From: Desulfobulbaceae bacterium
GTDB lineage: Bacteria; Desulfobacterota; Desulfobulbia; Desulfobulbales; Desulfocapsaceae
Assembly (NCBI GenBank): GCA_004796425.1
Contig: QZLB01000039.1
Span: 1-51,843, forward strand
Length of the DNA: 51,843 bases
Reading direction: 5' to 3'
Part shown: piece after piece, positions 1-51,843 of the stretch
Numbering within the stretch: the first letter of the stretch is position 1
How the letters are laid out: every line of letters begins with the position of its first letter
Translations under genes and position numbers: made by a program
The notes under the pieces: generated by a model
Databases searched by the model: none
Told to the model about the DNA's origin: nothing
The model's input: the letters and a program-made list of their open reading frames with translations, nothing else

Positions 1-571
1 ACAGTCCGAAAAACGATGAGTTCACCAGTTGCAGGAGTTTTGCCGTCATGGCAATGTCCTTTTCGATAATCTCTGCAACTTGATCAGCGGTAACTTCAGG
101 ATCTTTCAACGCCTCCTGCAGTTGTGAATAGACCGAGGGCAAGCTTGGCAACGAACCGATGGAGGAAACAAGCTCCTTCAAGTCTGAGTTTGCCATGATA
201 TCATGAAGCACTCCGGCGCGGGCCAACACATCTTTGAGATTGTCCGGCTCACACGGTTTGGCCAGGAACTGGTGAACAACATTTACGGTCCTTAGGATCG
301 ATTCTTCATCAGCCTGACCGGTCAACATGATCCTGATTGCCAGCGGAAATTTTGACTGAACTTCGGTGAGAAATTCAGCTCCATCCATGCCGGGCATCCG
401 CATATCCGAAACTACCACATCAACCGGATCATCTTCCATCATCCCTAGCGCTTCCTTGCCGCTTTCCGCAAAATAAAATGAATATTCCTTTCGCATGGAC
501 CGAAGCATCCGTTTGATTCCCGAAAGGATATTCGGTTCATCATCAACGAACATTATGGCTTTTTTGCTCAT
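1..571 (-). CDS. Response regulator with HDOD output domain (3' end outside window)
   Basis: The reading frame opens at ATG 569-571, preceded by an AGGAAGAG ribosome site, and runs off the window edge, so only about 190 N-terminal residues are seen. Residues 1-125 form a receiver: FVDDEPNIL holds the acidic pocket and VVVSDMRMPGMDG the phospho-acceptor Asp. After it comes the start of an HDOD domain, including the motif LLQLVNSSFFG, which is typical of that family. HDOD proteins bind nucleotides or partner proteins in signalling but are not phosphodiesterases. The gene lies 30 nt downstream of the HD-GYP-type regulator at 602-1741 on the same strand and shares a very similar receiver (RIMLTGQAD against RMMLTGNAD), so the two look like paralogous members of one operon. 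The length and the rest of the HDOD domain cannot be judged. Confidence 0.85.
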   Translation of the reverse strand, partial: MSKKAIMFVDDEPNILSGIKRMLRSMRKEYSFYFAESGKEALGMMEDDPVDVVVSDMRMPGMDGAEFLTEVQSKFPLAIRIMLTGQADEESILRTVNVVHQFLAKPCEPDNLKDVLARAGVLHDIMANSDLKELVSSIGSLPSLPSVYSQLQEALKDPEVTADQVAEIIEKDIAMTAKLLQLVNSSFFGL

Positions 572-601
572 AAATACTCTTCCTGTATGAGTTGACGATT
601 A

Positions 602-1741
602 TTACGCTTCACTCTGCATTCTGACCCTGATCGGTTCTTTCACTCCAACCTGTCTGGCAAAGTTTTTCAGACCCTGGAGAACCGGCCAGGTAATTTCCTG
701 TCCCTTTGGCGCAAGCAGGGTTTCCTTAGCTGAAAGAATGTCTTCTTCAACGATCATGCCGACTGCCAAATCTTTTATCTGTATAGACAACACATCTGAT
801 ATGGTTTTCTTCAACTTGTATTTACGCAGTTCGGCAACTACATCCGGATTATATACCTCACTTTCGTGCAACAGCTTCCTGATCACTTCGGGACGCTCAA
901 CTCCCTGGAAAAGCATCAGGTCATAATCAAAAACCGTTCTGAGAATCTGAGCTCCTAGATTGGTCTCTTCGTTTTCAAGATCTTCCGGATCAAAGCTGCA
1001 ATAATCCCTGAATTGGTTTCTAATGATCGCAGCAACTCCTTCCAATCGCGGAATGCGCTCCAGCATGCGTGCCCCGTTTGCCGGATGCTCCTGGTACATC
1101 TCCACCTCTTCAGGTTCAAGGGTCACATTTGCATATACTTTATTGAGGATATCTGCCGGCAGGGTTACACAGCCAATCTGCGACATCAGGGCAGCGATTT
1201 CCAGCTGCCAGAGTTTCTGAACAGACAAGGCTTCACCGACATGCACCACCAGTGAACGGATCCTCAGACAGGAGCTGAAAGCCGTTGAGTTGGTAAAACT
1301 CATAAGCTCAGAGAGTACCTGAACACTGCCTTTCAATGTTTCATCAAGCAGTTCCTTTTCCGCTGTTAATAATTTGTATTGCCGCAAGGCAAGAGCCAGG
1401 GATGTGACCAGGACGGGGATGGGACAGGGTTTGTTGAGAAACCTGAAAATCTGACCTTTGTTCACAGCTTCTGTTGCAGTTTCCTGATCGGCATTGCCGG
1501 TAAGCATCATTCTTACCGTATCAGGATATTCTTCCTTGATTCTTGAGAGGAGTTCGACACCATCCATGCCAGGCATTCGCATATCCGAAACCACGACACT
1601 AAATGGCCCATCAGTCTTGAACTTTTCCAGTGCCTCCTGGCCACCCTCTGCAGTAACCACTTTGAAACGCTTCCGCAACTGGCGCCTCATCGAATCCAGG
1701 ATATGCAGCTCATCATCGACAAACAGAATTTTATCCGACAT
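602..1741 (-). CDS. Response regulator with degenerate HD-GYP domain
   Basis: 379 aa. Residues 1-125 are a receiver with VVVSDMRMPGMDG (phospho-Asp) and the RMMLTGNAD and FLNKPCP segments typical of RpfG-type regulators. Residues about 140-275 follow the HD-GYP fold, with recognisable stretches LPADIL and EHPANGARML. The catalytic motifs are lost: where an active enzyme has LLHDIGK this one has LMSQIGC, and the HHExxDGxGYP signature is replaced by IRNQFRDYCSF. It should therefore not hydrolyse cyclic-di-GMP and is better seen as a binding or scaffold protein. The C-terminal 60 residues form a small domain often found after such regulators. It is upstream of the HDOD regulator in the same operon and divergent from the hybrid kinase at 2049, which may be its phosphodonor (inference). 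No strong ribosome site is visible before the ATG. Confidence 0.85.
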   Translation of the reverse strand: MSDKILFVDDELHILDSMRRQLRKRFKVVTAEGGQEALEKFKTDGPFSVVVSDMRMPGMDGVELLSRIKEEYPDTVRMMLTGNADQETATEAVNKGQIFRFLNKPCPIPVLVTSLALALRQYKLLTAEKELLDETLKGSVQVLSELMSFTNSTAFSSCLRIRSLVVHVGEALSVQKLWQLEIAALMSQIGCVTLPADILNKVYANVTLEPEEVEMYQEHPANGARMLERIPRLEGVAAIIRNQFRDYCSFDPEDLENEETNLGAQILRTVFDYDLMLFQGVERPEVIRKLLHESEVYNPDVVAELRKYKLKKTISDVLSIQIKDLAVGMIVEEDILSAKETLLAPKGQEITWPVLQGLKNFARQVGVKEPIRVRMQSEA

Positions 1742-1879
1742 TACCGATTGTAATTTTAATTTTCCAGTAGATCCCCGGCAGGAGTAGTCTGACGGGATTA
1801 ATTTTCGCTTTACCCTACTTTTATTATGCGTAAATACTTTGTTTTATCCAGAAAAAAATTCACCCGCTTCAGCTTCTAA

Positions 1880-1892
1880 ACCAATCATTGGT
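1880..1892. promoter_or_regulatory. Perfect 6-1-6 palindrome in the divergent promoter region
   Basis: The 307-base gap between the genes at 1741 (minus) and 2049 (plus) must hold both promoters. The only symmetric element I see in it is ACCAAT-C-ATTGGT at 1880-1892. A related element with a longer spacer, ACCAAT-(7)-ATTGGT, lies in the large gap upstream of the metF-like gene at 23353-23371. The factor that binds, if any, is unknown. No convincing -35/-10 pair was identified in this gap. Confidence 0.3.
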
Positions 1893-2048
1893 ATCACTAC
1901 CGGACCAAGCGTTCCGCGTTATTGCTTGATAATCGATCTGTCTTTCCATACAATTAAAGAAAGCGATGGTTTTAATACATTGGCATGTTAACCAGATCAC
2001 CTCTTTATATAGACAAGATGAGTGACCAGAGCCTGAGATTGCCGGAAC

Positions 2049-5000
2049 ATGATATCTGAAATCGCCATATTGCTGATTGAAGACAGCCAGGTAGAATCCA
2101 GGGTGTATTCAGAATATCTCCAGTCCTCTGACTTTATTCCTGCCAGGGTTCATATCGGTGAATCTCTTAGTGAGGGACTTCAGATACTTGAAGAGTTAAG
2201 TATTGACCTGGTATTGCTTGACCTTGGGCTCCCTGACAGCTCAGGATTGGAGTCACTATTATCAATCATTAAAAAATTCCCCTCCATTCCGGTCATCATT
2301 CTCACCAGTACCAGCGATCCGCAATTCAGTCTTGAATGTATCCAGGCCGGTGCACAGGACTATATTGTCAAAGGAAGTGGTGCCGAGGCGGTAATGCCTC
2401 GCATCTGCTACTACACCCTGGAACGTTTCAGGGCCCAGGAACGGGCCCGTAAATCGGATTACACCCTCAGGCTGGCCCTCGATTCGATCAACTCGCATAT
2501 TGCCATCCTTGACTCCAGTGGCCTTATTTTGCATGTAAATAATGCCTGGGAGAAGTATGCCCGGGAGAATGGTGGCACCATGCAGGAAACCGGACCGGGA
2601 GTCAATTATTTTGAATTGTGCCGCTCTGTGATCGCCGAGAAAGAAGATGACTATGTTCGTAAATTCCTCACCGGGGTTGAATTAATACTCTCTGGCACTG
2701 AAGACTCGTACGAGATGGAGTATCCCTGCAGTAGTCCGGAGCAAAATCTCTGGTTTGTTTTAAAGATTTTTCGCCCCAGAGACGAAACTTCCAACCTATT
2801 GGTCGTCTCTCATGAAAACATCACCAGAAGAAAACTCGCTGAGTTGGGGGTGCTCAAAGAGCAGGCATATCTGCAGGGCATCATTGATACCTCACCCAAC
2901 CTGATCTTTCTCAAGGATCAGAATGGGCGGTTTATCCTGGTTAACCAGGCTTTTGCTTCCATTTTCGATAAACCGCCCGCCTTTTTTTCCAACAAAACCA
3001 TTGGTGAAATACTCGGTGATAAAGGTTGCCGGGTGCATTCAACCATATTTGAGGAGGCAGATGAGCAGATCCTGCAAAACAATGAGGCGGTGATTCTTGA
3101 AGATGAACGTATTACTGATCATAAAGAGATATCACGTCGATTTAGGACCATTAAAACACCACTTCTGGTCTCCGGGGGACAACATTGTCTGCTCGGTATT
3201 TCAACTGATATTACTGCTTATAAGACTGTTGAGGAGAATTTGAAACAAAGAGAAAAGGAAATCGCAGAGACCAACACTCTGCTGCAATCCATTCTCGATG
3301 TATCACCCAATTGTATCGTGCTGATCGATAAGTCACTCTATTGCCAATACGTAAACTGGCAGCCCAAGAACCTTTTTGGACTGCACCGTTCCAACCCGCT
3401 CGGTAGAAGATATGATGAGATATTTACCGAAGAGATCCACGAAACGCTGGCCTATCATTTTCAGCAGGCACTGGCAGGGAGAATTGTCGATTACGAGCTA
3501 GAAATACCGCGCGAGGATAACACGACAAATTTCTTTCACGCCATTCACGTCCCACGGTTGGTGGAAAATGAAGTTACCGGGTTTTTGGCTTTTTTTACCG
3601 ATATCAGTGATCGTAAAAATTCCGAAAAAACGGTCAACCTGCTCAACTCGGCGATTGAGCAAGTGGATGAAAGTATCGTAATCACCGATACCGAAGGGTT
3701 CATTCAATACGTGAACCCCGCTTTTGAACAGATCACCGGCTATTCGACCAGTGAGTCCATTGGTCAGAATGTCAATATTCTTAAAAGCGGGAAACATGAC
3801 ACACCATTTTACCAGGAGCTCTGGAACACGCTGCTCGATGGTGATACCTGGACGGGCAGGATCATCAACCGCAAGAAAAACGGCTCACTTTTTACCGAGG
3901 ATGCAACCATTTCACCGGTCAGGGATAGTAGCGGCAATACCATTTGCTATGTCGCAGTCAAGAGGGACATTTCCAATGTACTGCAGCTTGAGCAGCAGCT
4001 CAGACAGGCCCAGAAGATGGAATCGCTGGGCACCCTTGCTGGAGGCATCGCCCATGATTTCAACAACATACTTACTGCCATCATGGGTTTTACGGAGCTC
4101 AGTATCGCCCGGCTGGAACAGACCCACCCGATACTCCCCGACCTTGACGAGGTGTACAATGCTTCCATGAGGGCAAAGGACCTGGTCCACCAGATTCTCA
4201 CTTTCAGCCGAAGAATAGATCAGACACTCCAACCCATTGATATCGCTCCGGTGCTCAAGGAAGCACTGAAGCTACTACGTTCAACCCTGCCTTCGACGAT
4301 CAGCCTGAAAAGTAATATCGCCCGTCATGTCGGCAAGGTACTTGCCGACCCAACACAAATCCATCAGATTGTCATGAATCTCTGTACCAATGCGGCTCAT
4401 GCGATGAATGAGTTTGGTGGTGAATTAACGGTATCACTGTCCACCGATGAAATAGCTGAAGAATCTGAACTGCCACACCCTGCCCTGACCCCAGGTACGT
4501 ATCTGAAACTCACCGTCAAGGATACCGGCAAGGGAATACCCCAGGCAATCCTCCCCTATATCTTTGACCCGTATTTCACCACCAAGGATCAGGGTGAAGG
4601 GACCGGTCTCGGCCTGGCTGTCGTGCATGGTATCATCCAGGATTACAGTGGTATAATCTTCGTTGAATCCGAGCAGGAAAATGGTGCCCTGTTTACCATC
4701 ATGCTTCCAGTGAGCGAGACGGATAGTATTGCTGAAAACGGTACCAAAAGCATAAGCGTCACCAAAGGAAATGGCGAGTTTATTCTCGTCGTCGATGATG
4801 AGAAAGCTATCACCCTTTTATGCAGTCGACTGCTGGAACAGATTGGTTATCGAGTACATGCCGAAAATAATAGCCTGGACGCGCTGAAATTTTTCACGGA
4901 ACATGCAGACGAGGTTGACTTTGTTCTGAGCGACATGACCATGCCCCATCTCACCGGCGACCGTCTGCTTGCCGCGATTCTGGAAAAGAAACCCCAGATG

Positions 5001-5150
5001 CCGGCAATACTGATGAGTGGGAACGCCGCCCAGTTGCCAGAAATCCTTACCAACCGGGATCGAATTAAATTGATGGCAAAACCGGTTGAAAAGGCCATCC
5101 TATTCGAAATGATTCACTCGCTCCTGCATATGAATCCTGCACTCGGTTAA
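2049..5150 (+). CDS. Hybrid sensor histidine kinase, REC-PAS(x4)-HisKA-HATPase-REC
   Basis: 1033 aa, cytoplasmic, with no signal peptide or membrane segment. Order: N-terminal receiver (1-125, phospho-Asp about 58 in LVLLDLGLPDSSG); four PAS domains starting near residues 137, 275, 412 and 533; HisKA near 655-720 with the H-box GGIAHDFNN; HATPase near 765-885 with the N box (NLCTNAAHAM) and the G boxes DTGKGI and GEGTGLGL; and a C-terminal receiver about 910-1030 (FVLSDMTMPHLTG). The fourth PAS (IVITDTEGFIQYVNPAFEQITGYS) is of the type that senses redox state or small ligands, but no haem or flavin ligand can be assigned. Receivers at both ends suggest a phosphorelay in which the N-terminal one is an input. 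It is divergent from the two stand-alone regulators at 1-1741, its most likely partners. Confidence 0.93.
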   Translation: MISEIAILLIEDSQVESRVYSEYLQSSDFIPARVHIGESLSEGLQILEELSIDLVLLDLGLPDSSGLESLLSIIKKFPSIPVIILTSTSDPQFSLECIQAGAQDYIVKGSGAEAVMPRICYYTLERFRAQERARKSDYTLRLALDSINSHIAILDSSGLILHVNNAWEKYARENGGTMQETGPGVNYFELCRSVIAEKEDDYVRKFLTGVELILSGTEDSYEMEYPCSSPEQNLWFVLKIFRPRDETSNLLVVSHENITRRKLAELGVLKEQAYLQGIIDTSPNLIFLKDQNGRFILVNQAFASIFDKPPAFFSNKTIGEILGDKGCRVHSTIFEEADEQILQNNEAVILEDERITDHKEISRRFRTIKTPLLVSGGQHCLLGISTDITAYKTVEENLKQREKEIAETNTLLQSILDVSPNCIVLIDKSLYCQYVNWQPKNLFGLHRSNPLGRRYDEIFTEEIHETLAYHFQQALAGRIVDYELEIPREDNTTNFFHAIHVPRLVENEVTGFLAFFTDISDRKNSEKTVNLLNSAIEQVDESIVITDTEGFIQYVNPAFEQITGYSTSESIGQNVNILKSGKHDTPFYQELWNTLLDGDTWTGRIINRKKNGSLFTEDATISPVRDSSGNTICYVAVKRDISNVLQLEQQLRQAQKMESLGTLAGGIAHDFNNILTAIMGFTELSIARLEQTHPILPDLDEVYNASMRAKDLVHQILTFSRRIDQTLQPIDIAPVLKEALKLLRSTLPSTISLKSNIARHVGKVLADPTQIHQIVMNLCTNAAHAMNEFGGELTVSLSTDEIAEESELPHPALTPGTYLKLTVKDTGKGIPQAILPYIFDPYFTTKDQGEGTGLGLAVVHGIIQDYSGIIFVESEQENGALFTIMLPVSETDSIAENGTKSISVTKGNGEFILVVDDEKAITLLCSRLLEQIGYRVHAENNSLDALKFFTEHADEVDFVLSDMTMPHLTGDRLLAAILEKKPQMPAILMSGNAAQLPEILTNRDRIKLMAKPVEKAILFEMIHSLLHMNPALG

Positions 5151-5190
5151 TCATAAACCATTACAGAGATTACCAGCCGCTTACCGTCCG

Positions 5191-6366
5191 TCAATCTGAC
5201 CTGGGGTCGGACTGCCGATTGCCGATCATCAGCAAGGCACCGCTGCAAAGGAGCATCACAACCAGTGCAGTAGACCAATACGCTGCATCAACTCCCCAGA
5301 TATCCATGACTTTTCCAGAGACGGTCGCCCCGATAAAGACCCCAAGGCTCATGGCCAGACTGAAAACGCCCATCATCGCTCCGTGCCCATAATGGTTCTT
5401 TCCTTCAATAGATGCATAAGCTGAAAGAACTGGCCAGATAATAGCTTCCGCACACCCGAGCACACAGTATAGTACCAGCATCATGGTCAGGTTGGGGACC
5501 AGTGGAATCAAGGCGAGGCAGGAACAGATCCCAACACAACCACTAAACAATAGGAATCTTTTATCATAACGATCCGCCACCGTACCCGCAGGAATCTGCA
5601 GTATTGCATTAACCAGGGTCCTGCAGGCAATCACCATACCAATCTGCACGCCGGTCGCAGACATCCGCTCGTTCATTAGTAACGGTAGAAAGGCCATCGT
5701 CGGCACCATGATGATCATGGTTGCAAATCGGGCAATCAGGATTCCAAGTGTTCTCCGACTGCGAATCATCGCCACGAAATTGGCAAACATTGCCACCTTC
5801 CGCCCACCCTCCATTGAGGTGGCGGTAGGCATGGTGAAAATGACCAGAATACAGGCCAGAAAACTCAAAAGTGCCATGAGATAAAACACCGCAGAAAAAC
5901 CCAGTGTGTCAGACACCAGTCCACCAATGATCGGTCCGCAACCAATTCCGCAAAAAATCGCTATGTTCAGATAACTCTGGTAACGAGCCTCAAACCCGGC
6001 AGGGGCTAAAATACTCATATAGGCCATACCGATGGGCACAATCATCGCAGAACCGACACCATGAAAAGCTCGCACCCCGATTAAATGCGACACATATGCA
6101 GCATGGGGGATAAGGAGCCCCACCAAGCCATAAATAAACAGGCCCGATATGAGAAATCCTTTTCTTCCCCACCGATCAGATAAACTTCCGACCAATGGCT
6201 GCAGGATCCCTCTACTTACTGAAAAGGCCGCGATAATCATACCAAGCGCAAACCCGTTGGCGCCGAGCGTAGTTGCAAATACGGGCATGACAGGAATGAT
6301 GATGCCAATACCAAGCAAGGCAATGAATACTGAAAGCAGTAGGGTAATCAGGGTCTGACGAGGCAT
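5191..6366 (-). CDS. MFS transporter, drug/metabolite efflux type
   Basis: 391 aa, about 12 hydrophobic segments. The loop between segments 2 and 3 carries GSLSDRWGRKG, the MFS signature, and a related motif, GTVADRYDKR, appears in the second half. Length and layout match the DHA1 family of proton-coupled exporters (TetA/Bcr-like). Substrate cannot be deduced. The start ATG at 6364-6366 leads straight into the first membrane helix. It converges with the hybrid kinase (40-base gap, no clear terminator). The next gene upstream on this strand is the chemoreceptor at 6804, but 437 bases separate them, so it probably has its own promoter. Confidence 0.88.
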   Translation of the reverse strand: MPRQTLITLLLSVFIALLGIGIIIPVMPVFATTLGANGFALGMIIAAFSVSRGILQPLVGSLSDRWGRKGFLISGLFIYGLVGLLIPHAAYVSHLIGVRAFHGVGSAMIVPIGMAYMSILAPAGFEARYQSYLNIAIFCGIGCGPIIGGLVSDTLGFSAVFYLMALLSFLACILVIFTMPTATSMEGGRKVAMFANFVAMIRSRRTLGILIARFATMIIMVPTMAFLPLLMNERMSATGVQIGMVIACRTLVNAILQIPAGTVADRYDKRFLLFSGCVGICSCLALIPLVPNLTMMLVLYCVLGCAEAIIWPVLSAYASIEGKNHYGHGAMMGVFSLAMSLGVFIGATVSGKVMDIWGVDAAYWSTALVVMLLCSGALLMIGNRQSDPRSD

Positions 6367-6758
6367 AATCGAGGCGCGCAGCCTGGTTTATCAATTCTGT
6401 CTAAGATGAAAGTTTCGATGATCAGATTTGCAGTTTGTTAAAAGAGTGTTTCAATAAGGGTACCTTTCAATTAATCGACCACTGTAATCGAAACAGGAAT
6501 ACCCGACCGTATAAATCGTTATATAAACATCAATTAAACCGAGAAATTACCCAGCGAACATAAAAACTAAACGAAAACAAAATCATCACCGGTTATGGTT
6601 AACTCATTCTTCCAACAATAGGTGCATTGCCTCATCTTAATTTTTATGAGGAAAAAGGAACCGAGGTGGGTGCAACTCGAATGGTAAATGAGGTGTTGTT
6701 CCTGCTAGAATTGTAAATACTGTGCTCAGTTTTAGGAAGACGAACTAAGGGACTGGCG

Positions 6759-6793
6759 CGCAGCGCCTCACCGTTTATTGGTAGAGCGCTGCG
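6759..6793 (-). terminator. Imperfect long hairpin just after the chemoreceptor gene
   Basis: CGCAGCGC at 6759-6766 and its exact complement GCGCTGCG at 6786-6793 flank 19 bases that can pair further (ACC with GGT), giving an interrupted stem. It starts 11 bases after the stop of the chemoreceptor, in the place expected for a terminator, but no T-run follows on the minus strand, so Rho-independent termination is uncertain. The rest of the 437-base gap 6367-6803 is AT-rich and shows no gene or other clear signal; it presumably holds the promoter of the MFS gene. Confidence 0.4.
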
Positions 6794-6803
6794 GTCTGGT
6801 AGA

Positions 6804-8168
6804 TCAGGTTCTGAACTGCTCTGTCAGTTTTGCCGTATTAACCGCCATCTGTTTGATCTGCTCTGAAGAGTCGAGAATTGTACCGATTGCATCATTTGCC
6901 TCATTTGATGCATCAGTAACGGAATTCGCCATATCCGCAATTTCGTTGGCATATTGTGAGGCTTTCGAGACCTGCTCGTTGGAATACCCGAGCTTGTCAG
7001 AGGCCGAAGAGAGTGACTGAGCAACCTCTGAAACTGTTGCCGACTGCTGTTCAACTGCACTGGCAATGGTCGCAACTATTTCGCTATTTTCCCCCACAAT
7101 CCCGGTAGCCTCAACAATTTCTGATATGGTGGTTCGGGTAACGGTCTGGACCTGGTCAATTCGTTTTTGAATCTCCGTTGCCGCGTCGGCGGTTTGATGT
7201 GCCAATTCCTTAATTTCGTTGGCTACGACAGCAAATCCTTTCCCTGCCTCACCGGCCCGCGCAGCCTCAATTGTAGCATTGAGGGCCAGTAGATTAACCT
7301 GCTCCGAAATATCTGCAATGGTTTCCGTTACATTAGAGATATCTTCACCGGCTTTACCAAGCTCCTGAACCTCCTGCTCAAGCTGCTCCATTTTCTGCCT
7401 GGTATTTTCAGTATTGATATGCGCCCGTCCTGAAGTCTCAGAGATCTCGGTGACAGTATCCGACAGCTCATCTACCGCCGATGACACGACCTGGATATTT
7501 CCGGCGGACTCTTCCAGAACACCTGAAATTTCAGTCATGTCACGATTCATATAGTTTGCAGACCGAAATACCCGCTGGGAAATCTCCTGAGCGGTTGCGG
7601 TTTTCTCACGAATGGTCTCAATAGAACTATGAATTTCCGTGGTGGCATCGCTTAGATCATGAGCATTTGACTGGATATTTTTGATGATCGACTGCAGCTT
7701 TTCAACAAACACGTTAAAAAAATGGGCGACTTTGCCCGGTTCATCGCTGGCATAAACTTTAAGTCGCCTGGTAAGATCGGCATCCCCTGAACTGATATTC
7801 TCCAGCCCGTCTGAGGCATTGGTTATCGATTTGCCAATCAGACCGGAAAGAAAGATCGCCCCTACTGCGGCCATCGCAATTACCACCGCTACGACGATCA
7901 TCAGGATTATTGATATCCGTTTTAAGTCCGAAGCTGCTTTAGCCTCAAGGCGACTCACCAGTCCACTGGTGTCTATGCTTGATTCCTGATTTGCCGTCTG
8001 CTGAATTTCCTGAAGTGCCGTCTGGACTTCTTGAATAGAAGATACCTTAAAATCATTCAGGAAGAAAAGTGCGAGCAGGGTCATCATTACCCCAAAGGCG
8101 ATGGTTGAGGGAATGACAAAACCTGAAATCTTCAGCCTGACTGACAAATCTTTTAGGAAGTTCAACAT
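6804..8168 (-). CDS. Methyl-accepting chemotaxis protein
   Basis: 454 aa. One hydrophobic segment near residues 15-37 and a second near 85-110, with a short (about 45 residue) extracytoplasmic part between them; a HAMP domain about 110-165; then the long coiled-coil signalling domain. The hairpin tip reads [37 protein letters not shown] in part, the invariant MCP signature that binds CheA and CheW. The sensing part is too small for a typical ligand pocket, so the receptor may sense something at the membrane or through HAMP (inference). No C-terminal CheR-binding pentapeptide is present. It stands alone, with no che genes nearby. The start ATG follows an AGGA ribosome site. Confidence 0.92.
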
Positions 8169-8643
8169 AGTAGCATCCTACTGAGTATTGGTTTGCTGGT
8201 TATCTATAATGTAAGTTCCAAATGTATGCGCTCACTACAATCTCTTCGATATAATTATCGTTTCCATTAATGAAATAATGACCTTATATCTGCGGTATCA
8301 GCAATACAGCAATGGTTTCAGACCAAAATCAAAGATCGTTGATTACGGTCTTTAGTTACTTCCTAACTATTTGAAAGACTTAATAATCGTTTCTTTATTA
8401 AGGATATATGAGGAATGAGCTACCTGTCAAATAATCTCGCTATGTTTTTGCTTTTGGCTCGCTTTTGAACGATTCAAAGTTTGCACCGATCCCTGATTGA
8501 GCGGATAAGTAACAAGTCTTATCGAAACCACAGAAAAAACTCGATTGAACCAGGAATCATGGTTAATTCTATGGTAAAAGAGCAGGTTTGCTCACAAGGC
8601 TGAACACCTTCTTATTGAACGATAATTTCAGGACCGATTTCCC
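8169..8643. other. 475-base intergenic region between divergent genes
   Basis: AT-rich gap between the chemoreceptor (minus) and the lipoprotein (plus). It must carry both promoters. I see a small symmetric element, CGATA-TAAT-TATCG, near 8249-8262 on the chemoreceptor side and nothing else that stands out: no open frame with a ribosome site, no structured RNA and no repeat. Confidence 0.3.
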
Positions 8644-9645
8644 ATGAGATCCTTGATACATGCATTGATCAGCAAAAGCAGGCTGAGTTCGCTGGTGTTG
8701 CTCCTGCTGATACTTAGCGGTTGCAGTGGTAAGCTCCCCCCTGCGGACATGTCTCGTACCCTTTATCTGCCCATTTCGGAGTCTGTAGATGAAAACAAAT
8801 TTATCCCATATTTTGAATCCTTTGGCACCGAAAGAGCCTATAACCGGATTGGTACACCGGTTGCTGCCGGAGATGGGGCGCAACCAGAGCAGGTTTTTGT
8901 CGATCCTTCACGACCTGCCATTTTCACGGAAAGACGACTGTTTTCAACCAGCAGAGGGTTTTATACAAACCTGATTCACCGGATCCATTTCAGTGAGATA
9001 CCCACGTCGATTTTCCCATTTTACCTGGGAGCCGGAAAAAATATCGGGCTTTTTGTAATCGTTACCCTTAATAGTTCAGCAGAACCATTGCTCTATACCA
9101 TCGTGCACACTTGTGGCTGTTATCTCGCGTTTATCCCGACAAGCTATCTCTGGCCGGAGGCCTTCCCCGCCTCATGGTCTCTCCAAACACAAGGGGTATA
9201 TGGTGAAACGCTTCCCGGTCTGCTTGATCTACACAATCCACTGCTTACTGATTTTCGGGTTGGTCTGAAGATCAGAAATGAGACACACCGGGTGATGGAT
9301 ATTACCATTGAGCCCGAACAGAAACTACGCAGCAACCCCCATGTACCCATGCAAATAAAACCACTTGCCGCGCTTGAGAATCTGCAGGACCATGCTTCTG
9401 AACCGGTTTCTTTTTTCGAACAGAGCGGAGCCCGAAAGGATTATGTAAAAGAGAGTGGGAAAATGTGGGAGCGAATCCTGATGAGTTGGTGGGCGCTTGA
9501 CTGGAGGATCGGGGAAGACAAGAGACTCGGCAAAGACGCCGCTGACGGACTCGTATTTTATACCAGCATCAAACCCTGGCAACGGGTAAACTCAGATATG
9601 AGAAATTTCTCCCGCTTCTTAAACTATTGGGGCTGGAAGCTTTGA
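8644..9645 (+). CDS. Putative lipoprotein of unknown function
   Basis: 333 aa, family not recognised. The N-terminus is a lipoprotein signal: basic MRSLIHALISKSR, a hydrophobic run, then the lipobox LSGC with the lipidated Cys at about residue 27, so the mature protein is anchored to a membrane facing the periplasm. The body is rich in aromatic residues (Trp, Tyr, Phe) and has a CGCY motif in the middle (IVHTCGCYLAF) that could be a metal or haem-binding or redox site, though it does not fit CxxCH. A hydrophobic stretch (SIFPFYLGAGKNIGLFVIVTL) lies at residues about 121-141. Ribosome site AGGA 10 bases before the ATG. It is 44 bases upstream of the thiamine-binding-protein gene and may be cotranscribed with it; no functional link is obvious. 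Confidence 0.75.
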   Translation: MRSLIHALISKSRLSSLVLLLLILSGCSGKLPPADMSRTLYLPISESVDENKFIPYFESFGTERAYNRIGTPVAAGDGAQPEQVFVDPSRPAIFTERRLFSTSRGFYTNLIHRIHFSEIPTSIFPFYLGAGKNIGLFVIVTLNSSAEPLLYTIVHTCGCYLAFIPTSYLWPEAFPASWSLQTQGVYGETLPGLLDLHNPLLTDFRVGLKIRNETHRVMDITIEPEQKLRSNPHVPMQIKPLAALENLQDHASEPVSFFEQSGARKDYVKESGKMWERILMSWWALDWRIGEDKRLGKDAADGLVFYTSIKPWQRVNSDMRNFSRFLNYWGWKL

Positions 9646-9689
9646 TGTTCAAGATGTGAGCTAATTATTCAAGACAGAGGTCCTACAAA

Positions 9690-9998
9690 ATGAAAGTAAT
9701 CATTGATTTATGCATTATTCCGCTCGGGGTCGGGGTATCAGTATCGGACTATATCGCGGCCTGTCACGATATTTTGGAAGATAAAAATTTACAGACAAAC
9801 CTGCATGCCTATGGAACCAACATTGAAGGAGAGTGGGATACGGTAATGGCTGCGGTTAAGAAGTGTCACGAAAAGATTCACGAAATGGGTGCACCCAGAA
9901 TCTCAACCCAAATCAAACTTGGTACTCGGACCGATCGTGAACAGACAATGTTGGATAAAATCAACAGCGTCACAACCAAACGTAAAAGCTCTGGCTGA
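9690..9998 (+). CDS. MTH1187 family thiamine-binding protein
   Basis: 102 aa, matching the usual length (about 100) of the small ferredoxin-like-fold family known as MTH1187, YkoF-related or DUF77. Diagnostic stretches are IIPLGVG near the N-terminus, LHAYGTNIEGEW in the middle and the K-L-G-T-R-T-D-R end near residue 80. Members bind thiamine or a related ligand as tetramers; their exact physiological role is unsettled. No thiamine biosynthesis or transport gene and no TPP riboswitch is visible nearby, so the context does not sharpen the function. It probably shares a transcript with the lipoprotein gene 44 bases upstream. Confidence 0.85.
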   Translation: MKVIIDLCIIPLGVGVSVSDYIAACHDILEDKNLQTNLHAYGTNIEGEWDTVMAAVKKCHEKIHEMGAPRISTQIKLGTRTDREQTMLDKINSVTTKRKSSG

Positions 9999-10067
9999 CA
10001 GACACCAAGGGACTGATGATCGACCTCAGATCACCCCCCTTAGCATCTAATCAGAAGTAGTAGTGTG

Positions 10068-11453
10068 TTATTTACAGAGTGCCGCATGTAAGGCGCGCTG
10101 GGCTATGGCAAATTCGTCTCGCTCAACGATAAACTGCATATTGGTCTGGCGTGTTGTTTGCGATACCGCCAGGATATTGATACCATCCTGGGCGAGCGAC
10201 CCTGAGGCCTTGGCCATGATACCGGGTTGAGCGATATTTGAGCCAATGGCACAGACAATCGCCACCGGCCTGGCAGAAATTGTTTCAAACTTATCGGACA
10301 GTTCAGCCACCAGATGGGGGTTACAATCACTGTCAGTAATGATCAAATCAATGGTGTTGGCATTGGTCACTTTTGAGATGTAGGAGACATTGTGCTTCCT
10401 GAATATCTCCATGATTCTCATATCAAACCCGACCTCACCGACCATCCGTGTATCATGAACCTCCAGACAGGTCACAACATTGGACCCGGTTACGATCTCA
10501 ACCGTTGAGTGCGGTGCGATAAAGTCTTTGGTGATCAGTGTTCCGGGATGATCGGGGTCAAAGGCGTTTTTAACCCGAATTGGAATAGAGGCGATCTCAA
10601 GAGGCTTTGAAGCCTTGGGGTGTATTGCTTCCATCCCCACATCCGCCAGCTGATCAGCTACATCGTAGTTGGTGTTGCAAACCGGGTGAACCTCCTGTTC
10701 TCCCACGGTGAGCGGATCGCCGGAACAAAGATGGTACTCTTTATGGATGATTGCCTCATCGGCATCCAGCAGCACCGCCACCTTTGAGAACGTTACCTCG
10801 GAATATCCCCGGTCAAACTCCCTCATGATCCCCTCGGTGCCTTTGGTGTAGCCGGTGGCGAAGCAGACTGATGAAAACGGATCAATTGAACTGAAACTGT
10901 CTTGAATCCTCCGATCAATTGTCAATTGTCTGCCATCATCCCAACCACTCAAATCGACAAATGTTGCCTCATATCCTCGATTCTGGATAATGTTTGCAGA
11001 ATTGAAGGCACTGTGCATTTCACCCAGGGACGCAAGGAGCTCCCGGGCTGCCAATAACAGCTCTCCCCGCGATACATAACCAGAGGCCAGAACATTATCC
11101 ATTGAGCGGAGAATATTAATTGCCTGGTCAATGCGATCCTCGATAAAATCATTGGCCGCCGGCAAGTCAAGGCCGGCCGAGACAAAACCCTCATTTAATT
11201 CAAATAGCCGATCCCGCAGTAAGAGCATTTTTTGCGGATAATTTTTCTGCTGTTCAAACAGTTCATAAATTCCTGGCTTCCCAGTTTTTTTATGCTCCAG
11301 CAGTTCATTGGTCACTCCGGCATAAGCCGACACCACATACACTCTGCCAAAAACGTCTGCTTCATTGCGAAGAATGATATTGTTAATTATCTCAGGGAAA
11401 CGAGACATTGATGTCCCGCCAATTTTCTCAACACGTAAGTCTTTTCCATTCAT
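10068..11453 (-). CDS. ask: Aspartate kinase, ectoine-operon (Ask_Ect) type
   Basis: 461 aa. It phosphorylates L-aspartate, the first step to lysine, threonine, methionine and, in some bacteria, ectoine. The N-terminus reads VEKIGGTSMSRF where ordinary LysC enzymes have KFGGTS; this, together with VVSAYAGVTNELLEHKKTG, the FDRGYSEVTF block and the IHKEYHL block, is the pattern of the aspartokinases encoded in ectoine operons. Two ACT domains follow, about 335-380 and 395-450 (VCAIGSN), as is normal. No ectA, ectB or ectC is visible here, so the enzyme may serve general amino-acid synthesis or the ectoine genes may lie elsewhere. It is the last gene of the minus-strand block but is separated by 265 bases from the kinase gene at 11719, a gap with no obvious gene or terminator, so it may have its own promoter. 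Confidence 0.88.
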   Translation of the reverse strand: MNGKDLRVEKIGGTSMSRFPEIINNIILRNEADVFGRVYVVSAYAGVTNELLEHKKTGKPGIYELFEQQKNYPQKMLLLRDRLFELNEGFVSAGLDLPAANDFIEDRIDQAINILRSMDNVLASGYVSRGELLLAARELLASLGEMHSAFNSANIIQNRGYEATFVDLSGWDDGRQLTIDRRIQDSFSSIDPFSSVCFATGYTKGTEGIMREFDRGYSEVTFSKVAVLLDADEAIIHKEYHLCSGDPLTVGEQEVHPVCNTNYDVADQLADVGMEAIHPKASKPLEIASIPIRVKNAFDPDHPGTLITKDFIAPHSTVEIVTGSNVVTCLEVHDTRMVGEVGFDMRIMEIFRKHNVSYISKVTNANTIDLIITDSDCNPHLVAELSDKFETISARPVAIVCAIGSNIAQPGIMAKASGSLAQDGINILAVSQTTRQTNMQFIVERDEFAIAQRALHAALCK

Positions 11454-11718
11454 CTGTTATTCCATGCCTATTAACAGCCTGAACCAGCAGAAATGCAGGT
11501 TAAAACTGACTGAAGTGATTTTCTGCAGCGATCGAGTCTCGCTACCAGCTAATCAGAAAAACGTTCTATTCATTATCTGTTGAAAACTGCTACCAGGTAT
11601 TACTGGGGAGTTCACCATACAATTGTTGAGAAGAAAATTCCAGCTCTGAAAACCAATTTCGCCTTAAGGCGCTGGTGATTCTGCAGCAACCGATGCATCA
11701 AAGGACCAAAACAGATTG

Positions 11719-13206
11719 TCAGATCATCTGCTTCTCAATACCACTGACCAGCGGGAAGCTCAGGGTGAACGTGGTGCCAGCTCCGGGTTCGGAATCGACT
11801 TCAATATATCCCTGGTGAGCTTCCACGACCTCTTTTACAAGAGCCAAACCGAGTCCCGAACCACTGATATGACGGGTAGCCTTTCCTTTGACCCGATAGA
11901 AGCGATCGAAGATATGAGGTATATCCTCACTACTGATACCAATTCCCGAGTCCTGGAAATCTAAACTGACAAAGCCACCTGAAACCGCTACGTTGATCGC
12001 AACATTGCCACCATCAGGGGTGTATTTTACGGCGTTGGAAACAATATTCCCAATAGCCGTCCGGATATGATCATAATCGACATTGAACGACCACTCTACG
12101 TCGCTGGGAGTATAATTGATTGTTATGTTTTTTGCCTCGGCTTGCGGAAGTGCGACTTCGACGATTTCTTCAATGATCTGATGCCCGCGCACCGGTTCAA
12201 GATTGAAGACCACCGTACCACTCTCAATTTTTGACAAGTTCAACAGATTATCGATTAATCGCAACAGATCTTTGGTACGCACAGTCATCCTGCCGTGCAG
12301 CTTATTGCAAGAAAATTCGGCTTCATACTTACAATCAACCTGCAGGGCATAGATCATCTGCTCGATCGATGCCAGAGGGGATTTTAGTTCATGCGCCACC
12401 ATCGCGACAAAATCGGATTTCATCCGATCTATTTCTTTGTTGGTGGAAATATCTTCAAAAGTGGTCACCGATCCCATGACATCTCCGGCAGAGGAAAGTA
12501 CCGGTGCACAATGTGCGCGGAGAAACCTTCGCGACACACTGCCCGGCTGAAACTCACGTGAAACAACCGTGCCTCGACCGATGGCTTCATGAACCATGGC
12601 CAGCGCATTGTCATCTGAGATGGAATCTTCAAGCGGTTTGCCGATAACCGGATCTGTCTGAATCTCAAGCAATTTGATTGCCGCCGGATTATGGTGAACC
12701 ACGACTGCGTCGGGATCGGTCACAATAACCGCTTCTACCATACAGGCAAAAACGGTATTCAATCGACTCTTCTCCTGTTGAATCGCAGCCAAACTCAGTG
12801 ATTTTTCCTCTCTGAGTTTTTCCGCTTCTGTTTCGAGGGCCTGCTTTTCGACTGCCCGCTCAACGACAATTCGAATATAATCGGGGGTAAACGGTTTGCC
12901 TACAAAGTCGAAGGCGCCATGCTTCATGGCGGTTACCGCCTTTGAGACCGTAGCAAATCCCGTAACCACAATCACCTGGATCTGCGGTTCATGCTCTTTT
13001 ATCCACTCAAGCACACCAAAGCCATCAATACCGGGCATCATCAAATCAAGCAAAACTACATCAAAGCCATCTTGCTTGATGCACTCTATCCCCTCTTCCC
13101 CACTCTCAGCTTTGGTAATGGTATAGCCTCGACCTGCAAGGGCTCGCTCCACGCCTTCGCGAATAACCTTTTCATCATCGACTATCAGAACTCTCACGTC
13201 ACTCAT
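11719..13206 (-). CDS. REC-PAS-histidine kinase (response regulator/kinase fusion)
   Basis: 495 aa, cytoplasmic. Order: receiver 1-120 (phospho-Asp about 53 in VVLLDLMMPGIDG); a coiled-coil linker about 120-155; PAS about 155-265 (CMVEAVIVTDPDAVVVHHNPAA); HisKA about 275-345 with the H-box FVAMVAHELKSPL; HATPase about 390-490 with the N box NIVSNAVKYT and G boxes DSGIGI and GSGLGLALVKE. A receiver ahead of a kinase suggests that another kinase switches this one on, for example the PAS kinase at 20819. It follows the single-domain regulator (13295) by 88 bases and closes the signalling half of the Hdr/MetF block. No DNA-binding domain is present, so its output must go through another protein. 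Confidence 0.9.
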   Translation of the reverse strand: MSDVRVLIVDDEKVIREGVERALAGRGYTITKAESGEEGIECIKQDGFDVVLLDLMMPGIDGFGVLEWIKEHEPQIQVIVVTGFATVSKAVTAMKHGAFDFVGKPFTPDYIRIVVERAVEKQALETEAEKLREEKSLSLAAIQQEKSRLNTVFACMVEAVIVTDPDAVVVHHNPAAIKLLEIQTDPVIGKPLEDSISDDNALAMVHEAIGRGTVVSREFQPGSVSRRFLRAHCAPVLSSAGDVMGSVTTFEDISTNKEIDRMKSDFVAMVAHELKSPLASIEQMIYALQVDCKYEAEFSCNKLHGRMTVRTKDLLRLIDNLLNLSKIESGTVVFNLEPVRGHQIIEEIVEVALPQAEAKNITINYTPSDVEWSFNVDYDHIRTAIGNIVSNAVKYTPDGGNVAINVAVSGGFVSLDFQDSGIGISSEDIPHIFDRFYRVKGKATRHISGSGLGLALVKEVVEAHQGYIEVDSEPGAGTTFTLSFPLVSGIEKQMI

Positions 13207-13294
13207 CAGACCCTACTCCCAACCACCGTCCATAGCAACCACCGGCAGCCTGATTAAAAGCACCAACCGGTGGTTATCTGGAGGCAATTCCGGT

Positions 13295-13681
13295 TTACTT
13301 CAGCCAGCTCTGGATGCGCTCAAGCAACTCCTGAGGTTCCACCGGCTTCGGCATATAGTCTTCGGCTTCACTCTCAAGCATGTCACGATGCGTATAGGTA
13401 CTGGTGGTGACCCGATCAGCGACTGCGGTCAGGAGAATGATTGGGATTTCTTTTGTCGCTCCATCACCTTTGAGTTTAGCGCAGGCTTCGTGACCGTTCA
13501 TAACGGGCATCATCACATCAAGTACGATCAGATCAGGCTTCTTTTCCGCAACTGCTTCCAAACCTTCCTGGCCGTCATAGGCTACCCGGACATCATAACC
13601 ACCGCTCTCAACGATCACTTTCACTGCTTCAACAAAATCAGGGTCATCATCAATCAGCAGGATTTCCTTTTTTTCTGCCAT
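13295..13681 (-). CDS. Single-domain response regulator (CheY-like)
   Basis: 128 aa, only a receiver domain: IDDDPDF holds the acidic pair, LIVLDVMMPVMNG the phospho-Asp, LLTAVAD the conserved Thr and MPKPVEP the conserved Lys. I place the start at ATG 13679-13681, which is preceded at 5 bases by GGAGGA; an upstream in-frame start at 13732 would overlap metF and has no ribosome site. With no output domain it must pass phosphate on or bind a partner. It lies 43 bases after metF, within the Hdr/MetF block, so it may be a phosphorelay intermediate between the PAS kinase at 20819 and the REC-kinase at 11719, or may act directly on the enzyme complex (inference). Confidence 0.9.
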   Translation of the reverse strand: MAEKKEILLIDDDPDFVEAVKVIVESGGYDVRVAYDGQEGLEAVAEKKPDLIVLDVMMPVMNGHEACAKLKGDGATKEIPIILLTAVADRVTTSTYTHRDMLESEAEDYMPKPVEPQELLERIQSWLK

Positions 13682-13724
13682 ATTCTCCTCCATTAAAGTG
13701 ATGCAGCATGTTGTAAATGGTTCC

Positions 13725-14651
13725 TTATTCAATTACCGGCCGCGGGAGTAATCCTGCGCCACCGATAATCTCATTTAGTTTCTCCTCCCACTCAATCGCC
13801 ATCACGTGTACCCCGGCGATTCCCTCCATCTCCTTGAGCTCATGTATCTGCTCAATGCACATTTCTATTCCTTTTTCAGCTTGCTTTTCCTTGGGTTCAT
13901 CAGCTATTCGCTTGATCACTGCTTCCGGTATATCAATACCGGCAACCATCCGATTCATGAATTTCGCCATACCCGCAGACTTTAAGGGGGTGACTCCTGC
14001 CAATATTTTTATCTTTTCGTGCAGGCCCTCTTTTTTTGCGTCCTCCATGTATTTGATAAAGGTTTCCATATTATAGATACACTGGGTTTGCACAAAATCA
14101 GCACCAGCATCGATTTTCAATTTCAGTCGCGGCACCCGAATGTCATACGGATCTGCAAACGGGTTCACTGCACAACCGATATAAAACTTCGGGGCCCCTT
14201 CAAGTTTCTCCCCAGACGGGAAGACCCCTTCATCACGCATGGTCTTAACCATGTGAATCAATTGCATGGAATCGATATCAAACACATTCTTGGCTTGAGG
14301 ATCATCACCAAATTTCTGGTGATCACCAGACAAACACAGCAGGTTTCTCACCCCAAGCGCTGATGCACCCAGCAGATCTGACTGGAGTGCTATTCGGTTC
14401 CGATCACGCACGACCATCTGAATAAGCGGTTCCACACCGGTTTCCCTGACCAGCATACATCCGGCAAGTGAACTCATCCGCACTACAGAGGTCTGATTAT
14501 CTGTCACATTGCAGGCATCCACATTGTCTTTTACATAGGCTGCCTTTTCCCTCACGACGTCGGGATCAGCCCCTCGCGGGGGACCGCATTCAGCAGTTAC
14601 AGAGAAATGACCCGCAGACAGCACCCGTTCAAGATTGCTTCCTGATTTCAT
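13725..14651 (-). CDS. metF: Methylene-tetrahydrofolate reductase, MetF subunit
   Basis: 308 aa, a FAD-dependent TIM barrel that reduces 5,10-methylene-THF to 5-methyl-THF (or the reverse) in the methyl branch of the Wood-Ljungdahl pathway. Key residues can be seen: Glu21 in TAECGPPR (the general acid corresponding to E. coli Glu28) and Asp110 in CLSGDH (the flavin-contacting Asp of the ALRGD motif), plus the QSDLLGASALG helix. The length is that of the short acetogen-type MetF, without an N-terminal NADH site, so it needs a partner for electrons. It overlaps metV by 1 base (TAATG), strong evidence of translational coupling to the MetV subunit and, through it, to the MvhD-Hdr electron chain upstream. 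Confidence 0.94.
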   Translation of the reverse strand: MKSGSNLERVLSAGHFSVTAECGPPRGADPDVVREKAAYVKDNVDACNVTDNQTSVVRMSSLAGCMLVRETGVEPLIQMVVRDRNRIALQSDLLGASALGVRNLLCLSGDHQKFGDDPQAKNVFDIDSMQLIHMVKTMRDEGVFPSGEKLEGAPKFYIGCAVNPFADPYDIRVPRLKLKIDAGADFVQTQCIYNMETFIKYMEDAKKEGLHEKIKILAGVTPLKSAGMAKFMNRMVAGIDIPEAVIKRIADEPKEKQAEKGIEMCIEQIHELKEMEGIAGVHVMAIEWEEKLNEIIGGAGLLPRPVIE

Positions 14652-15316
14652 TATATCATATCCTCCCTGAGAATACGGCGCGGACCTCCATCACGGGAAC
14701 TGTCCCAGCCTTTATAAGGTTTTATTTTTCCATAATTTTCCATTTGATCCAGAGACTTTAGTCGATCAATTATCAACTGCCAGCCGCACTTCACATCTTT
14801 GGAAATCTCACATTTCCCCTCCACAGATCCGCCGCAGGGTCCATGAAAAATCGACTTGGCACACCGAGTAACCGGGCAGATTCCACCAGTCAAATGCAGT
14901 ACGCAATCACCACATCCCTGACATCGCTCCGTCCATTCTCCCTGGCGCTCGGTAACGCCAAGAAATCCAGTGTTGATACCTGGCAAGATTGGTGTTTTGG
15001 AAAATTTCTCAGCTAGAAACTGGATTCCTGCACCACAGGCAATTGACAATACGGCCTGATACTCCTCCAAGTAGGGCCGCATCAGCTCCAGGTATTCAGG
15101 ATCGCACTGCCGTTCTAGACAGACTTCACGAATTTGCAGATTCTTCCCTTTTGCCTCGCGGGCTAGGCGCAGGGTTGATGAAAGCACCTGGACTTCTTTG
15201 TCACCACCGACCCTGCACACCGTTACACAGCCAAAACACCCGGCAACAATTATATTCTCGTAAGGCTCGAGCATCTCCAACAATTCTTCAATAGGTTTCG
15301 GGGTTCCGGTAATCAT
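14651..15316 (-). CDS. metV: MetV, zinc/Fe-S partner subunit of methylene-THF reductase
   Basis: 221 aa, the 'methylenetetrahydrofolate reductase C-terminal' family. It is very rich in Cys, arranged in sets: CFGCVTVC near the N-terminus (residues 27-34), CLERQC near 66-71, CGAG near 94, CQGCGDC near 137-143 and CPVTRC, CGG and CEISKDVKCGW near the C-terminus. In acetogens MetV forms a tight complex with MetF, bears zinc and Fe-S centres and is the path by which electrons reach the MetF flavin. It overlaps mvhD by 4 bases (ATGA type) and metF by 1 base. The gene order mvhD-metV-metF suggests that MvhD passes electrons to MetV, though the actual contacts cannot be read from sequence. Confidence 0.93.
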   Translation of the reverse strand: MITGTPKPIEELLEMLEPYENIIVAGCFGCVTVCRVGGDKEVQVLSSTLRLAREAKGKNLQIREVCLERQCDPEYLELMRPYLEEYQAVLSIACGAGIQFLAEKFSKTPILPGINTGFLGVTERQGEWTERCQGCGDCVLHLTGGICPVTRCAKSIFHGPCGGSVEGKCEISKDVKCGWQLIIDRLKSLDQMENYGKIKPYKGWDSSRDGGPRRILREDMI

Positions 15317-15765
15317 GATTCAACCTCCTGGACAGGTTGGGAGTTCCCACTCCTGGCTTTATTGATTGGGCTTTGCCCGATAGTGCTGATAATTTCGACA
15401 AACTCGTTTGCAAAGGCGGCAAATTTCGCTCCCTCTCCCGCACTCAGGTTATACATTCTGACCCGATCAGGACCAATTTCGATCTGCTCAAGAATCTGAT
15501 ACACCCGTTCTACCCGGGCACGAGCTCTTATATTGCCATTTACATAGTGACAATCACCCTCAAGGCAACCGACCACCATTACCCCATCTGCACCATTCTC
15601 AAACGCTTTGAGCAAGAGAGACTCATCGATCCTGCCAGTACAGGGCAGCATCACGATGCTAGTTTCCGGAGGATATGACCGTCTTTCCGAACCTGCCAGG
15701 TCCGCTGCGGTATACGCTCAGTGTTTGCAGGCAAAAACGATGATATTGGGTGAAAAATCACTCAT
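15313..15765 (-). CDS. mvhD: MvhD-type hydrogenase/Hdr iron-sulfur subunit, selenocysteine-containing
   Basis: 150 aa if the in-frame TGA at 15718-15720 is read as selenocysteine (residue 16). The sequence before and after it is one continuous MvhD protein: IIVFACKH-U-AYTAADLAG, then the conserved PCTGRID and VVGCLEGDCHY. Most MvhD proteins have CxxC where this has C13-x-x-U16, so the UGA sits at a conserved Cys position; the archaeal homologue VhuD is a known selenoprotein. The start ATG 15763-15765 shares one base with the hdrA stop (TAATG). Without read-through the only start after the TGA, at 15654, would drop the CxxU motif. A SECIS-like hairpin lies right after the TGA. MvhD carries a [2Fe-2S] cluster and links HdrA to a partner, here MetV. 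Sec genes (selA, selB, selC) are not in the window. Confidence 0.88.
15689..15703 (-). promoter_or_regulatory. SECIS-like hairpin downstream of the mvhD UGA
   Basis: On the mRNA, 14 bases after the UGA, GGACC-UGGCA-GGUUC folds into a 5-bp stem (one G-U pair) with a small loop containing GG. Bacterial SECIS elements are short stem-loops at about 10-20 bases from the UGA with a G-rich apical loop bound by SelB; in E. coli fdhF the loop GG lies 19-20 bases after the UGA, here 21-22. The fold was drawn by eye and not computed. Confidence 0.6.
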
Positions 15766-18700
15766 TAGTCCCCTCCATTGACATTTGCATACGCTTTTTC
15801 GTTATATGATTGCAGTTTGGCTGCCAGATTTTTATCTTCGAACCTCCCCATGGAAATGACCTTTGCAGGACATTCTGCAACACAGATTCCACACCCCTGG
15901 CATAATGCCGGATTGATATAAGCGGTATGTTCCTCGTTAATCTCCGGCACCCCATAGGGACATGCCCGTACACACGTGAGACAGACTGCACAATTATCAG
16001 GTTCGACAGTTGAATACACCCCAGACAGTTTCAACTTTTTCTTGGATAAAATGGTCGTTGCCCGGGCCACCGCTGCCTGAGCCTGCGCTATGGTCTCGCT
16101 CACATTCTTTGGACCATGGGCGGTACCAGCCATGAACAATCCCTCACTGGGCAGATCGACCGGCCGAAGTTTGGCGTGAGCTTCAATAAAAAAGCCATGT
16201 TCATTTCTTGGAATTCTAAGCATTGAGGCTAGTTCCTCGGTGTCAACAGGAGTCATTCCTGTTGAGAGTACCAGGATATCAGGGGTAAATTCGATCTGAT
16301 GATTAATTGAAGGATCCACTACAGAAATGGACAACTCATCCTGCGCTGCCTCAACTGCCGGTGGCGCGTTCGCTGGATCATACTGGATGAAATTGATCCC
16401 TGCCAGGCGGGCCTGCCGATAGTCAAGCTCCCCCAGTCCGTAGCATCTCATATCGCGATAGAGGACATCTACCCGGGCCTCGGGGTTGAGTTGTTTTAGT
16501 TTTAACCCGTTTTTGACTGCGTGGTTACAGCAGACCCGTGAGCAGTAATCCAGATGTTCCTCACACCGCGAACCGGCACATTGAATCATAACCACCGAGC
16601 GTAACTCCTGGGCTTGCGTTGGTTCATCGATCAGTAGCTGTTCAAAATCGGTCTGAGTGATGACTCGATCTAATTCGTTTAAACCATAGATGTCTGGCCG
16701 TGATTCAGTTGCTCCGGTTGCCAGCAGTATTGCGCCATGTTTAATAATCCGCGAGCCACCGGTCGGAGTGATGATCTCAGTCTCAAAAGAGCCGACAAAA
16801 CCACCCTGATCAATAACCGCCGCATTGGTAAAAACCTTGATATTCTCATTACCAAGCACCTTCATCTCAAGGCTTTCAAGGAAGGGCGCAAAATCCTGGC
16901 CATCCCAACTTCTCTTCAAGTTTCTCACCTGTCCGCCAAGACGGGGTTGCTGCTCGACCAGATAGACACCAAAACCCTGATCAGCCGCCTCCAGTGCCGC
17001 ACTCATCCCGGCAACACCACCACCGATCACTAACAGACTCGATTCCACGTCGAATTCCAATTCGGTCAACGGTTTTGCCTGGGCAGCGTTCGCCACCGCC
17101 ATACGCATCAACCGTCGAGATTTTTCTGTGGCTTTTTCCGGTTCAGTCGGGTGTACCCAACTGCAGTGGTCCCGGATATTCGCCATATCAAAATAGTATT
17201 TATTCAAGCCGGCCTGCCTCAGGGTGGACATGAAGAGCGGCTCATGGGTTGTCGGCGAACAGGCCGCCACCACAACCCGGTTCAGTTGGTGCTCTTCAAT
17301 GATATCTTTCATCTGCTCCTGGGAATCCTGGGAGCAGGTGTAGAGCGGCTTATCGGTATAAACGACCCCCGGCAGGGTTTGCGCATAGGCTTCCACGTCT
17401 TCAACATCAACGACCGAGGCGATATTGGAACCGCAGTGACAGACAAACACACCAATTCTCAGCTCTTCACCCGGCTCCTCAATTTTTTCTTGTGGCAGTG
17501 TTTCTTCAGAGAGCATCGTACCTCTTACTTTGGCCAGACTGGCAGATGCTGCTTGTGCCGCTCCCGATGCCTCACTTACCGTCTCTGGAATATCTTTGGG
17601 ACCGTTAAAAGCACCGCTGACGTACACTCCGGGCCGCGAAGTGGCCAGTGGTGTAAAACCATCGGTGACCGCAAAGCCAAAACGATCCAGTTCGATATCA
17701 AGCTGCTCTGCCAGCCCTCTGGTTTTATCAGAGACCTGAATCCCAACCGAGAGTACAATCATCTCAAAAGTTTCTACCTGGCGCACTCCGTTTTGATCGA
17801 TATAGCGAACTTCCAGATCATTGCTGATTGGGTCCTCAAAAACCCTGCTGATCATAGCCCGCTGGTATCGAATACCGTTTTCTTTGGCCCGTTCAACATA
17901 GTTGTCGAAGTTCTTGCCAAATGAGCGCATATCGATATAGAAGATGGTCGGTTCAATGTTGGCATCATGTTCACGGGCAATAAATGCTTCCTTGGTCGCA
18001 TACATGCAGCACACTGAGGAGCAATAATCACGGTTGCATGACACATCCCGCGAGCCCACGCATTGGACCCAGGCCACCTTCCGGGGATGACTCCCATCGG
18101 AGGGCCGGGATACAGTTCCCGAGGTAGGACCAGAGGCGGAAAGTAACCGCTCAAACTCTATGGAAGTGACCACATTGGGATATTCCCCATAACCATATTC
18201 ACCCCGAAGTTTTGCATCAAAAACTTCAATTCCCGGTGAGAATATGATCGAGCCGACCTCTATTTCCCGACTGGAGCCGAGCTGCTTGTAATCAATGGCT
18301 CCAACACCGCAGATCGTCTGGCAGGTACCACAGAAGTCGGTATTGAGTTTGACGCAGCTCTCTTCACTAATCACCGGTACACGTGGCACTGCCTGAGGGT
18401 AAAAAATGTTTACCGGTTTTCTCTGATCGAGCCCCTCATTAAATTCATTGAGCAACGGTTGGGGCTCTTTATCCGTGAGTTTATCAATTGCCAGAAAATC
18501 TGTCGGACAGACCGAGATACAGCTTCCGCACACCTGGCATGCATCAAGCTTGACTTCGACACCCTGGTCAGTGAGCTTCAAGGCAGATGGCCCCATTACT
18601 TTGTCACACATGATCGTGCAGAGACCACAACGGATACATCGTCCCCGATCTTCAGCATGTATTTTTTTCAAAACCTCTGATCGTGAGTGTAACGCCACTC

Positions 18701-19397
18701 CGAGACTCTTGTCACCATCGGGCACATCTTCTACTATAACCGCCTGGAATTTCTCCGGACAGGCCACATAGCAGGCACCACAGCCCGTACATTTATCCTG
18801 AATGATTGAGGCAACTTCCTTGCGCTGCCACTGTACAGCCTCGTGCAGACAGGCACGATGGCATAAACCGCATTTTGAACAGAGATCTTCGTCAACCCTG
18901 AAACTCCACTTCTGCTCAGAAGTTGGGCGTGGTGTCAGACTGCTGGTGATGTCCGCTTTTCGCTTGCTTTTCTTTTTAGACTGTTGCTCCTCCTCAACTT
19001 CCGGAGGCGGCTCGGGAAAGTAGGACTGAAAGGAGACTGGGCAAACCATTTCGCACAGGCCACAGCCGGTGCATTTCAAAACATCGACATAGCGTGCGTG
19101 GTTGGCGATTGTGACCGTGAAACGACCCGCCTCGCCTGCCACCGCTTCCACATCACTATGGGTCAACAACTCAATATTGCGGTGTCTGCCGACTTCAACC
19201 AATTTGGGTGAAACGATACACATCGAACAGTCATTGGTCGGGAAGGTCTTGTCGAGTTGGGCCATTTTCCCACCAATGGCCGGTGCAGACTCAACCAGGT
19301 AAACTTTGAAACCCGAATTTGCCAGATCAAGGGCCGACTGCATACCACTGATGCCACCTCCGACGATCATAATTGCGCCAAGCGGATTATCGATCAT
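15765..19397 (-). CDS. hdrA: HdrA-like flavin/Fe-S protein, double (fused) form
   Basis: 1210 aa, about twice a simple HdrA. First module: FAD fold (IMIVGGGISGM, 9-19), the Cys cluster TNDCSMC (55-60), then a series of [4Fe-4S] sites near 109-119 (CTGCGLCEMVC), 173-183, 203-213, 254-264 and 287-297, a further Cys group near 356-363 and CVGSRD...CSSVCC near 446-464. Second module: the HdrA N-terminal domain (VCHCGSNIA, 653-661), a second FAD fold (LLVIGGGVAGM, 788-798), CAGSRCEE and two C-terminal ferredoxin sites (CAVCLTCVRACP and CQGCGICVAECP). HdrA is the flavin centre proposed to bifurcate electrons in Hdr complexes. A Lys/Glu-rich spacer at about 133-150 breaks the first module. It overlaps hdrB by 4 bases and mvhD by 1. 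The doubled architecture suggests two flavins in a single chain. Confidence 0.93.
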   Translation of the reverse strand: MIDNPLGAIMIVGGGISGMQSALDLANSGFKVYLVESAPAIGGKMAQLDKTFPTNDCSMCIVSPKLVEVGRHRNIELLTHSDVEAVAGEAGRFTVTIANHARYVDVLKCTGCGLCEMVCPVSFQSYFPEPPPEVEEEQQSKKKSKRKADITSSLTPRPTSEQKWSFRVDEDLCSKCGLCHRACLHEAVQWQRKEVASIIQDKCTGCGACYVACPEKFQAVIVEDVPDGDKSLGVALHSRSEVLKKIHAEDRGRCIRCGLCTIMCDKVMGPSALKLTDQGVEVKLDACQVCGSCISVCPTDFLAIDKLTDKEPQPLLNEFNEGLDQRKPVNIFYPQAVPRVPVISEESCVKLNTDFCGTCQTICGVGAIDYKQLGSSREIEVGSIIFSPGIEVFDAKLRGEYGYGEYPNVVTSIEFERLLSASGPTSGTVSRPSDGSHPRKVAWVQCVGSRDVSCNRDYCSSVCCMYATKEAFIAREHDANIEPTIFYIDMRSFGKNFDNYVERAKENGIRYQRAMISRVFEDPISNDLEVRYIDQNGVRQVETFEMIVLSVGIQVSDKTRGLAEQLDIELDRFGFAVTDGFTPLATSRPGVYVSGAFNGPKDIPETVSEASGAAQAASASLAKVRGTMLSEETLPQEKIEEPGEELRIGVFVCHCGSNIASVVDVEDVEAYAQTLPGVVYTDKPLYTCSQDSQEQMKDIIEEHQLNRVVVAACSPTTHEPLFMSTLRQAGLNKYYFDMANIRDHCSWVHPTEPEKATEKSRRLMRMAVANAAQAKPLTELEFDVESSLLVIGGGVAGMSAALEAADQGFGVYLVEQQPRLGGQVRNLKRSWDGQDFAPFLESLEMKVLGNENIKVFTNAAVIDQGGFVGSFETEIITPTGGSRIIKHGAILLATGATESRPDIYGLNELDRVITQTDFEQLLIDEPTQAQELRSVVMIQCAGSRCEEHLDYCSRVCCNHAVKNGLKLKQLNPEARVDVLYRDMRCYGLGELDYRQARLAGINFIQYDPANAPPAVEAAQDELSISVVDPSINHQIEFTPDILVLSTGMTPVDTEELASMLRIPRNEHGFFIEAHAKLRPVDLPSEGLFMAGTAHGPKNVSETIAQAQAAVARATTILSKKKLKLSGVYSTVEPDNCAVCLTCVRACPYGVPEINEEHTAYINPALCQGCGICVAECPAKVISMGRFEDKNLAAKLQSYNEKAYANVNGGD

Positions 19398-20257
19398 ATG
19401 ACCTCCTTGCTGTTGTGAGCAGCAGATGACATGACTTTGGCAAGGATCTCAGCAGAAACCAGATGACTTTTTTGCTGTTTTTCCGGATACGTACCCTCAA
19501 AGGCAGCAAGGATCAGCTCGGTTGCAAAAAAGACCGGCAAAGGCTCCTGTCCCTCAAGTTCCATCTGCCTGCTCTCAACGTTTGCCTGACACATCGGGCA
19601 ATCGGTGACCAGCGCCTCAGCCCCCGCTTTTTTTGCCGCCCCGACTATATCAGACACCAGTTTTACTGCAATATCGGGTCGGGCCATGGTCAAACTGCCG
19701 GAACAACATTCCGTGCGATGTGACCAGCGCAGAGGAGTCGCACCAATTGCCTCTACGATTCGCTCCAGAGATTTGGGCTGTTCGTAATCAGGCGCATCGG
19801 TTATTCGTGGGTTACGCAGAGATAAACAACCATAGTAGCAAGCACATTTCAGATCAGCCAGGGGCTGTTTCACCAGTTCCGTGATCCTTGCTCTGCGTTG
19901 TTCTGAGGCAAGAAAACGACTGATATGCAAAATCTCAAAATCCGGTTCATAACAATCGACATCCCAATAATCTGGATTATCCCGAAGGCTCTTGTCGGCC
20001 GCCTTCATCCGCTGAAAACACGCCGCACACGGCACCAGAATGTCGTGACCCGAAGTCATGGAAAGGAGTAGATTTCTCATGGGTAGCCGCACACCCACCT
20101 CGTGATTTGTCATATGGGCTGATGATGCACCGCAGCAATTCCAATCGGTTATCTCTTCCAGTTCAATACCGAGCCTGGTGCAGACTGCAGTAACCGAACG
20201 GTCATAGTCTGCCGCGGTTCCTTTTAATGAACAGCCTGGATAATAGGATAGTTTCAT
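19394..20257 (-). CDS. hdrB: HdrB-like subunit with two CCG cysteine domains
   Basis: 287 aa. Two cysteine-rich CCG domains are complete: YYPGCSLKG, DWNCCGASS and PCAACF in the first half; CACYYGC, ECCSGS and DCPMCQAN in the second. In methanogen HdrB such domains hold two non-cubane [4Fe-4S] clusters where the CoM-S-S-CoB disulfide is cleaved. A bacterium would not use that substrate, so the acceptor here is unknown; in the MetFV-HdrABC-MvhD arrangement HdrB is expected to exchange electrons with some other small thiol or protein partner. Length and spacing are normal for HdrB. Overlaps of 4 bases with both hdrC and hdrA show tight translational coupling. Confidence 0.94.
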   Translation of the reverse strand: MKLSYYPGCSLKGTAADYDRSVTAVCTRLGIELEEITDWNCCGASSAHMTNHEVGVRLPMRNLLLSMTSGHDILVPCAACFQRMKAADKSLRDNPDYWDVDCYEPDFEILHISRFLASEQRRARITELVKQPLADLKCACYYGCLSLRNPRITDAPDYEQPKSLERIVEAIGATPLRWSHRTECCSGSLTMARPDIAVKLVSDIVGAAKKAGAEALVTDCPMCQANVESRQMELEGQEPLPVFFATELILAAFEGTYPEKQQKSHLVSAEILAKVMSSAAHNSKEVI

Positions 20258-20817
20258 CGTTCATACTCCTTTCCTTTACCCGAGAAGATGTTCCGGATTT
20301 GGTCTTTACCCTTTATCGGGTGGGGCAACAGTTTCAGCTTCCTTTTGGAAAACATCTGCCAGCCCAGTTTCATGTCAGAGGTCAAATCACCTGAGCGCAA
20401 TTTATAACCAGCGATCAAACCGACTTCGTAAGCTCTTCCCCAATGTCGTATTGAACCAAGGAATGAACGATGAAACAGCTCAATCCCGGGCTCAGATGGG
20501 GCGACACCCTTCCTGATTGCAAGCTCTCTAAGAACATCCATCAGCACCGCGATATCAATCTCGTTTGGGCAACGTGTTGCACAGGTTTCACACGCTGCGC
20601 AGAGCCAGATTGTCTTGCTGTTTATCAAGACCTCCTCCATGCCGTAAGCTGCCATCCTGACCACCTCCATTGTGGTCAGATCGAAGAACTCTGTTACCGG
20701 GCACCCCGCCGAACACCGACCACATTGGAAACAAGCGCTGACGTCGATATCCATCGCCTCGATTTTGGCAAGAAATTTGCGATTCCCCTGTTCTGGTGAA
20801 ATAGCTTTTCCGGTCAT
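20254..20817 (-). CDS. hdrC: HdrC-like iron-sulfur subunit
   Basis: 187 aa. Two [4Fe-4S] ferredoxin motifs are plain: CFQCGRCSAGCP near residues 29-40 and CAACETCATRCP near 73-84. HdrC carries electrons between HdrA and the catalytic HdrB. The C-terminal half (SFLGSIRHWGRAYEVGL) is the helical tail usual for this family; it has no membrane segment, so the complex should be soluble. It begins one base after the stop of the PAS kinase (TGA-C-ATG), which ties the kinase into the same transcript. Confidence 0.94.
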   Translation of the reverse strand: MTGKAISPEQGNRKFLAKIEAMDIDVSACFQCGRCSAGCPVTEFFDLTTMEVVRMAAYGMEEVLINSKTIWLCAACETCATRCPNEIDIAVLMDVLRELAIRKGVAPSEPGIELFHRSFLGSIRHWGRAYEVGLIAGYKLRSGDLTSDMKLGWQMFSKRKLKLLPHPIKGKDQIRNIFSGKGKEYER

Positions 20818-20818
20818 G

Positions 20819-22369
20819 TCAATTCTCCTCTAGCGAACTGGCAACTGCAGGAAAGCGAAGGGTGAATGTTGTTCCCTTCCCCTGTTCCGATGAAACGCGA
20901 ATGGTCCCCTTATGCTCCTTCACAATGGCATAGGAAACCGACAATCCAAGCCCGGTACCTTCTCCGGTGGTTTTGGTTGTGAAGAACGGATCAAATACTT
21001 TTTCAAGATGTTCCTCGGCAATACCTACGCCGCTGTCTTTAATGATAATTTCATTCACACCGCTGTTGGCCCGGGGTCTGGTAATGATTTGCAGTGACCC
21101 CTCTCCTTCCATGGCCTGTGCTGCATTTACCAGTAAGTTCATCACCACCTGATTAAAGCGAATGGCATTACCAAGCGACGGTAACAGCTCCGGTGACAGA
21201 TTGAGCGTCACCGAGATATTATGGTAGAGTGGCTGGTTTTGCAGGATACCGAGCGTCTTCTGAACCACTTCATTAAAGTTAATAGGAACCATTTCATAGC
21301 TGGTCTGATGAGAAAACTCGAGCAGATCTGCAACAATAACCTTGCAACGTTCTGCTTCACTGATAATGGTATCGAGATCGTCACTCACCTGGTGGTCGTC
21401 TCCCAACTCCTCTTTGATCAGATTCGCATAGAGCATGATCCCGGACATCGGATTATTTATTTCATGTGCAACACCGGCTGCTAGCCTGCCCAGTCCCGCC
21501 ATTTTCTCAGACTGCATCAGCATATTGTGAGTCTGCTCCAGATCCTCCTCTATTTTCAAAATTGCCCGAAGGTCGGTAAAGATCCCGAAGGTGGCGACCT
21601 CTTTCTCGTTGTCATAAATAATACCGCCTGAAAAACGTACGGGGATATCGTGTCCATCCCGGTGTCTGACGCTGATTTCATGGTGCAGCAGTTTTCCTCG
21701 CCCTCCGAATTCATCACTTCTCATCCGACTGATAATCTGATACGCCATATCCTCACGATAAAGCTTGGTCACATGGAAACTTTCAAGACCATCAAGGTCC
21801 TCCTCATAACCAAGCAAAGACAAGGCGGCGTCATTGAAAAGAATTATTTTACCACTCATATCAGCAGCAATAATGCCATCGACTGAGGAATTGATCAGAT
21901 TATTGAAAAACGAGTTCCTTCTTCTGAGCTGCCCCTCCAAACGTTTTCTTTCAGTAATATCAATAAGGTAAAGTAGATAATAATCCGGGCGGGCGGGTGG
22001 ATACATCAACACGGCATCGAGTATGGTTTTCTCGTCCGCGCCTGTCTCCAATTGAATCTCATGCCTGATTCGATTTCGTTGAATCTCCGTAAGGTTATCA
22101 AAATACTGACCGATCTGGTAATAAAACCACTGGTTTTCCGGTCCCAGCAGAACTTCCAGACTGGTATCAAGTATACCGCGATGGAGGACACCGAGTAACC
22201 GGTTGGCAGCCGGATTTGCATAGAGTACCCGATGGTCAAGACCGACAACCATGACCCCATTGGGGGTCTCGTCAAGTATCTGGTAAAGGTAGAGATGAGA
22301 GCCGAGCTCACCGGTAACCTCTGGCAGACTCTTGCGGAGCGGAGATCTTTCGTCGTCGCTTTTCTGCAC
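20819..22369 (-). CDS. PAS-PAS sensor histidine kinase
   Basis: 516 aa, soluble. Two PAS domains, about 25-145 ([25 protein letters not shown]) and 150-275 ([22 protein letters not shown]), HisKA with the H-box [10 protein letters not shown] near 300-310 and HATPase near 390-510 ([24 protein letters not shown]). No receiver. The start is GTG 22367-22369, 6 bases after the stop of the MetF-like gene, with GGTAGG just upstream. The position between a MetF-like gene and hdrC, with 6-base and 1-base gaps, makes it part of the Hdr/MetF operon. Its phospho-partners are probably the receivers at 13295 and 11719, also in this block. What it senses is not known; a folate, flavin or redox cue would fit (inference). 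Confidence 0.92.
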
Positions 22370-22375
22370 CGTTGC

Positions 22376-23251
22376 CTACCGTTCGATCAAATCCAGTAAT
22401 TCGGTTATCCGCTCTCCCCAGCCCAGGGCAAGAAGCACCACGCCATCGCTGAGTTCAGCCAGTTCCTGCATGAATTCCGCCGCAACCCCGACACCGGACA
22501 TTTTTTTATCCGGGGACTGCATCATCTTCTTCAAGAATTCCTGAGGGACTGAGGGGACACCGGCCAGATTATTCAGATAACGGATCATCGTAACCGATTT
22601 CAAAAACATTAGAGATGTTAACAACTTAATCCCGGTCTGCTCTGCAAATGGCACAAATTGTTCAACGATATTGATATCGTACGTCGGACCCAGCGTTACC
22701 GAAGATACACCAAAGCTTTGCAGTTGGATGAAATACTCTGCCCGTTCACGATTAAGGTTCACATCATCGGAGAGCTCGAGATAAACGCCAATATCAAAAT
22801 CGGTTGCCCCTTCCAATGGTTCCCCCGCAAGGTCTTTGCCCTGATTCATCATTGAGGCGCATTTAAGCATCGTCGCCAGATCCAAATCACCACTGGAACG
22901 GGCAACCGGCTGATCACCTTCGGTAGGATCATGACCTTCTTTGATCACGATATGTTTAATTCCCATGGCCGAGGCACAGAGGAGATCGGCCTGGAATGAG
23001 ATGCGATTGCGATCCCTGCCGTTAATTATCATAGTTGGCGTCACACCTTTCTCCAGCAGTGCCAGGCATGGAGCAAGCGGTGACATCCTCATGATTGCAT
23101 GTTCCCCATCGGTTACCCGAACACTGTCTACTCTTCCTCTCACCCGCAGTGCGTTGTCAAGAAATGAGTCAAGTCTGGTTCCTTTCGGTGGGTCTATCTC
23201 AGCTATCAGCCTGGTTTGCTGGGGAGGGATACTGCTCTTGTCAGCTTCCAT
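22376..23251 (-). CDS. Divergent MetF-like protein
   Basis: 291 aa. It belongs to the methylene-THF reductase family: Glu18 in AEIDPPKG matches the general acid, and NGRDRNRISFQADLLCASAMG is laid out exactly like the same segment of the true MetF at 13725. Where MetF has CLSGD110H, this protein has IKEGH107D, so the flavin-contacting Asp is replaced by His when the segments are aligned from the preceding Gly. The second half is also quite different. It may bind folate or flavin without being a normal reductase. It is the first gene of the minus-strand block (ribosome site AGGAGG) and is followed at 6 bases by the PAS kinase. A role as a sensor or auxiliary subunit is inference. Confidence 0.82.
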   Translation of the reverse strand: MEADKSSIPPQQTRLIAEIDPPKGTRLDSFLDNALRVRGRVDSVRVTDGEHAIMRMSPLAPCLALLEKGVTPTMIINGRDRNRISFQADLLCASAMGIKHIVIKEGHDPTEGDQPVARSSGDLDLATMLKCASMMNQGKDLAGEPLEGATDFDIGVYLELSDDVNLNRERAEYFIQLQSFGVSSVTLGPTYDINIVEQFVPFAEQTGIKLLTSLMFLKSVTMIRYLNNLAGVPSVPQEFLKKMMQSPDKKMSGVGVAAEFMQELAELSDGVVLLALGWGERITELLDLIER

Positions 23252-23892
23252 TGAACCTCCTGTTGTTGGTTGAAATTCCGAATAATATATTTCAAAACAT
23301 CTCAGGGTCGTTCAATCGGAGCAACCTCGTCTGCTCCGGGAAACAACTTCAGACCAATCATTGCAATTGGTATTCAGATCGTCTCTATGTGGGATGCGCA
23401 CGGTGGCACATCTTTTCTTTATCCCTGCAGGACTCTTTGTGCGATATGGCGCTGTGTCTTACACACCCCCTGTTACGGGATGCTATATTTCAAATGGGCA
23501 ACTGCTGAAAACTGTCCCCATGAATAATTCAACAAAGCGTTCATGATGATGACCTGCTGACAAATGCTATACCTGCGTCAGTCGGTGCTTTTTCGGTCCG
23601 GCCGCGATCCATCTACACCTGGGAGACCGGATAACCCCTTAAATATTCAGATAATTTGATTTTAAGGTTAAGGCTAACTTATATTACTGTCACAGGGTGC
23701 CTCTTGTCAATCACCGAAATAAAAAAATCAGCAAACCAAACTCACTCTAATCGTCTAACGATCTAATGGAAAAAGAGCGGCGTCATAATGAAATCATATG
23801 ACAGTGGCACAGATGCGCAGTATCATAGAGCATCAGTCGATCGTCCAACAGAATCGAGGTCCTTGAGATCTCAAACTCAGGAGTAACAGAAG
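23252..23892. other. 641-base divergent intergenic region with palindrome at 23353-23371
   Basis: This is the longest gene-free stretch here. It separates the MetF-like/Hdr block (minus) from the flavoprotein gene (plus) and should hold both promoters. It contains ACCAAT-(7)-ATTGGT at 23353-23371, related to the tight palindrome at 1880-1892. Small open frames on the plus strand near 23270-23546 overlap each other, lack good ribosome sites and look like chance. A TGGCAC near 23801 lacks a GC at the right distance for sigma-54. No structured RNA class was recognised. Confidence 0.35.
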
Positions 23893-24462
23893 ATGAATGT
23901 TGTGGTAATTAACGGCAGTCCAAGAAAAAACGGTAATAGTGCCAGCCTGGCAGATACTCTCGCCTCAACCCTGCAAGACAAAGGTGCAGAGGTAACTTCA
24001 CATTTCCTTAACAGCCTTAGCTACCGTGGCTGCCAGGCCTGCCAGGCCTGTAAAATAACCAGTAAGAAATGCATCCTTAGAGATGACCTGGCTGTGGTTC
24101 TTGATGATTTTTATCATGCGGACATCGCGGTTCTTGCCACCCCGGTCTACTGGGGAGAGGTGAGTAGCCAGATGAAGGGATTCATCGATCGACTCTATTC
24201 ATTCCTAACCCCGGATTTTATGACGGCAGAACGCAAACATCGACTCCCGGGAGGAAAGAAACTTGTCTTCATTCAAACCCAGGGAGCAGCTGACGATTCG
24301 ATGTACCGTGACATATTCGAGCGATATAATGGGTTTTTCGAGAAAATCGAAATGTTTGAAGCGGTCTACTTCATGCAGGGATCTGGCCTGAGTCAGCAAT
24401 CTGAACTGGATACACGACCAGATCTCTATGACAAGCTAGCCACAATTGCAGCACAATTATAA
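23893..24462 (+). CDS. Flavodoxin-fold / iron-sulfur flavoprotein-like NAD(P)H reductase
   Basis: 189 aa. The N-terminus VVVINGSPRKNGNSASL is the FMN-phosphate loop of the NADPH-dependent FMN reductase family. A Cys cluster C47-x2-C-x2-C-x6-C60 (GCQACQAC...KKC, then RDDL) matches the compact motif of iron-sulfur flavoproteins (Isf), which bind a [4Fe-4S] cluster close to FMN. TPVYWGEVSSQMKGFIDR is the second flavin loop. Proteins of this kind are electron carriers or remove oxygen and peroxide in anaerobes; the substrate here is unknown. It is divergent from the Hdr/MetF block and 137 bases ahead of the zinc-ribbon gene, which appears to have its own promoter. Confidence 0.87.
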   Translation: MNVVVINGSPRKNGNSASLADTLASTLQDKGAEVTSHFLNSLSYRGCQACQACKITSKKCILRDDLAVVLDDFYHADIAVLATPVYWGEVSSQMKGFIDRLYSFLTPDFMTAERKHRLPGGKKLVFIQTQGAADDSMYRDIFERYNGFFEKIEMFEAVYFMQGSGLSQQSELDTRPDLYDKLATIAAQL

Positions 24463-24538
24463 TACTTCGTGCCTTTTGCTGAAATTGGTCTCATTTATTT
24501 TAGGTCACCTCATTTTTTCTATAAAAAATGCACTTTGT

Positions 24539-24579
24539 TTGACTTAGATCAAACCATTCTCCAGGAAAACCCTTATGCT
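24539..24579 (+). promoter_or_regulatory. FNR/CRP-type operator with -10 box (class II layout)
   Basis: TTGAC-TTAG-ATCAA at 24539-24552 differs by one base from the FNR consensus TTGAT-N4-ATCAA. TATGCT at 24574-24579 can serve as -10; that sets transcription start near 24586 and places the centre of the FNR-like site about 40.5-41.5 bases upstream, just where class II activators bind, overlapping the -35. The ribosome site AGGAGGG (24591-24597) and ATG 24600 follow. The layout predicts anaerobic or redox activation of the downstream gene. The binding protein is inferred from motif only. Confidence 0.6.
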
Positions 24580-24599
24580 TATAGAAAACAAGGAGGGTT

Positions 24600-25334
24600 A
24601 TGATGAAGTGTCCTGGACAAGACATGCAATATTGGGACAGCGAAGCCATCTATGAGGTGAGCTGCCCGAAGTGCGATACCGATGTTGAGTTTTACAAAGA
24701 CGACACAACAAGAAAATGCGTGGCTTGCGGACATCGATTTGTCAATCCGAAATTGGACTTTGGCTGCGCAGCCTACTGCAAATTTGCAGAACAATGCATC
24801 GGTACACTCCCTGAGGATTTTATTGGCACCCAGGAGCATCTGCTCAAAGATAAAGTCGCCATAGAAATAAAACGATATTATAAAACCGATTTCGGCCAAA
24901 TTCGTCAGGTGTCTCGACTGGCCCATTACGCAGAACAGATTGGCAAGCAGGAGCAGGTCAATGTTGTAGTGGTAATCTGCAGCGCCTACCTGAAAAGGAC
25001 CGTGCCCGTTGAGTCATCTTCCGGCTCTCATCTGACGGTTCAAGAAACTCTTGAACCACTTGCCACCGCATCTGAAATTCTCACAACCGTTGGTGCCGGA
25101 TCATCCCTGATTGAAGAAGTTCATGCGTTGCTCAGCCCCCCTGGGAATGATGAAACACTGTCACCCGAACAGGGTGTTCTCGCTGATGCCGAACTGCTTC
25201 TCAGTGTGGAGAACCAGTTGAAAGAGGCGCTCACCGAGGGGGCGGATCTCCAGGCATTGATTCTCTCAAAATGTCACACTCGCACCGGCAAGCAGATGGG
25301 GCTTGCACTTCTGAAGCAGCGAGGGGCGCGCTGA
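24600..25334 (+). CDS. Zinc-ribbon protein with degenerate HD domain
   Basis: 244 aa. Residues 22-43 form a zinc ribbon (C22-x2-C25 ... C40-x2-C43, with CPKCDTDVEFYKDDT and CVACGHRFVNP). A second Cys set, C56-x3-C60-x5-C66 (GCAAYCKFAEQC), follows and may bind a metal or Fe-S centre. The rest resembles the HD-hydrolase domain found in Desulfobacterota proteins with the same N-terminus, but the catalytic HD is missing: the usual AYLHDIG appears as SAYLKRTVP, and the later His-rich motif is absent, leaving only one His in RLAHYAEQIG. So a phosphohydrolase activity is unlikely. Expression is probably anaerobically controlled, given the FNR-type promoter. Function is unknown; sensing or regulatory binding is a guess. 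Confidence 0.78.
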   Translation: MMKCPGQDMQYWDSEAIYEVSCPKCDTDVEFYKDDTTRKCVACGHRFVNPKLDFGCAAYCKFAEQCIGTLPEDFIGTQEHLLKDKVAIEIKRYYKTDFGQIRQVSRLAHYAEQIGKQEQVNVVVVICSAYLKRTVPVESSSGSHLTVQETLEPLATASEILTTVGAGSSLIEEVHALLSPPGNDETLSPEQGVLADAELLLSVENQLKEALTEGADLQALILSKCHTRTGKQMGLALLKQRGAR

Positions 25335-25548
25335 GAACTTCTGCTGAATTGAACGCTCCAACCAGTCTATTGATCTTATGAGCCATACCCTGCACACACT
25401 AACTATTGTTGGCTGAGGGTATTCGCAGATCATCCCATTTTACCCAAATCTTTGTCGAAAAATTCATTGCATTACAGATCATCGGTCAGTATTACAAGAA
25501 CACTGAATTGCTGGTAATTTTATCACTACTGCAAGGAGATTGGTAAAG

Positions 25549-26436
25549 ATGAGTGCGCTCAATCATATGAAGATTGGTTTTATCGGGCTCGGATTGATGG
25601 GGAAACCGATGTGTCGACTCCTCAAAGCTGCAGGAGCGGATCTGATTGTAACGAATCGATCAGAACCGGCCATGACAGAACTTGCCCGGGAAGAAATTCG
25701 GTGTGGTGCTAATCCTGCGGAGGTGGCGGCCGAAGCAGAACTAATCATCATCATGGTCTCCGATACCGCTGCAGTTGAGCAGGTGATCACAGGATCCAAT
25801 GGAATTCTAGATAGTCTGCAACCTGGCTCACTGGTGATCGACATGGGTACGACCCTGATGACATCCACCCTGGAATTTTCCTCAAAGGTCAAAGAAAAAT
25901 CTGCTGACTATGTTGACGCCCCGGTTTCGGGTGGTACCATTGGTGCGGAATCAGGCAGCCTGACTATTATGGTTGGTGGCGATACCCACGCTGTTGATCG
26001 GGCGCGTCCAGTGCTTGAAGTTTTGGGTTCACGAATTACCCATGTCGGTGCAATTGGAGCCGGTCAGGTTGCGAAAGCTGCGAACCAGGTGATTGTCGGT
26101 TTGAGCATTGGTGCGGTGGCCGAAGCGCTGGCTCTTGCTAAAGCTGCAGGTGTTGATCCGGGCAAGGTGCGTGAAGCGCTACAGGGTGGATTTGCCGATT
26201 CGCGAATCCTGGAAATTCATGGTCAGCGTATGGTAAACCAGGATTTCACCCCGGGTGCACGCGCCACCATACAGCGCAAGGATATGGACCAGGCACTTGT
26301 TCTAGCGGAGCGCTTTGGACTTGAAATGCCTGCCACTTCACTCTCCCGTGAACTCTATGATCGACTCATCGCATCGGGTGGCGCAAATCTGGACCATGCC
26401 GGTCTGTTCACTATCCTTGAGAAAAAGAACGTGTAA
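25549..26436 (+). CDS. Beta-hydroxyacid dehydrogenase (3-hydroxyisobutyrate / tartronate-semialdehyde reductase family)
   Basis: 295 aa. The Rossmann motif GFIGLGLMGKPM near residues 9-20 binds NAD(P); DAPVSGGTIGAESGSL is the substrate-binding signature; KAANQVIVG contains the catalytic Lys. The C-terminal RKDMDQAL block is typical of GarR/GlxR-type enzymes. The family reduces or oxidises small 3-hydroxyacids (glycerate/tartronate semialdehyde, 3-hydroxyisobutyrate, gamma-hydroxybutyrate); which one cannot be told. I prefer ATG 25549 because AAGGAG lies 10 bases upstream; a TTG at 25540 is too close to it. It stands alone, convergent with the sulfotransferase operon. Confidence 0.88.
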   Translation: MSALNHMKIGFIGLGLMGKPMCRLLKAAGADLIVTNRSEPAMTELAREEIRCGANPAEVAAEAELIIIMVSDTAAVEQVITGSNGILDSLQPGSLVIDMGTTLMTSTLEFSSKVKEKSADYVDAPVSGGTIGAESGSLTIMVGGDTHAVDRARPVLEVLGSRITHVGAIGAGQVAKAANQVIVGLSIGAVAEALALAKAAGVDPGKVREALQGGFADSRILEIHGQRMVNQDFTPGARATIQRKDMDQALVLAERFGLEMPATSLSRELYDRLIASGGANLDHAGLFTILEKKNV

Positions 26437-26493
26437 TAACGTGTCCATGAACCCATCAAGGTTAACCTGTTCAGAATAGTTCTGGAAAAAGTT

Positions 26494-27492
26494 TTAGTCA
26501 GGAACACGGGGAGTAAAACGTTTGAGTCTGAAATAGATCATGAGCTTAATGAAACCATCCCGGTGTCCTTTGAGGTTTCTGATCATCGCAAGACCTTTTC
26601 GCAATGGTCCCAGCATAAAACGATCCCTAATCTCCAGTAACAGGAAATTCCCACGTGACTCCGGGCTCACCTGATACCCGTATCGAACCAGGTCATCACC
26701 GGCCAGTCGGTCGAAAAACAGGCTGTCCCGGCGGCTCATATTCTGTTGCCACTTGTTGACATTGGCGGCAAGCAACGGGGAGTTAAGATTTCTTTGATTT
26801 TGCGCATCCGTTTTATAATCTGCCTGATCCTTGTAAAATTCCAACATTGACTCCTGGTATGGTTCAGCCAAAAAATCACACACACCCCGAAGTACTGATT
26901 CAGGATCGGTGACCAATGTTTCATAGTGAAGCTGATGAAAACGGGTGGGATCAAGTTCCTTTTTCACCGCTTCTATCCTTTCAAGATGGGCTGACCAGTA
27001 TCTTGCGCATCCATATAAGGATTTAGGACCAAACCGGGCGTTGAGCAGCGACAGCGCGACATCCCTGCCGTCTCGAACGATATGGATAATTTTTGCCCCG
27101 GGAAAGGCCTGGTTAATTGTCTGCCAGTAATGCACATGGTGTGGAGTTTTCTCACCCCACCTGCGTTTCCCCGTTTTCGAGGCATAGGCTCGCATGATAC
27201 CTTCGAAAACACCTGGAAAGGATGGTTCGTTCAGTGCTTCCTCCACATCCGATAACTCAAGCGACGGAGACCAGTCCTGCATCACATCGGTAGAGAGAAC
27301 ATCTTCGATAAGCCTTCGCCGATTATCATCGACCGAGAGGTCACCATAGAGTTCCTGCCATTTGCCAAAGGTATTAAAATAATGAGACTCATAAGGAACA
27401 GCCAGTGATGTGTGTTTATTAAGCATCCGGCTGAGCAGGGACGTACCCGATCGAGGACTCCCGAAAATAAAGAACATGCTGGAATCTTTCAT
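26494..27492 (-). CDS. Sulfotransferase family protein
   Basis: 332 aa. FIFGSPRSGTSLLSR (residues 8-22) is the 5'-phosphosulfate loop that binds PAPS, and HIVRDGRDVALSLL (about 137-150) is the 3'-phosphate loop; both are intact. RWGEKTPHHVHYW is the conserved block of prokaryotic sulfotransferases. It would move a sulfuryl group from PAPS to a hydroxyl or amino group of a sugar, lipid or protein. It is the last gene of a four-gene minus-strand set (epimerase, acyltransferase, membrane protein, sulfotransferase), so a sulfated glycolipid or polysaccharide is the most likely product (inference). The C-terminus is basic and could contact a membrane. Confidence 0.87.
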   Translation of the reverse strand: MKDSSMFFIFGSPRSGTSLLSRMLNKHTSLAVPYESHYFNTFGKWQELYGDLSVDDNRRRLIEDVLSTDVMQDWSPSLELSDVEEALNEPSFPGVFEGIMRAYASKTGKRRWGEKTPHHVHYWQTINQAFPGAKIIHIVRDGRDVALSLLNARFGPKSLYGCARYWSAHLERIEAVKKELDPTRFHQLHYETLVTDPESVLRGVCDFLAEPYQESMLEFYKDQADYKTDAQNQRNLNSPLLAANVNKWQQNMSRRDSLFFDRLAGDDLVRYGYQVSPESRGNFLLLEIRDRFMLGPLRKGLAMIRNLKGHRDGFIKLMIYFRLKRFTPRVPD

Positions 27493-27537
27493 ATCAGAAG
27501 CCTTTTGGTGCGCGTTTCATGATCATTCTATCATTGC

Positions 27538-28461
27538 TCATTTTTCAAAAAGCCAGAACAGAAGCACCGGGATTGCCGCCGCTATCTGAAGCGCCTGAGA
27601 TATCAGTCCGGCGCCAATGCTCACTTCGGCAGGAACACCGACGGTGGAAAACAGCAGCACCAGGATGCCCTCACGAAGTCCCAGGCCACCGATGCTTACA
27701 GGCAACAGTGTAACCACGAAGACGATGGGTACAAAGATTACATAATACAATGGATTGATCGTTTGGCCAAAAGCAACAAAGAGGCAGAAAAATACCAGAC
27801 AACGAATAACCTGGATTACCAGCGACCAGCCGAAAATGGATGGGAGAATTATTCTAATCTTTTTCTTGTCACTGATGATACGGCTCATTCTGATCAAAGC
27901 CTCCTGGAAACGGATAAAACGGTTACCATTTTGTGGGAGAACCTTCTCAAGAATTTTGGTACACAGATGAAGTCGGTTCCAGCCAATCAGGAGCAGCAGG
28001 TTAATCGCGATCAGCCACCAGATCAACTCCGTAGAAATAGCCATCACATACGCCCCGATCGATCCCAGAAACGCAACGAAAAACAGAGAGAACATACCGA
28101 CCAGCCGATCGATGACAATCGTTGCGGTCGTATCTGCAGTCTGCCCGTATTTACGGGACAACTTATAAGCCCGTACAACATCACTACCCAGGCCGGCCGG
28201 CAATATCTGGCCAAGGGTCATACTGATAAATACGACGCTCAGCAGTTCTTTAAATGGTATTTCGATCTGGTGATGCCTGAGGATGACCTGCCATTTAATC
28301 GAGACAACTAGACGGACTAAGATCAGCAGGAACAATGCCGCAGCCACCCACCAGAGATTTATTGTCCGTAAATAACCCCACAATACCGAAAATTCTATCG
28401 CCCTGCTCAAGATGTACAGGATAAAAATCGAAAAGATGATACGAAGGATATATTTTGTCAA
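27538..28461 (-). CDS. Flippase-like membrane protein (LPG-synthase TM / UPF0104 family)
   Basis: 307 aa with about 7-8 hydrophobic segments. The family motif LGQILPAGLGSDVVRAY (residues about 83-99) and the paired motif LPVSIGGLGLREG near 252-264 identify the transmembrane domain also found at the N-terminus of lysylphosphatidylglycerol synthase MprF. There is no attached aminoacyl-transferase domain. Stand-alone members usually accompany glycosyltransferases or lipid-modifying enzymes and are thought to move a lipid across the membrane. Here it is flanked by a sulfotransferase (45 bases downstream) and an acyltransferase (39 bases upstream), consistent with handling a lipid-linked precursor. 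Confidence 0.85.
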   Translation of the reverse strand: MTKYILRIIFSIFILYILSRAIEFSVLWGYLRTINLWWVAAALFLLILVRLVVSIKWQVILRHHQIEIPFKELLSVVFISMTLGQILPAGLGSDVVRAYKLSRKYGQTADTTATIVIDRLVGMFSLFFVAFLGSIGAYVMAISTELIWWLIAINLLLLIGWNRLHLCTKILEKVLPQNGNRFIRFQEALIRMSRIISDKKKIRIILPSIFGWSLVIQVIRCLVFFCLFVAFGQTINPLYYVIFVPIVFVVTLLPVSIGGLGLREGILVLLFSTVGVPAEVSIGAGLISQALQIAAAIPVLLFWLFEK

Positions 28462-28500
28462 TTGACTATAACCCTCAGGTTTTGGTAAGCAGCGATCCGG

Positions 28501-29241
28501 TTATCTCTGCCTGAGTTCTTTTGCCGGGGTTCCTGCAACAATTACCATTTCGGAGACATCTTTCGTAACGACTGCCCCCGCGGCGACCACGGAGCCGTTG
28601 CCAATTGTGACACCATCCAGAATAACCGCATGAGCACCGAGCCAGATATTTTCCTGAAGCGTAATTCCACCTTTTCCTGCGAAATCGACCTGCTGATTGA
28701 TGGGGATATCCTTTCGCTCCAGATGGTAACTACCACCACCGACCAGATAACAATAGGCAGCCAGAAGGGTATCCTTGCCAATATAGACTCGGTTTGAGGA
28801 AAAAATATCGCAATTAAAACCAATATTTACTCGTTCGGCCAAAGTAATGTTGCCACCTTTGCAACTGAGTATCGAATTGCGCCCGACATATGCTTCATCC
28901 TCGATCCGTATACCATCGTTATCAGTTCCCTTGGCATCGAGCATCACATTATCATCAATGATTACCTGCTCACCGATATGGATCTTTTTAGGGTGTCTGA
29001 AAACGACATTGGTGCCAAATACGGTCCCCCTGCCAACGTGGCCGAGAATCAATGGATAGAGTTTACTTCGAAGAAAGATACCCAGCGCTCCCGGTATCCA
29101 TGAGACAGAGGTCATGATCAATTCAAAGAGAAGTAATTCAGAAAGACGATCGGAGCCGATCACCAGTTCCTGGTATCTTTTCCTTTTCGATTGTTTCCGC
29201 CCGGTTATTGACTGCTGGATTTTTAAATTCTTTTGAGTCAT
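28501..29241 (-). CDS. Hexapeptide-repeat acyltransferase (LbH family)
   Basis: 246 aa. The second half is a left-handed beta helix with repeated hexapeptides, for example IHIGEQVIIDDNVML, RNSILSCKGG and VILDGVTIGNGSVVAAGAVV, ending in VAGTPAKELRQR, the classical end of the MaaT/WcaF/CysE-like O-acetyltransferase group. The N-terminal 75 residues hold a hydrophobic stretch, LFELIMTSVSWIPGALGIFL, which may bind the membrane. It probably acetylates or acylates a sugar. Its gene is 31 bases after the epimerase and 39 bases before the flippase-like gene. Confidence 0.85.
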   Translation of the reverse strand: MTQKNLKIQQSITGRKQSKRKRYQELVIGSDRLSELLLFELIMTSVSWIPGALGIFLRSKLYPLILGHVGRGTVFGTNVVFRHPKKIHIGEQVIIDDNVMLDAKGTDNDGIRIEDEAYVGRNSILSCKGGNITLAERVNIGFNCDIFSSNRVYIGKDTLLAAYCYLVGGGSYHLERKDIPINQQVDFAGKGGITLQENIWLGAHAVILDGVTIGNGSVVAAGAVVTKDVSEMVIVAGTPAKELRQR

Positions 29242-29272
29242 GGATGAGAACTCCTCTGGTCAGTTGGGATGC

Positions 29273-30307
29273 TCAGGTGAAATCCAGCCAGCCCTGTTCT
29301 TTATACCACTTTGCCAGTTCTGGTATGCCAATATCGTTCTCATACTTTGGTTGATAACCAAGAACGTTTTTCATTTTATTGACACTGAAAAACCGGTCTT
29401 TTGAATAGAACGCCACCCTTCGGCGGTAAATGGGTGGCTCAATGCCAAACGGTCGGCACACCTTCTCGCAGAGATCTCCCAGCAGGAAAAAAGGCCTAAT
29501 CGGCAGCCTGATGATGCGAAGTTCGAGTCCGTAGGAGTTGGCTATTTTATGGGCTAGTCGCTCAAGTGTAATCGGTTCTGAACTCCCGATAATAAACACC
29601 TCAGAGAGCGCCTCAGATTTGACTGCGGCCTGTAGAATAGCACTGGTCAAATCCTCCACGTGAACCAGGTGATACCAGCATTTTCCCGACCCCAGAATAA
29701 GAAACAGTTTCTTAGACGCCATTTTGAAAATTTTCAACAAGCGTTTCTCCCCCGGTCCATAAATTGCACATGGTCTGATAATGGTATAAGGGAGATTTTG
29801 TTCACTACCGAATTGCACCAACCACCGTTCTGCCTCTGCTTTGGTTCTCTGGTAATCGTCGTCGGGATCAAATGGATAGGATTCATCAGCCGGAGGTGAT
29901 TCAATATGCCCGTGAACCCCAATGGTTGACACATGGACAAACCGTTTGAAATGTTCTTGTTTTACGGCCTCCTGAGCCAGCAGCATGGTACTTCTGACAT
30001 GAACATTCCAATAAGTTTCTCTGGTGTTTTTCGCTTCTCTGAAAGCGGCCGCAACATGAAAAATATACTCGACACCATCAACCGCCTCAGCAATCAGATG
30101 TTCATCTGATATTTCTCCTCGAAACCAGGTGATATCCATTGATGAGAGCACTCCGGCATCAGATGAGCGGCGGGCAATCACCCTCACCTGGCAACCCGAG
30201 TCGAGGAGTTTTTTCACCAGTACCATACCAGTATACCCGGTCGCTCCTGTTACCAGGACACGGGAACCGGAAGCCGGTGATATCTCGCCGGACGATTTAA
30301 GAGCCAT
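29273..30307 (-). CDS. NAD(P)-dependent epimerase/dehydratase (extended SDR)
   Basis: 344 aa. VLVTGATGYTG (17-27) is the NAD(P) loop, Ser127 in HVSTIG and Y152-x3-K156 (YQRTK) form the catalytic set of extended short-chain dehydrogenases. IIRPCAIYGPGE is the usual nucleotide-sugar or 3-beta-hydroxysteroid-type block. Substrates may be nucleotide sugars or lipid alcohols. It opens the operon with the acyltransferase, flippase-like protein and sulfotransferase, so a role in making the modified sugar or lipid headgroup is likely. Confidence 0.87.
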   Translation of the reverse strand: MALKSSGEISPASGSRVLVTGATGYTGMVLVKKLLDSGCQVRVIARRSSDAGVLSSMDITWFRGEISDEHLIAEAVDGVEYIFHVAAAFREAKNTRETYWNVHVRSTMLLAQEAVKQEHFKRFVHVSTIGVHGHIESPPADESYPFDPDDDYQRTKAEAERWLVQFGSEQNLPYTIIRPCAIYGPGEKRLLKIFKMASKKLFLILGSGKCWYHLVHVEDLTSAILQAAVKSEALSEVFIIGSSEPITLERLAHKIANSYGLELRIIRLPIRPFFLLGDLCEKVCRPFGIEPPIYRRRVAFYSKDRFFSVNKMKNVLGYQPKYENDIGIPELAKWYKEQGWLDFT

Positions 30308-30369
30308 GCTTGTTCCTCGTTACTATAAGGCCTATGCTATCCAGAGAATTATCTTGGCAGCACAGGACA

Positions 30370-30410
30370 GATCATTATGATCGATTTTTTTTCTTTTAGG
30401 CGCGAGCCTA
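30370..30410. promoter_or_regulatory. Two small palindromes upstream of the epimerase operon
   Basis: In the 187-base gap before the epimerase ATG (30307, minus strand) lie GATCAT-T-ATGATC at 30370-30382 and, after a run of eight T, the hairpin TAGGC-GCGA-GCCTA at 30397-30410 (GNRA-like tetraloop). The first could be an operator for the operon; the T-run lies on the plus strand, where no gene precedes it, so a terminator role is unlikely. Confidence 0.3.
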
Positions 30411-30494
30411 CTTTAGGAGTTCGTTGCTGTCAATGCAACAAGTAATATCGAGAGGATCTATCCCCCTCAACACGGTGGTTGATCCCTCATCGAT

Positions 30495-31577
30495 TTAAGT
30501 GAAACCAAGTGGTGCAGCAATCCTCTGTTCGAATTGCTCTGATACCGTCGGATCAGAGAGTTTCTCCATCTCCTCGGCAAGCTCATTGAGATGCGTAGCC
30601 ACATGTTCCAAACGCTGCCAGCAGTGCTCACGAGCCTGGCCGAACTTCTGCCAGTCGGGAAGGTGCCACTGTTGTTTGCCGTAATTCACAATTTCTTTGA
30701 GCAAAACTTCTCTGACACCATCGAGAAAGCCAAGAAACAACCCCAGGCTTGATAATTTCTGCTCTTTGATAATAAAAGCCAGCAACCCTTCGGGACAGGT
30801 ATCTGCCAGCACATCTTTAATACCCCGACAGATATACTCGATTCGTGATCCGGGAAATCGAGCAATCAACTTTTTCACGGTATTGCTCCTGAGAGCATTC
30901 TGCTTATACTCCCCAACTTCATGGCGGATGATCATCTCCAGCTCCTGTTCTACGATCAAATCAAGCTTCTGCTTGAGCTGTTGCTGATTTAGCGTACCAT
31001 CCTTGAGCAGATCATAGGCACTCATAAACTGTTGAATCGAACTCCGTGAAGAGGAGCGCATCTCCTGTATCTGGTCCCACAGAAAATATCGAAATGGCTC
31101 CTTGCGAATGATGATTTGATTATTCTGCAGCATGGCAAATGGACTGGCCATCTCCCGGATCAACTCTTTACCCAGTATCATGACCGGTAGATCCGCAACC
31201 GATCTTTGCTGTAATACTTCAGCTAGAAAAAAAATCGATTTCATTGACCTGCCATACCCGGCGCCGTAGTAGAGCGTGGAATCGTCTAACAACTCATTTA
31301 CCAGTTCCACATTAAATGGTTCGATCGACTGGTCATGAAGACGCAGATTTTTCAACGAAGCCTGTTGTATTTCTTCCCAATAGTTTTCTTTCTTTTCGAT
31401 CCAGTCGAGCAGGTCTGCAGGTTCCGGTTCAGACCATGGTTCTACCTGATGTTCCCACTTGTAGTGATTGCGCAATTTAAGCACCATCGTGCACATGGAA
31501 TAAATTCCATGATCCTTTGCATCAGTAATATCGCAATTAAACCGTATGTCACGAAGCAGTTGATCGTTCAATTCCAT
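30495..31577 (-). CDS. Conserved hypothetical protein (resembles Sfum_1244 family)
   Basis: 360 aa. The opening MELNDQLLRDIRFNCDITDA, followed by SMCTMVLKLRNHYKWE, VEPW, YYGAGYGRSMKSIFFLA and the FLWDQIQEM block, recalls a hypothetical family of Desulfobacterota annotated as Sfum_1244; I am working from memory, so the family name is tentative. The protein is soluble and largely helical, with no recognised catalytic motif. I choose ATG 31575-31577, which follows the nitrilase stop by 4 bases; a longer frame starting at 31691 would overlap the nitrilase gene by about 110 bases. The tight spacing says that the two are translated together, but the functional link is unknown. Confidence 0.8.
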   Translation of the reverse strand: MELNDQLLRDIRFNCDITDAKDHGIYSMCTMVLKLRNHYKWEHQVEPWSEPEPADLLDWIEKKENYWEEIQQASLKNLRLHDQSIEPFNVELVNELLDDSTLYYGAGYGRSMKSIFFLAEVLQQRSVADLPVMILGKELIREMASPFAMLQNNQIIIRKEPFRYFLWDQIQEMRSSSRSSIQQFMSAYDLLKDGTLNQQQLKQKLDLIVEQELEMIIRHEVGEYKQNALRSNTVKKLIARFPGSRIEYICRGIKDVLADTCPEGLLAFIIKEQKLSSLGLFLGFLDGVREVLLKEIVNYGKQQWHLPDWQKFGQAREHCWQRLEHVATHLNELAEEMEKLSDPTVSEQFEQRIAAPLGFT

Positions 31578-31581
31578 AGTG

Positions 31582-32394
31582 TTATCCGTATTGAAAAAGT
31601 TCTGGCCGTCGATGTTCAGTAGCGGGAAAGCTCTTTCGCCGTTCGGTAATAATGCTCCGGTCAATCTCGACAAGCAACGTCTGCTCTCCATCGACTGCGG
31701 TACCGATCACCGTACCCCAGGGATCGACAACCATACTTCTTCCATAACAATAGTTATGGGGAGCAGATGGTCCCCACTGGTTGGCCGCAAGCACCCAACA
31801 AAGATTCTCAACCGCGCGCGCCCGCAACAACAACTGCCAATGATCACGTCCCGTCTGAACGGTAAACGCAGCAGGAATCAGCAACACCTCACTACCTCTA
31901 TCGAGCAGTGTTCTAAACAGCTCGGGAAAACGTAGATCATAACAGGTAGCCATGCCAAAGGTATAGCCAGCGGCATCAAAGGTAACAACCCGTGAGCCTC
32001 CCGTTACGGTATCAGATTCGCGATACTGTATACCGCCCTCAACCTCAACATCAAAAAGATGAATTTTCCGATAATGAGCAAGCGTCTCCCCTGATGGGTC
32101 AAAGACGTATGAAGCGTTGTAGATATTCTCTCCTTCCCTTTCAAGGAAACTGCCTGAATGAAGATAAATACCGAATGTTTTTGCCCATTGCGATAGCAGC
32201 GCCCTGGTGAGTGAGTCATCAATGTGCTCCGCCTCGGTTTGCTTCTGAGCATCATTGCCAATGAAATTGAAGTGCTCAGGGAGCATAACAAACTCAGCCC
32301 CCTTTTCAACAAGGGTCTGGAGCATTGATCGTGCCCGGGCAAGATTGTGCTCCTTGTTTTCATTTGAGTTCATCTGAATAATTCCAATCCTCAT
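31582..32394 (-). CDS. Carbon-nitrogen hydrolase (nitrilase superfamily)
   Basis: 270 aa, the standard length. The catalytic triad is complete: Glu40 (MLPEHFNF), Lys110 (HYRKIHLFD) and Cys151 (ATCYDLRFPELF). The surroundings, particularly YDLRFPELFR and ALENL/AVENLCWVLAANQ, place it near the Nit1/Nit2 group (deaminated-glutathione or omega-amidase), which removes faulty transamination products such as alpha-ketoglutaramate. It is divergent from the alcohol dehydrogenase at 32571 and is coupled to the Sfum_1244-like gene. Confidence 0.9.
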   Translation of the reverse strand: MRIGIIQMNSNENKEHNLARARSMLQTLVEKGAEFVMLPEHFNFIGNDAQKQTEAEHIDDSLTRALLSQWAKTFGIYLHSGSFLEREGENIYNASYVFDPSGETLAHYRKIHLFDVEVEGGIQYRESDTVTGGSRVVTFDAAGYTFGMATCYDLRFPELFRTLLDRGSEVLLIPAAFTVQTGRDHWQLLLRARAVENLCWVLAANQWGPSAPHNYCYGRSMVVDPWGTVIGTAVDGEQTLLVEIDRSIITERRKSFPATEHRRPELFQYG

Positions 32395-32570
32395 ATCTAT
32401 CCCCGTAATTGATGAGCATATTTTGATGTTACCATTGCTGGGCAGACCTGGAATTGCAGGAAATTAAATTTCACAAGTCAGCTCAATACCAGTATAATTA
32501 TCATAGTATCTACTGTCACCCAATCCGAACGACGGTGACCCAATCTGCCAACCCCTGAGGTACACAGAAC

Positions 32571-33737
32571 GTGGATCCCCAACTCCTTTTTAACTTGAGG
32601 AAATTCCTGGTACCAGAAATTGTCTATGGTGAGGGTGCCCTGGGGCTGGCTGGCAGACACGCCATAAATATGGGTGCCCAGAAACCCTTCATTATCTCTG
32701 ATCCGGGAGTGAGTGAAAGTGGCTGGACCGCCAAAGTAGAACAGAGTCTCGTTGAGGCCGGGCTCCCTTTTGTCACCTTTCTTGAAGTCTCACCAAACCC
32801 GAAGGATTATCAGGTAATGGCAGGAGCAGAGCTCTATCGGCAAGAGCAATGCGACCTGATCCTGGCAGTCGGCGGTGGCAGTCCGATGGACCTTGCAAAA
32901 GGGGTCGGCGTGGTCGCAAATAATGGTGGACATATAACCGATTATGAAGGAGTCGATGAAATATCATCCCCCGTACCACCGTTAATCTTTATTCCGACAA
33001 CAGCCGGAACTTCGGCAGATGTATCACAATTTGCAATCATTTCCGATACCAGTCGTGAGGTAAAGATCGCCATCGTATCAAAGATGGTCATCCCCGATCT
33101 CGCCTTGGTCGACCCGGCAACAACGGTTACGATGTCTCCAGAGCTCACCGCGGCAACCGGGATGGATGCACTATGTCATGCGTTTGAAGCGTATGTTTCG
33201 ACTGCCTCTTCCCCGCTGACAGATATGGCAGCAGAGAAGGCTGTGGCATTGGTCGCTGAAAATCTTCGAGGCGCCTTTGCACAGCCAGCGAATATGTACT
33301 ATCGTCAAAACATGATGATGGCAAGTCTGATGGCAGGTTTAGCGTTCTCCAATGCCAGTCTCGGCCTGGTCCATGCCATGGCCCATAGTCTTGGTGGGTT
33401 GAAAAACCTCCCGCATGGCGAATGTAACGGACTGCTGCTTGAGCATGTCGTACGGTTCAACGCACCTCACGTCGATGGTAAGTATCAGCAACTCGGCAGA
33501 GCCATGGGACTTGTCCTTGATGAATTCAGTGAGGGTAACGATATCGAAATTGTTGTTGAAGCCATCAGTGCGCTCAGAAAAGACCTGCAGATCGTCCAAA
33601 CACTTGGCGAGATGGGGGTGAATCGATCCGATCTTGCAAAGCTCGCCCAATTTGCCTCCCAGGATCCCTGCCTGGCAACCAATCCACGCGAGGCAGGCAC
33701 ATCGGAAATCGAAACGATCTATCTACAGATTTATTAA
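32571..33737 (+). CDS. Iron-containing alcohol dehydrogenase
   Basis: 388 aa from a GTG start at 32571 with GAGG 10 bases before. Family signatures are present: GGGSPMDLAK (101-110) for NAD(P) binding, and the metal ligands Asp199, His203 (GMDALCHAFEAY), His268 (GLVHAMAHSLGG) and His282 (LPHGECNG). Members reduce aldehydes or oxidise primary alcohols or diols with NAD(H); the exact substrate cannot be set, but the form LRKFLVPEIVYGEGA is that of the fermentative/ethanol-type enzymes of sulfate reducers. A hybrid histidine kinase follows after 25 bases, which suggests joint expression, possibly a sensor for alcohol or redox state. Confidence 0.9.
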   Translation: MDPQLLFNLRKFLVPEIVYGEGALGLAGRHAINMGAQKPFIISDPGVSESGWTAKVEQSLVEAGLPFVTFLEVSPNPKDYQVMAGAELYRQEQCDLILAVGGGSPMDLAKGVGVVANNGGHITDYEGVDEISSPVPPLIFIPTTAGTSADVSQFAIISDTSREVKIAIVSKMVIPDLALVDPATTVTMSPELTAATGMDALCHAFEAYVSTASSPLTDMAAEKAVALVAENLRGAFAQPANMYYRQNMMMASLMAGLAFSNASLGLVHAMAHSLGGLKNLPHGECNGLLLEHVVRFNAPHVDGKYQQLGRAMGLVLDEFSEGNDIEIVVEAISALRKDLQIVQTLGEMGVNRSDLAKLAQFASQDPCLATNPREAGTSEIETIYLQIY

Positions 33738-33762
33738 GTAGCAGTAATCAAGGCAGCAACCG

Positions 33763-35388
33763 GTGACTGAAAAAAAATTATTCCAGAATGCCAGAGAAAA
33801 ATTTCTCGGCCTCAGTCTTGAGTCGACCCGGAAGAGCTATTATCCCCAGCTCATAGAACAGCTCGAAGCGGTTAAACAAGACAGAAAAATGCTTGAGCTG
33901 TTGATAGATCGACTGCCGGCCCGGGTCTCCTATGTTGATCGAAACCAACAATACCTCGTGGTTAACCATTATTATGAAACGCTCACCGGTACCCCAAAGG
34001 AAGCTATAATTGGCAAAACAATCCGTGAAGTAATCGGCCCGGATAATTATCGCTATTTAGAGCCTGAAATCAGAAGGGTATTACAAGGTGAAACCGTGCA
34101 TTTTGAAGCACCCTTTGTGACACCTACAGAAGAAGAGCAACTGTTTGAGACAAGCCTGGTACCGATCTCAGATAACAAGGGTCGGGTTCTGCAGTTTATT
34201 ATTTTGGCAATCGATGTCACCGAACGTAACAAACAGGCTGAAGAGAAAAAAAAGCTTGAGGATAGCCTTTTTGAAGCCCAGAAATTCAAGGCCATCGGTA
34301 CACTTGCCGCTGGCATCGCCCACGATTTTAATAATCTGCTCATGGGAGTGCTGGGACACGTCTCACTGCTTGAGCTCGCCATTGATAAAGACAGCTCGCA
34401 GCATGAGCACTTCGAGGCCATTGAGCGACATATCCAGACGGCAACCGGACTCACCAGACAACTCCTCGGTTTTGCCCGTGGCGGCAAATATCAGGTGAAG
34501 TCGCACGATCTGAATCAGTTGTTGCTGGAAAGCTCACAACTTTTCGGTAGAACCCATAAAGAGATCCGTATTCATCACCGATTGGCCAAAGAGACAATCA
34601 TTGCCGATATTGATCGAACTCAATTGGAACAGGTATTACTGAATATCTACCTTAATGCCTACCAGGCAATGCCGGAAGGAGGACAACTATTTCTCGAAAG
34701 TTCAATAGCCCTGGTAAGTGAGACCTTTGCCGATGCCCATCACATCACCTCAGGGACCTACGGAAAACTATCCATTACCGACACCGGGGTGGGGATGTCC
34801 CGCGATACTGCTGCACAGGTTTTTGACCCCTTCTTTACAACCAAGGAGAAACAGCGGGGAACTGGACTTGGTTTGGCCTCAGCCTATGGAATCATCAAAA
34901 GTCATCACGGGTTAATAACCGTTTACAGCGAACTCGGCAAAGGCAGTACCTTCTCGGTCTATCTGCCCCTCTCTGAGAGCCAGGTCATGTCGGAAAAACC
35001 GGTTGATCGTGAATTTCTTCCCGGTGAGGGAACCGTGTTACTGGTCGATGATGAGGTTATGATCCTGGACGTTGGAGAGGCGATGTTGCAGAGCATTGGC
35101 TATCAGGTCATAACTGCAAACAGTGGCTCCGAGGCGCTTGATTTGGTGAGACAGCTGCGAGACACCATTGATTTGATTATCTTAGATCTGGTGATGCCGG
35201 GTTTGAGTGGGAGTAAGACCTTTGAAAAGCTGCGGGAAATTGAGCCGACGATTCCCATTATCCTCTCCAGCGGGTATTCCATGAACGGTGATGTAAATGA
35301 GCTGATGCGCAAAGGTTGCAACGGTTTTATACAAAAACCTTTTAATTTAGCAGCACTTTCAGCGGCAATCCGGGCAGTACAGGATTAA
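33763..35388 (+). CDS. Hybrid sensor histidine kinase, PAS-HisKA-HATPase-REC
   Basis: 541 aa, soluble. PAS about 45-155 (LLIDRLPARVSYVDRNQQYLVVN), HisKA about 165-235 with the H-box AAGIAHDFNN, HATPase about 275-400 (NIYLNAYQAM, DTGVGM, GTGLGLASAYG), C-terminal receiver about 415-535 with phospho-Asp in LIILDLVMPGLSG and Lys in FIQKPFN. Start GTG 33763 with AAGG 9 bases upstream. It follows the iron alcohol dehydrogenase by 25 bases and so is probably cotranscribed. The C-terminal receiver must hand over the phosphate to an Hpt or regulator not seen next door. Confidence 0.9.
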   Translation: MTEKKLFQNAREKFLGLSLESTRKSYYPQLIEQLEAVKQDRKMLELLIDRLPARVSYVDRNQQYLVVNHYYETLTGTPKEAIIGKTIREVIGPDNYRYLEPEIRRVLQGETVHFEAPFVTPTEEEQLFETSLVPISDNKGRVLQFIILAIDVTERNKQAEEKKKLEDSLFEAQKFKAIGTLAAGIAHDFNNLLMGVLGHVSLLELAIDKDSSQHEHFEAIERHIQTATGLTRQLLGFARGGKYQVKSHDLNQLLLESSQLFGRTHKEIRIHHRLAKETIIADIDRTQLEQVLLNIYLNAYQAMPEGGQLFLESSIALVSETFADAHHITSGTYGKLSITDTGVGMSRDTAAQVFDPFFTTKEKQRGTGLGLASAYGIIKSHHGLITVYSELGKGSTFSVYLPLSESQVMSEKPVDREFLPGEGTVLLVDDEVMILDVGEAMLQSIGYQVITANSGSEALDLVRQLRDTIDLIILDLVMPGLSGSKTFEKLREIEPTIPIILSSGYSMNGDVNELMRKGCNGFIQKPFNLAALSAAIRAVQD

Positions 35389-35415
35389 ACGTAAAATAGT
35401 CTGGGGATCCCAGGA

Positions 35416-35826
35416 TCACACCTGTTGCACGCTCATACAATTTTGAATCAGTGAGTGCTCACTTTTTGTTGGTTCACGACGCGATATTTCCAAAAATGAT
35501 CGCGAACCCATTACTGATGATTCTCTTACTTCAAGTCGCTCATACGTTCCGGCCTGATCAACACGTTGTTCAATCCAGAGTACCTGCGTCATAGGCAGAG
35601 AGAAGTCTTCGCAGATATGTTGCAGGAATTTCGCGGGCTGGGCATAAATACAATGACCTTTGCCGGTCTCCGAAAAAATGCAGAGATACTTCTTGTCGGT
35701 GTCTGTTTCAATGGCGTCTGCCAAATAGAAAATACGAAGATGATACGAACCGGGAAACCAGGCGATTGGCTCACGTCCGTTCTGTTTTGTGCCATCCCAA
35801 CTATACACACCGTTGTATACATTCAT
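35416..35826 (-). CDS. Hypothetical protein downstream of cooS
   Basis: 136 aa, family not recognised. I start it at ATG 35824-35826, which has AGGAG 10 bases upstream; an earlier in-frame start at 35856 has none and falls inside a strong hairpin. The protein is soluble, with aromatic-rich N-terminal sequence (YNGVYSWDGTK, IAWFPGSYHLRIFYL) and three Cys in non-motif positions. It reads away from cooS, 66 bases after its stop, so it could be the tail gene of the cooS transcript beyond the hairpin at 35851-35882. It converges with the hybrid kinase at 33763. No role is proposed. Confidence 0.6.
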   Translation of the reverse strand: MNVYNGVYSWDGTKQNGREPIAWFPGSYHLRIFYLADAIETDTDKKYLCIFSETGKGHCIYAQPAKFLQHICEDFSLPMTQVLWIEQRVDQAGTYERLEVRESSVMGSRSFLEISRREPTKSEHSLIQNCMSVQQV

Positions 35827-35850
35827 TGCCAACCAACTCCTGAAAGAGAC

Positions 35851-35882
35851 CACCACTCAAACCAGTTAGGGTTTGAGTGGTG
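35851..35882 (-). terminator. Perfect 12-bp hairpin after cooS
   Basis: CACCACTCAAAC (35851-35862) and GTTTGAGTGGTG (35871-35882) are exact complements around an 8-base loop. It sits 11 bases after the cooS stop and 25 bases before the start of the small hypothetical gene. On the minus strand no T-run follows, so it may be a processing, stabilising or partial-termination hairpin that sets the level of the downstream gene relative to cooS. Confidence 0.6.
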
Positions 35883-35892
35883 ATACAATTCC

Positions 35893-37854
35893 TTACGCAT
35901 TGGCCTCAAGGGCCCTTCTGTCAGCCATGTCAAGTAACACTCGTTCGCGTGCTTTGTCAATCCCCAGTGCCTGGCGCTTCTTATCGATGTGTTCAATCAT
36001 CAGTCGAGCCATTTCCTGCGGTGTATCGGCAAAGCCCCATTTGCCAAAACCCTTTTCTGCCAGATCACTAAACAGATGTTTCTCAAACCGAGTATCGGGT
36101 GTAATCGGAAAGGTGTGGCCAAATACGGTAAACACCCCAGAGGCGACAAAGTACTGCCCGATGGCAATGGCTTTTTCACTCATCCACTCAGGAGCACAAC
36201 CGGCAACCGGTAAATCAGCAATCGAGTCTCCTAACCCCCCAGTGGCTACCATCTCAGAGACCGCCATCAAAATCCTGCTATTATCAACACAGGAACCAAG
36301 CCCGAGAACTGGCGGAATACCGACTGTTTCACATACCTCAGCAAGTCCTTCTCCTGCCAGAGAAGCGGCACCCGGAGTGGTGAGCCCTACTTTTGCCAAC
36401 GCCATCTGAGAGCATCCGGTCTGAACAACCAGTACATCGTTTTTGATTAATTCTCGAACCAGCTCAACATGTGAAAAGTCCTGTTTCGAGCGTGGATTCG
36501 TACAACCGACAACACCGGCTACTCCGCGAATTCGTCCGTTAATAATATTATCATTAAGGGGAGTATAACCACCCCTGAAAGAGCCACCAAGCATATACTT
36601 GATGTACTCATGGGAAAAACCATGGACACCTTTAGCAACTTTTCGGGGAATCTCAATTGTCTTGCCACGGTTTTTGAATCTGCTGATTGCCTTGATGATA
36701 ATGGCATCGGTGCACTTGAGCGGGTCATGTTCATCAAGCTCAATGTGCAGGGCACCCTCGATTTTTGCCCGATAGTTGGTGGTAATAAACTCGGTATCAT
36801 AACAACCGGCAACTTTATGTAGGTCCTGCTTGATACATTGAATATCAACCGTCATGGCATCGACCGCACCGGTAACCAGGGCCGCTTCGGTGGAAGAGAA
36901 ATTCCCTGCGTGAGGGACACCATGGCGGGATAAAACGTCAAGACCAGAGCAGCACATCCCGACAAGATTGATGCCCTTGGCACCAGCATCAGTCGCCATT
37001 TTTTTGACCGAAGGGGCTTCCGATGAGATGATCATTGCTTCCAACAGAATTGGCTCATGGCCATGTACGATGATATTCACAAAATCTTCTTTCAGCACCC
37101 CTAAATCAACCGTAACTTCAACGGGGGCCGGAGTACCAAATAAGATGTCTGAAATATCAGTTGAAACCATTGAGCCACCCCAGCCATCAGCAAGCGCGGT
37201 CCTGGAAATCTGTTTGGTTATATTTTCATAATCCTGATCGACTCCGATTGCCGAGCGGTGCATCATCTCCATGATTTCCCGCATCGCTCCACGTGGGACA
37301 ATTCCCTCTTTTCGCCAAAGCTCCAGAGTCTTTTCCGGAACCCTTTTAACCAGGGGAATCTCACCTTCAACCTGGGTGTACGTTCTTTCCAGTTCCTGAT
37401 AAACATCCCGCGCAATTTCCTTGACGGATCGATCTTCCACCGCAATATCAAGTGACAGGGCTACCTCACGTAATTTCATCGTATCTTTGATTTTAAAATC
37501 AATAACGGTTCCTTCTATTACCCCTTTGAACAGCTCAAGCATAGCCATTCCGTGATCAGTGTGTGCTGCGGTACCCGCAGCCACCATTCTGCCAAAGTTT
37601 CGCGCTCCGATGGTATCAATGGTCGCACCACATACCCCAACTTTTTTATAGGGATCGTTAGGGTTCAATCTGCAGGGCCCCATAGCACAATGTTTACAGC
37701 AGGCAGAATCAGCCCCGATCGGGCATGGTTTTACATCTTCTGCCCGATCAAAGAAGAGTTCCACCCCGTCCCGTCTGGCTTTTTCTATCATTTGCTGAGT
37801 GGATTCACAGATCGTTATATCTTCAGGTCTGACAATTTGCTTTGGTTTGGCCAT
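35893..37854 (-). CDS. cooS: Anaerobic carbon monoxide dehydrogenase, catalytic subunit CooS
   Basis: 653 aa, normal for CooS. It catalyses reversible CO + H2O to CO2 with two electrons. Cluster D and B ligands are C44, C52, C53, C56, C61 and C75 (CPIGADSACCKHCAMGPC). The nickel-iron C-cluster ligands are all present: His in VHGHEP, and Cys in GMCCSGLDV, VDIQCIKQ, GVVGCTNPR, QTGCSQMAL and LGSCVDNSR. AGGAGG lies 6 bases before the ATG. No CooC nickel chaperone, CooF ferredoxin or acetyl-CoA synthase gene is next to it, so it is a solitary CODH. A 37-base perfect palindrome with a Fur-like core lies 65-101 bases upstream. Together with MetF/MetV/Hdr, it points to one-carbon metabolism by the Wood-Ljungdahl pathway. 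Confidence 0.96.
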   Translation of the reverse strand: MAKPKQIVRPEDITICESTQQMIEKARRDGVELFFDRAEDVKPCPIGADSACCKHCAMGPCRLNPNDPYKKVGVCGATIDTIGARNFGRMVAAGTAAHTDHGMAMLELFKGVIEGTVIDFKIKDTMKLREVALSLDIAVEDRSVKEIARDVYQELERTYTQVEGEIPLVKRVPEKTLELWRKEGIVPRGAMREIMEMMHRSAIGVDQDYENITKQISRTALADGWGGSMVSTDISDILFGTPAPVEVTVDLGVLKEDFVNIIVHGHEPILLEAMIISSEAPSVKKMATDAGAKGINLVGMCCSGLDVLSRHGVPHAGNFSSTEAALVTGAVDAMTVDIQCIKQDLHKVAGCYDTEFITTNYRAKIEGALHIELDEHDPLKCTDAIIIKAISRFKNRGKTIEIPRKVAKGVHGFSHEYIKYMLGGSFRGGYTPLNDNIINGRIRGVAGVVGCTNPRSKQDFSHVELVRELIKNDVLVVQTGCSQMALAKVGLTTPGAASLAGEGLAEVCETVGIPPVLGLGSCVDNSRILMAVSEMVATGGLGDSIADLPVAGCAPEWMSEKAIAIGQYFVASGVFTVFGHTFPITPDTRFEKHLFSDLAEKGFGKWGFADTPQEMARLMIEHIDKKRQALGIDKARERVLLDMADRRALEANA

Positions 37855-37918
37855 TATTACCTCCTGCCACCTTGTTATTCGATGGCTTTTTCACTGATTG
37901 AACGACAGTAGAGACAAA

Positions 37919-37955
37919 AAAAGGATAAGTGAGAATTATTCTCACTTATCCTTTT
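37919..37955. promoter_or_regulatory. 37-base perfect palindrome with Fur-box-like core between ychF-like gene and cooS
   Basis: The 18-base arms are exact complements around one central base (37937). The core TGAGAAT-T-ATTCTCA (37930-37944) is a 7-1-7 element close to the Fur box TGATAAT-N-ATTATCA. Read on the minus strand the hairpin is followed by seven T, which is what an intrinsic terminator of the upstream YchF-like gene needs. Either or both uses are possible; as an operator it lies 65 bases before the cooS start. Confidence 0.65.
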
Positions 37956-37963
37956 ATAATACC

Positions 37964-37976
37964 GCCACATTGTGGC
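37964..37976. promoter_or_regulatory. 13-base palindrome GCCACA-T-TGTGGC upstream of cooS
   Basis: A second symmetric element, 8 bases from the large palindrome, 110 bases before cooS and 125 bases after the end of the YchF-like gene. Size and form suit a dimeric regulator of the CRP/FNR or TetR kind; the half-site is not one I can assign. Confidence 0.3.
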
Positions 37977-38100
37977 AGTGTCAAACCAAATTTACCGCTT
38001 AACGAAAAAAAATAAACCGTAACTCAAGCGCTTAAAACCAACATGATGCTTCAGAAAAACGAAAATAATCTCTAAAGTTTTCTCCTCAATCTGCTGTTAT

Positions 38101-39171
38101 TCAAACGGCAAATCGGATATTCAGGATATCACCGTCAACCACGATATAATCTTTGCCCTGCACATACATCTTACCTTGCTTCTTCAACTCCGCTTCGCTA
38201 CCGGCTTCCATCAATTCCTCATATTTCATCACTTCAGCTCGAATAAAGCCTTTTTGCAGATCTGAATGAATTGCACCCGCAGCCACCGGTGCCGGTGAAC
38301 CCGATCGTACCAGCCAATGGTGAACTTCCTCGGGGCCAACCGTAAAGAATGAGATTCTACCAAGCGCCTCAAGACAGAGTCGGGTTAACTTGCCAAGCGC
38401 AGGCTCATCAATACCCAGATCTTCGAGAAATTCGTTTCGCTCTTCTGCACTTTCCAGCAACGCAATCTCCGACTCAACCTGGGCCGAAACCAGCATTGCC
38501 TTGATGTTTTGCGGTTCACAATGGACTTTTGCCTCACTGAGGAGTTCATTTGAGTCGAGTTGCGACTCATCAACATTAAAGGCGACGATCATCTCCTTGC
38601 GCGTAATAAAAGGGTAACTGCGAATGAGCAATTCTTCATCCTCAGCCAACTCCATCAACCTCAGCGGCTTTTCATTTTCCAGCTCGACCTGCATTTTTTT
38701 CATTAACTCAAGTTCCTTGAGCTGTTTGTCATCTTTGATTTTTTTGATCTGGGTCTCGAGTCTTTCAATGCGTTTTTCGACAAAAATCTGATCATGCATC
38801 AGTAATTCTGCATTCACCATTTCCAAATCCCGTATTGCATCAACTGAACCGGCAGTATGGTAAACCGCATCATCGGTAAAACTGCGAACCACATGGCAAA
38901 TGGCATCTACATCGCTGATATCCCGAAAAATCTCACCTTTAGCGATGGTTTCCTGTTCAATTTTTGGCAGCAGCATCAAGTCGATACGAGCATGTGTCTG
39001 CTTCTTCGGGCTGTACATTGTAACCAGCTCGTCAAATCGTGGATCGATGATATCAGCGGTACCGGGAATCGGTTTCGCTGCACCACTTGTCTCCTTTATT
39101 TCACTACCGGTCAGAACCTGGAAAAGCGTTTTTTTACCGGTTTGTGGTAAGCCAATAATTCCAATCTTCAT
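38101..39171 (-). CDS. YchF-like GTPase paralogue with altered G motifs
   Basis: 356 aa, close to the 363 of YchF. The C-terminal TGS/DUF933 part is well conserved (FFTVGPEEVHHW, AAGAIHSDLQKGFIRAEV, GKDYIVVDGDILNIRF). The G domain differs: the P-loop is GLPQTGKKT (Lys where Ser/Thr is usual), and the switch-II DxxG motif of YchF (VDIAGLVKGAS) is replaced by LMLLPKIEQET. VAFNVDES replaces the NxxE-type base-recognition segment. A long coiled coil lies at about 125-175. So nucleotide binding may remain but normal hydrolysis is doubtful. YchF proteins bind ribosomes and act in stress responses. It is monocistronic and followed by the strong palindrome at 37919. Confidence 0.85.
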   Translation of the reverse strand: MKIGIIGLPQTGKKTLFQVLTGSEIKETSGAAKPIPGTADIIDPRFDELVTMYSPKKQTHARIDLMLLPKIEQETIAKGEIFRDISDVDAICHVVRSFTDDAVYHTAGSVDAIRDLEMVNAELLMHDQIFVEKRIERLETQIKKIKDDKQLKELELMKKMQVELENEKPLRLMELAEDEELLIRSYPFITRKEMIVAFNVDESQLDSNELLSEAKVHCEPQNIKAMLVSAQVESEIALLESAEERNEFLEDLGIDEPALGKLTRLCLEALGRISFFTVGPEEVHHWLVRSGSPAPVAAGAIHSDLQKGFIRAEVMKYEELMEAGSEAELKKQGKMYVQGKDYIVVDGDILNIRFAV

Positions 39172-39389
39172 CTCAACCTCTTTTCTCTACCCAAAATGTA
39201 TCAGCAGCGGTGCTTTCTCACTATTCAGTTAATCGTATATTCAGATGCACGCACCTCAGTTCGGCTGTGCGACTATATACTATATTAACAGAAAAGGCGA
39301 TTGATAGATGAACTGCATTATTTCAATTGTGATCCTCCTGGACCTCGATGTTCCGATTACTTTTTCTTTGAACTACACCCACAATCTAT

Positions 39390-39418
39390 TTGACCATCCC
39401 GGTCACTAAGGATACATT
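39390..39418 (+). promoter_or_regulatory. Predicted sigma-70 promoter for the ferredoxin-rubrerythrin operon
   Basis: TTGACC (39390-39395), a 17-base spacer and TACATT (39413-39418) predict transcription start near 39425, 58 bases before the ferredoxin ATG. The inverted repeat TGACC-ATCCC-GGTCA (39391-39405) overlaps the -35 and could be a repressor site. The rest of the 311-base gap 39172-39482 shows no gene. Confidence 0.5.
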
Positions 39419-39482
39419 GAGCGCTGGTGGTTGGATGTTGTGATATCATACGCTTCTGAACAAACCAAATAAGGAGAATCAG

Positions 39483-39674
39483 ATGAAAGTAACCATAACC
39501 AGCCAATGTATGGGAGACCGCAACTGCAATAAACTCTGCCCCGAAATCTTCGAATATGACGAAGATCAGCTGTTATCCATTGTTAAGGTAGATGAGATTC
39601 CTGATCACCTCAAGGACATCGTCCGACAGGCCGCCCTTGAATGCGGGGCCGATGCCATCGAAGTAGAAGAGTAG
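39483..39674 (+). CDS. Small [4Fe-4S] ferredoxin with an Asp in place of one Cys
   Basis: 63 aa. The cluster ligands are C9, D12, C15, C19 (QCMGDRNCNKLCP) and C54 (ECGADAI). The second ligand position holds Asp instead of Cys, as in Pyrococcus furiosus ferredoxin (C11-D14-C17-C56 pattern), where the cluster switches easily between [3Fe-4S] and [4Fe-4S]. Size matches single-cluster ferredoxins. AAGGAG lies 7 bases before the ATG. It is 10 bases upstream of rubrerythrin and is likely its electron donor or an oxygen- or redox-responsive carrier in the same operon. Confidence 0.88.
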   Translation: MKVTITSQCMGDRNCNKLCPEIFEYDEDQLLSIVKVDEIPDHLKDIVRQAALECGADAIEVEE

Positions 39675-39684
39675 AGGCAGCCCA

Positions 39685-40260
39685 ATGGCCGCCTTTAAAG
39701 AGAGTCGGACCGCCCGAAATATTCTGACTGCCTTCAGTGCAGAGGCGCAGGCTCGCACCCGTTATAACTTCTTCGCCCGCCGGGCTGAAGATGATGGGTA
39801 CATCCAAATTGCCAGAATCTTTGACGAAACTGCTGATCAGGAATACGAGCATGCGTTGCGCTTTTTTAAGTTTTTTAATGGTGGAGAACTGGAGATTTCC
39901 TGGCCGTTTCCGGCAGGTGTCATAGAGGACACCCACGCCAACCTGCTTTCATCGGCTGAACTCGAGCGATACGTGCATGAGGAAATGTACCGGCAGTTTG
40001 CGGTAATTGCTGAGCAGGAAGGTTATCAACGAGCGGCTGACACCTTCGATGCCATCTCAAACTCTGAGCGTCAGCACGAAACCACCTTTCGCCAACTGGC
40101 TCAGAACATCGAACAGGAACGACTGTTTTCAAGAGAAAGCGCGCAGGACTGGAGATGTTTGGGATGTGGCTATATTCATCATGGCAGGAGCGCTCCTGAA
40201 AAATGCCCGGCCTGCGTCAGACCCCAGGGCTATTTTGAGCCATTTGCGCCAGTCATTTAA
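39685..40260 (+). CDS. Rubrerythrin
   Basis: 191 aa. Four-helix diiron domain with ligands E20, E53, H56 (DQEYEH), a Glu near 100, and E128, H131 (SERQHE); then a rubredoxin-like domain with C158-x2-C161 and C174-x2-C177 (CLGCGY, CPACVRP). Rubrerythrin reduces hydrogen peroxide in anaerobes with electrons from a rubredoxin or reductase. The order diiron-rubredoxin is the classical one, and the length is normal. Ten bases after the ferredoxin, thus the same transcript, which ends at the strong hairpin at 40263-40299. Confidence 0.95.
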   Translation: MAAFKESRTARNILTAFSAEAQARTRYNFFARRAEDDGYIQIARIFDETADQEYEHALRFFKFFNGGELEISWPFPAGVIEDTHANLLSSAELERYVHEEMYRQFAVIAEQEGYQRAADTFDAISNSERQHETTFRQLAQNIEQERLFSRESAQDWRCLGCGYIHHGRSAPEKCPACVRPQGYFEPFAPVI

Positions 40261-40262
40261 CA

Positions 40263-40299
40263 CCGGGCTCACCGCCATTTGAACAGGTGGTGAGCCCGG
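40263..40299. terminator. Bidirectional hairpin between convergent genes
   Basis: CCGGGCTCACCGCC and GGTGGTGAGCCCGG form a 14-bp stem (one G-T pair) around a 9-base loop, immediately after the rubrerythrin stop and 7 bases after the stop of the minus-strand gene at 40307. GC-rich, symmetric and placed between two converging genes, it probably ends both transcripts, though neither side has a real T-run. Confidence 0.7.
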
Positions 40300-40306
40300 A
40301 GCTGAT

Positions 40307-41104
40307 TTATGGCTGATGGTTGGCCGCGATTTTCCCAAACATCTGGCTCAACCCCGCTCCCAACGTAAAAAGGGCGTTGATATCGACATGGGAGCTGGCA
40401 CTTTTATCGAAATGAATATTGAGGGCTGACTCGATCCCTTCCATCGGATGGTAGTAGCTGATCAAGACTGGCAGCTTGGGAAATACCGGTAATATGACCG
40501 ACACATCTGCATCCTGATAACCGATTGTTTCCTGCCCCTGAAACAGACTCACAATATCATTGAAAAGGGCCGGATAGCGATCCGCTACCTGTCGCAATGG
40601 CTCCTCAGCCCTTTTCTGAAACAGAGGATAATATTCCCAACCCGCTGGTATATCCCTGAACGATATCCACTCTCCGATAACCGGTGCTCGTGACGCGTTG
40701 AGCACGTAACAAGTAAAGGGGTTAATGAGCCAGGGGATAATATGAATATCTGAAAAGAAATCCCCCTCGCGATCAATCGCAAAATCTTTGCCAAGAATCT
40801 TGATAACCAACCGGCCCGCATCGATTAAGCCACCGGTCCGGAGTGCTGCGTCCGCAAAATCCAAACCAATAATCCGATTACGTGTGTCAACGTCTTGCTC
40901 TGACATCTCAATCAACGGCGGGGATGCATTACACGGCTCACTGTTTTCTAACAAATCGACAGGCAATCGTGGGCACGCCTCTTTTGAACGCCTCCCCTGG
41001 AACACATAACTCGCGAAAGCAAGACAGGTCTTCTCACCACATTCGCCACAATTGGATTTATCCAATTGTGAGAATATGTCCATCACTGTCGTTGGTTTTG
41101 TCAT
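40307..41104 (-). CDS. Fe-S cluster / DUF3786 protein
   Basis: 265 aa from ATG 41102-41104; start sites here are weak (a TTG 24 bases up and an ATG at 41083 are alternatives). The N-terminus has the [4Fe-4S] motif NCGECGEKTCLAFA...ACP, as in the small subunit of the acetyl-CoA decarbonylase/corrinoid proteins (AcsC/CdhE N-terminal domain) and other Fe-S proteins. The rest matches the DUF3786 domain (GREGDFFSDIHIIPWLI-like stretch, PVIGEWISFRDIPAG). Such proteins are frequent in anaerobes with corrinoid or Wood-Ljungdahl metabolism; function unknown. It follows gltA by 47 bases and may be cotranscribed. Confidence 0.75.
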   Translation of the reverse strand: MTKPTTVMDIFSQLDKSNCGECGEKTCLAFASYVFQGRRSKEACPRLPVDLLENSEPCNASPPLIEMSEQDVDTRNRIIGLDFADAALRTGGLIDAGRLVIKILGKDFAIDREGDFFSDIHIIPWLINPFTCYVLNASRAPVIGEWISFRDIPAGWEYYPLFQKRAEEPLRQVADRYPALFNDIVSLFQGQETIGYQDADVSVILPVFPKLPVLISYYHPMEGIESALNIHFDKSASSHVDINALFTLGAGLSQMFGKIAANHQP

Positions 41105-41151
41105 TGCAGCGACGACCGGGATCAGCAAATTAGTGTTTCTGGTTAAGGATA

Positions 41152-42438
41152 TTATCGCTCATCAAGTGGAACGAATTTCCGTTCGTTTTTCCCGGTGTAG
41201 ATTTGGCGCGGTCTTGATATTCGTTGATTGTGCTCCAGCAATTCCCGCCAATTCGAGATCCAACCAGGCATTCGACCGATGGCAAACATGACCGTGTACA
41301 TATCCAGTGGTATGCCGATGGCCCGAAGCAGAATACCTGAGTAGAAGTCAACATTGGGATACAGGTTACGTTCCTTAAAGTAGTCATCCTTTAAGGTCTT
41401 TTCTTCAAGCTCTATCGCAATTTCGAGCAGTGGATCATCTTTTTTGAGCTCGTCGAGCACCTCGTACACTCTTTTCTTCAATATGATTGATCGGGGATCG
41501 AAGTTTTTGTATACCCGGTGACCAAATCCCATCAGTTTGTAATCACTATTTTTTTCCTTGGCTTTGTCGAGATAAAAATTGATCGATTTACCCGATGTTT
41601 TAATATCACTAAGCATCCGGATAACTGCAGCATTTGCCCCACCATGCAGAGGTCCCCACAATGCACAAACCCCGGCTGCAACAGAGCTGAAAAGATTTGC
41701 CCGGGAGCTACCAACCACCCGAACCGTCGAGGTGGAACAATTCTGCTCATGATCAGCATGCAGGACCAGAAAAAGTTTGAGAGCTCGTTCAATTACCGGA
41801 CTTGCAGCATATTCCTGATAGGGTTCAGAGAACATCATATGCAGAAAATTGCCGCAATATGTCAGATTTGGATTGGGGTGGTTAAATGGTTTTCCCGCAG
41901 CCATTCGATAAGAAAACGCACTGATCGTCCTGACCTTCGAGAGCAGCAGCGCAGCAGTCCGATCAAACTCCGGACCTTCTGAATGTACATCCAAAACTTC
42001 AGGGTGAAAGCAGGAAACCAGATTGAGCATCGCCGAGAGAATTGCCATGGGAGGCGAAGACTTTGGAAAGCCGGAAAAATGATGTTCGAGGTTTGTATGA
42101 ATCGGCGCATGTTCAGCTATTTGCTGGCGAAACGAGAGAAGCTGCTTTTCGGTCGGCAGTTCACCATAGAGAATGAGATAAGCCGTTTCGACAAATGTTG
42201 CTTTTTCAGCAAGTTCCTCAATCGGATAACCACGATACCGCAGGATGCCTTTTGCGCCATCTACATAGGTGATTGATGAAAAGCATGAACCGGTATTGCC
42301 GAAGCCCTGATCCATCGTAATGATTCCTGACTGGGCACGAAGCTTTTGGATATCAACACAGGTCTCGTTTTCGGAACCTGTAAAAACATCAAGCTCATAT
42401 TCTTCTGAACCAATAGTCAGCGTAGCTTTATCAGTCAT
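41152..42438 (-). CDS. gltA: Citrate synthase (type II)
   Basis: 428 aa, the length of the proteobacterial hexameric enzyme. It condenses acetyl-CoA and oxaloacetate. Catalytic residues are visible: His in LHADHEQNCSTSTVR, His in GPLHGGANAA and GFGHRVYKNFDPR, and Asp in NVDFYSGI. An N-terminal extension (to about residue 40) corresponds to the beta domain that holds the NADH regulatory site in type II enzymes. AAGGAG 6 bases before the ATG. The gene overlaps the end of a 62-codon ORF by 8 bases, pointing to translational coupling. Confidence 0.95.
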   Translation of the reverse strand: MTDKATLTIGSEEYELDVFTGSENETCVDIQKLRAQSGIITMDQGFGNTGSCFSSITYVDGAKGILRYRGYPIEELAEKATFVETAYLILYGELPTEKQLLSFRQQIAEHAPIHTNLEHHFSGFPKSSPPMAILSAMLNLVSCFHPEVLDVHSEGPEFDRTAALLLSKVRTISAFSYRMAAGKPFNHPNPNLTYCGNFLHMMFSEPYQEYAASPVIERALKLFLVLHADHEQNCSTSTVRVVGSSRANLFSSVAAGVCALWGPLHGGANAAVIRMLSDIKTSGKSINFYLDKAKEKNSDYKLMGFGHRVYKNFDPRSIILKKRVYEVLDELKKDDPLLEIAIELEEKTLKDDYFKERNLYPNVDFYSGILLRAIGIPLDMYTVMFAIGRMPGWISNWRELLEHNQRISRPRQIYTGKNERKFVPLDER

Positions 42439-42619
42439 TGTTTCTCCTTGTATATGATTTTCCTGTCAGTGCTTCACAGGCAACGTAATGATCTGAGCAT
42501 ACAGATAATAATGATTCGCAAAATTTCAACTGATTGATCCGATCAACGAGATCTCCAAATACGCAATAATCCCTTTCGGCCAATCCTGCAGGACAGCTCT
42601 GAAACATTACGTTGTTCAT
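42431..42619 (-). CDS. Small Cys-rich ORF overlapping gltA start
   Basis: 62 aa, not recognised. Reasons to believe in it: AGGAAGG lies 7 bases before its ATG (42617-42619), it ends inside the first codons of gltA (8-base overlap), which is a common coupling arrangement, and it has five Cys at positions 9, 19, 34, 41 and 48 (SCPAG, DYCVFGD, KFCESLLSVCSDHYVACEAL) that could bind a metal or Fe-S centre. No membrane segment. Against it: there is no known family and no conservation test could be done here. Confidence 0.5.
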   Translation of the reverse strand: MNNVMFQSCPAGLAERDYCVFGDLVDRINQLKFCESLLSVCSDHYVACEALTGKSYTRRNND

Positions 42620-42731
42620 TCAGTAACCTTCCTCACCCGTTTGGCCTTCTCCATTAGCATGATCAGCGCGTAAACAGTTTGGGGGAATAGGTTTTTAGGG
42701 AATAATTTTCATCCCTGTTTTGGACCTAGGA

Positions 42732-42750
42732 GAACAATTGAGAATTGTTC
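42732..42750. promoter_or_regulatory. Palindrome GAACAATT-GAG-AATTGTTC upstream of the gltA unit
   Basis: Perfect 8-base arms and a 3-base centre lie 113 bases before the small Cys-rich ORF and 121 bases after the sensor kinase stop on the same strand. The 251-base gap 42620-42870 shows no other element of note except a direct repeat GGGAATA (42684-42690 and 42698-42704 approximately). Operator or RNA hairpin cannot be distinguished. Confidence 0.35.
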
Positions 42751-42870
42751 ACGACCCATAGGAAGGTGAAAGGAATCCTCCCATCAAGAAATCAATGGTT
42801 TCCGCGATTGTGTTCAGATGAACCTGATTCCTGGATAAGGATACAAGCAAAGATGGTAGCATGCAGGTTA

Positions 42871-45645
42871 TCAGCATGAGCTAACCGGTAAGATCACTGA
42901 AAATGTCGTGCCTTTACCGGGTTCGGAATCAAATGTAATATCGCCACCATGTTTGTCTTTAATTATGGTATAGGCAATGGCTAACCCCTGACCACTCCCC
43001 TGGCCAACCGCTTTGGTCGTAAAAAATGGATCAAATATCCTGGGTTGAACATGCTCGGGAATACCTCCACCATTGTCCTGGATGGTGATTCGAACCGCGG
43101 TATCCATAACTGCCGTTTTGATGATAATCACCCCTTTTTTCTGACCTTCTCTTGTAGACTCGATGGCCTGGGCCGCATTGACAATCAAATTCAGAAACAC
43201 CTGGCTCAATTCTGAGCGGTGACACGGGACCTCGGGAAGGTTTTCATCCAGTTCAAACACAATATCAGCAACGTATTTCCATTCATTCCGGCTCACCGTT
43301 ACGGTGTTCTGCAGGACATCATTCAGATCTGATTCAATCATCTCCTCGCTGCCGGGATGGGCAAACTGCTTCATTGATCTGACGATTTTCGCAATCTGCT
43401 CAATACCGTCCTGGGATTGTTTCAGGGCAACTGGAATTTCATCGAGCAAATAGCCGATATCGTTTTCTTCGTGCAGTTTTTCAAGCTCGCTGAGTTCATC
43501 ACCCTGCAGTTCATTCTCTGTTGTTGCCAGGGTTATACAGGCTGTGACAAACCCCTCAAGATCCGGCAGTGATTCGAGGATAAAATTGAGATTATTCCCG
43601 ACAAATTGCACCGGTGTATTAATTTCATGAGCAACCCCTCCAGCCAGCGTGCCCATAGCTTCAAGTTTTTGAGCCTGTCTGAGGTTCTCCTCAAGTTCAA
43701 TTTCGTGGGTAACATCTTGTTGGACCCCGACATAATTGGTCAACTCCCCAAGCTCATTTCTGATTGGTGAGATTGTTACCTGAGCAATATATTCACTACT
43801 GTCCTTGCGTTTATTTACAACTCTCCCACGATAAACATTTCCCTCAAGCAGCGTTGACCACATCTGCTCATAAAACTCCGGCGGTTGTTTACCGCTTTTT
43901 AAAATGCGAGGGTTTTTCCCTGCGATTTCAGAAAATCGATACCCGGTAGTTCGCTCAAATGCCGGATTGGCGTATTCAATCGCTCCATTGAGACTTGTAA
44001 TCAGGACAAGATCATCCGTCTGGTGGACCGCCTCAGCCAAAATGATCTGTTCTTTCTGCATCTCTTTTCGGGCGGTGATATCGGTGATGATTCCATCAAG
44101 GTAACGTACAGAACCATCCTGATCATCAAAAACCGCAAGCCCCTGCTCCCAGACCCATTTAATATGGTTATCCCTGGTGATAATTCTATACTCGATGGTA
44201 TAGGAGGTTTTCTCTGCGATTGCGGTATCAACAGCCTGTCGCACCACATCCTGGTCTCGCTCGTCAATCAGATCGGCAAATGAGATCTGCTGGTTGCCAA
44301 TCACTTCCTCGGCACGATACCCGGTCAACTCAAGAACCGCTTCACTGACATACTCCATGGTCCAGGATTCATCATTTCTGCATCGATACACCATCCCGGA
44401 TAAATTGGCCAACAAATGGGAAATCTGCTCTTCTCGACTCCTGATCTCCTCATTTGCTTTTGACAGCTCTTGGGTTCGTAATTTCACCCGATCGTCAAGT
44501 TCCACCGTTAAATTGAGCAATCGTTTTTCTGCAACTTTTCTTTTGGTGTTGGCGGCTAAAAGCAAGAGTGAAGTGATCAGCAACACCGCAATCACAGTGA
44601 AGACCAACCAAATCTGCACCTTGTAAGTGTCGTAGAGACGCGGTGGTCGGTTAATGAAGGTGGTTGTCGGAGGAAACAGATCCGGATCAATCTGTAGTTG
44701 CTCCATGACAGAGAAATCTGCAAAATAATGGTTCGGACTCTCCATCACCACCGGGATGTCATCTGCTGCAATACCCTGTAAAATTTGCAGCGTCAGCTCT
44801 GCTGCTTTTTCTCCCTGGTACCGGCCACTAATCATCAGCCCCCCGACAACACCATGGCCGAGATTGAAATCCCACAGGCTGTAAACCGGTACTGTCGTAT
44901 TCTTCGTTATGGCCTCGACTGCTTCGTCATATTCCAGGAAATTACCATTACTATCTCGCAGAAACAGGCTGTGCAGCACCAGGTCACCCGAAGAGAGACT
45001 GCGTGATAGTCGTTCCAACTCTTCGAATGTGTAGTCGTCCGTGTAAACCCATACAACGTCCGGATAACTGTCCCTGTATCCCTTGATCTCCTGATTGAGG
45101 ATCGTGCCTGTTGTAGTGGCATCATTTACCACGATGATGCGTTTGCTGGTCGGGTGAACTCTACGCATTAACTCAATGGTCTCAAGGGCATTAAAGTGTT
45201 CATTGATGCCTGTTATACCTTTTTGCCCTTTGAGCATTTCAGGTTTATAGAAATTAACCCCACAAAAAACCACCGGCACATTTTCAAATAAGGTATTCCG
45301 GTTGGCGATGACAAAATTAAGTGCATTATTGTCAACACAAATCACCGCTGAAAACCTTTCATGTATATATTTACGGGATAATGATTCTTTGAGCAGCGCC
45401 AGGAAATGGTCGGAATAATAACGCTTGGTATCGAGATATTCGATCCTAAGATCAACACCTATTTCCCTTGTTAACTTCGCTTTGATGGCCCGATCGATAT
45501 CATCTGTCCATTTATACCCAGAGTGGTAAGACTGAAGTAGCAGTACCTTCTTTAATTCCTTACCACCAGCCTCATGGATACCGAGGTTCGATATCAAGAC
45601 ACATACGAATATTATTAATGAGAATCGCCAATGACTTTTGCTCAT
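42871..45645 (-). CDS. Sensor histidine kinase with periplasmic ABC-type substrate-binding domain
   Basis: 924 aa. Signal-like N-terminus (residues 8-22 hydrophobic), then a periplasmic domain about 30-335 of the ABC transporter substrate-binding family (VLLLQSYHSGYKWTDDID, VVFCGVNFY, VVGGLMISGRYQGEKAAEL), one membrane helix about 346-366 (VQIWLVFTVIAVLLITSLLL), a coiled coil, two PAS domains about 410-530 and 540-660, HisKA with the H-box AGGVAHEINTP near 675 and HATPase about 780-915 (NLIVNAAQAIE, DNGGGIPEH, GSGQGLAIAY). No receiver is attached. It should bind a small solute outside and signal in the cytoplasm. It is divergent from the amino-acid transporter operon at 45948, whose substrate it may sense (inference). 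Confidence 0.92.
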   Translation of the reverse strand: MSKSHWRFSLIIFVCVLISNLGIHEAGGKELKKVLLLQSYHSGYKWTDDIDRAIKAKLTREIGVDLRIEYLDTKRYYSDHFLALLKESLSRKYIHERFSAVICVDNNALNFVIANRNTLFENVPVVFCGVNFYKPEMLKGQKGITGINEHFNALETIELMRRVHPTSKRIIVVNDATTTGTILNQEIKGYRDSYPDVVWVYTDDYTFEELERLSRSLSSGDLVLHSLFLRDSNGNFLEYDEAVEAITKNTTVPVYSLWDFNLGHGVVGGLMISGRYQGEKAAELTLQILQGIAADDIPVVMESPNHYFADFSVMEQLQIDPDLFPPTTTFINRPPRLYDTYKVQIWLVFTVIAVLLITSLLLLAANTKRKVAEKRLLNLTVELDDRVKLRTQELSKANEEIRSREEQISHLLANLSGMVYRCRNDESWTMEYVSEAVLELTGYRAEEVIGNQQISFADLIDERDQDVVRQAVDTAIAEKTSYTIEYRIITRDNHIKWVWEQGLAVFDDQDGSVRYLDGIITDITARKEMQKEQIILAEAVHQTDDLVLITSLNGAIEYANPAFERTTGYRFSEIAGKNPRILKSGKQPPEFYEQMWSTLLEGNVYRGRVVNKRKDSSEYIAQVTISPIRNELGELTNYVGVQQDVTHEIELEENLRQAQKLEAMGTLAGGVAHEINTPVQFVGNNLNFILESLPDLEGFVTACITLATTENELQGDELSELEKLHEENDIGYLLDEIPVALKQSQDGIEQIAKIVRSMKQFAHPGSEEMIESDLNDVLQNTVTVSRNEWKYVADIVFELDENLPEVPCHRSELSQVFLNLIVNAAQAIESTREGQKKGVIIIKTAVMDTAVRITIQDNGGGIPEHVQPRIFDPFFTTKAVGQGSGQGLAIAYTIIKDKHGGDITFDSEPGKGTTFSVILPVSSC

Positions 45646-45947
45646 GCATACCCCTTCAGAATTTTAATCCCGAAGTTATGATATCGCATTTTGTCAGGGA
45701 ATTTCAAATCGTGGCTCGGAATTACTATATTTTGGGAATGTGAGATATTGCATGTTTGCAATCAAAGACATGGGCTGATGGCTGTGCACCTGACTTGCCA
45801 GAAATCCTTCAAATCTACCTGATTCATGCCCGCTCCAGCTTTTCGTTTGACTTTTAGCACCAATATTTTTAAGAATCGTGTGTATAAACCTGTAATACAT
45901 TCAAAAAATATAAATCTGCGTTTTCACCGGGAGAGACCTTCTACTCT
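45646..45947. other. 302-base divergent promoter region
   Basis: Between the sensor kinase (minus) and the transporter operon (plus). AT-rich. A TTGACT near 45848 has only a poor -10 at 17 bases, and no clean ARG box (TGAAT-N4-ATTCA) is present, although TGTAATACATTCA near 45889 comes close. No gene or RNA seen. Confidence 0.3.
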
Positions 45948-46721
45948 ATGACGGATAACACGGCTTCAATATCGCTTATCAATATCCATAAGAAGTTCGG
46001 AGAAAATGAAGTTCTGAGAGGAATCAGCCTCGATGCCTATAAAGGTGATGTCATTTCGGTCCTGGGACCGTCCGGTTCCGGGAAATCTACCCTTCTGCGC
46101 TGCATCAACCTGCTGGAAATACCTGATCAGGGAAGACTACTGGTGTCCGGTGAAGAGGTGAAAATGAAACAAAACCGATCTGGTATCAATCAACCTGCAG
46201 ACAGTAGACAGGTTGAACAAATCAGAACCAGACTGGCCATGGTCTTTCAGCAGTTCAACCTCTGGTCGCATATGACGATTTTAGAAAACGTCATTGAGGC
46301 ACCAGTTCATGTCCTGAAGATCCCCAAAAAACAAGCCGTCGAGAATGGTCACCATTACCTTGAAAAAGTCGGTATTGCAGACAAATGGGATGCGTACCCG
46401 GCACATCTTTCAGGAGGGCAGCAACAGCGGGCAGCCATCGCCCGGGCGCTGGCAGTTGAACCTGAAGTCATGCTGTTTGATGAACCGACCTCAGCACTTG
46501 ATCCGGAGCTTGTCGGTGAGGTATTGCAGGTAATGCGTACGCTTGCGGAGGAAGGCAGGACCATGATTGTCGTGACCCATGAAATGGGTTTTGCCCGTGA
46601 GGTCTCTTCTCGCGTTGTGTTCCTTGATCATGGCTTGATCATGGAAGACGGTGACCCGCTCCACTTATTCGACAATCCACAAACCGAGCGTTTCAAAACA
46701 TTTATTCAGGCGATGGTCTGA
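45948..46721 (+). CDS. Polar amino-acid ABC transporter, ATP-binding subunit
   Basis: 257 aa. Walker [10 protein letters not shown] (about 39-47), the Q-loop MVFQQFNLW, the ABC signature [15 protein letters not shown], Walker [14 protein letters not shown] and the switch His in VVTHEMGFA are all intact. The sequence is of the HisP/GlnQ/AotP group. First gene of an operon with binding protein, two permeases and an aspartoacylase-like protein, in the order P-J-Q-M-O. Confidence 0.94.
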
Positions 46722-46764
46722 AATGTTCATTGACCTAATATTAATTCAATCAGGAGGGAAGTTG

Positions 46765-47544
46765 ATGAAAAAATTAATCGTACTCGTGTCTATTGCTTCA
46801 TTACTGGTCTGTTCGGCGACTGCATTTGCCAAGGACTGGAGCAAAATCAGAATTGGTGTGGAAGGAGCCTATCCTCCATTTTCCTATGTAGAACCAAATG
46901 GTGAGCTGGCCGGTTTTGATATCGACATAGCCAAAGCACTCGGCGAGGCGATGGGTGCTGAAATCACCCTGGTCGCACAGGACTGGGACGGCATTATCCC
47001 AGCCCTTCTGGCCAAGAAGTACGATGCGATCATCGCCTCAATGTCTATCACTGAGGAGCGCAAGAAAAAAGTGGCATTCACCAATAAGTACTATCAAACC
47101 CCGGCCAAATTTGTCATGAAGAAAGGCGCCATGACGGAGTTTTCCCGCGAGGCCATCAAAGGTAAAAAAGTTGGTGTACAGCGAGCCACCATTCATGATC
47201 GCTATCTTACTGATAATTACGGCAACGATGTCGAAGTTAAACGTTATGGCACCCAGGACGAAGCGTATCTCGACCTTACCGCCGGCCGGGTTGATATGTT
47301 ACTGGCAGACAGCGTTGCACTTTCTGACGGATTCCTGAAAAAACCGGAAGGTGCCGGTTACCAGTTCATCGGGCCGGACCTGAGCGATCCCAAATGGTTT
47401 GGCGATGGAGCAGGAATTGCCATCCGTAAATCGGATACCGATCTGGTTGATAAATTCAACATGGCGATCGAGAAGATTCGCAGTGACGGAACTTACAAAA
47501 AAATCCAGGACAAATATTTTGATTTTAATGTCTATGGTGAATAA
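46765..47544 (+). CDS. Polar amino-acid ABC transporter, periplasmic binding protein
   Basis: 259 aa. Start ATG 46765 with AGGAGGG 6 bases before; an upstream frame from 46651 overlaps the ATPase gene and is out. Signal peptide MKKLIVLVSIASLLVCSATAFA, then the SBP_bac_3 fold (IGVEGAYPPFSYVEPNG, GFDIDIAKAL, RYGTQDEAYLDLTAGRVD). The GVQRATIHDRY and RYGTQDEAYLDL stretches are like the arginine/ornithine-binding AotJ/ArgT/HisJ group. Substrate most likely a basic amino acid (arginine, ornithine, lysine or histidine), a family-level inference. A strong hairpin follows the gene. Confidence 0.93.
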   Translation: MKKLIVLVSIASLLVCSATAFAKDWSKIRIGVEGAYPPFSYVEPNGELAGFDIDIAKALGEAMGAEITLVAQDWDGIIPALLAKKYDAIIASMSITEERKKKVAFTNKYYQTPAKFVMKKGAMTEFSREAIKGKKVGVQRATIHDRYLTDNYGNDVEVKRYGTQDEAYLDLTAGRVDMLLADSVALSDGFLKKPEGAGYQFIGPDLSDPKWFGDGAGIAIRKSDTDLVDKFNMAIEKIRSDGTYKKIQDKYFDFNVYGE

Positions 47545-47568
47545 CCATATTTTGAGCTAATCGGAATC

Positions 47569-47599
47569 GCTTACCCGCATGGTCAGCCTGCGGGTAAGC
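47569..47599 (+). terminator. 11-bp intercistronic hairpin after the binding-protein gene
   Basis: GCTTACCCGCA (47569-47579) and TGCGGGTAAGC (47589-47599) are exact complements around 9 bases, with no T-run after. Hairpins in this place, between a binding-protein gene and its permeases, are known to stop or slow processive decay and give more of the binding protein. It also makes an in-frame ATG at 47579 an unlikely start. Confidence 0.65.
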
Positions 47600-47620
47600 A
47601 CTCCTCATCCCGTTAGAACT

Positions 47621-48316
47621 ATGCTTAATCTTCAAGGCTATGGTCCAAGTATTCTCGAAGGAACGATTCTTTCCCTCGAGGTATCAATCGCTTCATTGGG
47701 GATTGCGATGCTGCTTGGTATCATTGGAGCCTTGTCGAAACTCTCCAATTCCAAACCCCTGAGGCTGGTTGCCCAGCTCTATACAACAATCATCCGGGGT
47801 ATCCCCGATCTGGTCCTGATGTTACTCGTCTTTTTTGGCGGTCAGGTCTTCATCAATCAAATCGGACCGCTTGTTGGGTACGATGAGTATATTGATATCA
47901 ACCCGTTCATCGCTGGTGTGTCAACCATCGGTTTTATATTTGGCGCCTATATGACTGAAACCTTCCGGGGTGCCATACTCGCCGTCAGTAAAGGACAGCT
48001 TGAGGCAGGCAGTGCTTACGGCATGAGCAATTTTTTGGTCTTCAGGCGAATCACCCTGCCACAGATGATCAGGCATGCCCTGCCTGCTTTTGGTAACAAC
48101 TGGCTGGTATTGATCAAAACGACTGCGCTGGTTTCAATCATCGGCCTTGATGATATGGTCAGAAAAGCCGGTCTTGCAGCCGGTGCAACCAGAAAACCGT
48201 TCACCTTTTATCTGGTTGTGGCCATCAATTACCTTATTATCACCACCGTTTCAATCTACCTGCTGAAATACCTTGAGAAACGTTACTCCGTCGGTGTACG
48301 GGAGGCCTCTGATTGA
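47621..48316 (+). CDS. Polar amino-acid ABC transporter permease, HisQ/AotQ type
   Basis: 231 aa. I start at ATG 47621 because MLNLQGYGPSILEGTILSLEVS lines up with HisQ; a longer start at 47579 falls in the hairpin. About 5-6 membrane helices; the EAA loop (EAGSAYGMSNFLVFRRITLPQ) that contacts the ATPase is at about residue 130-150. GYD-x-Y-I-D loop near 87 is unusual but in a periplasmic turn. It overlaps the next permease by one base (TGATG). Confidence 0.88.
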   Translation: MLNLQGYGPSILEGTILSLEVSIASLGIAMLLGIIGALSKLSNSKPLRLVAQLYTTIIRGIPDLVLMLLVFFGGQVFINQIGPLVGYDEYIDINPFIAGVSTIGFIFGAYMTETFRGAILAVSKGQLEAGSAYGMSNFLVFRRITLPQMIRHALPAFGNNWLVLIKTTALVSIIGLDDMVRKAGLAAGATRKPFTFYLVVAINYLIITTVSIYLLKYLEKRYSVGVREASD

Positions 48317-49032
48317 TGGATCTGTCAATTATCCTCGATAACCTGGACATTTATCTCCAGGGTCTCAAGAACACTGCTATACTGGTATCCCTCTCTTTAG
48401 TGATCGGGCTGCTTCTGGCAGTGCCGCTGGCTATCTTGAGAACCACCGGCAACTGGTTTGTCCAAGCTCCAGTTCGGGCATTTGTCTACTTCTTCAGGGG
48501 CACCCCGCTCCTGGTTCAGATGTTTCTGGTCTACTATGGCTTCGGGCAGTTTGAATTGATCAAGTCCAGTATTCTGTGGCCCCTATTCAGGGAAGCTTAT
48601 TTCTGCGCACTTTTCACCTTTACCCTGAACACCTGCGCCTATACCACCGAAATAATCAGAGGGGCTATTAAGGCGACTCCCGTCGGTGAAATCGAAGCTG
48701 CGCTTGCGGCAGGCATGTCAAAAATGAAGATGTACCGACGCGTTATCCTCCCCAGCGCCTTCAGGCGAGCTCTGCCGGCGTATAGTAATGAGATTATTTT
48801 TATGTTGCATGGGAGCTCGCTGGCAAGCGTTATTACTATCATCGATATTACCGGGGCTGCCAGAATTGTTAATTCCCGCTATTACAGTCCTTACGAAGCA
48901 TTCCTAACGGCAGCGCTCTTTTATCTGGGGCTGACCTTCTGTATTGTTTTTCTGGTAAAAAGGCTTGAGAACAGATGGTTCGCTCACCTGCAACCACAGG
49001 TACAGGAAAAAACCCAGCGCAAGCCTGTATGA
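48316..49032 (+). CDS. Polar amino-acid ABC transporter permease, HisM/AotM type
   Basis: 238 aa from ATG 48316 (GGAGG 10 bases before; the TGA stop of the previous permease shares its last base). Five to six membrane helices, GTPLLVQMFLVYYG loop, EAA motif EIEAALAAGMSKMKMYRRVILPSAFRRALP in the right place. With the neighbouring permease it would form the heterodimeric membrane channel of the transporter. Confidence 0.93.
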   Translation: MDLSIILDNLDIYLQGLKNTAILVSLSLVIGLLLAVPLAILRTTGNWFVQAPVRAFVYFFRGTPLLVQMFLVYYGFGQFELIKSSILWPLFREAYFCALFTFTLNTCAYTTEIIRGAIKATPVGEIEAALAAGMSKMKMYRRVILPSAFRRALPAYSNEIIFMLHGSSLASVITIIDITGAARIVNSRYYSPYEAFLTAALFYLGLTFCIVFLVKRLENRWFAHLQPQVQEKTQRKPV

Positions 49033-49040
49033 GGCTTACC

Positions 49041-50183
49041 ATGATGAAAAGCGAAGAGATCAAATCACTTCCGTTCAGTGCACCAGGAACCACCCGATCA
49101 CTCAAGATTATCCGGTACGGAACCCCTGGAAGCACTCCCAAAGTCTATATACAAGCCGGTCTGCACGCTGATGAAGCGCCCGGCTATATTGTGGCTCACC
49201 ATCTTGAAGCATTGCTCGATCAACAGGCTGCTGCCAACAACATCGCCGGAGAAATCATTCTGGTACCCGCAGCTAATCCCATTGGCTTATCGCAATGGCA
49301 GCATGAGTCACTGAACGGCAGATTTGACCAGAATAATGGCATCAATTTCAATCGTAATCATCTCGATCTCAGCGAACAGATAGCCACCGAGGTTGAGCAT
49401 TTGCTCGGGTCTGATTCGCAAAAAAACATCGACCTGATCCGAAAAAAAAGTGGCGAACTCATTGCCGCCCATGAGCCAGTTGAAGAAGCTTCTGCCCTGA
49501 AGAAACTGCTCCTGAGCCTCTCCCACGATGCTGATATTGTCCTTGATCTGCATTGTGATCTCGAAGCCCTGATCCACCTGTACCTTGGCACTCCCCTCTG
49601 GGAAGATGGAAAAATCCTGGCGGAATGTCTGGATTCCAGAGTGAATCTAGTGGCGGCAAATTCAGGAGGTGGCCCCTTTGATGAAGCAAATAGCAGGATT
49701 TGGTGGGATTTAGCCAAGCGCTTTCCGGATAAACCAATTCCACCCGCCTGTTTTGCAGCTACGGTAGAGTTGCGCGGGTTTGCTGATACCAACTATCAGC
49801 AGAACAAAACTGATGCGCAAAACCTGATGCGCTTTCTTGGCTGCAAAAACGTGTTCTGCCAGCCAATCGAGAAACCTCCGGAGAACAGTGACCACCATTC
49901 AAGTCCACTCACCGGTGTCGACTACGTCAAGGCGACGGAGCCGGGAATCATCTGTTATACCCGGGAACTCGGAGCGTTCATCAACAAAGGTGAGGTGATC
50001 GCCACCGTCATCAACCCGCTCACGGAAAATAACAACCAGGCGCCAGCTGAGCTTCGAGCTCAGACTTCGGGCATTCTTTTCTCCCGTTCAGGAGACCGTT
50101 TTGCCCATCCCGGCAGGATCATCGCCAAGATTGCTGGAATGGAACCTCTGCGCGATGAATCCGGTACTCTGCTCACAATGTAG
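49041..50183 (+). CDS. AotO-like succinylglutamate desuccinylase/aspartoacylase family protein
   Basis: 380 aa from ATG 49041 (GAGG 6 bases before; ATG 49029 overlapping the permease stop is an alternative). It belongs to the M14-like AstE/AspA family: the zinc motif HADEAPG, the later zinc His in LDLHCD, and the catalytic Glu in ATVELRG are conserved. Similar genes (aotO) lie inside the arginine/ornithine transporter operon of Pseudomonas. The chemistry would be hydrolysis of an acylated amino acid, so the operon may import and deacylate N-acyl amino acids (inference). Its 3' end overlaps the MFS gene by 11 bases, tail to tail. Confidence 0.88.
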   Translation: MMKSEEIKSLPFSAPGTTRSLKIIRYGTPGSTPKVYIQAGLHADEAPGYIVAHHLEALLDQQAAANNIAGEIILVPAANPIGLSQWQHESLNGRFDQNNGINFNRNHLDLSEQIATEVEHLLGSDSQKNIDLIRKKSGELIAAHEPVEEASALKKLLLSLSHDADIVLDLHCDLEALIHLYLGTPLWEDGKILAECLDSRVNLVAANSGGGPFDEANSRIWWDLAKRFPDKPIPPACFAATVELRGFADTNYQQNKTDAQNLMRFLGCKNVFCQPIEKPPENSDHHSSPLTGVDYVKATEPGIICYTRELGAFINKGEVIATVINPLTENNNQAPAELRAQTSGILFSRSGDRFAHPGRIIAKIAGMEPLRDESGTLLTM

Positions 50184-51486
50184 TATCTGAGTGGGAATTC
50201 CCATCCGCCGCCTGATCTGTTTTGACCTGCGTACCTGTCTGATAGTCGGTTCTAAAAGCCAGGAAAAGGGCAATGCAGGCAATTGTGGCGGAAAACCCGA
50301 AGACCGTTTTATAGGCAGCCGCCCCCAGGTGCTCCAGCAGATCGAGGGTTTTTCCAAAGGCCAGTGGATACCCGACAGTCAGGGGCAAGGTTAGAAACGG
50401 GCCCAGGGCAAAATAGGAGGTGGTATCTTCGCGCGTGGCAAATTGTTTGACCGAGGGTGGATACACCATATTTCTAATTGCCCGGACAAAACCCAGCATG
50501 TAACTGACCAGAAAAAAGGTAAGATACCCCGGTATTATACACAACAAAATAAGCGCTATCAGCGTCAATATTTTGGAGAGGATAAATTTCTCGCGCAGCT
50601 GCAACAGATTCATCGCCCCCAACAAGATATTAACCGTTATTGAACCACCATATATACAGGCTACAAAAGCCCCCGCAGCAATTGCCGGAGAGACCTGATA
50701 ATAGGAGGTGGCGTAGTTTGCATAAAAAGAAAGTGAGGTCAGGATTATGGTAAATTCGATATCTGCGGCGGCCAGAAATATCAGGAATTTCTTATTGGTG
50801 ACAATCTCTTTAAACGCTGTCCTGGTATGTACCAGAAACGAGGTATTATCGGCAGGAACGGTGGTATCTTCAACGATTTCCCGGTTGATGAGAAAACCGA
50901 GCGAACCCATCAGGAAAAAACAACCCGCACCAATAAATATCCAACCTGAAGCCTGCACCGAAAACGAATAACGCTCAACAATGCCCAAAATAAGAAAGCT
51001 CGACAATACTTTTGCAATATTCTGGCACAGCATCATATAGCCAAGACCGGGCACGGTACGCGATTCAGAAAATATCCGCACCAGGTAGTTGAGCCAGACC
51101 GGTATGGTAAGGCCAATGCAGATGGAAAAGAGCGCATAGGAGATAAAGAATATCGGCAGTACTCCTTCGGGTTTACCCCAGGCCAACAAAATCAGACCGA
51201 AAAAAAGAATCGACAGTGCAGAAACCAGGTGCAGGATAATGACCAATCCTCTTTTTCTGACCAGATTGCGCGACAGATATGAGGAAAAAAGTGGAAAACA
51301 GGAAATACCGATTACGAAAATTGACGGCACCAGCCCGATCAGAAAGCTCGAGGCACCCAGATGTTTGAGAAATAATTGCAAAAAGGTTGATTCAAGGACA
51401 ATGGGAAATCCCAATCCCCAGAAAAATTCGACAAGTGAGACGCCCGCAACATTCCTGAAAAAGTATCGATCTTTGAGCTGATCCAT
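50173..51486 (-). CDS. MFS-type membrane transporter
   Basis: 437 aa with about 12 hydrophobic segments, but the signature between segments 2 and 3 is weak (SYLSRNLVRKRGL), so it is a distant MFS protein. It starts at ATG 51486, 18 bases after the DUF166-family gene, and is probably in one operon with it. A hydrophilic tail of about 30 residues ends the protein. Substrate unknown. Confidence 0.8.
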   Translation of the reverse strand: MDQLKDRYFFRNVAGVSLVEFFWGLGFPIVLESTFLQLFLKHLGASSFLIGLVPSIFVIGISCFPLFSSYLSRNLVRKRGLVIILHLVSALSILFFGLILLAWGKPEGVLPIFFISYALFSICIGLTIPVWLNYLVRIFSESRTVPGLGYMMLCQNIAKVLSSFLILGIVERYSFSVQASGWIFIGAGCFFLMGSLGFLINREIVEDTTVPADNTSFLVHTRTAFKEIVTNKKFLIFLAAADIEFTIILTSLSFYANYATSYYQVSPAIAAGAFVACIYGGSITVNILLGAMNLLQLREKFILSKILTLIALILLCIIPGYLTFFLVSYMLGFVRAIRNMVYPPSVKQFATREDTTSYFALGPFLTLPLTVGYPLAFGKTLDLLEHLGAAAYKTVFGFSATIACIALFLAFRTDYQTGTQVKTDQAADGNSHSDTTL

Positions 51487-51504
51487 GCAAAGGAGCCCAG
51501 TGCT

Positions 51505-51843
51505 TTAAAGGTGTGAAACGATTTTTGCAATGGCATTGGCCAGTGCTTTGGCATGCACTTTTCCGGCGAAATGCACCGGACTTTTACCATGTATCGGATC
51601 CCAGCCTGCCGGATCGGCAAAACAGAAAAATTGGGTTTCAAGCCCCATGCGGGTGATCCCATCCTCAACTTTCATACCAATCACCTTTTGCGCCGCCTCC
51701 CAGCTGGCCCCGCAGGGTGCCCCTCGCACAACCTTGATATTGGAGATCACGCCCTGCTCAACCGCAACCTCAAATTCCGGAGTGCCAAACTTACTGCCAT
51801 ACGTGTCAAGACAATCCTGCCTCGAAAGTCCACATCACGTTGG
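51505..51843 (-). CDS. dfsP: DUF166 family protein, DfsP-type (seleno)protein, 5' end outside window
   Basis: The visible C-terminal 112 codons read ...CGLSRQDCLDTYGSKFGTPEFEVAVEQGVISNIKVVRGAPCGASW, the DUF166 signature, and end in SHL. In frame with it, two codons from the window edge, is a TGA at 51835-51837. The family is one that NCBI annotates as '(seleno)protein DfsP', so the TGA may encode selenocysteine next to Cys (U-C-G-L). A well-formed SECIS-like hairpin follows it at 51806-51825. If not Sec, the frame starts downstream at a GTG (51750) and would be truncated. 18 bases upstream of the MFS gene. Confidence 0.7.
51806..51825 (-). promoter_or_regulatory. SECIS-like hairpin downstream of the DUF166 UGA
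   Basis: On the mRNA, 9 bases after the UGA, UCGAGGC-AGGAUU-GUCUUGA gives a 7-bp stem (two G-U pairs) with a 6-base loop beginning AGG. The loop AGG at 17-19 bases from the UGA is close to that of the E. coli fdhF SECIS (AGGUCU). By eye only. Confidence 0.6.

Follow-up and report, generated by a model that had tools for sequence, protein, structure and literature searches.

A methylene-tetrahydrofolate reductase locus in Desulfobulbaceae with a linked receiver family and a candidate phospho-signalling module

How anaerobes set the direction of the reversible Wood-Ljungdahl methyl branch is, to our knowledge, an open question. A locus from a sulfur-cycling member of the Desulfobulbaceae, a bacterium of a phylum important in sediment carbon and sulfur cycling, brings this question to the level of single genes: here, genes for a predicted methylene-tetrahydrofolate reductase complex stand in one string with two sensor kinases and a stand-alone receiver, and many relatives also keep this receiver beside methylene-folate reductase. 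What do these regulators control? The window, i.e., the whole stretch of 51,843 nucleotides that was analysed, contains the following string of ten minus-strand genes, listed in their order of reading and preceded by a possible promoter:

23681-23710, minus strand: weak sigma-70-like promoter candidate (TTGACA-18-TAATAT), ca. 430 bases upstream of metF-like, the first gene
22376-23251, minus strand: metF-like gene (MetFL, 291 aa), a member of the MTHFR family (PF02219, 41.9 bits)
20819-22369, minus strand: sensor kinase with PAS-PAS-HisKA-HATPase architecture by domain matches (516 aa, GTG start)
20254-20817, minus strand: hdrC (TIGR03290, 72 bits, under its cut-off of 160; Fer4_8/Fer4_17)
19394-20257, minus strand: hdrB (two CCG stretches, PF02754; TIGR03288, 112 bits, under its cut-off of 345)
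15765-19397, minus strand: hdrA, a double HdrA of 1210 aa (two FAD regions, several 4Fe-4S stretches)
15313-15765, minus strand: mvhD with an in-frame TGA (selenocysteine) at 15720-15718 (PF02662 on the part 3' of the TGA)
14651-15316, minus strand: metV (PF12225, 117 bits)
13725-14651, minus strand: metF (PF02219, 148 bits)
13295-13681, minus strand: stand-alone CheY-like receiver (REC, 128 aa; PF00072, no other domain)
11719-13206, minus strand: REC-PAS-HisKA-HATPase kinase by domain matches (495 aa), with an orthologue in 30 complete same-family loci

From the metF-like gene to the REC-PAS-kinase, successive gaps are 6, 1, -4, -4, -1, -4, -1, 43 and 88 bases (overlaps negative). A preliminary description of this DNA had proposed the same string; every gene was recovered where it had been placed, as were the gaps of 43 and 88 bases before REC and the REC-PAS-kinase, while the in-frame TGA of mvhD and the double HdrA had escaped it. 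It had also named a terminator between metF and the regulators as a finding that would refute its reading. Between metF and REC, and between REC and the REC-kinase, the gaps hold no minus-strand terminator-like site. Sigma-70-like sites of the type of the promoter candidate number 16 in the region versus 13.9 in shuffled sequences. An aspartate kinase gene (10068-11453) adjoins the block; it was dropped as a block member, as among same-family loci it recurs near only one (L048).

The genes metF, metV, mvhD, hdrA, hdrB and hdrC are adjacent and on one strand, and together with the domain matches this arrangement supports their earlier assignment to the MetFV-HdrABC-MvhD set. We accordingly read the core as a methylene-tetrahydrofolate reductase complex, predicted to contain selenocysteine. 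Under the standard code, mvhD would encode only 113 aa, with a start 110 bases past hdrA. Its true frame begins with the ATG at 15765 on the hdrA stop and reads ...FACKH-U-AYTAADLAG... through the TGA. This codon is TGA in 37/37 same-family loci (window counted, one region represented twice); in 76 other loci it is TGA in 32 and Cys in 29, with 15 unresolved. The in-frame TGA thus occupies a position held by Cys in homologues, and tRNA-Sec and SelB are both present in the host genome. A 7-pair SECIS hairpin is predicted after the TGA, with a stability like that of shuffled sequences (z = -0.06).

HdrA, at 1210 aa, compares with 643-671 aa in the five solved HdrA sequences that it matched, and the solved chains align to it in four stretches. 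In MetF both the GD and the TQ motif (LSGDHQ, TQCIYN) are intact; they align with those of solved MTHFR and are retained in 132/132 aligned MetF proteins. The MetF-like protein instead carries GH and LG at these positions, and no solved MTHFR matched it at E<=1. Relatives with 60-77% identity occur in 41 other same-family genomes, and a genome-contig search with this protein as query returned seven loci.

The signalling genes carry intact phospho-acceptor and kinase motifs. HisKA with an H-box (conserved in the PAS kinase), HATPase and a receiver with the acidic pocket, Asp, Thr and Lys are all present, as expected of a two-component system; REC itself, with 128 aa, PF00072 alone and no output domain, is a single-domain response regulator. 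Its phospho-site residues D11, D12, D55, T85 and K112 are invariant among 18 aligned RECs. An AlphaFold2 model of REC shows a receiver fold (mean pLDDT 81.8) with a loop of low predicted confidence at residues 89-94, and the 50 listed matches of a fold search with this model were nearly all ordinary receivers (RR468, RpaA, PhoB and others). The PAS kinase is probably cytoplasmic, with a peak 19-aa hydropathy of 1.16. Domain searches found no DNA-binding domain in the ten block proteins, as the preliminary description had stated.

Gene content and order are long conserved. In the host family, 30 of 42 loci carry all ten genes; the remaining 12 are truncated by a contig end, and L076 among them also lacks the REC-kinase. 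Median identity within the family is 85.9% for REC, close to metF (86.7%) and metV (84.2%); the REC domain of the second kinase (75.8%), hdrA (68.1%) and the PAS kinase (63.5%) fall below it. We considered this conservation as evidence for binding and rejected it: strong inside the family, it is gone across families, where REC is barely above the kinase REC domain (56.7 versus 55.2% mean identity, 29 loci). The host genome holds a second, diverged locus (metF-like-HdrA-MvhD-MetVF) in which REC follows metF and a PAS kinase is present, and a third locus without REC and without kinase. A search of this genome found no AcsB, which probably reflects an assembly gap because 80/93 same-family genomes have it.

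To gauge linkage across the phylum, we surveyed 296 genomes. At a cut-off of at least 145 bits (next match 135), the window receiver belongs to a distinct, stand-alone family of 105 members in 85 genomes and 33 families. It is restricted to genomes bearing metV (85/225 versus 0/71 without). Nearly all members (99/105) lie within 8 kb of metF, metV or a metF-like gene and 4/105 lie away from any of these; some further members stand at a distance of 2.5-3.5 kb or on the opposite strand. This linkage is partly by construction because the profile of the family derives from members linked to metF. RECs linked to metF also group in the tree, with 4 label changes versus 44 in shuffles. Open frames of the 105 members span 127-205 aa, two with an internal TAA; there is no long ORF among them, and neither the window nor loci L034-L158 showed a REC fused to a core subunit. 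Among 95 members, REC directly follows metF in 67, a kinase in 7 and a metF-like gene in 5.

The preliminary description had proposed co-occurrence of kinase and receivers at hdrA/metF loci beyond chance as its main check, and the linkage is far beyond chance. A receiver follows metF within 400 bp in 40/62 hdrA-linked metV-metF pairs, versus 3/18 pairs without hdrA; the chance of meeting a receiver on the same strand at this distance is ca. 0.7% per gene end. This value derives from the receiver density of the host genome, at least 152 receiver-domain matches in 4.4 Mb, a lower bound with 150/164 candidates scored. Long flanks were available for 41 hdrA-metV loci: REC and kinase are both present in 29 and both absent in 8, and 2 have REC alone and 2 kinase alone, i.e., kinases occur in 29/31 loci with REC versus 2/10 without. 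A binomial value for chance linkage and a Fisher value both take no account of how the genomes are related, and the binomial one does not serve here as a probability. Where more than 4 kb downstream of REC was available, 5/76 RECs had no kinase within 9 kb.

These data suggest a central carbon enzyme under dedicated phosphate-signal control. The reading we tentatively prefer, at a little short of an even chance, is a reductase complex that carries its own module for phospho-signalling, in which the kinases phosphorylate REC and REC~P tunes the enzyme by docking. The PAS kinase and the REC-PAS kinase would set the phosphorylation of the stand-alone REC, and the receiver of the second kinase would let the first kinase talk to it. 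REC~P would act after translation by docking on MetF/MetV or the MetF-like part, and might thereby tune the interconversion of methylene- and methyl-THF in its rate, its direction or its electron coupling. Direct enzyme control by REC is our best guess; redox state or flux of the complex, put forward in the preliminary description, would be candidate signals.

The kinases could instead steer transcription through DNA-binding regulators encoded elsewhere, with REC as a phosphate sink or relay step and not an enzyme effector. We regard this as less likely, though it stays a serious rival because such regulators adjoin some related loci. A search limited to one sigma54 query placed NtrC-type REC-sigma54 regulators at 12 sites, 11 of them in REC-family loci (11/92, with 7 on the same strand as REC). 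PAS-sigma54 activators that lack a receiver stand divergently upstream of the host's second locus and four similar loci (56-60% identical); any of the many host receivers is, in addition, a possible output. The earlier proposal that the target might be the enzyme itself is weakened by these sigma54 regulators, even if the lack of a DNA-binding domain in the block on which it drew holds. That lack, the absence of any match to the sigma54 query in the window, and the existence of REC as a separate conserved family that mostly follows metF and seldom a kinase argue against the transcriptional route.

A signal might also flow the other way, with the kinases reading the enzyme's redox or ligand state and REC~P reporting to motility, respiration or another system. 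The MetF-like protein offers a possible route, as without GD and TQ motifs it may have lost folate reduction; its gene opens the operon, with the kinase gene 6 bases further on, and is the one directly before REC in the 5/95 cases above. Among clustered non-core neighbours, however, no gene for motility or respiration stands out as a recurring partner, and the commonest extra neighbour encodes an ACT-like protein without a known role, directly after REC in 20 loci (the clustering retains some antisense ORFs; family searches gave names to ten neighbours that were recurrent or odd). We consider this direction improbable. Least credible, and in our estimate very improbable, is chance or passive conservation, in which the regulators were simply co-inherited. 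Operons can pass on whole, the same-family loci are related and our counts ignore relatedness, but the association is kept in 33 families despite changed gene order: REC follows metF, a metF-like gene or a diverged metV-metF pair, kinases lie up- or downstream, and REC and kinases are jointly present or absent; the chance level is only ca. 0.7% per gene end.

Returning to direct control by docked REC~P, a dedicated receiver family at methylene-THF reductase loci is a concrete, testable candidate for setting the direction of the methyl branch. If REC does act on the enzyme itself, a core redox enzyme would join the short list of enzymes controlled by stand-alone receivers.

The enzyme complex is already known: MetFV-HdrABC-MvhD of Moorella thermoacetica (Moth_1191-1196), named in the cited parts of PMC5736913 and PMC7325909, has the same six subunit kinds as the window. 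Compared with Moorella as described there, the string in the window has a metF-like gene, a stand-alone REC and a pair of kinases on top of these six, and differs in its 1210-aa double HdrA and Sec-containing MvhD. The signalling module is mentioned merely in passing in the literature we found, so that its earlier designation as undescribed holds for anything beyond brief mentions and fails for two of these, both in sources cited in part. One is a figure legend on the hdr loci of Desulfobacterium autotrophicum HRM2, which names a histidine kinase along with a response regulator and a CheY-like one (PMC2702500). Like the window, the hdr/mvhD loci of HRM2 have Sec-containing MvhD and HdrA and regulators near hdr genes; unlike here, the cited parts of that report do not tie the regulators to metF or discuss their recurrence. 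A precedent for the proposed role of REC is EpsW of Myxococcus xanthus, a single-domain regulator that, according to the cited part of PMC12802240, activates the enzyme EpsZ as EpsW~P, with control by contact as proposed for EpsW; enzyme class and kinase system differ, and for REC such contact is only inferred. The other mention, a single sentence in PMC5736913, concerns the Chloroflexi single-cell genome DscP3, where a putative two-component system, 'phoBR', flanks metF_1. As in the window, to which we liken it by description, a two-component system thus stands beside the metF of an hdrABC-mvhD-metVF locus, and 'phoBR' may represent the same module in another phylum.

The ten genes at 11719-23251 form the tightly spaced minus-strand string reported in the preliminary description, with all genes recovered and spacings of -4 to 88 bases (6, 1, -4, -4, -1, -4, -1, 43 and 88 bases from the metF-like gene to the REC-PAS-histidine kinase gene, negative values denoting overlaps):

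22376-23251, minus: metF-like gene (MTHFR family match, 41.9 bits)
20819-22369, minus: PAS-PAS histidine kinase
20254-20817, minus: hdrC
19394-20257, minus: hdrB
15765-19397, minus: hdrA (1210 residues)
15313-15765, minus: mvhD (in-frame TGA at 15720-15718)
14651-15316, minus: metV
13725-14651, minus: metF
13295-13681, minus: stand-alone receiver (REC)
11719-13206, minus: REC-PAS-histidine kinase (REC-kinase)

No minus-strand terminator-like site separates metF, REC and REC-kinase in the 43- and 88-base gaps; the sole such site detected in 11300-24000 lies within the PAS-kinase gene, and promoter-like sites are barely above expectation (16 in the region vs 13.9 in shuffles). A divergent NADPH-dependent FMN reductase/flavodoxin-like gene lies upstream of the block (23893-24462).

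The arrangement is conserved within the window's family. Among 257 genomes of the order, a metF-like query retrieved 60-77% relatives in 41 other genomes, every one from the same family; if the contig also carries a metF match, the distance is ca. 8.4-8.9 kb. The complete ten-gene set, with identities of ≥54% throughout, occurs in 30 of the 42 loci from these genomes; the remaining 12 end at contig edges, one of them (L076) extending >6 kb past REC without a REC-kinase. Median identities to the window are highest for metF (86.7%), REC (85.9%), metV (84.2%) and mvhD (76.3%), followed by REC-kinase (71.3%), metF-like (70.3%), hdrC (68.4%), hdrA (68.1%), hdrB (65.9%) and PAS kinase (63.5%). The HisKA domains of REC-kinase and PAS kinase reach 84.0% and 86.6%, and the first PAS domain of the PAS kinase 47.3%.

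The preliminary description had proposed testing whether a kinase and receivers accompany hdrA/metF beyond chance; they do so in the family and across the phylum. MetV (PF12225) was found in 225 of 296 sampled genomes; 80 regions were scored with profiles built in this analysis, and the 87 metV matches yielded 80 usable metV-metF pairs (5 were incomplete, 2 lacked metF). A same-strand receiver follows metF within 400 bp in 43 of the 80 pairs, i.e., in 40/62 with hdrA upstream vs 3/18 without, at a chance expectation of ca. 0.7% per gene end, calculated from the 152 or more receiver matches that the 4.4 Mb own genome contains. The 60 metF-linked receivers require 4 label changes on a tree of 133 receivers (short alignment, some long branches, bootstrap not settled), vs 44.0 in shuffles. 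The initial observation is confirmed, and the association is real and phylum-wide.

When the 296 genomes were searched with a profile made from 18 metF-linked receivers, 14 candidates being scored per genome, at least 105 matches reached ≥145 bits, and scores then dropped to 135. These 105 members are stand-alone (open frames of 127-205 aa, two with an internal TAA) and spread over 85 genomes and 33 families, occurring in 85/225 metV-positive vs 0/71 metV-negative genomes. Sixty lie ca. 1.0-1.8 kb downstream of a metV found in the survey; the other 45 were examined in 39 further regions plus L083, L112 and L156, where 39 are linked within 8 kb to metF, metV or a metF-like gene, some to a contig-end fragment only, some at 2.5-3.5 kb, and on the opposite strand in L170, L179 and one case in L187. 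Linkage within 8 kb therefore amounts to 99/105, part of it by construction, as the profile was made from linked members; this origin of the profile does not obviously account for the score gap or for the lack of members in metV-negative genomes. Members in L182 and L185 sit at contig ends, the latter with a 24-bit metF fragment. Regions L186, L188, L194 and L196 contain a member without any metF, metV or metF-like gene, and their context could hint at another partner.

Gene order was compared for 95 members in the window and L072-L200 (92 loci): metF directly precedes 67 of them, a metF-like gene 5, a kinase 7 and another family member 4; before 10 nothing lies within 450 bp, and 2 are at a contig edge. 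It is the MetF gene, not a fixed kinase position, with which the REC gene is associated. Kinases are frequent: one lies within 9 kb of 47 of the 51 members (among the 95) that have >5 kb on both sides; 31 are accompanied by two or more, and the REC-kinase arrangement is present at 40. Among 41 hdrA-metV loci with long flanks, REC and kinase occur together in 29, REC alone in 2, kinase alone in 2 and neither in 8 (Fisher p = 2e-5, kinship of genomes ignored), and in 10 metV loci without hdrA REC is always missing, with a kinase present in 3. The own genome shows the same contrast. A second, contig-cut locus, C177 (L072), encodes metF-like, hdrA, mvhD, metV, metF, REC, an ACT-like protein and a PAS kinase. 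The third, C48 (hdrA-mvhD-metV-metF), has neither receiver nor kinase over the 19 kb read, and adjoining genes resemble NADH dehydrogenase and formate dehydrogenase (both named by eye).

Further genes recur in REC-family loci. In 20 loci (including L072:10245-11300), the gene immediately downstream of REC, on its strand, encodes a protein of ca. 340-350 aa whose ACT-domain match is mostly weak, and a shikimate-dehydrogenase-like gene (ca. 271 aa, one member named by family search) occurs in 10 (L121, L129, L135, L169, L176, L177, L181, L183, L184, L187). A flavoprotein with NADH_4Fe-4S and Pyr_redox domains (L144:16629-18584) belongs to a cluster covering 10 loci, and L174:1206-2153 is CdhD-like (PF03599).

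The GD and TQ motifs of MTHFR are the site of folate-binding residues. Both are kept in 132/132 aligned MetF proteins; of 114 metF-like or diverged proteins, 71 have neither and 26 both. The window metF-like protein lacks GD and TQ, and is therefore probably not a normal reductase. HdrA contains two FAD regions, and five solved HdrA sequences (643-671 residues) each match it in four stretches. The mvhD frame runs through its TGA; a standard-code ORF list shortens it to 113 aa. TGA occupies this codon in 37/37 same-family loci (window counted, one region twice), and in 76 other loci the codon is TGA in 32, Cys in 29 and without call by the pattern used in 15. Given this conservation and a genome encoding tRNA-Sec (73.8 bits, above cut-off) and SelB, it is very probable that the window MvhD contains selenocysteine; such proteins have been described for D. 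autotrophicum (PMC2702500) and D. multivorans (PMC5109826). A hairpin follows the TGA, with stability not above shuffles. A second selenocysteine candidate is an HdrC-HdrB fusion at the paralogous locus (L072:2373-3700), with an in-frame TGA in its HdrB part (NTE-U-GH).

The pathway served in the window is probably Wood-Ljungdahl. An AcsB search of the own genome gave no match, likely reflecting an assembly gap, since AcsB occurs in 80/93 genomes of the family. The two kinases, for which no membrane spans are suggested (highest 19-residue hydropathy 1.16 and 1.77), would converge on REC. In the simplest reading of the gene arrangement, REC would be the output of the module, with either MetF-MetV or the metF-like subunit as its partner. 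Several results count against REC controlling the enzyme directly. No fusion of REC to a core subunit was found in the window and L034-L158, nor any long ORF among the 105 members, and across families at 29 loci identity is barely higher for REC than for the kinase REC domain (56.7 vs 55.2%). In some lineages, the kinases may act through a DNA-binding regulator; in others, a transcription activator of its own may serve the operon, as suggested by genes near the loci. A search with a single sigma54 protein query revealed 12 NtrC-type receivers, 11 in REC-family loci, on the REC strand (L093, L132, L149, L151, L164, L168, L182) or opposite it (L129, L135, L187, L194), as well as receiver-less PAS-sigma54 activators (L072, L089, L101, L136, L155, L037, L040/L066, L110). 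The same query found no sigma54 regulator in the window, and, in line with the preliminary description, no DNA-binding domain is among the family matches listed for the ten proteins (for four of them, the best 25 NCBIfam matches).

The MetFV-HdrABC-MvhD complex is known from Moorella and present in other phyla (excerpts of PMC5736913, PMC7325909, PMC6085437), and HdrABC adjoining metF was noted in syntrophic sulfate reducers (PMC10553843). The initial proposal of an undescribed system may hold for the signalling module: in the open-licence texts consulted, regulators beside such loci are mentioned in two passing remarks. A putative two-component system, ‘phoBR’, flanks metF_1 in DscP3, a Chloroflexi single-cell genome (PMC5736913), and regulators near hdr loci appear in a figure legend on D. 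autotrophicum (PMC2702500). Excerpts of PMC4046663, PMC5109826, PMC7117923 and PMC10213532 name no regulator-metF link. EpsW-EpsZ of Myxococcus xanthus offers a precedent for enzyme control by a stand-alone receiver (abstract of PMC12802240); the proposed control by REC would share with that system the stand-alone receiver.
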